42,990 bases of DNA from an uncultured Arenicella sp. (lineage in GTDB: Bacteria; Pseudomonadota; Gammaproteobacteria; Arenicellales; Arenicellaceae): NCBI GenBank assembly GCA_937974565.1, contig CALJWL010000060.1, positions 1-42,990 of the forward strand, written 5' to 3'. Below the pieces are notes generated by a model. The model saw nothing but the letters and a program-made list of their open reading frames with translations, made no database searches and had not been told where the DNA came from. Shown here piece after piece: positions 1 through 42,990 of this stretch; position 1 is the stretch's first letter; each line of letters starts with the position of its first letter. The position numbers were made by a program, and so were the translations under genes.

Positions 1-73
1 AATAACCGTGAACCACAACCTGATTTACGGCCTCTTGCTTAAACTCGTCGTTGTATCGGGTTCCTTTACCCAT
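1..73 (-). CDS. IS3-family transposase OrfA, N-terminal fragment
   Basis: This is the first 24 codons of a transposase helix-turn-helix subunit, cut by the window edge. The start ATG is at 73-71, preceded by a GAGAGG ribosome binding site. The protein begins MGKGTRYNDEFKQEAVNQ, the usual opening of the HTH_Tnp_1 domain (RYxxEFKxEAV) of IS3 OrfA proteins. OrfA binds the terminal repeats and, by programmed frameshift with OrfB, makes the OrfAB transposase. Catalytic DDE residues would be in the unseen orfB. Confidence 0.75.
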   Translation of the reverse strand, partial: MGKGTRYNDEFKQEAVNQVVVHGY

Positions 74-131
74 GGTTTACCTCTCATAGTTAAGTTACAT
101 TATTTACTATGAAAAGTGTCGGGTAAACTCA
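1..131 (-). mobile_element. IS3-family insertion sequence, 5' end only
   Basis: The window opens inside an insertion sequence read on the minus strand. Seen: a transposase OrfA start at position 73 and, about 58 bp further out, a terminal sequence which on the minus strand begins TGAGTTTACCCGACACTTTT. IS3 elements characteristically begin TG and carry the terminal repeat a few dozen bases ahead of orfA. I therefore place the element's edge near position 131. The other end, orfB and the target duplication lie outside the window, so it cannot be said whether the copy is intact. Confidence 0.72.
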
Positions 132-220
132 GGCCTTACCAGTAGCCTTCATATAAATACGACTTATCCACAACTTTAATTCCCTCCATTTCGTCCGAAT
201 GGACTAGACCCGAAATACTA

Positions 221-379
221 ATGAAATATCTAAAGTATCTATTGCTATCTTTGACTATTGTGATTTTGATAGTTTTTATTAAATACTTTTTCTCAAGTGA
301 TTATTTTAAGATTGATAAGTGTCTAGATAATGGTGGTAAATGGAATCATGAGGATAGTTTTTGTCAGTTTGAAGAATAG
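221..379 (+). CDS. Small single-pass membrane protein, 52 aa
   Basis: A short open frame starting at ATG 221. Residues about 4-24 form one hydrophobic membrane helix rich in Leu and Ile. A short tail follows with the pattern CLDNGGKW and then a second Cys eleven residues later (DSFCQFEE). I have seen this CLDxGGxW...C pattern in small anchored proteins of gammaproteobacteria, so I think the gene is real although its function is unknown. The two Cys residues could form a disulfide if the tail faces the periplasm (inference). There is no convincing ribosome binding site (upstream bases are cgaaatacta). It stands alone between the IS end and a gene on the other strand. Confidence 0.55.
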   Translation: MKYLKYLLLSLTIVILIVFIKYFFSSDYFKIDKCLDNGGKWNHEDSFCQFEE

Positions 380-403
380 TTTAAAAGCAGTGACCTATAA
401 AGG

Positions 404-1405
404 TTAAGCCAGGCGCAAGATTCGGCGAAATAAACGCATTAACCTTTGGTCAAAAGCCCACTCATTGTTCTTTAAAAAAGATCGTGATTTCCAATGTTGT
501 GTATAGCGTTTTACCGCAAATGCGGTTTTTGGTGACGCACAATGGAGTTCAATAATGTTGTTGAGATAGGCCTGATTTTTTTCAATATTACCGAAGTGCT
601 TCAGCCACTCTAGTCGGGCGTTATGGCCAAGTATCTTTGCTTCTTGCTCTCGGTCTAATAGAATCGATTCAATCTTATTGATGTCTTTTTCGGCTATGCG
701 GATACTGCAATTAGCCCACTCAGGGCCGCCGGTTTCGACCCAGTCATCGGATATGATGACTGGGCAGCGCCCGATGCTCATCGCTTCGTAAAGTCGGTAG
801 CTGTTTGGTGAGGTGCCTCTGGGGCACAAAACAAATTTCGAGTTAGCCATCTCGGTTAAATAAGTTTTCTTCTGATCTTTGGTGTGGCTGTGAAACTCTT
901 GAGTTGCATCGATCAATAACCCATGGGAAGAGTTTTTAAATTGTTCAAAAAAATGCTGTCTGACTGGGTGGCTGTGCAGTGTTCCTCTAAACCAATAGAG
1001 AAAGTCGGGTTGATTGTAAGCGGCTGGTTCTGGGTTCTCCAAAAGATGGTTATAGCATTTTGGATAGGCGGCGGCTCTAAAACGATGTTGGTTATAAGAA
1101 CTCGATACCCGCAGTGAGACGTAACAACCGGGTAGGAAGCCTTCACCAACAGTCGAGTCATAGTTTACAACGTACAGTTTATCGCTATGACCAGAGAAAA
1201 CTGGGTCGGCCAATAGGGCTTGTACGTAATCACGCTGCTTAAAAGACCACTCCTGAAACAACACAATGATGTCGGCTTCGTTGGGGGTGTTACAGAACGC
1301 GATGTCATTTCTGGTTTTGTTGGCGTGAATGAAATGTTCTAGGATGTTTATGTCAGGTGTGACGAGATCAGATTGGTTTTTGCCAACCACATAAATACGA
1401 TGCAT
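404..1405 (-). CDS. Exostosin-family (GT47-like) glycosyltransferase
   Basis: A 333-aa protein whose C-terminal half has the exostosin signature: SKFVLCPRGTSPNSYRLYEA at about residues 188-207, followed by GRCPVIISDDW. In the exostosin fold these stretches form the nucleotide-sugar donor site. No signal peptide or membrane helix is visible, so it probably acts in the cytoplasm or at the inner face, decorating a surface polysaccharide; donor and acceptor are unknown. The ATG start at 1405 follows the stop of the upstream methyltransferase by 2 bp, so the two are almost certainly co-transcribed. No other polysaccharide genes lie nearby, which makes this pair look like an isolated glycan-modification unit. 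Confidence 0.75.
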   Translation of the reverse strand: MHRIYVVGKNQSDLVTPDINILEHFIHANKTRNDIAFCNTPNEADIIVLFQEWSFKQRDYVQALLADPVFSGHSDKLYVVNYDSTVGEGFLPGCYVSLRVSSSYNQHRFRAAAYPKCYNHLLENPEPAAYNQPDFLYWFRGTLHSHPVRQHFFEQFKNSSHGLLIDATQEFHSHTKDQKKTYLTEMANSKFVLCPRGTSPNSYRLYEAMSIGRCPVIISDDWVETGGPEWANCSIRIAEKDINKIESILLDREQEAKILGHNARLEWLKHFGNIEKNQAYLNNIIELHCASPKTAFAVKRYTQHWKSRSFLKNNEWAFDQRLMRLFRRILRLA

Positions 1406-1407
1406 TT

Positions 1408-2067
1408 CTAGATGCCTAAACAGTTGTTAGAGCGATAGAAAACGGTTGTTTGATCGACGGAGGTACCCGTGGGCTTTAAGCCTTGTATGGTTAAACGCTT
1501 AAAATTCAACGCTTCTAGATACCTAAACGCGTTTTGGTATTTTGGTCTTTGCGAATCGTCTAATATGATCACCCCATTGTCATTCAGATTGTTAACCGCC
1601 TGCATACAGCAATTAACCCGATCTCGCCCATCAACCACCACCACCTCGAACAAACCTTGATCATTGGCGGCACGGCAATACAAGCCGTCGTTATCCTGAT
1701 CTTGACCTATTAACACCACGTTACTAGGTATGGATTGCTGAATGTATTGTAGCCACGAAGCGTCATACTCTATTGAAACGACTTCGGATACTCGGCTTGC
1801 AAAATACAGCGTAGATTGCCCAGACCCAAACTCGAGTAATCTAAAGTTGGGGTTCAGCCGCTCATCTAAGAACGACATGAACGAGTAATTCATCCAAGGC
1901 ACAGGGCCGGCGTTGATGCTATTAGGAATGCCCGTTAACAAGTTTTGAATCCAGCCTGTTTGATACAGGTACGAATTTTGGTTGGCAATGAGGCGTTGAT
2001 ACGCGTGGTATTTGATGGCGACACTGGGGAAGGTCGAATATAGCCGGTTTTTAAGTGTTTGAAACAA
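1408..2067 (-). CDS. Class I SAM-dependent methyltransferase-like protein
   Basis: A 219-aa protein with a Rossmann methyltransferase core. FGSGQST at about residue 80 is the glycine-rich SAM motif, VVSIEYDASW contains the acidic residue expected to hold the ribose, and VVVVDGRDRVNC and GVIILDDS are later strands of the fold. It resembles small methyltransferases found in glycan clusters, and the substrate is not predictable. The start is TTG at 2067: an in-frame TAG lies just upstream and there is no earlier ATG. It is the first gene of a two-gene unit with the exostosin-like gene 2 bp downstream. A modifying methyltransferase beside a glycosyltransferase suggests O-methylation of the same sugar (inference). 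Confidence 0.7.
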   Translation of the reverse strand: MFQTLKNRLYSTFPSVAIKYHAYQRLIANQNSYLYQTGWIQNLLTGIPNSINAGPVPWMNYSFMSFLDERLNPNFRLLEFGSGQSTLYFASRVSEVVSIEYDASWLQYIQQSIPSNVVLIGQDQDNDGLYCRAANDQGLFEVVVVDGRDRVNCCMQAVNNLNDNGVIILDDSQRPKYQNAFRYLEALNFKRLTIQGLKPTGTSVDQTTVFYRSNNCLGI

Positions 2068-2264
2068 AGCTTTTATCTAAGTCTATAGCCACAGAATAAT
2101 CTTATTTCAGAACTATAGACTGTCGTGACTCAGGCCTCAAGAATATATTTAAGGACTTGAAACTAGCCATAATTCTGGCACGACCTTATTTTAAAACAAA
2201 TACTGATTTACTTAGTTTGAAGTGAGAATTCTAAACGCTTCCTTTGCGCAGTGCATAGCGGGTT

Positions 2265-2289
2265 GGGTTGGCGATATTACCGCCAACCC
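2265..2289. other. Perfect 9-bp stem hairpin, possible 3' end of the MDR gene
   Basis: GGGTTGGCG (2265-2273), loop atattac, CGCCAACCC (2281-2289). It lies about 40 bp past the stop of the minus-strand oxidoreductase gene. There is no T-tract on either side, so it is not a textbook intrinsic terminator. It could still protect a 3' end. The rest of the 2068-2327 gap holds nothing that I recognise. Confidence 0.45.
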
Positions 2290-2327
2290 AAGACCGCTTG
2301 ATAGTAATTCTAATAGCGTGGAGGTTT

Positions 2328-3452
2328 TTAGAGAGTGGGGTTTAACAAGTATTTTTCCCCTGTTTTTTTAGCATTGTATTTTTTAATTATGTCCGGTGTT
2401 AACGCCTGTTCAAAGCTCAACTCAGCCGTATAATGACTCGCAAAGGTTGTATTAATTTCAGTGGCTACTCGTCTATTCAGTTCAATCACTTTACTAGGTT
2501 CAAGTGTTGACAGAGTTCGCATCAGCAGCCAGCCACCAATACCCCAAGACATACCGTAGGCACGTTTTAGCGTGGTGGGCGATATGTCTAAGCCACCGTA
2601 TAGATACACTTGTTTGTGCTCAGCGGCACCGTAAGTATTTAAGCCAGTAACGCCTTCGGTCAGTACGGCTTCCATCGCCGTCAGGATATCACTGGCTAGC
2701 TGGCCGCCACCGGTGGCGTCAAAAGCAAGCGTTGCCCCAGTGGCTTTAATAGCTATGTATAAGTCTTTCATGTAAGACTCAGACGATGAGTTCACGATGT
2801 ACTTCGCCCCTAATGCACGCAGAATGTCTTCTTGTTCTGGCTTGCGCACAATGTTAACCAAATCGACACCATCAGCAAGACAAATGCGGTTAAGTATTTG
2901 GCCTAAGTTAGACGCGGCAGCCGTATGAACCAAGGCTGTGTGCCCCTCTTTACGCATGGTTTCAATCATGCAAAGGGCCGTCAGTGGGTTTACAAATGAT
3001 GAGCAAGCTTGTTGCGCTGTGGTGGCCTGTGCATGTGGTAAACACATATGAACCGGTGCACAGGTGTAGTCAGCGAAGGTTGAGCCACTCAACACGGCCA
3101 CGCGCTGGCCCATTAACGCTTGTGCGGCGTCACTGTCGCCCGCAGCAACCACGGTACCAGCGGCTTCATTACCAACCGGACAAGCTTGGTCTAAACGAGT
3201 TCGCACGGCTTTTGTCATGCCAGGGAATATCGGTGCAGTCAGTTTTTTCTCAGTACCATTGAGCGTTAACTTGGCTTGAGACAAATCAGCCAAACTGAAC
3301 ATTGGCCACATATCACTGGGGTTTATTGGCGCTACTTCAACCTTAACCACCACTTCATGAGCCTTAGGCGTAGGCACATCCATTTGCTTTATTTCTAAGG
3401 TTAACTGCTCATCTGATGACACTGTTGAAAATAATTGCTGCATGGTGGCCAT
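2328..3452 (-). CDS. Zinc-type/quinone-type MDR alcohol dehydrogenase-like oxidoreductase
   Basis: A 374-aa medium-chain dehydrogenase/reductase. Residues about 15-140 form the GroES-like catalytic domain (APINPSDMWPMF, then VGNEAAGTVVAAG). Residues about 150-300 form the NAD(P) Rossmann domain, with LVHTAAASNLGQILNRICLA in place of the classical AxGGVG motif. The Cys/His zinc ligands of alcohol dehydrogenases are not evident, so it belongs with the zinc-free quinone oxidoreductase/enoyl reductase branch. An NADPH-dependent reductase of a small carbonyl or quinone is likely; the substrate is unknown. Single gene; the ATG at 3452 is followed by a second possible ATG three codons in (MATM). Confidence 0.8.
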   Translation of the reverse strand: MATMQQLFSTVSSDEQLTLEIKQMDVPTPKAHEVVVKVEVAPINPSDMWPMFSLADLSQAKLTLNGTEKKLTAPIFPGMTKAVRTRLDQACPVGNEAAGTVVAAGDSDAAQALMGQRVAVLSGSTFADYTCAPVHMCLPHAQATTAQQACSSFVNPLTALCMIETMRKEGHTALVHTAAASNLGQILNRICLADGVDLVNIVRKPEQEDILRALGAKYIVNSSSESYMKDLYIAIKATGATLAFDATGGGQLASDILTAMEAVLTEGVTGLNTYGAAEHKQVYLYGGLDISPTTLKRAYGMSWGIGGWLLMRTLSTLEPSKVIELNRRVATEINTTFASHYTAELSFEQALTPDIIKKYNAKKTGEKYLLNPTL

Positions 3453-3591
3453 GTTAATTCCTGTGTGTGGATTCGGGTTATTGTGATTCTATATCAGAAC
3501 TAATATTCTGAATATGAAAGCCATTAACAACTTAATATGAATTTGCCTGATGCAGTGGCACAGCCGAATCAAAAAAACTATATTGGCGTAG

Positions 3592-4734
3592 TTAATCTTT
3601 GGTGATGATATTCAGAGTTTGTTGAATGGGGAATAAGGCGTCACTGCCCAATTGGGCACTGCGCTCGGCCGACCAACCGGTGACTGGGTTGGGTAAATCC
3701 GCGTTGTCTTTGAACGGCATTTCGATTGTGAACGACAGTGTTTTAAAATAGTCACCAAGCCAGTTCGCCGCGATGCGTAAGTCGGCTTCGCCTTTTTTAT
3801 CTTTTGGGTAGCCATAAGTGTCTTGAAAATCAGGAGAGATGGCTATGTAGGCATCTTTAAAGGTTTTCTCTAAATTAGCGTGCCGATCATCGTAACTTTC
3901 ATTGCCTTCACAGCCGGCCACAAAGTTATAGGGTAATTCTTCATCCCCGTGAATATCCAAAAATAGATCTCCGCCTTCCAACATCATGCGTTGGCGTACT
4001 AAATACACTTCGGGACTGATTTTCATGGTGGGGTTTTTCCACTCGCGGTTTAGATTAGCTCCGGCTGCATTAGTGCGTAAGTTGCCCCGCGCCGCGCCAT
4101 CTGGGTTCATATTAGGCACCACATAAATAGCGGCGGTTTGCAGCAGTTTTTTTGCTATTGGGTTGTCTTCGTCTAATAATGAATGCAAGAAGCCTTCGAT
4201 AAACCATTCGGCCATGGTTTCTCCGGGGTGTTGGCGTGCGATAAGCCAAACTTTGTGTGAAGGAGATTCAGAATTCGTTATCTTAAGCATTGTCATAGTC
4301 CGACCATCTATGGTTGAACCTAATTGATGTGCTGAACAACGTATATCCCTTTGAGCCCAAGCCAGTAAGTCAAGGTGGCGTTCATGACTGTAAGGAGTAA
4401 AGTAGGCGAAATAAACGGTACTTTGACTTAGCTCTATCTCAAAGTTCAGTTCTCCGTTTTCATAGTTTGCAGGAGTGCGAAACCAATCTTGGCGGTCGTA
4501 AGAGGTGCAGACATCATAATCTTTCCACCCTTTATTGTAAGAACTTTGGCTCGCATTAAGTATGCGTAACCGATAGGTTTCTCCTATTTCGCCACTGATG
4601 GAAAAGTGAAACCATTGTAGAAATTCAGACGCGTTATCTTGAGCAATATTTAATTGAATATCGTTTGGGTTGCTGGCATCTACAATACTGATGCTGCCTG
4701 AGTCAAAATTTGAGTTAATTGAAAATTTATTCAT
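3592..4734 (-). CDS. M14-family zinc carboxypeptidase (cytosolic carboxypeptidase-like)
   Basis: A 380-aa metallopeptidase. An N-terminal beta-rich domain (about 1-120) precedes the M14 catalytic domain, as in the AGBL/CCP (M14D) subgroup. Zinc ligands are visible as H169 and E172 in ARQHPGETMAEW and H262 in LFLDIHGDEELP. The catalytic Glu is probably E338 in SFTIEMPFKDN. NPDGAARGNLRTNAAGANLN is the substrate-binding stretch. No signal peptide is present, so it acts in the cytoplasm, trimming C-terminal residues from peptides or protein tails; bacterial targets are not known. The ATG is at 4734 and the gene lies 48 bp downstream of the GST-like gene on the same strand, hence possibly part of the long minus-strand unit starting at jetA. 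Confidence 0.82.
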   Translation of the reverse strand: MNKFSINSNFDSGSISIVDASNPNDIQLNIAQDNASEFLQWFHFSISGEIGETYRLRILNASQSSYNKGWKDYDVCTSYDRQDWFRTPANYENGELNFEIELSQSTVYFAYFTPYSHERHLDLLAWAQRDIRCSAHQLGSTIDGRTMTMLKITNSESPSHKVWLIARQHPGETMAEWFIEGFLHSLLDEDNPIAKKLLQTAAIYVVPNMNPDGAARGNLRTNAAGANLNREWKNPTMKISPEVYLVRQRMMLEGGDLFLDIHGDEELPYNFVAGCEGNESYDDRHANLEKTFKDAYIAISPDFQDTYGYPKDKKGEADLRIAANWLGDYFKTLSFTIEMPFKDNADLPNPVTGWSAERSAQLGSDALFPIQQTLNIITKD

Positions 4735-4782
4735 CGTTTACTCTACGTGGTTTTGGGTGTTGTGCTATTGGCCTTAGGCAGG

Positions 4783-5694
4783 TCAGATAAGTTCTAATTT
4801 GTATCCGTGCTTTGGAAAATGCACATGTACGACTCCGAACTCATTACTCTCTTTTGCGATGACCCAACGCTCTTCATCTGCACCAACTAACTTTCCAAGT
4901 GTGCTGTCTTCAGCGTAATCGGTAGGGCGAATAGACACCGACTTACCGACATTTTTACCGGCTAATTGCTGAGCGCTAAGTTCTTTGGGGGCTGCTTCTT
5001 TGGTGATATTAAATAGTTGGTTCTTTCTGATCTTCGTTGATTTACCATGCCCCAATGCACTCATACGCTGTCGCCAGCGTTGCGTATTAGGTAAGTCAGT
5101 TAGAAATTCATTAGGGCGAGTAATCTTGGCAAACCACACCAAATGGTAGGCCGAAAAATCAGCAATACTGGGGGTGTGCCCAAATAGAAAGTCATTTTGG
5201 CTTAGCAAGTTTTCTAATTGTTGTTTAAAGTTATCGGCTGTGTTTTTACGCTCGCTTTTTCGCATGCGTGGTAGCTTTGAATGTTTGCCCACCTGCGCAC
5301 GGTCTTTTAATAATCTAATAATCTGCCAAGGCCAATACTGCGTTATGAGGCGCCTTAATACGTGGCTTGGTACGGCCCCTTGAACAACCGGCATAAACAT
5401 GTTGTCGTTGGTGTTAGTGGCAAAATTGACCATTTCTTTTGAGGCCGTGTAAAAGCTCAATTCAGGTTTACCACTGATGGTGGCGATCTCGGCGGCGATC
5501 AGTCTTGTGTCACAAACCACATCTGCGCCAATTTGTGCCACGGGAATTCTTCTGTACCCGCCCAGAAAAGGGTCGAGCGTTGGCCTTGGTGGCATGGGCG
5601 GCACGATGGATGATTGCCAGTCGATTCCTGCGTAGCCTAACATTAAGCGTATTTTTTCAGAGTAAGGAGAGATATTGTAGTGGTGTAGTATCAT
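4783..5694 (-). CDS. Glutathione S-transferase family protein
   Basis: A 303-aa protein. Residues 1-75 are a thioredoxin-like GST N-domain (SPYSEKIRLMLGYAGIDW, with the IPVAQIG cis-Pro strand and a CDTRLIAAEI stretch where the GST 'ES' helix sits). Residues about 85-225 are the helical C-domain. An extra C-terminal segment of about 75 residues (from about 228) with a VSIRPTDYAEDSTLGKLVGA core is longer than in a standard GST of 200-220 residues. The expected role is glutathione conjugation or peroxide reduction; the substrate is unknown. It starts only 8 bp after the jetD stop and has no clear Shine-Dalgarno sequence, which suggests translational coupling to jetD. Confidence 0.8.
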   Translation of the reverse strand: MILHHYNISPYSEKIRLMLGYAGIDWQSSIVPPMPPRPTLDPFLGGYRRIPVAQIGADVVCDTRLIAAEIATISGKPELSFYTASKEMVNFATNTNDNMFMPVVQGAVPSHVLRRLITQYWPWQIIRLLKDRAQVGKHSKLPRMRKSERKNTADNFKQQLENLLSQNDFLFGHTPSIADFSAYHLVWFAKITRPNEFLTDLPNTQRWRQRMSALGHGKSTKIRKNQLFNITKEAAPKELSAQQLAGKNVGKSVSIRPTDYAEDSTLGKLVGADEERWVIAKESNEFGVVHVHFPKHGYKLELI

Positions 5695-5702
5695 AAGTGA
5701 GT

Positions 5703-6944
5703 TCAGTATGTATTTGTATTCAGCGTGCCAAAAGCGGCATTGATGGCCCCGACAAGCTCATCTTCGTTAACGACTTCTTGATCAGTAAATTTCGTTGAAT
5801 CGCGCATGGCTGGCAGCAATACGTTGTCCGCGTAGTCACAGCCGGTGAGTTGCGGGTCGTTTTGGTGAGATTTGTTGGTTTGGTCGGGTGCATGGCAGAC
5901 ACCTTTGGAATGATACTCTAATGATAGGGCGTAAGCCGGAATAAACGATTGCGCGTTAACAAAGCGACCTCGCAATGCTTTTAATATGCCCATCCCTTCA
6001 TAATCCAGATCACCCCAAAAGTACACCGGAACATCTTGACGGCCAGAAAACCACCAGTGTTCAAATTGCTCGTATTGCTCTTGAGTGGCATGGTTGATGG
6101 TCACAAATTGACTGTTGCCGGTGTGACGGATCACGTTGGCTGAAACACGGTAACCAGCGCTGTAGACTACAGCGACTTTCCCTGTTGCTTTACTGCGTTT
6201 GAGGGCTGCAACGGTACTTCGAAAACTGTCGAAATTTTCAACAAATAAAGCGGCCTCTAGCGTGATGGGTATGCTCACGGACATCATAATCGCTCGTGGC
6301 GAGATAAACTTTGCGCTATTAGGAAGTGCGTGTTCTAAAAATGCCCTGCGTTTATCAAGAAATTTAGAATCGCCACTAAAACACCGTGCGGAAACGTTTC
6401 TAAGGCTGAGTTGCAATGAGCATTGTTCAGCTTGCTTTAGTAAGTCTGCCACGCCAGCAAAACCTGCAACGATTTCTTTGGCGGTTAAATTGCCATGCTT
6501 AATGGGGGCATTGAATGCAGCGATGGCATCAAAGTGCGGTGCATAATGGTCAAGCGCTTGTTGCCATTGGGTTGAATAACCCACGTTTACGGCTCTGTTT
6601 AACCAAGCTCTTAATTGAGTTTCGCTGTTAGGATTTAACGTTAAAGTGGCGCCAAAATAAGGTTCAGCGTCTAAAGGTATGGCGCGCTTTGGTTTTAGTT
6701 TGATGGTAATGATGTTGTGTTCACGCGCCAGTTTGTTGCTAATCAGAAGCCACAATTCGTCAGGGTCGTTATTAAAATTGAACAGTTCTGGTATGCCTTT
6801 ACGAAGTGTGTTTTTTACATATAGCGTTGCGTGTTTGTTGCCGTGCTCTATTTGATCCAGCAGGTTGTGCAGAATGCGTTGTACTTGCGTATTGTCTTTG
6901 ACCCAATGTGGGGCGTTATCTGATACTGAGAATGCCTTGTTCAT
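5703..6944 (-). CDS. jetD: Wadjet nuclease subunit JetD (TOPRIM, DUF3322/DUF2220)
   Basis: A 413-aa protein, last of the four Wadjet genes. In this family JetD is the TOPRIM-type nuclease that cuts the circular DNA captured by the JetABC SMC complex. Seen: the TOPRIM glutamate in LFVENFDSF (E236), the DxD pair in YFWGDLDYEGMG (D312 and D314), and an acidic C-terminal patch VVNEDELV (about 392-399), the arrangement expected of the DUF2220 domain. The N-terminal 200 residues correspond to the DUF3322-type region that contacts the complex. The catalytic residues look intact, so it should be active. It starts 21 bp after jetC; the GST-like gene follows 8 bp after its stop. Confidence 0.88.
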   Translation of the reverse strand: MNKAFSVSDNAPHWVKDNTQVQRILHNLLDQIEHGNKHATLYVKNTLRKGIPELFNFNNDPDELWLLISNKLAREHNIITIKLKPKRAIPLDAEPYFGATLTLNPNSETQLRAWLNRAVNVGYSTQWQQALDHYAPHFDAIAAFNAPIKHGNLTAKEIVAGFAGVADLLKQAEQCSLQLSLRNVSARCFSGDSKFLDKRRAFLEHALPNSAKFISPRAIMMSVSIPITLEAALFVENFDSFRSTVAALKRSKATGKVAVVYSAGYRVSANVIRHTGNSQFVTINHATQEQYEQFEHWWFSGRQDVPVYFWGDLDYEGMGILKALRGRFVNAQSFIPAYALSLEYHSKGVCHAPDQTNKSHQNDPQLTGCDYADNVLLPAMRDSTKFTDQEVVNEDELVGAINAAFGTLNTNTY

Positions 6945-6965
6945 TGACGTATTTAGGTCACAGGC

Positions 6966-9900
6966 TTACGAGGCGTGGGTGTCGGTTTCAAAAAAGTCTT
7001 CCATAAAATCAAGCGAGGCCTGATTTCGGATTGTACGGCGGTGCTGTTGCCAAAGGTCGGCAATTTTCTCTTTATTGCACACCCGACGATCAACCAAGAC
7101 TTGAGTATTTAATTCGCCAACTTTGCCATCGATAGGGCATTTACTAAACACAACTTGATGGCTAATTAAATCCATAAATGGGCCAGACTTACTGGTTGGC
7201 ATAATAAAGATGAGTTGCAGCCCGAGCTTTTCCGTCAAATAATGGATGACTTCGCGTGAGCGGGCTTCGTCCATTTTTGAAAACGCTTCGTCCACCAAAA
7301 CCATACGACAGTGAGTGTCTCCCTCGTTAAACTTAAACGCGGATGTGATTGCTGCGCTGCGAATAATATACGCGGGTGTTTCAAGTTGGCCGCCAGAGCC
7401 AGTGCCGTATTGGCTTAACGCTATCTTTTCTTTACCCAGCGGTGTTTTGTATATTTCGTAATCGCGATAGTTTCGGTAGTCACTAATCCGTTTGAGCTCA
7501 CGTAGCGATGTGTGTTCGTCATTATCCAGTAACATTCCAAGTAGACGGTCGCGTACTTTGGTCGCATCATTGCTCAGTTCCGCTTCGAATAAGCTGCTGC
7601 CATCGCCCAAGCTGGGTAAATTGATAACTTCTTTGAAGAATGAATAGTACTCCTTGAATTCAGGCACCCAGCTTTTGTCGAATTTGTACGTTTCGCGATC
7701 AGTACCAAATTGATGTGATTCGAGTTCTTGGTTGAGAGTTTGCAGTGTTCGTTCGCCGTCGTTAATGGCGGAATAAATTGAGTGGCACAGATTGGACACA
7801 AACGCTGTGTTGAAACTCTCTTTTAAATCATTCAACATTTCGTGCTTGCCGATCAAAACGTTGTTTTTGAGTCGGTTATTGATTATGCGACTTTCCTTTA
7901 GCACTAGCACAATGTGTTTTAAGCGCTCAAAGTTGTGCAAATTCGCCACGCTTTCACCGGTGGCACGCAAATAAGCAATGCTGTCGCTTTGTTTGCATAC
8001 TTGGTTGTGGGCTATTACTGCGGTATCGATATCATGCTCTAGCTTCAAGCATTGGTTTTGATGTGCCTCTTGCTCAGGCACATAACTGTCGTTTGAATCG
8101 CCATTTTTTGCCTGCGCGGTGGCGGCGGCTTGCGATTGAGTGATGCTGTCCTGTGCATCGAAATCTGGGTAGACGGCTGGAATGCTCTCAAGAACGGTTT
8201 CTGCCGAGTCTTCTTGAGCTTGTAGGCTCTCTTGTTGGTCGCAAATCTGTTGAATCTTACTTTGGTAATTGTTCAATTTACTATTGAGTTCTCCCAGTGT
8301 TTTTTGGGCATTTTCTTGTTCTGATTTTAAGGTGTTGTATTGCTCTGTTACCTCGCTAAGTTCGTCTTCCAACGCTTCAAAATCAGATAAATCTAAAGAG
8401 TTCAGTTGATGTTGAAAGTGTTGTACTTCGCGATACAAAGACAACATTTGTGTGGCGATTTCGTTGATCTGTAAGAGGGCAATTTGATCGATGCTGCTGA
8501 CCAGTCGGTTGGCGCTTCGGGCGGCTTGCTCGGCGCTATGGCGTTTGGTTTGTAAGGTTTGGAGTTGATCTTCTTTTGCTCTTAGCGCTCGCTCTCGGGC
8601 ACCTTGTCCAAACACCAACTCAGCTTCTTCAATGTCGCAACGAAACATGCTGTAACCACCCGAGCCTAAGCCGCTTTCGGTAATCCCTCTGGCGGTGCTA
8701 CGCAGTTCATTCTCGTCGGCCACACGCCGAACATTGCCATACGACCCCTTGATGTAATATTCCGCGGTTTTGTGTTCAAAGCTCATCACTTCTAAGATCG
8801 AGCCGTTAGACGTGTTTAGTCGCGCGGCGTCTTTTTGCACTTTGGCGCCTTGGATAATTTTTGTCGCATTACGTCGGCCACTGCCAGTAAGGCGGCGTAC
8901 GATCTTGATCGCTTCAGCTTCGAACTCAGGCTCTACAATCACGGCAAACCGGTTGCCACCAATGTAGCCTTCTATTGCCATCTGCCAGCGCGGGTCTGTG
9001 ATATTGATAAAGTCACACAGGACGGTAGGCCGAGCTTGCGGACATTGATGCGTTATTGCGGTAACGGCCGTCTCCACGTAAGGGGGGTAGGCGATGCGTT
9101 GGTTTTGCAGCTGTTGAACTTCACGTTGCTTCGCTTTCGTTTGTTCAGCCAGCTTGGTCTGCGCAGCCAAACGTGTTTGAGCGATGGCAAAGGCTTTATC
9201 GCGCAACGTACGTTGATGGTTGTGTTGACCGTCGTTGCGTTGATTTAATGTTAGGTGCAACCCTTGGTGAGCGTGTTCAAATTCACGTAAGGCATCGAGT
9301 TTATGTTCAAGGTTCTCAATGCCGACCATATCCTGCGTAAACAGGGTTTGCATATCAATGCCCGAACTGTCACCGGCCTCTATTACGCGGTTGAGTGAAC
9401 GGCGTGTATCTGGGTGTTCCAACTCCGGCAGTTCCAAGGCAAGATCTGTATTTCTAATTAGGTCTTTTAGCTCTTTAGTAGCTATGTGGTTGTTGATGAG
9501 TCGCTGGTCTTGTAGGAGTAGTGGCTGAGCCTTTTCAATGAGGCGGGATTGGTTGTTCTCTATTTGTTTTTCAAGTTGATCTTTGTTTTTTAACGCGTCA
9601 ATACCCAGCCGTTTAGCTTGCAGGGTGACTAACTTTTCATGCAAGCCGCGAGTTTTATTGTTAAGGCGTTTTGAGTGTTGTTCTGTGTCCGTAATAAGGT
9701 GTTTTGTTTCATTCTCTTTTTGTTTGGTGAGTAAATAGTGTTGTTGTGCTAAACAACTTAAACGTACGCTCTCTTTGTATTCGCACACACGCCAATCAAT
9801 CCAATGTTGGGTATAGGTTTGCGCGTGATCATTGATGACGTGTAATCGGTCGACCACGCCTTTGATTTGACGTGTTTCTGCCTCCATCTCATGGATGGTT

Positions 9901-10652
9901 TTCATAAGCTCTGAGACTTGCTTTATATCGTTGCTTAAGTCTTTGGGCTCTAAAATTTCGCGTGCAACAAAGTCATTGATGCTGCGCACGGGCTTGTAAG
10001 CCATAAAGCTTGAGAAGATTTTGGCCGCATGATGTGATTCGCGTTTAGAGACTGAGACGCTTTGGCCGCGTAAAGCGCCGTAAAGCCGGTTAAGGTAGAG
10101 GCCTTTTTTGTCGTAAATTTCGACCCGGTTTTTACCAAACTGATTTTTTAAGTCTTGAGCAACGTGATCTAAGTTGGTGACCATGTTGTTCGCATAGAGC
10201 ATGTCTAGGGTGATTTCTTCGCCTGGCAGAATAAAAAAATGCAGATCACGTTGTCTGGCTTGGCGTTGTTTTCCCACCCGCTCAATCTCAGCTCTGACAC
10301 CGATCATGGCGGTGAAGGCTTGCCCGCCTTCACCGTTGGTGGGGTGAAATACGCCTGCTATGTATCCGTCGGTGGTCTGTGGCCGCGAATAGCTGCCGTC
10401 ATCGCAACCTAAAACGTAAGAAGCTAAGGTGCGCACCTGCTTACCGCCACGGCCTCTCTGGGTTGTTTCATCTTGCCCAGGGTTGTAGGTAAATAGGTTT
10501 TCATACGCGGCTGTCATCAGGGTTTGTAACGCGTCTGCCGCTGTGGTTTTACCAGAGCCATTGCCCCCTGAGAACAGGTTGATTGGGCCAAAAGCAATGT
10601 CCTGCGGCGGTATGTTACCCCAGTTAACCAAAAGAACATTTTTACAAAACAT
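6966..10652 (-). CDS. jetC: Wadjet SMC-like ATPase JetC
   Basis: A 1228-aa SMC/MukB-like motor. The Walker A motif GGNGSGKT is at residues 29-36, the ABC signature region LSQYGTGSGGQ at about 1079-1089, and Walker B MVLVDE at 1117-1122 followed by AFSKMD. Long Gln/Glu/Leu-rich stretches (about 290-530 and 690-1000) are coiled-coil arms. Between them, about 545-640, lies the hinge-like domain (ITDPRWQMAIEGYIGGNRFA). In Wadjet, JetC dimers extrude DNA loops and sense small circular DNA, handing it to JetD. The start ATG at 10652 is 4 bp after the jetB stop. The two heads and the hinge are all present, with no visible damage. Confidence 0.9.
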   Translation of the reverse strand: MFCKNVLLVNWGNIPPQDIAFGPINLFSGGNGSGKTTAADALQTLMTAAYENLFTYNPGQDETTQRGRGGKQVRTLASYVLGCDDGSYSRPQTTDGYIAGVFHPTNGEGGQAFTAMIGVRAEIERVGKQRQARQRDLHFFILPGEEITLDMLYANNMVTNLDHVAQDLKNQFGKNRVEIYDKKGLYLNRLYGALRGQSVSVSKRESHHAAKIFSSFMAYKPVRSINDFVAREILEPKDLSNDIKQVSELMKTIHEMEAETRQIKGVVDRLHVINDHAQTYTQHWIDWRVCEYKESVRLSCLAQQHYLLTKQKENETKHLITDTEQHSKRLNNKTRGLHEKLVTLQAKRLGIDALKNKDQLEKQIENNQSRLIEKAQPLLLQDQRLINNHIATKELKDLIRNTDLALELPELEHPDTRRSLNRVIEAGDSSGIDMQTLFTQDMVGIENLEHKLDALREFEHAHQGLHLTLNQRNDGQHNHQRTLRDKAFAIAQTRLAAQTKLAEQTKAKQREVQQLQNQRIAYPPYVETAVTAITHQCPQARPTVLCDFINITDPRWQMAIEGYIGGNRFAVIVEPEFEAEAIKIVRRLTGSGRRNATKIIQGAKVQKDAARLNTSNGSILEVMSFEHKTAEYYIKGSYGNVRRVADENELRSTARGITESGLGSGGYSMFRCDIEEAELVFGQGARERALRAKEDQLQTLQTKRHSAEQAARSANRLVSSIDQIALLQINEIATQMLSLYREVQHFQHQLNSLDLSDFEALEDELSEVTEQYNTLKSEQENAQKTLGELNSKLNNYQSKIQQICDQQESLQAQEDSAETVLESIPAVYPDFDAQDSITQSQAAATAQAKNGDSNDSYVPEQEAHQNQCLKLEHDIDTAVIAHNQVCKQSDSIAYLRATGESVANLHNFERLKHIVLVLKESRIINNRLKNNVLIGKHEMLNDLKESFNTAFVSNLCHSIYSAINDGERTLQTLNQELESHQFGTDRETYKFDKSWVPEFKEYYSFFKEVINLPSLGDGSSLFEAELSNDATKVRDRLLGMLLDNDEHTSLRELKRISDYRNYRDYEIYKTPLGKEKIALSQYGTGSGGQLETPAYIIRSAAITSAFKFNEGDTHCRMVLVDEAFSKMDEARSREVIHYLTEKLGLQLIFIMPTSKSGPFMDLISHQVVFSKCPIDGKVGELNTQVLVDRRVCNKEKIADLWQQHRRTIRNQASLDFMEDFFETDTHAS

Positions 10653-10656
10653 GGTG

Positions 10657-11427
10657 TTACTCGCTTGAGGTCGCTGTGGTGTTCGTTTCGTTTGCCGTCT
10701 CCGTCTCCGTCTCAGGGGTTACGTCGTGATCTGGTTTGTTACTTAAACCATCGTTTTCCGTGCTTATAGTTTCGGCTTTTGGCGGGTAAAGCTGATCCAG
10801 CATGGATTGGGTGACGAACGATGTAATGCTCGGTTCAATACGCAACCAATTGTCTTGGTCGTCGCTGGTGTTTAAGGGGGTGTCGCTGTTTAACTTGATC
10901 AACCGCAATTGTCGCAGTTGTTTAAAGATAGCGTTGCGTTCCAGCTGAGTTGCTGGCAAACCTTGTTTAAGCAGATTGTTCATCGCAATACTCAGTTGTT
11001 CCAGTGGAATAAGCACGCCGCCTTGTTCATCGACTTTTCCTTCGCGTAGTGCTTTTTCGTACTCGACTCTTAACACTAAAATAACCGCTATGGCTTGAGG
11101 GCTGGGCTTGCTGCGCAAACCGTGTTGGAATGGGCCGTCGTCTTGATGATCGTTATCCGCCAAGCCTGGCACCTCGGCGCTGGGAGGAAAGACACGAACA
11201 AAGCGAAATGTGCGGTCATGCAACAGTTTCACATGGATGACGGCTAAGTAGTCTTCAACTAAGTCGGCGCATTGCAGGTAACGATCGTACAGCGCGGCTT
11301 CTATTTGGCTTTCATCGCGATTAAGAACGCCGTAATCTAACAAACGAATGAGTAATTCAGAGAACTCTTTAGAGCTAATGGTTAGCGTGCTTAAGCGCTC
11401 ATCAATAACGTTGGCAATGGGGGTCAT
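10657..11427 (-). CDS. jetB: Wadjet kite-like subunit JetB (DUF4194)
   Basis: A 256-aa protein corresponding to the MukE/kite-type subunit of the Wadjet complex (DUF4194). It bridges the JetA kleisin and the JetC heads. Seen: a mostly helical N-domain (TISSKEFSELLIRLLDYGVL), VEYEKALREGKVDEQGG in the middle and a winged-helix-like segment LERNAIFKQLRQLRLIKL near 165-182. The last 40 residues are low-complexity, rich in Thr, Glu, Asn and Ser, and probably disordered. Part of this tail is encoded by a CCGTCT hexamer repeat. It starts at ATG 11427, 29 bp after jetA, and is followed after 4 bp by jetC. Confidence 0.82.
   Translation of the reverse strand: MTPIANVIDERLSTLTISSKEFSELLIRLLDYGVLNRDESQIEAALYDRYLQCADLVEDYLAVIHVKLLHDRTFRFVRVFPPSAEVPGLADNDHQDDGPFQHGLRSKPSPQAIAVILVLRVEYEKALREGKVDEQGGVLIPLEQLSIAMNNLLKQGLPATQLERNAIFKQLRQLRLIKLNSDTPLNTSDDQDNWLRIEPSITSFVTQSMLDQLYPPKAETISTENDGLSNKPDHDVTPETETETANETNTTATSSE
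10695..10713. repeat. CCGTCT hexamer repeat (x3) inside jetB
   Basis: Three tandem CCGTCT copies plus a final C, encoding an alternating Thr-Glu run in the JetB C-terminal tail. A six-base unit keeps the frame when copies are gained or lost, so only the length of the acidic tail would vary. Confidence 0.6.
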
Positions 11428-11456
11428 GTTGTTGGGCTAAGTGGACGTGTATTCAT

Positions 11457-12932
11457 TTAGACAGGGTCGGTGCGGGCCATCGCCTGAGTGTCGATAAGCT
11501 CAATTTCGTATTCGTCGAATTGTTGGTAATACTCGTTGCTGGCCGTTTGCTCTAGCGGCCTGATTCGAAATTTTAAGTCTGAGCTTAAATTGTTGCCAGC
11601 GCCAATCTCAATGGCATGAGCGGCGGCGATTAATGTCGGTGCGTCTTTAATGGCTAATTCGCGCGTGTTTAGCTTATGACCGCCTTTGAGTGTTTCGATT
11701 ACGTAGTCACGAATGCCTTTATTATTGAGTACAAAGGCTTGATCTAACATTGCTTGAACCATCAGCTCACGCTGAGCTTCTTTATTCGGTGCTTTGATTT
11801 TTTCTACGCGGTTATCAACTGCGCTACGAGCTTTGCGCTCGATCAATTTCACTTGTTTGGGGTCGATTAGGTGTAGCTTTATAGAGGCAACGGTCTCTGC
11901 GGCACGTTCAAAACGTTGATTCATCTCTTGCGCTGATAAGTCTGCCAGTTCGCGGCACACTTCCACTAAATCAGAATCATTCTGTGTGGTTAAAAAGCTC
12001 ATCTGTCTGATGATGATATCGGCTCGTTTTGTGAAACCGTGAAGGGCGCTGCGCAAGGCGGGTAACATGGTGTCTGCCGCGTGTTGCATACGGCGTTCTA
12101 TCATGTCTAGAATAAACATCAAGTAAGACTGATGTTCTTCACAAAGCTCAGGCGCTAAACGGCGTAATTCACGCTCAGCAAGGGCTTTAATTTCTTTGGG
12201 CTTTCTTCGAATCGACCTAATGCGCTTATTAATGTCTTCACGGTGTTTTTCCACTGAGTCTGCCGATAAACGCACTTGTATGTCTGGTTGAAAACGTTTT
12301 TCCATGTAGTCAAAGAACTGATCTGCGGCCCGTTGCACCAGTTGTTGTGATTCCATTTCTTGCACTAAAGCACGCTTTTTTTCCTCCAGTTCCGAGACTA
12401 CGTCGGTGAAGTCTGTAACGATGCGCTCTGAGTAATCAAACGCGTCTAACAAGTCATACACCTCACCGCGATTAGAAAACGCTTCCAGAGCGTTTAGTGT
12501 GTTACGAGTGTTGCGATGACGAGTGCGAATCTGCTTACTATCGGACTCAAGCAGCATTTGAGAAAACACTCGACCTGTGCGACTGAATGGGTAAGTGGAT
12601 TGCAGTAGACCGGGATCTACTTGACGTTCAATCCAACCGAATTCTATGAGCTGCTTTAAAATTACGCTTGCGTGTTCTCGCGGATTTTTAAAACGTTCCG
12701 CATTCGAGTCTATGAGTTCTGGCGTAACCTCATCCAGGCTTGGGACGTCACCGATCTGTATTAACGCCTCCTCAAAAATTTCGATTACTTGATCACGCTG
12801 CAGTGCATGCCCATAGTCTGCGCTTGACCCAAATTGTCGAGTGTAAAGTAAGCATAGGCACTGGCATATATGTTCACGATATTTAGTCGTTAGTGGCTTG
12901 AAAAAATGCAGTTTGGTGCTTTCGAAAAACAT
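11457..12932 (-). CDS. jetA: Wadjet kleisin-like subunit JetA
   Basis: A 491-aa protein, first gene of the jetABCD operon. JetA is the kleisin/MukF-like subunit that links the JetC heads and JetB. The opening (FESTKLHFFKPLTTKYRE) followed by helical repeats fits the JetA family of the non-type-I Wadjet systems rather than the DUF3375 JetA of type I, but I cannot fix type II or III by eye. Long charged helices lie at 130-260 and 300-390. The start at 12932 is fixed by an in-frame TAA two codons upstream. There is no Shine-Dalgarno sequence, and a TATACT box ends only 6 bp before the ATG, so the message may be leaderless. Confidence 0.83.
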   Translation of the reverse strand: MFFESTKLHFFKPLTTKYREHICQCLCLLYTRQFGSSADYGHALQRDQVIEIFEEALIQIGDVPSLDEVTPELIDSNAERFKNPREHASVILKQLIEFGWIERQVDPGLLQSTYPFSRTGRVFSQMLLESDSKQIRTRHRNTRNTLNALEAFSNRGEVYDLLDAFDYSERIVTDFTDVVSELEEKKRALVQEMESQQLVQRAADQFFDYMEKRFQPDIQVRLSADSVEKHREDINKRIRSIRRKPKEIKALAERELRRLAPELCEEHQSYLMFILDMIERRMQHAADTMLPALRSALHGFTKRADIIIRQMSFLTTQNDSDLVEVCRELADLSAQEMNQRFERAAETVASIKLHLIDPKQVKLIERKARSAVDNRVEKIKAPNKEAQRELMVQAMLDQAFVLNNKGIRDYVIETLKGGHKLNTRELAIKDAPTLIAAAHAIEIGAGNNLSSDLKFRIRPLEQTASNEYYQQFDEYEIELIDTQAMARTDPV

Positions 12933-12938
12933 GATTTA

Positions 12939-12944
12939 AGTATA
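12939..12944 (-). promoter_or_regulatory. Putative -10 box of the jetABCD operon
   Basis: TATACT on the minus strand, ending 6 bp before the jetA ATG. A transcription start at the usual distance would fall on or next to the ATG itself. No good -35 hexamer is seen 16-18 bp upstream. The arms CCTG and CAGG flank two bases at 12950-12959, just upstream of the -10, and could be an operator. The remainder of the 12933-13218 gap between the divergent jetA and YHS genes shows no further feature that I can support. Confidence 0.45.
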
Positions 12945-13218
12945 ATTCCTGAACAGGTTTGACGCTAATGAAAAACCAAATGATTTGAGAGGTTCAGAAT
13001 GGTTAAATATGTAAAGAGTGACGGTAATTGTGGTAGCATCAATTGACTGGCGTGAGCTTGGTTGTTGAGTAAGAGAGGGGAGTAAACAACGTTTCGTGCG
13101 CTGACCAATGAATGTAGAGTGATTGATCGCTCATGGCTTTTTATCGATCGAATTTCTCTTTTTAGATACAACATGTTAGCTAATCAAAGGCTCTTTAACG
13201 TAATCGAGTGTTCAATAA

Positions 13219-13785
13219 ATGAAAAATAAACTACCTACCTTGAGTTTTGCTTTGGCGCTCGTTGTTGTTGCGTCCCATAATATCTCTATTAACGCTCAAG
13301 AAGATACGCCTGTGTTTACAGAGAATGCAAGCAGCGAAGTCGTTTCTAAATTTGATCAGAGGCTTGGCGAAAAGAGTGTTGTTGGTATCAGTGCGCTTAT
13401 TCAAGCCAATGAGGAAGGCGTTGCTATTGATGGCTATGACCCAGTGGCGTACTTTGATCAAGGCAAGGCGGTTCCTGGTGAGAAAGCGCATAACTGTGAA
13501 TACCTGGGGAAACAGTGGTATTTTTCGTCAGCGGAGAATCGCGATAAATTTCTGGCCAACCCAGATAAGTTTGCTCCGCAGTATGGCGGCTATTGTGCGC
13601 ACTCAGTTGGCAGCAATAGGCTGGTTCGGTCTAACCCTGAATCGTTTGCTATTCGTGACGGTCAGCTTCACCTGTACGTGAATGATCGGTTGGCTGAAAA
13701 AGATCTAAAGAAAGATAAGATTAAATTTTCTTTTGATAAACAAGTTAGGGATAACAATTGGTTAACTTTTCAAAGTGATTTTTGA
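13219..13785 (+). CDS. Exported YHS-domain protein
   Basis: A 188-aa protein with an N-terminal signal peptide (hydrophobic core about residues 8-19, likely cut near SINA|QE at 26). The YHS domain follows at about 72-130: DGYDPVAYFDQGKAV, then WYFSSAENRDKFLANP and DKFAPQYGGYCA. YHS domains are small metal- or cofactor-binding modules; in periplasmic versions the ligand is uncertain, and metal binding through C126 and nearby His is an inference. The C-terminal 50 residues are Lys/Asp-rich. It is divergent from jetA and followed by a bidirectional terminator. No Shine-Dalgarno is obvious before the ATG at 13219. Confidence 0.8.
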   Translation: MKNKLPTLSFALALVVVASHNISINAQEDTPVFTENASSEVVSKFDQRLGEKSVVGISALIQANEEGVAIDGYDPVAYFDQGKAVPGEKAHNCEYLGKQWYFSSAENRDKFLANPDKFAPQYGGYCAHSVGSNRLVRSNPESFAIRDGQLHLYVNDRLAEKDLKKDKIKFSFDKQVRDNNWLTFQSDF

Positions 13786-13839
13786 TCACGATGTTAGTGA
13801 ATTATGTTCGCTAACAAGGAGAAGCGAAGCTTTCCAAGT

Positions 13840-13880
13840 AAAACGCCCTTAATGTTACTACCTTAATACGGGCGTTTTAA
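13840..13880. terminator. Bidirectional intrinsic terminator
   Basis: AAAACGCCC at 13840-13848 pairs with GGGCGTTTT at 13870-13878. The A-run on one side and the T-run on the other serve both strands. It sits between the convergent YHS gene and folE2. Confidence 0.75.
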
Positions 13881-13914
13881 AAGAATAAGATCGTGATTTT
13901 TTGGAGGGCTGTTG

Positions 13915-14733
13915 TTACAGCGTTTTATCATGCTCAATCACGGCGAACGCAGAGTGGTTATGAATTGATTCAAAGTTCTCTGCGTGTACGTAATAACGAG
14001 TAATGTGGTCGTTACTGTCAAACTCATTGGCCACATCTCGTACCACATCTTCAACAAACTTAGGGTTGTTATAGGCTTGCTCTGTGATGAACTTCTCATC
14101 GGGTCGCTTAAGAATCGCAAACAGTTCAGCGCTGGCTTGTGCTTCAACGGATTTAATAATGTCATCCAACCAGAGTTTACTTGAACAGTTAACGCCTACG
14201 GTTAAGTGCGAGCGTTGATTGTGGGCCCCATACTCGGAAATTTTCTTCGAACACGGACATAAACTTTTCACTGGAACGGTGATCTCTAATGTGGATGCCA
14301 AGTGACCCTGTTCAAGCTGACCAACCAAATTGATTTGATAATCCATCAAACTTTTAACACCCGATACCGGTGCGGTCTTTTCCATGAAATAGGTGAATTG
14401 CAACTCGATATAGCCTGATTCGGCCTCTAAGCGCTCCACCATTGCGCCAAGCATTTTGTGAAAATGCTTGGCGGAAATAATGGTTTCAGACTCATTTAGC
14501 ATTTGCAGAAAGCGTGACATATGAGTGCCTTTTTGATCATGCGGAAGACTGACTGACATTGAAAATGTTGCGATACTGGGTGACTTGCCGCCATCTCGAT
14601 TAAGCACCGTAATGGGGTGTTGTATATCTTTGATGCCCACTCGGTTAATCGGAATCTGACGGGTATCTAAGCTACCTTGAACGTCTTCCATTGCTGTTGA
14701 ATGGCTTGATGGCTGTTTTAACGACTGGGTCAT
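13915..14733 (-). CDS. folE2: GTP cyclohydrolase FolE2 (type IB)
   Basis: A 272-aa enzyme of the COG1469 family. It converts GTP to 7,8-dihydroneopterin triphosphate, the first step of folate (and queuosine) precursor synthesis, without needing the zinc used by FolE. Seen: LPHDQKGTHMSRF at about 63-75 with H71, and VKSLCPCSKKISEYGAHNQR at about 155-174, where C159 or C161 is the expected catalytic/metal Cys. It lies 46 bp after dxs as the last gene of the xseB-ispA-dxs unit. In many bacteria folE2 is induced by zinc starvation, which fits the zinc island at 34-42 kb. A half Zur-like motif (TAATGTTAT) lies in the dxs-folE2 gap, but no full box. Confidence 0.92.
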   Translation of the reverse strand: MTQSLKQPSSHSTAMEDVQGSLDTRQIPINRVGIKDIQHPITVLNRDGGKSPSIATFSMSVSLPHDQKGTHMSRFLQMLNESETIISAKHFHKMLGAMVERLEAESGYIELQFTYFMEKTAPVSGVKSLMDYQINLVGQLEQGHLASTLEITVPVKSLCPCSKKISEYGAHNQRSHLTVGVNCSSKLWLDDIIKSVEAQASAELFAILKRPDEKFITEQAYNNPKFVEDVVRDVANEFDSNDHITRYYVHAENFESIHNHSAFAVIEHDKTL

Positions 14734-14771
14734 GATGCTTTTACTCGGCGTAGTACACCGATATATTAGGG

Positions 14772-14789
14772 CGCTAATGTTATTTAGCG
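14772..14789. other. Hairpin overlapping the dxs stop codon
   Basis: CGCTAA (14772-14777), six-base loop, TTAGCG (14784-14789). The stem includes the last codons and stop of dxs and lies about 40 bp ahead of folE2. It could tune folE2 expression within the operon. It contains TAATGTTAT, which matches half of a gammaproteobacterial Zur box only. Confidence 0.35.
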
Positions 14790-16675
14790 ACGGTTCTCTT
14801 GCTTAATTCAGGCTTGTAGAACGGGGACTTAAGTATGGCGTTTTCAATGCCGTTAGCATCCAAACCGCATTCGGATAATAAGTCCGTCTGAGTGCCATGG
14901 TCTAAGTATTGGTCTGGAAGGCCTAAATTCAAGGTGGGGGTGCTTAATCCGGCGCTGGCTAGGTATTCATTGACGCCTGAACCTGCGCCGCCGGCAACGA
15001 CATTTTCTTCTACGGTGACCAAAATGTCATGATTAGCAGCTAACTCGCTGATCAGTTGTTCGTCTAATGGCTTCACAAAACGCATATTAACGATGGTGGC
15101 TCCCAGACGTTTTGCCGCTTCGCGAGCCGGAGCTAATAACGTCCCGAAACTCAAAATAGCAACCGTGTGACCGGTTGCCAGAACCTGAGCTTTGCCGACC
15201 GGAATTTTGGTCATTTCTTGGCGCTCAATAGCGCCTATGCCAGCTCCTCGAGGGTATCTTACGGCGGTTAACCCTTTGTGCTGATAGGCTGAGTAAAGCA
15301 TGTCTCGACATTCGGCTTCATCACTGGGTGTGTATATCACACAATGAGGTATGCAACGCAGGAAACTTAAATCGAAGATGCCCGCGTGAGTGGCACCATC
15401 GGCACCGACCAAACCGGCTCGGTCGATGGCCAGCATAACGTCTAAGTCTTGTACGCTGATATCGTGAATGAGTTGGTCGTAGGCGCGTTGTAAAAATGTA
15501 GAGTAAATCGCGACAACGGGTTTTTGACCGTCGCAAGCCATGCCCGCGGCGAAGGTGAGGGCGTGTTGCTCGGCGATGGCAACGTCAAAATAACGTTCAC
15601 TGTATTCTTCAGAAAAACGAACCAACCCTGACCCTTCGCGCATTGCCGGGGTAATGCCGATCAGTTTTTCATCTTGCGCTGCCATATCGCAAAGCCAGTC
15701 ACTAAAGACATCAGTGTAGGTACGGACCTTAACTTTTTTGCCAAACTCTCCGGTAGTGGGGTTAAACGGTGAGACACCGTGATATTTAATGGGGGCATCT
15801 TCAGCCGGTTCGAAGCCTTTGCCTTTTTTGGTTACTATGTGCAAAAACCGAGGTCCTTCGATTTCTTTTAAGTTTTTCAGGGTGGTTACCAGGGTATCAA
15901 TGTCATGTCCATCAATTGGGCCAGCGTAATAAAAACCCATTTCCTCAAAGAAGGTGCTGGGTAATATCATGCCTTTGACGTGTTCTTCCCAGCGGCGTGC
16001 GTAGTCACGCACTTCGGGTACGATATTCAGGGCCTTTTTTGCCCCTTGGCGTACTGAGTTAACGGTTGGGCCGGTCATCAAACGAGTTAAATAGTTTTTG
16101 AATGCGCCGACATTGGGCGAGATCGACATATCATTGTCGTTTAGAATCACCAGCACGTTAGCATCCATATCGCCTGCGTTATTCAACGCTTCAAAGGCCA
16201 TGCCAGCGGTGATCGCACCATCACCGATAATGGCCACCACATCGCGATCCAAATTTTGCTGAGCTGCCGCTACGGCCATGCCTAAAGCCGCGCTGATTGA
16301 TGTGCTTGAGTGGCCCGCACCAAAGGTGTCGTACTCGCTTTCACTGCGTTTTAAAAAACCGGATAAGCCACCCGCTTGGCGAATTGTGTGCAACTCATCT
16401 CGCCGGCCCGTCAGAATTTTGTGAGGATAGGCTTGATGCCCTATATCCCAAACAATGCGGTCATCAGGCGTATTAAATACGTAATGCAGCGCGGTGGTTA
16501 GCTCAACCGTGCCTAGACCTGCGGCTAAATGACCGCCAATTTTTGATACCGTGTCGATCAAAAAGGCGCGCGTTTCATCACAGACTTGCTGCAGTTGATC
16601 TTCCGAGCATTCACGTAAGTCGCTCGGGGCATCTAACGTCATTAGCAGGGGATATGGGTCTGTTGAATTAGTCAC
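14780..16675 (-). CDS. dxs: 1-deoxy-D-xylulose-5-phosphate synthase
   Basis: A 631-aa thiamine-diphosphate enzyme that condenses pyruvate and glyceraldehyde 3-phosphate, the first step of the MEP isoprenoid pathway. Seen: [17 protein letters not shown] in the N-domain, the ThDP/Mg motif [19 protein letters not shown], the catalytic Glu region [16 protein letters not shown], and the C-terminal transketolase domain ending [15 protein letters not shown]. Length matches the family (about 620-640). The start ATG at 16675 is 124 bp after ispA, long enough for an extra promoter. It supplies the IPP/DMAPP used by the IspA encoded just upstream. Confidence 0.96.
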
Positions 16676-16799
16676 TTTGATAACGGGTTGTCTAATTTAA
16701 ACTTGCTGGGTTCAATTTTTGTTGATGATTGTGAATTCAAATATAAGTACGCGATGGCGACTCATGTGGCGTTCGCTGAAATGACCGTTTAATGGCTGC

Positions 16800-17723
16800 T
16801 TAGTGTGTTCGTTTAATAACCAGTTCAGCAAGAGTGTGCAATAAGCCGCATTTATTGGTCTCTTTGTCTGGTTTTTGATCTCCGGACAGCGTGTTATTAT
16901 CACCGATTGTGTCGATGCAATCTATGGCCTTATGATAAAGATCTGCTGCCAGTTTTTTAGATTCTTGTAAACCAATCAGTGATGGGTAGGTTGACTTTCC
17001 TAATGCCACATCGGCCCCGTTTGGTTTGCCCAGTTCTTCAGTGCTTGATTCAATGTCCAAAATGTCGTCAATGATTTGAAATGCCAACCCTAAATGGTCG
17101 GCGTATGTATTTAAGGAACGGAGTTGCTCATCGGTAGCGGAGTCACTGCAAAACGCGCCACACATAACAGCGGCATTAATTAGAGCCCCTGTTTTACGCC
17201 GATGCACGTTTTCTAATTGTTCGCGCGTGAGTTTTTGTTCGGTGGCCTGTATGTCTAGCATTTGGCCGCCAACCATTCCATTGGGTCCACTGGCTTTTGC
17301 CAATAAAGTAACAATGGTGCGACTTTGTTTGTTGGTCAGTGTTGAGTCATCGTTAGACACCAACTCAAACGCAAGAGCTTGCAGAGCGTCGCCGGCAAGT
17401 ATGGCCGTGGCGTCGTCGTATTTAATATGGTTGGTTGCTTGGCCTCTGCGTAAGTCGTCATCGTCCATGGCGGGTAAATCATCATGAATGAGCGAGTAAG
17501 CGTGCAGACACTCTAAGGCTGCCGCGACCTTATCTAGGCGATCAAGCGGAGCATCAAGCGCCGTGCCAGCCGCGTAAACTAGTAAGGCTCGAAACCGTTT
17601 TCCACCCGCCAACGTTGAATATCGCATAGAGTCATTAAGCCTCTTCGGAACGTGCGTGTCTGAGAGGGCGTGGCCCAACGCCTTTTGAACGCGAGCTTGA
17701 TACTGTTTGATTATATTAGACAC
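16800..17723 (-). CDS. ispA: Farnesyl diphosphate synthase (geranyltranstransferase)
   Basis: A 307-aa trans-prenyltransferase that makes farnesyl diphosphate from IPP and DMAPP/GPP for ubiquinone, undecaprenyl and octaprenyl synthesis. The first Asp-rich motif DDLPAMDDDDLRRG is at about residues 80-93 and the second, FQIIDDILD, at about 215-223, with GGKRFRALL near 40. The C-terminal region (DNNTLSGDQKPDKETNKCG) looks slightly divergent from family norm but the catalytic core is complete. It lies 57 bp downstream of xseB and upstream of dxs, the common gammaproteobacterial order. Confidence 0.94.
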   Translation of the reverse strand: MSNIIKQYQARVQKALGHALSDTHVPKRLNDSMRYSTLAGGKRFRALLVYAAGTALDAPLDRLDKVAAALECLHAYSLIHDDLPAMDDDDLRRGQATNHIKYDDATAILAGDALQALAFELVSNDDSTLTNKQSRTIVTLLAKASGPNGMVGGQMLDIQATEQKLTREQLENVHRRKTGALINAAVMCGAFCSDSATDEQLRSLNTYADHLGLAFQIIDDILDIESSTEELGKPNGADVALGKSTYPSLIGLQESKKLAADLYHKAIDCIDTIGDNNTLSGDQKPDKETNKCGLLHTLAELVIKRTH

Positions 17724-17780
17724 AAGCCGTTAGCCATTGAGCAAGTAGAGAGAGGTTGGTGCTGGGTGCGTCACGTTAAA

Positions 17781-18050
17781 TCACAAACTTTTGTCTTCAA
17801 ACGGTTCGGTGCTAAAGAGCCCTTCGTTGTCTTTGACTAAGATACCCACTTTTTGCTCAGCGTCTTTTAAAACACCATGACAGCGTTTCATTAAGGCGAC
17901 ACCGCGTTCGAAATCAGCAAGAGAGTTTTCCAAGCTTTGATCTCCTCGTTCCATGCGTTCGACTATGCCTTCCAGTTCGCTGTAGGCTTGTTCAAAATTG
18001 ATGTCGTCGATACTCTGCGTGCTACTGGCTTTTTTGTCGTCTGTCGTCAT
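17781..18050 (-). CDS. xseB: Exodeoxyribonuclease VII small subunit
   Basis: An 89-aa helical protein that binds several copies per XseA catalytic subunit in exonuclease VII, which degrades single-stranded DNA. The core NFEQAYSELEGIVERMERGD and the following LENSLADFERGVALMKRC are the family signature. The N-terminal about 17 residues are Ser/Asp-rich and variable. First gene of xseB-ispA-dxs-folE2; ATG at 18050. The 225-bp gap to the divergent parE should carry both promoters. Confidence 0.93.
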   Translation of the reverse strand: MTTDDKKASSTQSIDDINFEQAYSELEGIVERMERGDQSLENSLADFERGVALMKRCHGVLKDAEQKVGILVKDNEGLFSTEPFEDKSL

Positions 18051-18275
18051 GAGTGTCGTTTTTAAGTAGTGAAGTTTTAAAGGCGTAATAATATATATTG
18101 ATATTCTATCATCGTTCTGTGGTTAAGCGGATATTTGCGGTATTTCTTGTCGGTATTTCGTAAAATAAAATGAAACGCCTGTGTGTTGTTTTATGGGTTT
18201 TTAGTGAGTAAGTTTCGCGTTACACTCAGCCTAATTGATAACTGAAACTCAGACGACTGACAAACCCAACGATTT

Positions 18276-20168
18276 ATGTCTACTGATTACGATTCTTCCG
18301 CTATTGAGGTGCTGACTGGGCTTGAGCCTGTGCGTAAGCGCCCCGGTATGTATACCAACACCGACCGCCCCAATCATTTAGTTCAAGAGGTGGTCGACAA
18401 CAGTGTGGACGAAGCTATTGCCGGCCACTGTAAAAAGATAGACGTCACCTTATATCAGGATGGTTCTGTTGAGGTGGTGGATAATGGGCGCGGCATGCCG
18501 ATTGATATACACCCTGAAGAAGGGGTGCCGGGTGTCGAAGTGATCATGACCCGATTACATGCGGGCGGTAAATTTTCTAACAAAAATTACCGTTTCTCAG
18601 GAGGGCTGCATGGGGTGGGCATCTCTGTGGTTAATGCATTGAGTAAGAATGTCGAGGTTTGGGTAAAACGTGGCGGGGTGGAATACAACATGTCTTTTGC
18701 CAATGGTGTTAAAACCAATAATCTTGAGAATATTGGCTCCGTAGGGCAGCGTAATACGGGCACCACCATTCGTTTTTGGCCCGATGAAACGTTTTTTGAT
18801 TCGCCCAAGGTGCATGCAGGGCACTTATGTCGTTTACTGCGTGCCAAAGCGGTTTTATGCCCAGGGTTAACGATTAATTTTGAAGACGAAGCAAAGCCTG
18901 ACAACAATCAGTCTTGGTATTACGAAGACGGACTCAAAGCCTACCTGTTAGGTGCGTTGGGAGACAATGAGCGAATTCCTGATGAAGGGTTTCAAGGTAA
19001 AGAAGGCGATGCCGACGAAGAAGTTGAATGGATTGTGGCTTGGTCGGCAGAAACCACTGAACTTATTACTGAAAGCTACGTTAATTTGATCCCGACTTCG
19101 CAGGGCGGCACACACGTTAACGGACTGCGTTTGGGCTTAACTGAAGCCATCAGAGAGTTTTGCGATTTTCGTAACCTACTGCCCAAGGGTGTAAAGCTGT
19201 CGCCCGATGATGTTTGGGCGCAATGCCAGTATGTGTTGTCGGTGCGGATGAAAGACCCTCAATTTTCTGGGCAAACTAAGGAGCGACTGTCATCGCGTGA
19301 AATTTCATTATTTATTTCGACCAAGGTAAAAGACGCGTTTGCTTTATGGCTCAATGCCAATCTTGAAGTAGGCGAACGCATTGCCATGGTTGCCATTGAA
19401 AATGCGCAAAGCCGTTTGAAGTCAGCGAAAAAAATCACGCGTAAAAAGATAACATCAGGCCCAGCATTGCCTGGCAAACTGGCTGATTGTTCCAGCGAAG
19501 ACATTGATGTGACCGAACTATTCTTGGTTGAAGGTGATTCGGCCGGAGGGTCGGCTAAGCAAGCGCGTAATCGTGAGACGCAGGCGATCATGCCGCTGAG
19601 GGGTAAAATTTTGAATACTTGGGAGGTTGAGTCCGGTCAAGTGCTTGCCTCGCAGGAGGTGCATGATATTTCTGTTGCTCTTGGCGTTGACCCAGGTTCC
19701 GATAATTTAGACGGCTTGCGCTATGGGAAAATTTGTATTTTGGCCGATGCTGACTCAGATGGTTTGCATATCGCTACGCTGCTTTGCGCCTTATTTGTAA
19801 AGCATTTTAGGACATTGGTAGAGGAAGGGCATTTATACGTTGCCATGCCGCCGTTGTACCGAATTGACGTGGCGAAGCAGGTTTATTATGCGTTGGATGA
19901 TGACGAACATGATCAAATTATTAAGCAAATCAAAGCGGAAAAACCGCGTGCTAAAATTGACGTTCAGCGTTTCAAAGGTTTGGGTGAAATGAACCCAGGT
20001 CAGTTGCGTGAGACGACCATGCAAGAAGGGAGTCGCCGTTTGGTGCAAATGACCATTGGCATGGGTGATGGCACGGCTAAGACCATGGATATGTTACTAG
20101 CAAAGAAACAGGTGCCTGCGCGGAAAACATGGTTAAGTAGCAAAGGCGATCAGGCTGAGTTGGGATAA
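18276..20168 (+). CDS. parE: DNA topoisomerase IV subunit B
   Basis: A 630-aa ATPase subunit of topoisomerase IV, the chromosome decatenase. Seen: the GHKL ATP site (EVVDNSVDEAIAGH, VVDNGRGMPIDIHPEEG, GGLHGVGISVVNALS), the QTKERLSSREIS stretch of the transducer, and the TOPRIM domain (LVEGDSAGGSAKQARNRETQ, DADSDGLHIATLL) ending RFKGLGEMNPGQLRETT. Its length equals E. coli ParE (630) and the sequence follows it closely throughout, which separates it from GyrB (about 800 aa). ParC is not in the window. The ATG at 18276 lacks a clear ribosome binding site. The stop overlaps the next gene by one base (TAATG). Confidence 0.97.
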   Translation: MSTDYDSSAIEVLTGLEPVRKRPGMYTNTDRPNHLVQEVVDNSVDEAIAGHCKKIDVTLYQDGSVEVVDNGRGMPIDIHPEEGVPGVEVIMTRLHAGGKFSNKNYRFSGGLHGVGISVVNALSKNVEVWVKRGGVEYNMSFANGVKTNNLENIGSVGQRNTGTTIRFWPDETFFDSPKVHAGHLCRLLRAKAVLCPGLTINFEDEAKPDNNQSWYYEDGLKAYLLGALGDNERIPDEGFQGKEGDADEEVEWIVAWSAETTELITESYVNLIPTSQGGTHVNGLRLGLTEAIREFCDFRNLLPKGVKLSPDDVWAQCQYVLSVRMKDPQFSGQTKERLSSREISLFISTKVKDAFALWLNANLEVGERIAMVAIENAQSRLKSAKKITRKKITSGPALPGKLADCSSEDIDVTELFLVEGDSAGGSAKQARNRETQAIMPLRGKILNTWEVESGQVLASQEVHDISVALGVDPGSDNLDGLRYGKICILADADSDGLHIATLLCALFVKHFRTLVEEGHLYVAMPPLYRIDVAKQVYYALDDDEHDQIIKQIKAEKPRAKIDVQRFKGLGEMNPGQLRETTMQEGSRRLVQMTIGMGDGTAKTMDMLLAKKQVPARKTWLSSKGDQAELG

Positions 20169-20695
20169 TGGCCAACTTGAAAAAGGGCTTGTATAAGCAT
20201 TATAAAGGCCCAATTTATAAAGTTTTGGATGTGGCAATGCACTCTGAGACGGAAGAGTTGATGGTGGTCTACCAAGCGTTATACGGTGATAAAGGGACGT
20301 GGGTGAGGCCTCTTTCGATGTTTGTCGAGCTTGTTTCAGCCCCCAACGCTAAAGCACAGTTAATGCCACGCTTTACACGCATAGAGCCGCAAACAGAGGT
20401 CTTTGAAGTGGCCATTTTGAACATTAAAGCAGGCGAGCAAGAAGCCTTTGAATTGGCCTTTAGGCAAGCTCAGACGATTGTCAGTGGTATGCCTGGGTAC
20501 ATTTCACATAGTTTGAGCAAATGCTTAGAACGAATTGATCAATATTTATTATTGATCAATTGGCAAACGATTGAGGACCATGAGCAAGGTTTTCGTCGGT
20601 CTGCACAATACAACGAATGGAAAGCGCTGTTGCATCACTTTTATGAACCGTTTCCTGAGGTGGAACATTACCTTGAGTGTGCTTTAACGTATTAA
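20168..20695 (+). CDS. DUF1653 - ABM (antibiotic biosynthesis monooxygenase-like) fusion protein
   Basis: A 175-aa two-domain protein. Residues 1-58 are a DUF1653 domain (LKKGLYKHYKGPIYKVLDVA, then ALYGDKGTWVRPLSMF). Residues about 75-165 are a ferredoxin-like ABM/dimeric alpha-beta barrel domain (FEVAILNIKAGEQEAFELAF, INWQTIEDHEQGFRRSAQYN). DUF1653 usually stands alone as a small protein of about 70 residues with unknown function. ABM domains act in heme degradation, quinol oxidation or sensing. Start overlaps the parE stop (TAATG), so it is translationally coupled to parE. A perfect 12-bp inverted repeat lies inside its coding sequence at 20533-20561. Confidence 0.8.
   Translation: MANLKKGLYKHYKGPIYKVLDVAMHSETEELMVVYQALYGDKGTWVRPLSMFVELVSAPNAKAQLMPRFTRIEPQTEVFEVAILNIKAGEQEAFELAFRQAQTIVSGMPGYISHSLSKCLERIDQYLLLINWQTIEDHEQGFRRSAQYNEWKALLHHFYEPFPEVEHYLECALTY
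20533..20561. repeat. Perfect 12-bp inverted repeat inside the DUF1653-ABM gene
   Basis: AATTGATCAATA (20533-20544), loop TTTAT, TATTGATCAATT (20550-20561). Each arm also contains the 10-bp palindrome ATTGATCAAT, so the palindrome is repeated 17 bp apart. It encodes part of RIDQYLLLINW. Confidence 0.8.
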
Positions 20696-20714
20696 CTTCT
20701 ACATCTTAACCTTA

Positions 20715-20752
20715 CTTCGCGTAGCGAAGCATAAAAACTGACGCCTCAGTTT
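20715..20752. terminator. Tandem hairpins between convergent genes
   Basis: CTTCGC-gta-GCGAAG (20715-20729), then AAACTGA-cgcc-TCAGTTT (20735-20752) with A and T flanks. They sit between the stop of the DUF1653-ABM gene and the stop of the convergent exported protein gene, so they probably end both transcripts. The T-tracts are short. Confidence 0.5.
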
Positions 20753-20781
20753 AAAGGTGTCTTTACGCAGCATGCCTGATA

Positions 20782-21255
20782 TTAAAACTCCATAGGAGTG
20801 TCAGCGATTAGTTCTTGCTCCTCATCATGACCAGGCTCAACTTGTCGTCTTTTGGCCATAATGTCGATTTTATCTTTCAGATTGGGAGAAGCATAAAAGG
20901 TCATCTCGTCACCGGACCCATTCAGACGAATATACACTTTGAAGCGGCTGTCTATTTTTAAACCCATTGAACCTGCGCAATTTGGCTGGTTATTATGAGA
21001 AATGGTTCGTTGACTAAACACATAAAAACCATCGTTTCGGTATTTTTTCAGCTTGTAAGCTTTGCCCGCGATCTGCTCCCCGCTTTCAAGCAGCAGTTGT
21101 TTGTCGCTTAAAAACGTAAAGGTTTCCGAACACTTCAAACCATTGTCTACTTCCCAAACTCCAAGTTTTATATCGGCCTGAGCGAATGCCAAATTTGAAA
21201 AAGAAATTAAAACTAAAACAAGGAAAATCCTTGGCGTTACTTTAGCGTTATTCAC
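20782..21255 (-). CDS. Exported hypothetical protein, 157 aa
   Basis: I do not recognise the family. A signal peptide is clear: hydrophobic core FLVLVLISFSNLAF and a cleavage site AFA|QA near residue 25. The mature part looks beta-rich, starts IKLGVWEVDNGLKCSETFTF, and has two Cys (about 42 and 93) that could form a disulfide in the periplasm. The C-terminus is acidic (DEEQELIADTPMEF). The ATG is at 21255; the gene is monocistronic, convergent with the DUF1653-ABM gene. It begins the more AT-rich accessory stretch that extends to about 22.6 kb. Confidence 0.6.
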   Translation of the reverse strand: MNNAKVTPRIFLVLVLISFSNLAFAQADIKLGVWEVDNGLKCSETFTFLSDKQLLLESGEQIAGKAYKLKKYRNDGFYVFSQRTISHNNQPNCAGSMGLKIDSRFKVYIRLNGSGDEMTFYASPNLKDKIDIMAKRRQVEPGHDEEQELIADTPMEF

Positions 21256-21385
21256 CTACACTACACCATACTACTTAAGTGACAACCCATTGCCTAAACG
21301 CATCGTTATTATTATTTTTTTTAAGCGTTCTTCTAACTAACCTAACATTTTTAACAAAACTTGACAATGCACGATCCTCTTTCAT

Positions 21386-22525
21386 TCAAACTACTTGCCT
21401 AGAATTAGATTTACTAAACGTGTTTCTAACCCACGAATTCATTGGTGTCGAAAAGCAGCGCTCGACTAAATAGCCTAAAAGGCCTGATATAAACACGATA
21501 CCAATTAACCACACCCAAGAGTCGCTAAGGCTTATCTCGTATTTCCTAAATAGACTGATACCCGTAAACACAACAAAAACATGAGTTAAATAAATCTCAT
21601 AGCTCAGTCGACCATACATAATTATAGGGAATAGAAGCCTCCGAATTAGAGGCTGTAGTTGTTGTCTCACTGAAGCAACCAACATCAATCCGACACCGAC
21701 TGAAAGCAAGGTTTTATATAGGTAGTATTCACTCAAAATACTAAACGATGAACCTCTTTTCTCCATGAGAACAAATACAACTACAACGAAGCCAATAACT
21801 GAAAGAATTTGGGTAACTGTCTTTGATATTGCTTTTTTATGACTGACTAAAGCAAATAAGCAACCTATAGCGATTGAATCCATACACGAAAGATAAGCCT
21901 TGGTTTGCCATACCTTGTTTCCTTCTAAGAAAATTCTATTGAGTGGTCCAACCAAGATTAGGGCTATCAACGCTAAATACAGAACTTCCTTCCTCTTCGA
22001 GATTATACAAAGGAGGGGAAACGCAATATAGAACACTTCTTCTACGCTCAAAGACCAAAGAACATCCCAAGAAGGGGGTAGATACCCTTTCATTCCTTCG
22101 AGCCAATTTAAGTGAAAAGCTAATGCTGAAAACAAAGCTTCAGAGTAGCTGAATTTAGCATTAATCACATAACCCTTAACGCCAAAAAAATGCAGGGCTG
22201 TTAGTATCGTCAACAGGCCAATCAAGCAGGGCGCTATTCTTGCGAACCTGAACACATAAAACTGCTTAGCATTTATATTTTGTAGTTCTGAGTATCTGTT
22301 CAAAGACATCATTGTGATTATAAAGCCAGAGATAACGAAAAAGATTCTCACTCCTTCGTTTCCGCTTATAAATACAGCATTAATAAGTGGGGTCGGAATA
22401 TTCATCAGAAAATCCGCTTTTTCAAACGGAATTCTGATTTGGGTATGCCTAATGACAACAAGCAGAATAGCTACCCCTCTCAATATATCAATAATATCGT
22501 ATCTAGTGCTGGTGTTAATATGCAC
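21386..22525 (-). CDS. Acyltransferase-3 family membrane O-acyltransferase
   Basis: A 379-aa integral membrane protein with about ten hydrophobic helices. The N-terminus DIIDILRGVAILLVVIRHTQ carries the family R-x10-H pattern (R16 and H27), followed by GVRIFFVISGFII. These are diagnostic of the OafA/OatA/NodX group, which O-acetylates lipopolysaccharide O-antigen, peptidoglycan or other glycans. No C-terminal SGNH domain is present, so a partner or direct transfer is needed. The gene is clearly more AT-rich than its neighbours and lies next to an IS200 remnant, so horizontal acquisition is likely. ATG at 22525. The substrate is unknown. Confidence 0.82.
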   Translation of the reverse strand: MHINTSTRYDIIDILRGVAILLVVIRHTQIRIPFEKADFLMNIPTPLINAVFISGNEGVRIFFVISGFIITMMSLNRYSELQNINAKQFYVFRFARIAPCLIGLLTILTALHFFGVKGYVINAKFSYSEALFSALAFHLNWLEGMKGYLPPSWDVLWSLSVEEVFYIAFPLLCIISKRKEVLYLALIALILVGPLNRIFLEGNKVWQTKAYLSCMDSIAIGCLFALVSHKKAISKTVTQILSVIGFVVVVFVLMEKRGSSFSILSEYYLYKTLLSVGVGLMLVASVRQQLQPLIRRLLFPIIMYGRLSYEIYLTHVFVVFTGISLFRKYEISLSDSWVWLIGIVFISGLLGYLVERCFSTPMNSWVRNTFSKSNSRQVV

Positions 22526-22617
22526 AATGGTTCCTTACGTTAATCGGTATTTGTTTGATGTGATTTGTGGCTTTTATTTTGGGCCGCGTCGCTTTTAAAA
22601 TACGTTTGGTTGGTCTA

Positions 22618-22836
22618 TGAATACTTCGGCGGTATCTAAATCATCATGTGGACATAATCCGGCATTAAGTGCCCCTCTTCAATCAAACTTTCTTTTTGTT
22701 TAGCTAACCGGTGGAATACCTCACCTAACTCTTTACGAATGTGACCGAACAGCATTTTACGTCTGAACTTCAGGATAAAAACAATGTGGTACTTACACTC
22801 CCAACGAGTGTGGCTTAAACTATTTACTTGTCTCAT
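22618..22836 (-). pseudogene. Decayed IS200-type transposase (HUH) fragment
   Basis: This is the N-terminal part of an IS200/IS605-family TnpA, beginning MRQVNSLSHTRWECKYHIVF at 22836. Three lesions are visible. The catalytic HUH motif expected as DHVHMM reads DYVHMM (His to Tyr). The next codons read ATT TAG ATA CCG CCG, so a Ser codon (TCG) has become TAG. After IPPKYS the frame stops again and all homology to the rest of the enzyme, including the catalytic Tyr helix, is lost. The copy is inactive. Upstream codons to 22890 extend the frame but are not part of the transposase. Confidence 0.8.
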
Positions 22837-23276
22837 AGTCTCCTCTGTAGTGCGGTGCTTGGCAGACTGTGGGGCTTCTGGAATTGTCAAACTGTTACAG
22901 CCTCGGCAATATGTCAGTTCAAGTCTGGATTTTTACAGCTAACGCCCATTTGGGTGCGTCTTTTACACTCTTATTTCGGTCAGTGTGGGCCTTGCGCTGG
23001 TATGAAGCGTTTTCTCTCAGTCCTTTATAAGCTTGGTTCGGTTGCTTAGGTTTGCGCAGATGGTTTTCATTTGCGTGTCATGTTCGATCGCTTGTAAGCT
23101 ATTTTCACGGCCAAGCCCCACTGCTTATAGCCATCAAACGGCACTTCAGGTGGTGTGTGTCAAACGGTTCAGCCCAAGCACGGTGTTCGTATTGGCCATT
23201 TATGTCACTGGCTTGGGTTTCTAAAGGGCTGTTGGCGAATAAAACGCCGAAGTTACCATGACCTTTACGGCCTATT
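22837..23276. other. 440-bp stretch without a convincing gene
   Basis: Several overlapping short frames exist on both strands but none has a ribosome binding site, a recognisable domain or a length above 75 codons. A small bulged hairpin followed by T's (about 22940-22965, acgcccatttgggtgcgtc) could be a weak terminator. The stretch gives an impression of a recurrent non-coding block seen in marine gammaproteobacteria, but I cannot verify that from memory alone. It lies between the IS200 remnant and an unknown gene. Confidence 0.4.
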
Positions 23277-23798
23277 CTAACCGTGTTGTTCCAGTGCTGG
23301 ATCTTGGTCATTTTGCTTGATTTCATCCAGCTTCACCCCCGATGCTTGTGCATAGGCTATGGGGTCTAAATACATCAGTTTGACAGAGGACAGCCCCGGA
23401 GCCAGTTGGCGAAAGCTGCATACCATAATGTTGACGCTGTCTTGTGATTTCAATATTCCTGGGATGTTAAACATGAGTTCGCCGGTGGAACTGCTCATGG
23501 TGTTAATGCTTTCATGTTCTGTCAAACGTTGATGTATTCCCAATAGCATCATTGCCAAGCCTTTTCTGAACTTACCGAAATTAAGCTTCCCCACATGCTC
23601 AGAGCCGTCTAATTCTAATTCGCAAAACACTTCACCGGCTTTTCCCATCTCGAACTTCATTAATGGCATGCGCTTGCCATCGCTTAATTCGTTAAACAGT
23701 GCTTTTGCGTGGTCACGGGGCTCCACGAAAAACCGGTGGTTGAGGTTGGTTTTGATTGCTTCCAGCACCATCTCGGACTTTAAGTTTACTTGACTCAT
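23277..23798 (-). CDS. Hypothetical protein, 173 aa
   Basis: I do not recognise this protein. It is soluble (no signal peptide or membrane helix) with an alternating alpha/beta look: an N-terminal helix (MVLEAIKTNLNHRFFVEP), a strand pair around GKAGEVFCELELDGSEHVGK, a hydrophobic helix FRKGLAMMLLGIHQRL, and an acidic/Gln-rich end. Codon use resembles the core genes nearby and the start ATG at 23798 is followed by a normal-length open frame, so it is probably real. Its neighbours (an IS remnant region downstream, ilvC upstream) give no functional clue. Confidence 0.55.
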   Translation of the reverse strand: MSQVNLKSEMVLEAIKTNLNHRFFVEPRDHAKALFNELSDGKRMPLMKFEMGKAGEVFCELELDGSEHVGKLNFGKFRKGLAMMLLGIHQRLTEHESINTMSSSTGELMFNIPGILKSQDSVNIMVCSFRQLAPGLSSVKLMYLDPIAYAQASGVKLDEIKQNDQDPALEQHG

Positions 23799-24021
23799 GA
23801 GGGTATTTTTCTGCTGCGGTGTCTGAATTAGGGTTGATACTTGTTGATATTCTAAGCCATTGCCATTGGAAATTACTATTCTAGTTACTTTATCGGTGTG
23901 TCAGGTAAATTGAACAGTCAAAACAGGCGAGGCACGTTGAACTGAAAAACGCTTGCTCTGAGTGCAACACAAACGGCCAATTTTGCATTTTTGATAACCA
24001 TTGCTTAAATTAAGAAGGCAT

Positions 24022-24056
24022 AAAAAAAGCCAGCTGCATAACGCAAGCTGGCTTTA
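24022..24056 (-). terminator. Intrinsic terminator of ilvC
   Basis: AGCCAGCTTGCGTTATGCAG and its continuation on the minus strand form a seven-pair GCCAGCT/AGCTGGC stem followed by seven T's (arms 24029-24035 and 24046-24052). It lies about 20 bp past the ilvC stop. The gap from there to 23799 shows no gene. Confidence 0.85.
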
Positions 24057-24077
24057 ATTTAGAATGTGAGAGCCGCT

Positions 24078-25556
24078 CTAAACAATGGCTTTCATGCCGT
24101 GCATGTGGCTTCTCAACTCTTCGCCGATCTGTTCAACAAGGTGGCTGCGTATTTCATGATTAACGTTAACCAACAGAGCGTTATCGACGCTGGTGTTGTC
24201 AAGATTCAAGCCCTTGCCGATATCAGATGCGGTAATGTTTGGCATGATCTTTTCGGCTAATAAGGGTCGTGCCGCTTGATCGAATAAATAGCAACCATAC
24301 TCGGCCGTATCTGATATCACCACGTTCATCTCATACAACTTCTTGCGCGCAATGGTGTTGGCAATAAGCGGTGTTTCATGCAGTGATTCGTAGTAGGCCG
24401 ATTCTTCGATAATGCCTGCTTCAACCATGGTCTCAAATGCCAGCTCAACCCCTGCTCGAATCATGGCGACTAGGAATATTCCGTTATCGAAATACTCTTG
24501 TTCTGGGATTTCTTGATCGGTTAGCGCTTGCTTTTCGAAGTTGGTTTCAAGGGTTTCAGCACGCCACGCCAGTAAGTTAGCGTCATCATTATCCCAGTCA
24601 GCCATCATCGTGCTGGAGAATTCGCCAGACATGATGTCGTCTTGATGCTTTTGAAATAATGGGCGCAATACGTCTTTTAATTCTTCGGATAACTCGTAAG
24701 CACGAATCTTAGCTGGGTTGCTAAGGCGGTCCATCATATTGGTAACGCCACCATGCTTAAGCGCTTCGGTGACCGTTTCCCAACCGTATTGAATTAACTT
24801 GGCCGCATAACCGGGTTCAATACCCTCTTCGACCATTTTATCGAAGCCTAATATGGCCCCCGTTTGTAACATGCCGCAAAGAATGGTTTGTTCTCCCATC
24901 AGGTCTGATTTTACTTCAGCAATGGGTGATGATTGCAACACGCCAGCTCTATGGCCGCCAGTGCCTGCCGCCAGTGCTTTAGCAATATCAAGGCCGTCCC
25001 CATTAGGGTCATTTTCTCGATGCACGGCAATCAATGTTGGCACACCAAATCCGCGTACAAATTCATTTCGTACTTCAGAGCCAGGGCATTTAGGGCACAT
25101 CATTACGACCGTGATGTCCTTATTGATTTGCATGCCTTCTTCAACTAGGTTGAAGCCGTGTGCGTAGTCTAAGCACGCTCCGGATTTCATTAGCGGCATT
25201 ACCGCTGATACTACGGCCGTATGTTGTTTATCGGGTGTCAAATTCATGACGATATCAGCGGTAGGTATTAACTCTTCGTAGGTGCCGACAACAAAACCGT
25301 TTTCGGTGGCGTTTACGTATGATTGGCGTTTTTGTTCAATGGCCTCAGCACGTAATGCATAGCTAACATCCAGACCAGAATCTTTCAAACATAAGCCTTG
25401 GTTTAGACCTTGAGCGCCACAGCCAATAATGACGATTTTCTTGTCTTTAATGTAATCAACACCGCTAACGAATTCATCGCTATTCATGAATCGGCATTTA
25501 CCGAGTTCTTCTAACTGCACACGAAGTGGCAACGTATTAAAGTAATTAAGGCGCAC
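24078..25556 (-). CDS. ilvC: Ketol-acid reductoisomerase (class II, NADP+)
   Basis: Converts 2-acetolactate or 2-aceto-2-hydroxybutyrate to the dihydroxy acid in branched-chain amino acid synthesis. The long class II form is seen: NADPH Rossmann motif [12 protein letters not shown], then [16 protein letters not shown], and a duplicated knotted domain with [12 protein letters not shown] and [21 protein letters not shown] chose the GTG at 25556, which has GGAG six bases upstream and gives 492 aa, matching E. coli (491, MANYFNTL). A longer frame from a TTG at 25598 adds 14 residues but lacks a ribosome binding site. Single gene with its own terminator; no ilvY regulator is adjacent. Confidence 0.96.
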
Positions 25557-26170
25557 TTTGGGCTCCAAGTTTTGTAAGTTTCCAGAAAAGGTGTGCAATT
25601 TTAAAACAAACCGCTAATTCATGTCTCAAAAATAAGCGATTAATCCGGTTAATTTGCCGCAGACAATAGGCTTTTTTGTACATTTTACGGTTATAGCTCT
25701 GGTTTTTGTTGCACTAACCCATTGATCGTGGCTTTAAGGCGTTAAATTTTTGCTGTTCTATAAATTTCTTTTTGAGTGATGTAGTGTGAGTGTGAGCAAA
25801 GTCTGTCACCTTTATTCGATTGTAACCATCGGTGTTTCAGAAATTGCAGCAGTTTGTGGTTTTGTTTCGCAAGAGTAAATTAACGTTGGTAGGCAAGTTC
25901 TAAACATAGTTTAGAGGCTAACTTATGTCGGTTTAAAAGATGAATTGAGTGGCCGAACATGAAAACCTCAGCGGGGATCAGGGGCCTGCTTTGCTAACAT
26001 GTGATAGTGTAGGTACTTACATTCACAGCGGTGTATATTTGGTTTCAAGCGGTTTTATTTAACACGACGGTTTCACTCCCTTGTTATACGTTGATGTGTC
26101 TTTGTTCAGCGTTACAATCGTGCTTTGCGTTACCGTAGCACTTAACTCAACTGACTCGTTAGAAAGATCA
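25557..26170. other. Divergent intergenic region between ilvC and sdaA
   Basis: About 610 bp without a gene that I can support; it should hold both promoters. Near the sdaA side a near-palindrome TGTAGGTACTTACA (26008-26021, 12 of 14 positions symmetric) could be an operator. A frame open from TTG 26081 to the sdaA ATG is best read as untranslated leader, since SdaA homology begins only at 26171. Otherwise nothing is seen. Confidence 0.4.
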
Positions 26171-27547
26171 ATGAATATCAGCGTATTTGACCTTTTTACT
26201 ATTGGCATTGGCCCATCCAGTTCTCACACGATTGGGCCAATGCGTGCCGCGAACGCGTTTTTAAAGCGGATAGAAAGCACGGGCATTAGTGCTAAGTTAT
26301 CTCGGCTCAAAATTGATCTATATGGGTCACTGGGCGCGACTGGTCGAGGCCATGGAACGGATGTCGCGGTATTATTGGGCCTGCAAGGTGAAATTGCTGA
26401 GCAGGTCGACGTGGATCAGGTCGACAGTATGGTTGCTAACATTCGCTGTAACAAACAATTGCAAGTGTTGGGCCGTACTATTGTCTTTGATGAATCGAAT
26501 GATCTGATTTTGCATCGGTATGACGCGTTACCACAGCACAGTAATGGTGTGGTTTTTTGTGCGATCTCAGAAGACGGCAAGCCATTACTTGAACAGACCT
26601 ACTTCTCGGTGGGGGGTGGTTTTGTATTGACTTTGGAAGAAATAGAAAACCCTCAGCCTGAAGTCGACGCAACGACATTGCCTTACGCATTTGATTCGGC
26701 TGAAGAGTTGGTTGCTCTTTGTACAAAACACAAACTTAGCATCAGTGACTTGATGTTAGAGAATGAGAAAGCTTGGCGTAGTGAGGCTGAAATTAAGCAA
26801 GGTTTACTTGAGATTTGGCAAGCGATGCGTGACTGCGTAAATCGAGGTTGTCAAAAAACTGGCATTTTACCGGGGGGGCTGGGCGTAAAGCGTCGTGCCC
26901 CACAGCTTTATCAGAGTCTCTGTAACAACCCTGAGGCCAGTTTAAAAGACCCATTAACAGTGATGGACTGGGTAAATTTATACGCCCTTGCCGTGAATGA
27001 AGAAAACGCCGCTGGCGGTAAAGTGGTTACCGCTCCGACCAATGGCGCGGCGGGCATTGTGCCAGCGGTACTTCATTATTACGTCCGTTTTGTTCCCGGT
27101 GCGAACGAAGATGGGATCATTCGGTTTTTGTTGACCGCCGCGGCTATTGGTAGCTTATTTAAGAAAAATGCTTCTATATCCGGTGCTGAAGTGGGTTGTC
27201 AAGGTGAAGTAGGTTCGGCTTGTTCTATGGCCGCCAGCGGGCTTGCTGAGGTGTTAGGCAGTTCACCTAATCAAGTAGAAAATGCTGCAGAGATCGCCAT
27301 GGAGCATAATTTGGGTTTGACCTGTGACCCAGTTGGTGGGTTAGTGCAAGTGCCGTGTATTGAACGTAATGCCATGGCCGCTGTAAAAGCAATCAATTCG
27401 GCTCGTTTGGCTGGCCGGGGTGATGGCTCACACTTTGTCTCTTTAGATAAAGTGATTCAAACCATGCGAGATACTGGGGCTGACATGCAAACTAAATACA
27501 AAGAAACCTCGTTGGGAGGCCTAGCAGTAAACGTCATCGAGTGCTGA
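26171..27547 (+). CDS. sdaA: L-serine ammonia-lyase (iron-sulfur)
   Basis: A 458-aa single-chain L-serine deaminase that converts serine to pyruvate and ammonia using a [4Fe-4S] cluster. The N-terminal beta domain begins [20 protein letters not shown]. The alpha domain holds [34 protein letters not shown] and [19 protein letters not shown], where the conserved Cys residues bind the cluster. I place the start at ATG 26171, which gives the family length (E. coli SdaA is 454); the frame is open further upstream from a TTG at 26081, but those 30 hydrophobic codons are not family sequence. Monocistronic, convergent with lexA. Confidence 0.94.
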
Positions 27548-27599
27548 CATGGCTTTTGCTAATGCACTTTTGATGCCGTGAGAGCGCGTTTGAAAAAGA

Positions 27600-28283
27600 C
27601 TAGAAGCCTTGTCTAATCAAACCCACGACAATGCCTTCTATAGCAAAGGCTTGAGTTTGTAGATCAACTTCAATCGGTTCGTAGTCATCGTTTTCAGCGA
27701 TTAATGAGACTGTGGCCCCATTTCGTTGGTATCGCTTAACCGTAACATCGTCTTCAATTCTAGCGACCACAATTTCGTTTTCATTGGCTTTGTTGGCTTT
27801 TTTAATGGCTAAAAGGTCTCGCTCAAAAATCCCTATATTGATCATGCTGTCGCCTCTGACTTTGAGCAAAAAGTCCGCTTTGTCCATAAACAAGCTTTGA
27901 TCGACACTGATGTATTGCTGCACGTGTTCTTGCGCAAACATCGGCGCACCGGCGGCCACATCACCAATGACCGCCACATCGGTTATATTGGCACTGTTGG
28001 CGCTTATCTGAATCAAACCTGGTATATCCGGTTCTTGGTGTAAACCGGCCCTGGCTTTTTCCGTGATGAGTATGCCTCTGGATGTGCCTGAACGAAGCTC
28101 AATGTGCCCCTTTTTATCCAGCGCTTTTAAGTGATCTTCAGCTGCGTTTGGTGAGCGAAACCCAAAATGGTTGGCAATTTCCACTCGAGTTGGAGGCGCG
28201 CCATTAGCCGACATGCAATCAAGGATGTAATCAAAGATTTCTTGTTGTCGCTTGGTCAGTGGTTTTAGTTCCAAAAGGTTCAT
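27600..28283 (-). CDS. lexA: LexA repressor
   Basis: The SOS repressor, 227 aa. The N-terminal winged helix (LTKRQQEIFDYILDCM, RVEIANHFGFRSPNAAEDHL) binds the SOS box. The C-terminal S24 domain has the self-cleavage site A111-G112 (VAAGAP), catalytic S146 (VRGDSM) and K183 (DDVTVKRY). All catalytic residues are present. It is about 25 residues longer than E. coli LexA (202), the extra length being in the linker around 80-105 (ISANSANITDV). RecA-stimulated cleavage should derepress it and its targets. An SOS box lies 42 bp upstream, so it is autoregulated. No sulA or dinF-like gene follows. Confidence 0.96.
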   Translation of the reverse strand: MNLLELKPLTKRQQEIFDYILDCMSANGAPPTRVEIANHFGFRSPNAAEDHLKALDKKGHIELRSGTSRGILITEKARAGLHQEPDIPGLIQISANSANITDVAVIGDVAAGAPMFAQEHVQQYISVDQSLFMDKADFLLKVRGDSMINIGIFERDLLAIKKANKANENEIVVARIEDDVTVKRYQRNGATVSLIAENDDYEPIEVDLQTQAFAIEGIVVGLIRQGF

Positions 28284-28324
28284 TGGCTTAGCCTCTCTAA
28301 TTAGTTACACTAAGCGTAGCAATT

Positions 28325-28344
28325 TACTGTTAAAAAAACCAGTA
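28325..28344 (-). promoter_or_regulatory. LexA (SOS) box of lexA
   Basis: TACTGTTAAAAAAACCAGTA fits the gammaproteobacterial SOS consensus TACTGT-N8-ACAGTA with a single mismatch (C for A in the right arm). It is about 42 bp from the lexA start, where it would cover the promoter. Only one box is seen. Confidence 0.85.
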
Positions 28345-28495
28345 AAATATCAAATCTGTTAAATATAGAAGAGATGCTTTGCCTACTGAGCGTCCCTTGT
28401 TCAGCATTCAAGTGTTAATTAGAAAACGCGTTACTCATTAAAACCACTGACCGACCTTTCGTGTGAGACTGAAGGTTGAGTAGTCAGAAAAGGAG

Positions 28496-28520
28496 GTTTT
28501 GCCGTCGACTCAAGGCAAAC
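28496..28520 (-). terminator. Candidate terminator of infA
   Basis: On the minus strand GTTTGCC and GGCAAAAC form a seven-pair stem with a ten-base loop, followed by cctcctttt. It lies about 75 bp past the infA stop. The rest of the 28284-28593 gap holds the lexA promoter and SOS box. Confidence 0.45.
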
Positions 28521-28593
28521 GAAAATTAGGGTTATGTTTGGAAGGTCCCTGCCAACACCCGCTGTTTGTATTGCTGCTGGGTGTTATCGGTAT

Positions 28594-28815
28594 TTAAGTA
28601 CGATTTCGATAAGTGATACGCCCTTTGGTTAAATCGTACGGGGTTAACTCAACCGTCACTCGATCACCGCGCAGAATACGAATGTAGTTTTTACGCATTT
28701 TTCCTGAAATATGAGCATGAACCACGTGCCCGTTCTCAAGCTCTACTTTAAATTCAGTATTTGGTAAGGCGTCAATGACGGTACCTTCCATTTCAATCTG
28801 ATCTTCTTTTGCCAC
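28594..28815 (-). CDS. infA: Translation initiation factor IF-1
   Basis: A 73-aa OB-fold protein that binds the ribosomal A site during initiation. The sequence [20 protein letters not shown] through [20 protein letters not shown] is the canonical IF-1; E. coli has 72 residues. ATG at 28815. It is a single gene near aat and bpt, the usual gammaproteobacterial neighbourhood, separated from bpt by about 255 bp in which I see no gene. Confidence 0.97.
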
Positions 28816-29070
28816 GTTTTTTTACTGTATGTCGTTGTTTTTTTAACTTTATTGAGTGATTCTAATTAGGTTAATTCAACCATGACTTAGAATCGGGGGT
28901 ATGATGCCCCAAGTGGTCCTATAAATAAAGGCTACATGTTGTATTTCAGGCCTATTTACGCGGTTTTGTTGTATGGCATTGACAATGGTTTTACGTTAAC
29001 TCGCACAGAGCGGTCTTTGATTAGTCTCGAGAGTGTGTGAGTTGCTTACTAAGGATTGCTAATGTGGCCG

Positions 29071-29784
29071 CTAGAGTTCTAATTCTTGCCACTTCTTATC
29101 AACGTATCCTTGCAATGGTTTGAAGTTGCGTTTGTAATCCATTTTTTGTGATTGGTCTATCCAATACCCTAAATAGACAAAAGGAATGTCGTGTAGCCGT
29201 GCTAATTTTACAGTGTAAAGTATGGCGTAAGTGCCTAGACTTAAATGGCTGTATTGCGGATCGAAAAACGTGTAAACCGCTGATAAACCGCCCTCAAATT
29301 GATCAAGTACGCAGATGCCAATCAGCTGTTCATCAAGGTGCATGCATAAAAGCTTAGAAGACGCGTAGTTGGATTCGATAAATCCGATGTATTTTTCAGG
29401 GTTGTCATCGCACATGCTGCTGTCAGAATGACGGTGGCGTTGATATTTTAAGTACAACTCAAAATGTTTTTCTTCATAACGTACCTCTTCTAAGGTCACC
29501 TTGGTGTTTGAATTTTTCTTCCAAACTCGGCGTTGACTGCGTGACGGCTTAAATCTGACCGCCGGTATTCTTACGGACACACAGGCATTGCATGTTGGGC
29601 ACTTGGGTGCGTAGAGCATGTTGCCACTGCGTCGAAAGCCTGAGCGTGAGAGCATAGAGAACAGGGCCGTCTCAACGTTATGGTCAGGGTCAACTAAAAT
29701 CGACGCACTTTGCTGACCATTAAGGTAAGGACAATCATCAATAACGGTCTCGAATAAACGGATAGGGTTGTGGGAGGAACTCAT
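29071..29784 (-). CDS. bpt: Aspartate/glutamate leucyltransferase (Bpt/ATE family)
   Basis: A 237-aa aminoacyl-tRNA protein transferase of the arginyltransferase fold. Bacterial Bpt adds Leu from Leu-tRNA to N-terminal Asp or Glu, creating N-degrons for ClpS/ClpAP. Seen: the Cys pair region PKCPTCNACVSVRIPAVRFK (about 60-79) and the C-terminal GNAT-like half with AVYTFFDPQYSHLSLGTYAI and YLGYWIDQSQKMDYK. Length matches the family (about 235-250). The start at 29784 is 17 bp after the aat stop, so it is co-transcribed with aat. Confidence 0.93.
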   Translation of the reverse strand: MSSSHNPIRLFETVIDDCPYLNGQQSASILVDPDHNVETALFSMLSRSGFRRSGNMLYAPKCPTCNACVSVRIPAVRFKPSRSQRRVWKKNSNTKVTLEEVRYEEKHFELYLKYQRHRHSDSSMCDDNPEKYIGFIESNYASSKLLCMHLDEQLIGICVLDQFEGGLSAVYTFFDPQYSHLSLGTYAILYTVKLARLHDIPFVYLGYWIDQSQKMDYKRNFKPLQGYVDKKWQELEL

Positions 29785-29801
29785 GTTAGCTTTATATCAC
29801 T

Positions 29802-30536
29802 CTAGCGTGAAAGTAATGATTTCAAGTCATCGAATTCGCAAGGAAATGCAGTGGCAAAGTCAGCGTTTTTTTCGTGTATATTAATGTCGACCAAGGCGGC
29901 AACAAATTCATTACGAGAGATTTCTTTTGCGCCAAGAGTCAACAGATGATCAGAGGCAACTTGGCAGTCTATGAGCGTAAACCCTTTCTCATGAAGGTGA
30001 TTGCACAGATACACCAATGCGGCTTTAGACGCATCGGTCTGTGAACTGAACATACTTTCACCGAAAAAAACACGGCCTAAACACACGCCATAAAGGCCTC
30101 CCACCAGTTCGCCTTTGCTCCATACTTCAACCGAATGAGCATAGCCGAGTTTATGCAGTTCGATATACGCATCATGCATATCCTGAGTGATCCAAGTCGC
30201 TTCACCGCTTTGTCGATGACCTTGCGTGTCGTTTTGACCCGCGTTTCCGCGCAGAGCGCAGCCAGTGATGACCTGCTCAAAAGCCCGATTGCACGATATG
30301 GTAAATTTGTTTTTGATGCTTTTTCGTAAACTGCGGCTGATACGGATTTCGTTTGGTATCAACACCAGACGAGGGTCCGGGGACCACCATAGAATTGGCT
30401 GGCCTTCGTTAAACCAAGGGAAAACCCCTTGCGCATACGCACTGACTAAGGTGTTAACGGATAAATCACCCCCCATGGCGAGTAGGCCTTGATCATCCGC
30501 TTGTGAGAGGGCTGGAAATGGTTGAAAGCGAAGCAT
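29802..30536 (-). CDS. aat: Leucyl/phenylalanyl-tRNA-protein transferase
   Basis: A 244-aa enzyme that attaches Leu or Phe to proteins with N-terminal Arg or Lys, the other arm of the bacterial N-end rule. Signature stretches: LLAMGGDLSVNTLVSAYAQG, FPWFNEGQPILWWSPDPR, and the C-terminal GGLYGVCLGRVFFGESMFS and FTLIDCQV. Length is normal (E. coli 234). It starts 3 bp after the PF04339 protein gene and is followed by bpt, forming a three-gene unit. Confidence 0.95.
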   Translation of the reverse strand: MLRFQPFPALSQADDQGLLAMGGDLSVNTLVSAYAQGVFPWFNEGQPILWWSPDPRLVLIPNEIRISRSLRKSIKNKFTISCNRAFEQVITGCALRGNAGQNDTQGHRQSGEATWITQDMHDAYIELHKLGYAHSVEVWSKGELVGGLYGVCLGRVFFGESMFSSQTDASKAALVYLCNHLHEKGFTLIDCQVASDHLLTLGAKEISRNEFVAALVDINIHEKNADFATAFPCEFDDLKSLLSR

Positions 30537-30539
30537 GTG

Positions 30540-31760
30540 TTAGAGCCTCGGTACGTCATCTGGTTCTATTGATTTGAACGGGGAGTGATGTTGCAGCGAT
30601 TGTTGATAGTGGTCGATATGCTCTTCTTCTGACTCTAAGAAAGTAGCGATTGCTTGCCTGAAATCTGGGTGGCTAATCCAGTGAGCAGAGTAAGTGGTGG
30701 TGGGTTCTAAGCCACGAGCTAATTTGTGTTCACCTTGCGCGCCCGCTTCAAAGGATTGATAGTTATTTTTAATGCACCATTCAATGGCCTGGTAGTAACA
30801 AGTCTCGAAATGAACGCTGTGAAAGTTACTGAGCGCACCCCAGTAACGACCATACAGAGTATGGTTACTTTTAAAGTAAAGGCCACCCGCGATGGTTTGC
30901 CCTGCACACTCAGCAAATAGAAACAACGTCTGCGTAGAAAAATGTTCGGCTATATATTCAAAGAAGGGGCGATTTAAATACGATTGTGCGCCGTAGTAGG
31001 CAATTGTGCGTGCGTAGAATTGGTGCATCTGATGTGCCAAGGTTTCTGATAAGTCATTGCCGCTTAGCCAACGGTATGAAATTTGAGATTCTTGAATGCG
31101 CCGTCGTTCACGATTTATGTTTTTGCGTTTTTTAGAACTCATAATCGCTAAAAAATCGTCAAAGGTCTGATAACCCTTATTATGCCAGTGAAACTGAGTG
31201 CTGTGTCGTTTTAGTAAACCTGAGCTTTGCATGGCATCGGTTTGAGAGGGTGTATTAAACAAGCTATGAAAGCCCGACAAGTTTTGCTCACTAACTGAAC
31301 ATTTTACTCGATCCAGTAAGGCCGATATTGCTTGGTTGGCATTGAGACCAAAGTCGCTGATATCGCTGCGAATTAATATTCGTGGGCCAGTGGCTGGGGT
31401 AAATGGCACCGCATTGGACAACTTAGGGTAGTACTCTATGCCGTGCTGGTGGTAAGCATTAACCCAAGACCAATCAAAGATATACTCGCCGTAAGAGTGA
31501 TCTTTTATATAACAGGGCATGGCGGCAATCAACTGGTCTGTTTTATTGTCTGTGAGATTATTCCCTTCTGCATTGTCACTGTTTTTTTGACGATAAAGAG
31601 CAATGTGATGCGGTCGCCAGCCTTTCTCTTCGCATACGCAGCGAGTGGCCTCAAGGCCATGCAAAAATTCATGCCTTAGAAAAGGGTTATTGTCATCGAT
31701 TAATCGATTCCAGTCGGCCGCGTCAATCTCGCTGAGCCGCTCATGTACAATAATATGCAT
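30540..31760 (-). CDS. PF04339 (FemAB/GNAT-like, DUF482) protein
   Basis: A 406-aa protein of the family named 'peptidoglycan biosynthesis/recognition' (PF04339/COG3146), a FemAB-like double GNAT fold. Seen: PFLRHEFLHGLEATRCVCEE near the N-terminus, then SSKKRKNINRERRRI and FETCYYQAIEWCIKNNYQSF with EAGAQGEHKLARGLEPTTTY near the C-terminus. The biochemical role is not established; FemAB relatives use aminoacyl-tRNA to modify peptides, which would suit its place upstream of aat and bpt (inference). I choose ATG 31760. A longer frame to 31913 would overlap the divergent nadE and lacks homology. Confidence 0.85.
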   Translation of the reverse strand: MHIIVHERLSEIDAADWNRLIDDNNPFLRHEFLHGLEATRCVCEEKGWRPHHIALYRQKNSDNAEGNNLTDNKTDQLIAAMPCYIKDHSYGEYIFDWSWVNAYHQHGIEYYPKLSNAVPFTPATGPRILIRSDISDFGLNANQAISALLDRVKCSVSEQNLSGFHSLFNTPSQTDAMQSSGLLKRHSTQFHWHNKGYQTFDDFLAIMSSKKRKNINRERRRIQESQISYRWLSGNDLSETLAHQMHQFYARTIAYYGAQSYLNRPFFEYIAEHFSTQTLFLFAECAGQTIAGGLYFKSNHTLYGRYWGALSNFHSVHFETCYYQAIEWCIKNNYQSFEAGAQGEHKLARGLEPTTTYSAHWISHPDFRQAIATFLESEEEHIDHYQQSLQHHSPFKSIEPDDVPRL

Positions 31761-31848
31761 TGTTTGCGTTAGGCTATATACTTTGCTTATATGAACGCGT
31801 GTGCTGGTTGGCACCGACGAACTTTTATCTAAAGCTAGAACATAACTC

Positions 31849-33492
31849 ATGAGTAGTGAAATTAAAATTGGCTTGGCCCAGATCAATGTGGTGGTGGGTG
31901 CTATCGAGAGCAATGTGGATCGCGTGATTGAATACGCTGAGCGCGCGCGCGACGGCTTGAAATGCGACTTGCTGGTGTGTTCTGAAATGGTATTAACGGG
32001 TTATCCACCCGAAGACTTATTGATGCGCCCCGGGTTTCATACTCGCATAGAACAGCAGTTGGCTAGGTTATGCAACGAAGTCAGCGGTATTGATGTGATT
32101 GTTGGTTTGCCCGTTCTTGAGGGCAAACGCATGTTTAACATCGCTGCATTAATCAGCGACGGTAAGATCACGCAATGCTATAAAAAGATGAAGCTGCCAA
32201 ACTACGCCGTTTTCGATGAGAAGCGTTATTTCACCGCCGGTGATCAGACCTGTGTGTTTGATTATCATGGTGTAACGCTCGGTTTAACCGTGTGCGAAGA
32301 TATCTGGCATGATGGGCCGATAGAGCAGGCGGTTGAAGACGGCGCCGAGCTTATTATCAACATCAATGGTTCCCCCTTTCATAGTAACAAAATTGCCGAA
32401 AGGCGCGGTGTGGTTTGTGCCCGTGCGGCCAACGTAGAGCGGCCTGTGATTTACGTGAACCAGGTGGGTGGTCAAGACGAGTTGGTGTTTGACGGGGCTT
32501 CGTTTGCTTGTGATGCTAAGGGCGAGGTTGTTCATCAAATGGCCAGCTTTGACGAAGGGCTTAGCGTTGTCCGCGTGCAAAAAAACGGTCATGATTTGTC
32601 GCTAACAGGCACTGAGTACGTCACCGAGTTTGCACCGCTTGAGAGCATTTATAACGCACTCGTCTTAGGCGTGCGAGACTACGTGCATAAAAATGGGTTT
32701 AAAGGCGTGGTCATTGGTTTATCTGGTGGCATAGATTCGGCTTTAACCACCACCATAGCGGTGGACGCTTTAGGGGCACAAAATGTTGATGTGATTATGA
32801 TGCCGTTTAAATACACGTCAGACATCTCCAAAGAAGACGCCTATCTGGAAGCCAAGGCATTGGGGATTGCTTATCACGTTATTTCCATCGAACCCATGTA
32901 CGAAGCCTTTGTGCAACAATTGGCGCCGGTATTTGAAGGCTATGAGGAAGACGTAACCGAAGAAAATATCCAAGCACGTTGCCGTGGGTTAACCCTAATG
33001 GCTTATTCAAATAAAACAGGTCGTATGGTGCTGACCACGGGTAACAAAAGCGAAATGTCCGTGGGTTACGCCACCCTTTACGGGGACATGGTTGGCGGCT
33101 ATAACGCCATTAAAGACGTACCCAAAGTTTTGGTTTATGAGTTGGCCAAGTACCGTAATACCATTTCGCCGGTAATTCCGGAGCGCGTAATCACTCGTGA
33201 GCCCTCTGCTGAGCTAAGGCCTGATCAAATTGACTCCGACAGTTTGCCCGAATACGAAATTCTTGACCCCATATTGGAGTTGTACGTTGAGCAAGACATG
33301 CCACCATCGGAAATCGTAGCCAAAGGTTACTTAGCCGATGACGTAAGTAAAGTGATTCGATTAGTCGATCGCAACGAATATAAACGCCGACAGGCGGCGC
33401 CCGGCATCAGAATCACCAAAAAGGCATTTGGTCGAGATCGGCGTTACCCAATCACCTCAGGCTATCGACCGAAAATTGATTGGGAGCAGTAA
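31849..33492 (+). CDS. nadE: NAD+ synthase, glutamine-hydrolysing
   Basis: A 547-aa fused enzyme making NAD from nicotinate adenine dinucleotide with Gln as ammonia donor. The N-terminal nitrilase-like glutaminase has a putative E46-K115-C149 triad (LLVCSEMVLTGYPPEDL, KKMKLPNY, LTVCEDIWHDG). The C-terminal synthetase has the PP-loop GLSGGIDSALTTT (S292 onward) and the GNKSEMSVGYATLYGDM stretch. Length matches the long gammaproteobacterial form. ATG at 31849, divergent from the PF04339 gene with an 88-bp promoter gap. Monocistronic. Confidence 0.96.
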   Translation: MSSEIKIGLAQINVVVGAIESNVDRVIEYAERARDGLKCDLLVCSEMVLTGYPPEDLLMRPGFHTRIEQQLARLCNEVSGIDVIVGLPVLEGKRMFNIAALISDGKITQCYKKMKLPNYAVFDEKRYFTAGDQTCVFDYHGVTLGLTVCEDIWHDGPIEQAVEDGAELIININGSPFHSNKIAERRGVVCARAANVERPVIYVNQVGGQDELVFDGASFACDAKGEVVHQMASFDEGLSVVRVQKNGHDLSLTGTEYVTEFAPLESIYNALVLGVRDYVHKNGFKGVVIGLSGGIDSALTTTIAVDALGAQNVDVIMMPFKYTSDISKEDAYLEAKALGIAYHVISIEPMYEAFVQQLAPVFEGYEEDVTEENIQARCRGLTLMAYSNKTGRMVLTTGNKSEMSVGYATLYGDMVGGYNAIKDVPKVLVYELAKYRNTISPVIPERVITREPSAELRPDQIDSDSLPEYEILDPILELYVEQDMPPSEIVAKGYLADDVSKVIRLVDRNEYKRRQAAPGIRITKKAFGRDRRYPITSGYRPKIDWEQ

Positions 33493-33905
33493 AGGTTACT
33501 CAATTCGTAAGAGGCTAAGGTCTGGAAGGAGTAAGGTTTGGAAAGCGTTTAGGTAAAGGTGCCGTTAGCGAAAAAATAAACAACACCTAAACTGCTGAGC
33601 CTAAGAGTGATTAGGGCCAAGGTTGTGTCAGATGTTGTTGTGTTGTAAGTATTAAAATAAATTGGAGACTCTTTTTATGAATATTAGGTCTTTGATGGGG
33701 AATTTGCGTTTTGGGTGGGTCAGAGAACGTCAACACTGATGCGCATATCTGGGGTGTTACGGAAACGCTTTAAGGCGCATGTTGATAAACTAAAACGGCC
33801 TTTGGCCGTCAATTACACTCGATCAAAAACGATAAGCAAGTCTAGTGATCATTGATTGAGCCGTTAAACTGGGAGTCTTTTTGGGCGATGTGGCGATAAT
33901 TACTT
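33493..33905. other. Gene-free stretch between convergent nadE and the ABC permease
   Basis: About 410 bp with no supportable gene (the only ATG-led frames are about 20 codons). It contains the terminator at 33788-33812 for the minus-strand permease. No clear terminator of nadE was seen. Confidence 0.5.
33788..33812 (-). terminator. Intrinsic terminator of the ABC transporter unit
   Basis: On the minus strand ACGGCC-aaa-GGCCGT is followed by tttagttt (arms 33804-33809 and 33795-33800). It lies about 95 bp past the permease stop. Confidence 0.6.
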
Positions 33906-35102
33906 TCAAACCGACTTTGCCTGATTGTAAGCCTGAAACGCAGGTAACGACGCAACGAACGCGGTTGCTAAAAGAATGGAGGTTGCGATAAGGGCATTGC
34001 TGCCGGTAAGTAAGTTGGTGCCAAGATGTAAGCCAAATTGAGTGGAGATGCTTTTTTGCGCAATAACCAGAGCGCTATAGAGCAGTGCGCCTCCGCCTAA
34101 AATGCTGGCTAAACTAATAAGCAGCGCTTCGATTTGAAACAAAACAAAAAGAAATATTGGCTGGGCTCCAATAATTCGCAATAAATACGTTTCTTTTTTA
34201 CGCTCTCTGATCGACGCTGCCAACATGGCCGCTAAGCCCAATAGTGCGGAAGCGAACACAAGCCACGATATCAATCCTAATGTGCCCTCAACAATTGACA
34301 TTGTTCGCCAAAGTTCGGATAAGGCCACTCCCGGTAAGATGGCCATGAGTGGTTCGCTATCCAAGTTATTGATTTCTCGCTGTAAGCGAAAGGTGGCGAT
34401 GCGAGATTTAAGACCGACCATAAATGCCGTGATACTGGTGGGTTGAAGCACGTTGGCTTCTGCGCTCGGTGTTTGGTGAATCGCCTCAATGCCTTCTAAC
34501 TTTACATGCACGGTTTGATCGACCGGTGTGCCCGTTGGCGCAAGAATACCCGCCACAGTAAACGGGTGCTGGTCGTGCGTTGTAAAACTGGTGTCGCCAA
34601 TTCCGTGCGATACAATAATAGGGTTGCCGATTTTATAATTTAAATCAGCCGCTACCTTGGCCCCCAATACCACGTCATACCGACTGTTGAATTCAGTGCC
34701 TTGCACTATATCGAGTTTTTCCTTTTTTGCGTAACGGTAGTGTTCAAAATACGCGTTACTTGTGCCAAGCACGCGAAACCCTTTGTGGGAATCGCCTAAC
34801 GAGATTGGGATTGTCCAAGCAACGTTTGGGTCAGTGGCAATGCTTTGATAAGAACGCCAACTAATGTTATTCACCGGTGACCCCATGCGAAACACCGAAT
34901 ACAACAGCAGGTTTAGCTGGCCACTTTTTGCACCTACAATTAAGTCCACACCTGAAATTGTGCTGGAAAAGCTTTCTTTGGCTTCTTTGCGAATGTGTTC
35001 CACGCCGAAGAGCACGAAGATACTGATTATCATCGCTATGCAGGTCAAAGTCACGGACCCTTTTCTATCCAACAGACTCTTTGTTGCTAATTTTATTAAC
35101 AT
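33906..35102 (-). CDS. ABC transporter permease, FtsX/MacB type
   Basis: A 398-aa permease with one N-terminal membrane helix (about 16-38), a large periplasmic domain (SFSSTISGVDLIVGAKSGQL onward), and three C-terminal helices (about 265-395), the FtsX/MacB-LolCE topology. Such transporters move lipids, peptides or signals by mechanotransmission rather than metal ions directly. I start at ATG 35102, 4 bp after the ATPase stop; an upstream in-frame extension would overlap it. With the ATPase and the divergent DUF3299/DUF2796 genes it forms the gene set described as the ZrgABCDE zinc-acquisition system in Vibrio. Zinc-responsive control through the shared Zur-like box is inferred. Confidence 0.85.
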   Translation of the reverse strand: MLIKLATKSLLDRKGSVTLTCIAMIISIFVLFGVEHIRKEAKESFSSTISGVDLIVGAKSGQLNLLLYSVFRMGSPVNNISWRSYQSIATDPNVAWTIPISLGDSHKGFRVLGTSNAYFEHYRYAKKEKLDIVQGTEFNSRYDVVLGAKVAADLNYKIGNPIIVSHGIGDTSFTTHDQHPFTVAGILAPTGTPVDQTVHVKLEGIEAIHQTPSAEANVLQPTSITAFMVGLKSRIATFRLQREINNLDSEPLMAILPGVALSELWRTMSIVEGTLGLISWLVFASALLGLAAMLAASIRERKKETYLLRIIGAQPIFLFVLFQIEALLISLASILGGGALLYSALVIAQKSISTQFGLHLGTNLLTGSNALIATSILLATAFVASLPAFQAYNQAKSV

Positions 35103-35106
35103 GGGT

Positions 35107-35805
35107 TTACCCCCCAGCCTTGTTAATCTCTGACATTGAGTCAATTCGATGGAAATAGTGGCTTAATGACAAATCATGGCTAACGAACACCAATGTCATA
35201 TTATGAGCCTCTGCCATTGTCATCAACATTGACATAAACGTATCTCGATTTGTCTGATCTAACGAGGATGTGGGTTCATCAGCAATGAGAAGGGCTGGTT
35301 TATTGGCTATTGCTCTGGCAATTGCCACGCGCTGTTGTTGACCAACACTTAACTGTTCAACAGCCTTGTGCCAATGTGCTTGAGTGATATTTAATTTAAG
35401 TAGCAGGGATTCGATGTCGATTTTGTTACGATCAGCCTTAATGAGCGCACGCCCGAAATGGTTGGCGAGATGAATGTTCTCAACGGCGGATAGGTAAGGA
35501 ATGAGATTAAAACTTTGTGCGACATAGCCAAGCTCGGTGGCACGGAATCGATCTCGTTGCTTGTCTGACATGTTTTCTAAGTGGTGTTCGGCTATGGAAA
35601 TAGCGCCGCTGTTAGCAGTGAGAAGCCCACTTAAAATTTTCAATAGAGTAGACTTTCCACTGCCTGAGCTACCAACAACGAACACGTGTTCACCGGCTGA
35701 TACTGTCCACGAGGGGATATCAAGTACACGAAGGCTCGGATCCTCTGAATAGGAAAATATAACGTGTTCTAAATTGATGAGTGGGGGGTTAGTGATAATG
35801 CTCAA
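35107..35805 (-). CDS. ABC transporter ATP-binding protein (LolD/MacB-like)
   Basis: A 232-aa nucleotide-binding subunit of the LolD/MacB subclass. Walker A VGSSGSGKST is at about residues 41-50, signature LSVGQQQRVAIARAI, Walker B LLIADEPTSSLD and the switch His in LVFVSHDLS. It pairs with the FtsX-type permease encoded 4 bp downstream. The start is TTG at 35805 (no earlier in-frame ATG fits); only a weak AGAG sequence precedes it. The Zur-like box at 35833-35855 lies 28 bp upstream, so transcription should be blocked when zinc is plentiful (inference). Confidence 0.9.
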   Translation of the reverse strand: MSIITNPPLINLEHVIFSYSEDPSLRVLDIPSWTVSAGEHVFVVGSSGSGKSTLLKILSGLLTANSGAISIAEHHLENMSDKQRDRFRATELGYVAQSFNLIPYLSAVENIHLANHFGRALIKADRNKIDIESLLLKLNITQAHWHKAVEQLSVGQQQRVAIARAIANKPALLIADEPTSSLDQTNRDTFMSMLMTMAEAHNMTLVFVSHDLSLSHYFHRIDSMSEINKAGG

Positions 35806-35832
35806 GTCTCTATATCTCTGGTACTTTTTTCG

Positions 35833-35855
35833 TTTGTGTAATACTATAACATTTC
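35833..35855. promoter_or_regulatory. Zur-like box in the divergent zinc promoter
   Basis: The right half TATAACATTTC is a perfect match to the half-site of the gammaproteobacterial Zur palindrome (GAAATGTTATA-N-TATAACATTTC). The left half, tttgtgtaata, keeps 6-7 of 11 positions. It lies 28 bp before the ATPase start and 74 bp before the DUF3299 start, in a position to control both. A possible plus-strand promoter (TTGTGT, 17 bp, TAGTAT at 35858-35863) overlaps it. Confidence 0.75.
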
Positions 35856-35928
35856 AATAGTATATCAACGTCGTATGATGTCAAAATCAACATACTACCG
35901 GCTAGCACAATAGCCGGTGAGAGTAACA

Positions 35929-36513
35929 ATGAACAGGCCATTATTTTTTGTATTCACTTTGCTGACAGTTGTGTTATTGGGAGCCTGTAGCTCGGGTATG
36001 GATGACTCTGTTAGAGCAACGTATCAAGAATTAAGCTGGGTCGATTTAAAGCCTCAAGAAGAGCTTGCCGAACAAGAGCCTGCGGCTGATCAGAACTCAG
36101 AGAGGCAATCACTGGAAATAGTAGACGACTGGTATAGTAATCAATACGCTCAAATACCGGGTTTGGCCAACGGTTATGTGGGGACACCGCCGCAGGCTTA
36201 TTCAGCGGGCGTTGTTGCTGAACTGGATGGTCAAAGCGTTCGTGTGCCTGGTTTTATCGTGCCGGTGGAATTTGAACCAGGTAACTTGGTGACGGAATTT
36301 TTTCTTGTTCCTTACTTTGGTGCCTGTTTTCATAAGCCTCCCCCTCCTTCTAATCAAACCATTTACGTTAAAAGCGAAAAACCGGTGGCGTTTGAGAGCA
36401 TCTATGATCCAGTTTGGGTGATGGGAATTATAGAAACAAAGCAGATCAGCAATGATATTGCGGTGGCGGCGTACACAATGAACTTTCATTTCATTGAAGC
36501 GTTTGTGGAGTAA
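35929..36513 (+). CDS. DUF3299 lipoprotein of the zinc island
   Basis: A 194-aa predicted lipoprotein. The signal peptide ends in a lipobox LLGAC with the lipidated Cys at residue 20. The DUF3299 domain occupies about 80-194: AYSAGVVAELDGQSVRVPGF, EFFLVPYFGACFHKPPPPSN, and the final YTMNFHFIEAF. Function is not established biochemically; family members sit beside DUF2796/ZrgA and FtsX-type ABC genes in zinc-repressed loci. I choose ATG 35929 (GAGAG upstream) over a GTG at 35917. It is followed after 3 bp by the DUF2796 gene. Confidence 0.85.
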   Translation: MNRPLFFVFTLLTVVLLGACSSGMDDSVRATYQELSWVDLKPQEELAEQEPAADQNSERQSLEIVDDWYSNQYAQIPGLANGYVGTPPQAYSAGVVAELDGQSVRVPGFIVPVEFEPGNLVTEFFLVPYFGACFHKPPPPSNQTIYVKSEKPVAFESIYDPVWVMGIIETKQISNDIAVAAYTMNFHFIEAFVE

Positions 36514-36516
36514 GTG

Positions 36517-37224
36517 ATGGCTTTTTGGATTACTATTAAATGGCTGGAATTTTTAGCGGTGGTGTGTGATAAAACGGTTGGCCTGTTTGAAGGAAAAACC
36601 ATTTTGGTGTTTGGCTTCATTATAAGCCAAACACCGCTTCTTAACTCAGCCATGGCACGTGAGTCTCATGGACCTCACATTCACGGTATTGCCCATATGG
36701 CCCTAGCGTCAGAAGGTAAGGCACTTGCAATCCAATTTGAATCACCGGCTGTTAATGTGTTGGGTTTTGAGACGCAAGCAACCACCCAAGCGCAAACAGA
36801 AGCCGTGGAAAGAATTCGGCTTCTGTTAAGTACGCCAACTAATGTGCTTTCCTTTAATGATAAACAAAGCCTCTCGCATTGCACTGTTGGTTCCGTCACG
36901 GTTGACGTGGCTGGCGAGGCAAGAGAAACGGCCGACACCGACTCGAAAGAACATGGTGAAGAATACAACCATGTTCATCAAAAACATCACGATCACACTG
37001 ACCTTGATTCCAGCCATGGTGATGACGAAGGTCATAGCGAAGTGACGGCTTTATATGAGTTTGCTTGCGATGACAAGGAACCGCTGCGCACCGTTGCCGT
37101 GACGTTATTTGAACATTTTCCTGGCATAGAAAAAATTCAGGTAAATTGGGTGACTGATATCGAACAGGGAGAAGCAATATTGACCCAACAATCCCCAATC
37201 ATTACGTTAGCCAGCCCTCGTTGA
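36517..37224 (+). CDS. zrgA: DUF2796 His-rich zinc-binding protein (ZrgA-like)
   Basis: A 235-aa exported protein of the DUF2796/ZrgA family, a periplasmic zinc carrier. The mature N-terminus has HGPHIHGIAHMALA, a family hallmark. A His/Asp loop at about 146-178 (HVHQKHHDHTDLD, SSHGDDEGH) should bind zinc. The ATG at 36517 has GGAG six bases upstream, but gives an unusually long leader of about 46 residues with two hydrophobic parts. A later start at about 36602-36607 (TTG or GTG, with AAGGA upstream) would give a normal signal peptide. A perfect 12-bp hairpin covers that later start. It is the second plus-strand gene of the Zur-like unit. Confidence 0.85.
   Translation: MAFWITIKWLEFLAVVCDKTVGLFEGKTILVFGFIISQTPLLNSAMARESHGPHIHGIAHMALASEGKALAIQFESPAVNVLGFETQATTQAQTEAVERIRLLLSTPTNVLSFNDKQSLSHCTVGSVTVDVAGEARETADTDSKEHGEEYNHVHQKHHDHTDLDSSHGDDEGHSEVTALYEFACDDKEPLRTVAVTLFEHFPGIEKIQVNWVTDIEQGEAILTQQSPIITLASPR
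36606..36635. repeat. Perfect 12-bp inverted repeat inside zrgA
   Basis: GGTGTTTGGCTT (36606-36617), loop cattat, AAGCCAAACACC (36624-36635). It lies in the leader-peptide coding region of the DUF2796 gene. As RNA it would be a strong stem. There is no T-tract behind it. Confidence 0.85.
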
Positions 37225-37439
37225 TGATGAACCCCAGACAACACAAGTATGATCGATTGCTGACCACTGAGGGCTTTAGTCTGTGTGTTTTGGGTTGGTC
37301 GTTTTGGTTGAACGTGGGTAAAAAAGGAGTTGTCGAAGAAGATGTTTGCTGATGTTGTGGTATGTATTGCAGCGCTGGGGCGCTATTGCGATTGTGGTTT
37401 GTCGCATCCATTGAATCGTTACGACTGCCGTTAAGTGCC

Positions 37440-37853
37440 ATGAAACGTGCTTTTTTTAAAAATATCGAGTGCTACGCTGATGCCTCTGAGCTTGAACTTG
37501 ATGAGGTGCTTGACCAGCTTGCGTTTGACGTTCGCGGTTTGTTGCCTGTTATTACTCAAGATGCCGATACGAACGACGTGTTGATGTTGGCGTGGATGAA
37601 TCGAACGGCATTAACTGAAACACTGATCTCTGGCCACGTTACTTATTGGTCTCGCAGTCGAAATCAGCTCTGGGTAAAAGGAGAAACCAGTGGTCATACT
37701 CAAGAGTTGGTGTCGTTGTCAATTGATTGCGATGGCGATGCGATTTTATGCAAAGTAAAGCAGCAAGGCCCAGCGTGCCACACTGGTCGCAGACATTGCT
37801 TTTACCTTCGTGTTCACCGTGAACATCGAAAAATTTACGTGTCTGAAAAGTAA
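37440..37853 (+). CDS. hisI: Phosphoribosyl-AMP cyclohydrolase paralogue (HisI-like)
   Basis: A 137-aa HisI-type enzyme that hydrolyses phosphoribosyl-AMP in histidine synthesis. Seen: [20 protein letters not shown], the Trp/Ser stretch [20 protein letters not shown] (THY here reads VTY), the Mg-binding DCDGDAIL, and the Cys ligands in [13 protein letters not shown]. HisIE-type fusion is absent. It is not with other his genes but within the zinc island, where a second HisI copy (HisI2) is known from COG0523-linked zinc loci. All metal ligands that I can identify are still present, so zinc independence is not shown by sequence. I start at ATG 37440; the 215-bp gap upstream shows no Zur box. 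Confidence 0.88.
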   Translation: [137 protein letters not shown]

Positions 37854-37889
37854 AGCGACACTTAACCTGCTATTTTAAATACGAGTCAT

Positions 37890-38933
37890 ATGACCCTAAT
37901 ATCCGGTGTACCAACGAACATCATTACTGGCTTTTTAGGCGTTGGTAAAACGTCGACTATATTGCACCTGCTTAAAAGTAAACCGAAGGAGGAGCGTTGG
38001 GCCATATTAGTTAATGAATTTGGCGAAATTGGCATCGACGGGGCGTTGTATGAAGGGCAATACTCACAAGAGCAGGGGGTGTATATTCGCGAGGTGCCGG
38101 GTGGGTGCATGTGTTGCACCGCCGGTTTGCCTATGCAAGTGGCGTTGTCGCAATTACTCAAGCGGGCTAAGCCAGACCGTTTACTGATTGAACCAACTGG
38201 CTTGGGTCATCCCACCGAAGTATTGCAAACATTAAACAGTGAGCATTTTCGCGGGGTCCTCACGATAGAAAAAATCGTAACGCTCATAGACGCAAGATCG
38301 TTGTCAGATCAACGTTACGTTGACCATGAAACCTTTCAAGAGCAGATTGCCATCGCCGATGTGATTGTTAGTAATAAACAAGATCTGTGCAGTGCGAATG
38401 ATAAGGCATTGTTACAAAGCTACTTGAATGAGCGCTCTTTGAGTGACGCAACGCTTGTGTTTACTCAACATGGCGTTATTGAGACCTCATTGCTTCAAGG
38501 ACCTACGTCAATGGTTTCTTCAAACTCGGCTGATGTTCATTTAAACACTGCTTTAGTCACACAGGCGTTAGATGCCGGAATACCAGAGTGTGGTTATCTT
38601 AGCGCCGTTAATCAAAAGCAGGGGTTTCATAGCATCGGTTGGCGTTTCACATCACGCTTTCAGTTTGATCGAAATAAACTGTTTGCCTTTTTAAGCGGCA
38701 TTGACGCCAAGAGAGTAAAAGCCGTATTTATGACGAGCAGTGGCAGTTTTGGTTACAACCTAACTCAAGACGCCCTTAGCGAATTTCCCCTAGAGCCAAT
38801 ACAAGAAAGTAAAATTGAAATCATTGCGCACGAGCTAAACCCAGAATGGGAGCCCGGCTTATTCACCTGTATTAGCGATCAAAGTCACCTTGACCACACA
38901 GCGCGTGGTGAACAAAACGACTCCCGTGCCTAG
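37890..38933 (+). CDS. COG0523 (CobW/YeiR-like) GTPase metallochaperone
   Basis: A 347-aa G3E GTPase. Walker A GFLGVGKTS starts at residue 14, the metal-binding CxCC is C73, C75, C76 in GGCMCCTAGLPM, and Walker B-like LLIEPTGLGHP follows. The opening PTNIITGFLGVGKTSTILHL and the GGCMCC-xx-GLPMQV stretch match the YeiR subgroup, which binds zinc. The C-terminal CobW domain begins about 230. No long His tail is present. It probably delivers zinc to enzymes under zinc shortage. It starts 36 bp after hisI and precedes the DUF1826 gene by 45 bp, in the same plus-strand unit. Confidence 0.9.
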   Translation: MTLISGVPTNIITGFLGVGKTSTILHLLKSKPKEERWAILVNEFGEIGIDGALYEGQYSQEQGVYIREVPGGCMCCTAGLPMQVALSQLLKRAKPDRLLIEPTGLGHPTEVLQTLNSEHFRGVLTIEKIVTLIDARSLSDQRYVDHETFQEQIAIADVIVSNKQDLCSANDKALLQSYLNERSLSDATLVFTQHGVIETSLLQGPTSMVSSNSADVHLNTALVTQALDAGIPECGYLSAVNQKQGFHSIGWRFTSRFQFDRNKLFAFLSGIDAKRVKAVFMTSSGSFGYNLTQDALSEFPLEPIQESKIEIIAHELNPEWEPGLFTCISDQSHLDHTARGEQNDSRA

Positions 38934-38978
38934 AACCAAGAATCCAGAAGTCCCTCTACAAACATAGCCGTTTAAATC

Positions 38979-39646
38979 ATGAATAACCCTGTTAATCACG
39001 TTTACGCTGAGCAACCTGATCGTCACGTTACAAGGCGTTCAAGTCAATCTCATGTTGCCGATGTGTTGGCAGACATCTACGAAGATGACGTCAATATTGC
39101 GATATGGGAGCGGGCCCTAACACTTGAATTGTGCAACGCCGCCCAGAGCCTACTTGAGTCAAGTCATGCGTTTCGAATTTCAACGTCGGTGACACCAACA
39201 GAGGCCGCAGACAGTCTTTATGAGGCCATGCACAAGCGCAACTCATCAGCGACGACATTGCTGAAGCAGTGACTATGTTTTGCCTCTTATTTGATCTTAA
39301 GCGCGTTGGCCTAAGGCTTGCCACATTGGATCGAGCCATGTGCCCCAAATTTCACGTTGACCGAGTGCCTTGTCGCTTGGTCGCAACGTACAGTGGCATT
39401 GCCACGCAGTGGTTGCCTCATCACGCCGTTAGACGTGAAAGACTGGGGGTTGGCAGTCAAGGTAAAACCGATGAAGAGTCGGTGCTTTATCGAAACCCAA
39501 ATGATATTCAACAACTTAAAGCTGGCGATATTGCGCTGTTAAAAGGGGAGTCGTGGATAGGGAATGAGGGGGCCGGTTTAGTGCATCGTTCGCCTAATGT
39601 AACCAATGAAAGCAAACGCTTGTTGTTAACGTTAGATTTCAATTAA
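38979..39646 (+). pseudogene. DUF1826 protein, frameshifted
   Basis: Two overlapping frames together make one DUF1826 protein. The first (38979-39272) gives the N-terminal 97 codons. The second (in full from about 39225, annotated ATG 39269) gives AQLISDDIAEAVTMFCLLF and MCPKFHVDRVPCRLVATYSG, the diagnostic core. The frame changes by -1 (a base seems to be missing) between about 39225 and 39240: frame 2 has a TGA just before GGC CAT, and frame 1 runs to a TGA at 39270. No slippery heptamer is seen there, so this looks like a disabling indel or a sequence error. DUF1826 genes are regular members of zinc-limitation loci; the molecular role is unknown. Confidence 0.8.
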
Positions 39647-39776
39647 AGCACCTGAGTTCTGATGAATGTCTTCCTCGGAAGTTCATTTTTGCCGTATTGC
39701 GATAACAAAGAGCGTGATGCTAATAGGCTTTAATACAACATTGACAGAATGATCAGCTTAATTGATTCTTAGACCT

Positions 39777-40970
39777 TTATTTAATGAACAGGTCAACCCA
39801 CACTAAACGGTGGTCAGAGGACGTTTGCCGTGTTGAGACAAGTTTGTGCAATGGGTCGTCTTTGGTCGGCCAGAACAGGCCGCACTGTTGCACTTGCAAA
39901 CCCTGTTGGGATGGTAAAACGTAATCCACTCTTAAGCCCCACATCGCGGTGTGTTGGCTGGAAAATGCGTTATCGGGTCTTAAATCTTGCCCCGCTTTTG
40001 TGGTGGGCACGCAGTCTGAATTAACCAATGGGTGAGAGAGAAGGCCGTTAATTGCGCTTTTAATTGAATCGCCTTCATCGGGGGATGAATTCAAATCACC
40101 CAACACAACAAATCTTGAATCAGGCTTTAGCCCTCCCGTCACTCCGTTGTCATCGTATAAATAAGGTTCGTTCGAAAGGTAATCACTGATCAATCGAATT
40201 TCATCGTGATTGCGTTTACCGTTACGATCTTCAGGCCCATCAAAACTGGGCGGCGTTGGGTGTGCGGCTATGATGCGAATGACACCGTCTGGAGTCTCCA
40301 CTGGTATGTCCCAATGTGATTTAGAGGACAGTCTAATGTGGTCCCATTCCTCGTTTGAGTACCAAGGCGTCGCGTCTTCGTTTATTGGTTGTAATGCGCC
40401 AGGCATGTCTTTCCAACGAAACGTTTGCAAGCTTCGAACTTGGGCGTGTTGTATGGGGTAACGCGAAAGAAGCGCCATTGCGTATTGACCTGGGTAGTAG
40501 CCAAACCCGTAAGCGTCACCGGCAACCCCAGTACGACTTCCGTCGTTATCAAAATCGTAAGGGCTCGCCACACCGGTATTAGACGCAGCGATATAATAAT
40601 AAGGATAGTCGATGCTCGGCTGTGAATTTTGAGAGACGTTTAAGTAATTATTGATGAATTGCTCAATGCCTTGTCGTGGATCAGAGATGTAATCAAATTC
40701 ATTAAGCAACAAAATATCCGGCCGAGTTCGTTGAATAATTTCTGCAATATTGTTGATCTGTGGATGACCGCCATTGGTGAGTAACGCCTTAACCACACTG
40801 GCGCGAGAAGGGTCGTTGGCAACGTCTTTTCGTTCAATGTAATTGGTGGCTTCTATGCTGACATTGAACGTGGCTACTCTAAATTTATTGTTGTGTGCAA
40901 TTGAAGTGTGACTAAACGATAAAAAGCCGAATAAAAGTAACGTATTGATTGCTGTGGATGAAACGGTCAT
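39777..40970 (-). CDS. Exported endonuclease/exonuclease/phosphatase-family protein
   Basis: A 397-aa secreted member of the EEP (DNase I/inositol phosphatase-like) fold. The signal peptide ends near SIA|HN at residue 25. Catalytic signatures: N36 in RVATFNV, E91 in LLLNEFD, GDLNSSPDE and SSDHRLVWVD. These bind a divalent metal and perform phosphodiester or phosphomonoester hydrolysis. A mid-sequence AASNTGVASPYDFDNDG and WGLRVDYVLPS are common in secreted calcium-type phosphatases. It could release phosphate or degrade extracellular nucleic acid. It stands alone, antisense between the two zinc units. Its link to zinc is only positional. Confidence 0.85.
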   Translation of the reverse strand: MTVSSTAINTLLLFGFLSFSHTSIAHNNKFRVATFNVSIEATNYIERKDVANDPSRASVVKALLTNGGHPQINNIAEIIQRTRPDILLLNEFDYISDPRQGIEQFINNYLNVSQNSQPSIDYPYYYIAASNTGVASPYDFDNDGSRTGVAGDAYGFGYYPGQYAMALLSRYPIQHAQVRSLQTFRWKDMPGALQPINEDATPWYSNEEWDHIRLSSKSHWDIPVETPDGVIRIIAAHPTPPSFDGPEDRNGKRNHDEIRLISDYLSNEPYLYDDNGVTGGLKPDSRFVVLGDLNSSPDEGDSIKSAINGLLSHPLVNSDCVPTTKAGQDLRPDNAFSSQHTAMWGLRVDYVLPSQQGLQVQQCGLFWPTKDDPLHKLVSTRQTSSDHRLVWVDLFIK

Positions 40971-41293
40971 GTTGAATTTATTGAAGCGTGTATTGAGGGG
41001 GGTAAGTTTACTGTCGTAATGTTAATGGAAACCCAGTGCTTGTTGGTAATTGACGTTTATATCAACACAGTGTCAAGCTTGAATTATTGAAGCACCTGTC
41101 TTTGGCATTGGGGCGTTTATAATAAACGGCTTGAAGGCCTCTATGAAAAATATGAGTCTAGTAAGCAGCATTGACACTTTGGGTGGTTGTGACTTGAGTT
41201 ATTCAATTCTCGTTAAAAGACGCACTTTAAATATGTTATGTAATGTTATAACATAACTTTAAATTAATCCATGGTCTAAATAAACAGCCTATT
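40971..41293. other. Divergent intergenic region with the second Zur-like box
   Basis: About 320 bp without a gene. Seen: a Zur-like box at 41240-41262. I see no other clear element; promoters of the EEP gene and of the GTPase gene should lie here. Confidence 0.5.
41240..41262 (+). promoter_or_regulatory. Zur-like box of the second COG0523 gene
   Basis: The box starts GTAATGTTATAACATAACTT. The left half keeps 10 of 11 bases of GAAATGTTATA and the right half most of TATAACATTTC. TGTTATAACA at its centre is a perfect palindrome. It lies 31 bp before the ATG at 41294. Confidence 0.82.
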
Positions 41294-42499
41294 ATGTTAC
41301 AAGAGAAACTTCCGGTTACCGTCCTTTCGGGTTTTTTGGGGGCTGGAAAAACAACCGTTTTAAGCCACATTCTCAATAACCGTGAAGGGAAGAAGGTTGC
41401 TGTCATTGTCAATGATATGAGTGAAATCAACATTGATGCTGCAATTATTCAAAATGAGGTATCCCTGAACAGAGGCGAAGAAAAATTAGTTGAAATGAGC
41501 AATGGCTGCATTTGTTGTACTTTGTGAGAAGACCTATTAGTGGAAATAAATAAGTTAGCCAAAGATGGGCGCTTTGATTATCTGGTTATTGAATCTACGG
41601 GCATCTCTGAGCCTTTGCCCGTTGCTGAGACGTTTACTTTTGAAGATGAATCTGGCGTTTCTCTGGCAGATGTTGCTGATTTGGATACCATGGTTACCGT
41701 AGTGGACGCAGTGAATTTTCTGAAAGATTATGAGGAAGCAACGTTTTTACAAGAAACAGGCGAGTCTTTGGGTGAGGGCGATGAACGAAGTGTCGCTGAC
41801 CTATTGATAGACCAAGTGGAGTTTGCCGACGTTGTTTTGATCAGTAAAACCGATTTAGCCAGCCAGAGTGACATAAAAAAGCTGACCGCAATCCTTAAAA
41901 CACTGAATACACGAGCCCGTATTATCTCCATCACACAAGGCAACGTGGCTATTGACCATGTGGTTAATACACAATTATTTGACTTTGAACGAGCGCAACA
42001 GGCGCCTGGATGGCTGAAGGAAATGCGTGGAGAACACATTCCTGAAACGGAAGAATATGGCATCAGTAGCTTTAGTTATAAGGCACGAAAGCCCTTTCAC
42101 CCAGAAAAGTTTCATAATTTCCTTCACAATACTGAAGCATACGGTAAGTTGATTCGCTCTAAAGGGTATTTTTGGTTGGCGTCACGCCCAGAATTTGCAG
42201 GTCAATGTAGTCAAGCAGGAGGCATTGCTCGGTATGGTTTCGGTGGCATGTTTTGGAAGGCGGTTCCAAAACATAACTGGCCTACCGACGAAGAGTATTT
42301 ACTTTCAATCATGGAACAGTGGGAAGAGCCTTTTGGTGATATGCGCCAAGAGTTAGTTTTTATAGGCCAAGGTCTAAAAAAGGGCGAGATAACTGATGCA
42401 CTTGATCAATGCTTGCTGAGTAACGATGAGTTATTGCGCGGGAAGGCGTATTGGCTTGAATTAGAAGACCCATTTCCGGTTTGGGAGAACACTCACTGA
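41294..42499 (+). pseudogene. COG0523 GTPase (ZigA-like) with in-frame TGA at codon 78
   Basis: A CobW-family metallochaperone of about 401 codons. Walker [11 protein letters not shown] is at residues 12-21, then [11 protein letters not shown], and the CxCC motif SNGCICCTL (69-77). Codon 78 is TGA at 41525-41527, and the same frame then continues EDLLVEINKLAKDG, which in relatives follows CTL-R-EDLL. A CGA Arg codon has therefore become TGA by one transition. The remainder (41528-42499) looks fully conserved, with LVIESTGISEPLPVAETF and the C-terminal CobW domain. Without readthrough only a 77-aa stub is made; a GTG at 41540 could start a useless C-terminal part. Zur-like box upstream; small partner gene downstream. 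Confidence 0.88.
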
Positions 42500-42502
42500 T
42501 TT

Positions 42503-42536
42503 TTGTTCCGGAGCCAGTTGACCGGCTCTAGAACAA
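42503..42536. other. Hairpin between the GTPase gene and the small partner gene
   Basis: TTGTTC-cg-GAGCC, loop agttgacc, GGCTC-ta-GAACAA. Eleven pairs with one two-base mismatch. There is no T-tract behind it, so an RNA-processing or translation-tuning role is as likely as termination. Confidence 0.5.
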
Positions 42537-42555
42537 GCGCATGAGATCATTAAAT

Positions 42556-42771
42556 ATGAAAGCAGCAATTATTCCCGAAAACTACGAACAATGGCAACAT
42601 TGCATTGTTGTCGAATGCGGTTTGGCGTTGACGAAACCCTTTATTGAACAGCGTATTATCGCATTGGAAAACAGTGGCGATCACTATACCCAACAATTTG
42701 TTAAACGTTATGGGGACTCGCATCATCAACGAGTGCTTCATTGGTTTAGAAAAGCAGCGGAACAGCTCTAG
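42556..42771 (+). CDS. Small conserved partner of the zinc-regulated GTPase, 71 aa
   Basis: A small soluble protein starting MKAAIIPENYEQWQHCIVVE. I recognise this type of protein from positions just downstream of zinc-repressed COG0523 GTPases, but it has no assigned function. Cys15, Cys20 (QHCIVVECG) and several His near the C-terminus (HYTQQFVKRYGDSHHQRVLH) could bind metal. I choose ATG 42556, where relatives begin; an in-frame ATG at 42541 adds five residues. It is separated from the GTPase stop by 56 bp containing a hairpin. It is expected to be expressed with the GTPase from the Zur-like promoter. Role as GTPase partner is an inference. Confidence 0.7.
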   Translation: MKAAIIPENYEQWQHCIVVECGLALTKPFIEQRIIALENSGDHYTQQFVKRYGDSHHQRVLHWFRKAAEQL

Positions 42772-42990
42772 CAACGTTTACATTCAAAGATGCCGAACAC
42801 CCGCTTCCGTGCGCGGCAGTGGTTAGGCAGCGGTTAAGAGGGGCTAAAGCCATTGCTGTCCCACTTAGTGATTTTCATACGAGTAAACTCATTTGAGGGC
42901 TTCTTATCTTCGGGGAGGGTGGCGGCCTAAATAAGTCTACTAAGCTACGTTTAGCAAATAAATTTGTTTGAATCAGCCTCACCATCTGTT
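42772..42990. other. Right-hand edge, no supportable gene
   Basis: About 220 bp. A 30-codon open frame on the minus strand (about 42836-42927, ending FTRMKITKWDSNGFSPS) is too short to support and has no start signal. No terminator or repeat is obvious. Confidence 0.35.

Follow-up and report, generated by a model that had tools for sequence, protein, structure and literature searches.

ZigA, a COG0523 protein (NCBIfam NF038288) represented by that of Acinetobacter baumannii, is the closest described relative of the protein considered here, and its loss lowers the fitness of A. baumannii in zinc deficiency (PMC11834433). DUF1826, a domain often encoded near such proteins, is named in the legend of a COG0523 cluster figure (PMC2770081), and a DUF1826 gene is among those identified by Zur RNA-Seq in Francisella (PMC5786701). 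Comparison of Francisella tularensis Schu S4 with F. novicida indicates that some Zur-regulated genes have been lost, zupT by a premature stop, while others have been kept (PMC5786701). Over-expression of another COG0523 protein, E. coli YeiR, raises EDTA tolerance and its deletion lowers it, and YeiR supports growth under zinc chelation (PMC10763504).

The window analysed here is a stretch of 42,990 nucleotides from an uncultured Arenicella sp. (contig CALJWL010000060.1, assembly GCA_937974565.1). Near its end lies a gene whose two pieces match the ZigA model and jointly span it. Like ZigA, it has a Zur-like box upstream; many of its relatives also have a DUF1826 neighbour. Unlike ZigA, the window gene is interrupted by a stop at codon 78, and its pieces fall singly below the cut-off of the model. 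A recent loss-of-function (nonsense) mutation in zigA, which encodes a zinc metallochaperone GTPase of the COG0523 family and follows a Zur-like box, is the likely explanation, and the pseudogenisation is probably real and of an ordinary kind. The features of the locus are as follows.

41239 to 41258, no strand: overlapping Zur-like palindromes upstream of zigA, each with 1 mismatch to TGTTATANNATAACA on its better strand
41294 to 41527, plus strand: zigA upstream piece, 77 aa, with the start of the GTPase domain, GAGKT and CICC; ends at TGA
41525 to 41527, plus strand: in-frame TGA, codon 78 of zigA; Arg in all 85 ZigA rows compared
41540 to 42499, plus strand: zigA downstream piece, 319 aa, with the rest of the GTPase domain and the CobW_C domain
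42541 to 42771, plus strand: small conserved ORF downstream of zigA, intact; its start may be the ATG at 42556

Translation of the plus-strand frame 41294-42499 reveals a single internal TGA, with the frame open on both sides of it up to the natural stop at 42497-42499, in agreement with the preliminary description. That description placed the TGA immediately after CxCC; because CICC-T-L precedes it, the stop in fact lies two codons past the motif. The upstream piece covers positions 1-65 of the cobW profile (Pfam) and 1-73 of NF038288, while the downstream piece, which opens at a GTG 12 nt past the TGA and has neither P-loop nor CxCC, covers positions 79-390 of NF038288. Because the model is matched in these two consecutive parts, the two ORFs are parts of one interrupted zigA. 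Specifically, the pieces score 144.5 and 514.6 bits and together span the model, each alone staying below a cut-off of 600 bits that was set for the unbroken protein; the intact homologue in genome G006 scores 701.2 bits. Taken by itself, the downstream ORF shares 79% identity with the G006 protein, which rules out chance resemblance. The P-loop GAGKT and the metal motif CICC are both present, in the upstream piece only, and the CobW_C domain, encoded beyond the TGA, is not on the P-loop chain. The window zigA thus has the mark of a pseudogene, a frame disrupted relative to intact relatives, and the assembly yielded no other strong match to ZigA. The small ORF at 42541-42771 has no Pfam or NCBIfam match; homologues occur at loci L004/L120, L051 and L053, with the L053 copy on the opposite strand.

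The column of the stop is covered by 92 of the 96 loci with a hit, and these carry 87 Arg, 4 Gln, 1 Glu and no stop. All 85 rows used as ZigA have Arg; the other seven are paralogues (2 Arg, 4 Gln, 1 Glu). One codon of the column read CCT, probably from a minus-strand row left unturned, which leaves the residue counts unchanged. G006 (locus L002), the nearest relative on the tree, has CGA and forms the sister row of the window zigA (86 rows, support 90/85). This agrees with the earlier proposal that the expected residue is Arg, CGA having become TGA by one transition. A sample of 321 genomes of the class yielded 32 matches to the G006 ZigA at E 1e-100 or better, those of the window and G006 among them; the window match alone contains an internal stop. 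A relative stopping at the same place, which the preliminary description had suggested looking for, was found neither among the 92 loci covering the column nor among the 32 strong matches. One-stop flags in the zigA of loci L055 and L066 are terminal stops, since they fall within the last three aligned residues, after the conserved DPFP motif.

A downstream frame preserved with little decay might also be expected if the TGA were read through or recoded, by a near-cognate tRNA, a suppressor tRNA or selenocysteine insertion, perhaps under zinc stress, so that full-length ZigA is still made. NCBIfam does hold a distant CobW-related selenoprotein family, to which the match is weak. We regard decoding of this kind as very improbable: the position is Arg and not Cys in ZigA relatives, none of those compared has a stop there, and the TGA is followed by G and not C. 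C after TGA is the leaky context. The search for the selenocysteine machinery covered the assembly, which is 97.87% complete, and found no SelB (best match 102.9 bits, cut-off 242.25) and no tRNA-Sec over the cut-off (best match 44.8 against 47, a tRNA-Ser); selenocysteine insertion in zigA is rejected on these grounds. A suppressor tRNA is disfavoured because no UCA anticodon occurs among the tRNAs around the best 8 of 14 tRNA-Sec-like matches. The interruption looks like ordinary gene loss, not a new decoding trick.

A second group of zinc-linked genes lies upstream in the window. From 35917 to 39646, on one strand and behind a Zur-like palindrome, are genes for DUF3299, ZrgA, HisI, a second COG0523 protein and DUF1826.

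33906 to 35805, minus strand: LolD/MacB-like ABC transporter pair, divergent from zrgA
35837 to 35851, no strand: Zur-like palindrome with 1 mismatch; the divergent ABC transporter genes lie on one side of it and the DUF3299-zrgA genes on the other
35917 to 36513, plus strand: DUF3299 protein, first gene of a presumed operon ending in DUF1826
36514 to 37224, plus strand: ZrgA family zinc uptake protein (profile match)
37362 to 37853, plus strand: phosphoribosyl-AMP cyclohydrolase, HisI (profile match)
37890 to 38933, plus strand: second COG0523 GTPase, intact, in the zrgA operon
38979 to 39272, plus strand: N-terminal piece of the DUF1826 gene, 97 aa, profile positions 4-58; frameshifted
39269 to 39646, plus strand: C-terminal piece of the DUF1826 gene, -1 frame, profile positions 88-202 by ORF

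Boxes were scored against TGTTATANNATAACA, which we take to be the Zur consensus. The palindromes at 35837-35851 and 41239-41258 are the only one-mismatch sites in the window, which bears out the near-consensus box claimed before zigA; looser matches, with up to 3 mismatches, show no excess (17 against 16.5 expected). Of 85 zigA loci, 32 have in the 250 nt upstream a box that departs from the consensus at no more than one position, compared with about 1.5% of random 250-nt stretches from the same loci. At 36 of the 85 the best upstream box has at least 4 mismatches, G006 being among them with 5. Judged from its box, the window zigA is probably under Zur control. A second FUR-family gene in the assembly has Zur as its best NCBIfam match (84.9 bits over a 118-residue domain, cut-off 167). 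No ZnuA-family match was found in the assembly, although the Zur-like regulator and ZrgA are present, and zinc uptake in this genome may depend on the ZrgA system. The window also contains folE2 (13915-14733); the best Zur-like site in the 250 nt before it carries 5 mismatches. folE2 encodes a Zn-independent GTP cyclohydrolase and is a common Zur target.

The second COG0523 gene, at 37890-38933, has an open frame, as the preliminary description said. Its NCBIfam matches within the family are all below cut-off, and "YeiR-like" is only an earlier label that invites comparison with E. coli YeiR (PMC10763504). In having more than one COG0523 gene, the window resembles genomes described with a second, Zur-associated paralogue (PMC2770081).

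DUF1826 carries a second lesion. The 202-position model (PF08856) is split over two frames, positions 4-58 in the first and 67-202 in the second, and no single ORF in the window spans it; unbroken copies are present in G006, G011, G024 and G038. The C-terminal frame is 73% identical to that of G006 and agrees with 57 homologues at all 28 columns where their conservation reaches 90% or more; 32 of the 57 likewise show no deviation. DUF1826 is found at 55 of 85 zigA loci, in 49 shortly or directly downstream on the same strand; several of the 30 loci without it have short flanks, including that of G006, whose DUF1826 sits on a different contig from its zigA. The two genes are not adjacent in the window. 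The claim that the partner gene of zigA is intact therefore holds for the small ORF at 42541 and fails for the usual neighbour, DUF1826, which is frameshifted at 38979-39646. A programmed -1 frameshift was considered and rejected: inspection by eye of the sequence from the frame-2 stop at about 39222 to the frame-0 stop at 39272 found no slippery heptamer of the form X XXY YYZ, and the frameshift is therefore read as a mutation. The size of the indel cannot be fixed because the length of the linker varies among relatives. The two pieces overlap as GTGA at 39269-39272, the GTG of the second over the TGA of the first. Overlaps of this form are typical of translational coupling; here the overlap is probably a chance result of the frameshift.

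Both lesions, like their context and conservation, are directly observed, and neither gene has decayed much further. ZigA has 176 near-invariant columns (at least 95% conserved in 85 full-length rows), and the window departs from them at three, namely the stop, V85I and W305C. Apart from the stop, 2 of 175 columns deviate, and V85I is common to some relatives. Under the same scoring, with gaps counted, 65 of the 85 relatives deviate at 0 to 2 columns and 20 at 3 or more. Changes between the window and G006 zigA number 73, 40 and 225 at codon positions 1, 2 and 3, so that third positions still dominate, and the end branch of the window gene on the tree is 0.25, compared with 0.17 for G006 and 0.22 for G011. 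Tests on zigA and DUF1826 give no clear sign of relaxed selection and no clear excess of unusual substitutions. Any loss of zigA is therefore recent on this scale. The near-absence of further decay fits a very recent loss, and fits equally well two consensus errors or a product still in use. Very recent inactivation, as first proposed, is the best reading: the Zur-like palindromes are kept, only those two columns deviate and no relative compared stops at this position.

Among 18 genomes of the genus, strong ZigA matches occur in the window, G006, G011, G009 (a 125-aa piece cut at a contig end) and G013, where zigA is a relic, interrupted by two in-frame stops and a break in the frame, with its 5' part cut off by the contig end. 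DUF1826 is found in the window (frameshifted), in G006 and G011 and as a short contig-end piece in G009; G013 has no match. ZrgA is present in the window, G006, G011, G013 and G017. Of the 11 genus genomes searched for the second COG0523 gene, the window, G006, G011 and G013 carry it in an open frame; G009 has no match. A TGA in the G011 copy, considered as a parallel case, was rejected and taken as the ordinary gene end, because the alignment of query residues 4-329 contains no internal stop. Zinc-linked zigA is thus broken in two of the five genus carriers, the window and G013. Neither has lost ZrgA or the second COG0523 GTPase, but the same is true of the two carriers whose zigA is intact, and two broken cases are few. 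The earlier suggestion of redundancy among zinc chaperones gains slight support, from G013 having likewise a broken zigA and an intact second COG0523 gene.

Of the 32 strong matches in the class, two are clearly partial, those of G312 and G224. The G312 match is open over its length. In G224, a single-contig genome, zigA is frameshifted near G006 residue 205, so that it lies in two overlapping frames, and has a 14-residue gap; since G224 joins the window, at least 2 of the 32 are broken. At the G224 locus (L153, 2239-5327), an unbroken DUF1826 of 230 codons lies about 1.2 kb from the frameshifted zigA.

These cases allow the tentative proposal, which we rate as possible and somewhat unlikely, that ZigA and DUF1826 form one functional unit that is dispensable, and tends to be lost jointly, where the ZrgA genes and the second COG0523 GTPase are kept. 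The window and G013 would then be two independent cases, the double loss in the window being nearly at the point of inactivation, and G224 would represent an earlier step with zigA alone broken. The window, with both genes broken, and G013, with a zigA relic and no DUF1826 match, favour joint loss, whereas G224, where DUF1826 is open, contradicts a strict rule. We infer that the loss of zigA and that of DUF1826 may be linked, and keep this as a possibility, not a result, because in G224 the broken zigA stands beside an open DUF1826. The available parts of the open-licence papers PMC2770081 and PMC5786701 contain no mention of such joint loss. The window resembles the decay in Francisella in that part of the Zur-regulated genes are lost and part kept, with a premature stop involved; it differs in that the COG0523 gene is the one kept in Francisella, while the window has a broken ZigA and keeps another COG0523 paralogue (PMC5786701).

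The two-frame zigA of G224, broken at another place, also bears on whether the pieces of zigA and of DUF1826 could be translationally coupled and reassemble into working proteins, as the GTG at 41540, 12 nt past the zigA stop, and the GTGA overlap in DUF1826 might suggest. Restart codons so near a stop are, however, common by chance, and G224, the only other two-frame zigA of the 32, lacks 14 alignment residues and itself looks broken. Because the break in the window lies within the GTPase domain, leaving the P-loop and the remainder on separate chains, a working split ZigA is hardly credible.

The main rival to a recent nonsense mutation is an error in the sequencing or assembly consensus, in which case the living organism has an intact zigA and perhaps an intact DUF1826. 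The genome is a draft of 72 contigs, judged here from the assembled consensus, both lesions lie less than 4 kb from the contig end, and zigA and DUF1826 show no decay beyond a single lesion each. Such an error would, however, have to strike twice independently, each time in a zinc-linked gene, and spare every other assessable ORF among those scanned in the window. No other split gene was found among the 37 proteins or pieces scanned, four of which lack a family match and are not judgeable (ORFs of at least 120 aa were taken at 1-35900). The background of internal stops is low as well, 41 of 42 ABC_tran matches being clean, and zigA is broken in other genomes too (G013, G224). Consensus error is accordingly rather unlikely. 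The one ABC_tran match with stops, G000:C31:3272-3556, is a relic that contains two TAA codons and overlaps a match in a different frame; it is likely a further pseudogene of the same genome. Elsewhere in the window, a Wadjet-type cluster (5703-12932, minus strand) encodes JetA, DUF4194, an SbcC/SMC-like protein and JetD_C in order (Pfam) in four open frames; the DUF4194 protein is, by its position, presumably JetB-like.

Under the preferred reading, a nonsense mutation in zigA, one transition would have turned a conserved Arg codon into TGA. During zinc starvation, zigA would be derepressed and would yield a 77-residue stub with the P-loop and CxCC, lacking the rest of the GTPase and the C-terminal domain, while a product restarted at the GTG 12 nt past the stop would have neither P-loop nor CxCC. 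Neither piece would be expected to work as a GTPase metallochaperone, and, judging from the reading frame, ZigA activity is probably lost. With DUF1826 also frameshifted, ZrgA, HisI, the second COG0523 GTPase and the Zur-like regulator would remain.

A single premature stop is nothing unusual. The case gains some value because one genome shows damage both to the zinc chaperone gene and to its frequent companion DUF1826, a protein of unknown function, and because G013, another species of the genus, combines a broken zigA with an intact second COG0523 GTPase and lacks a DUF1826 match. The pattern of damage to zigA and DUF1826 makes it possible to test whether the two proteins work together, and whether ZigA can be replaced by another COG0523 GTPase.
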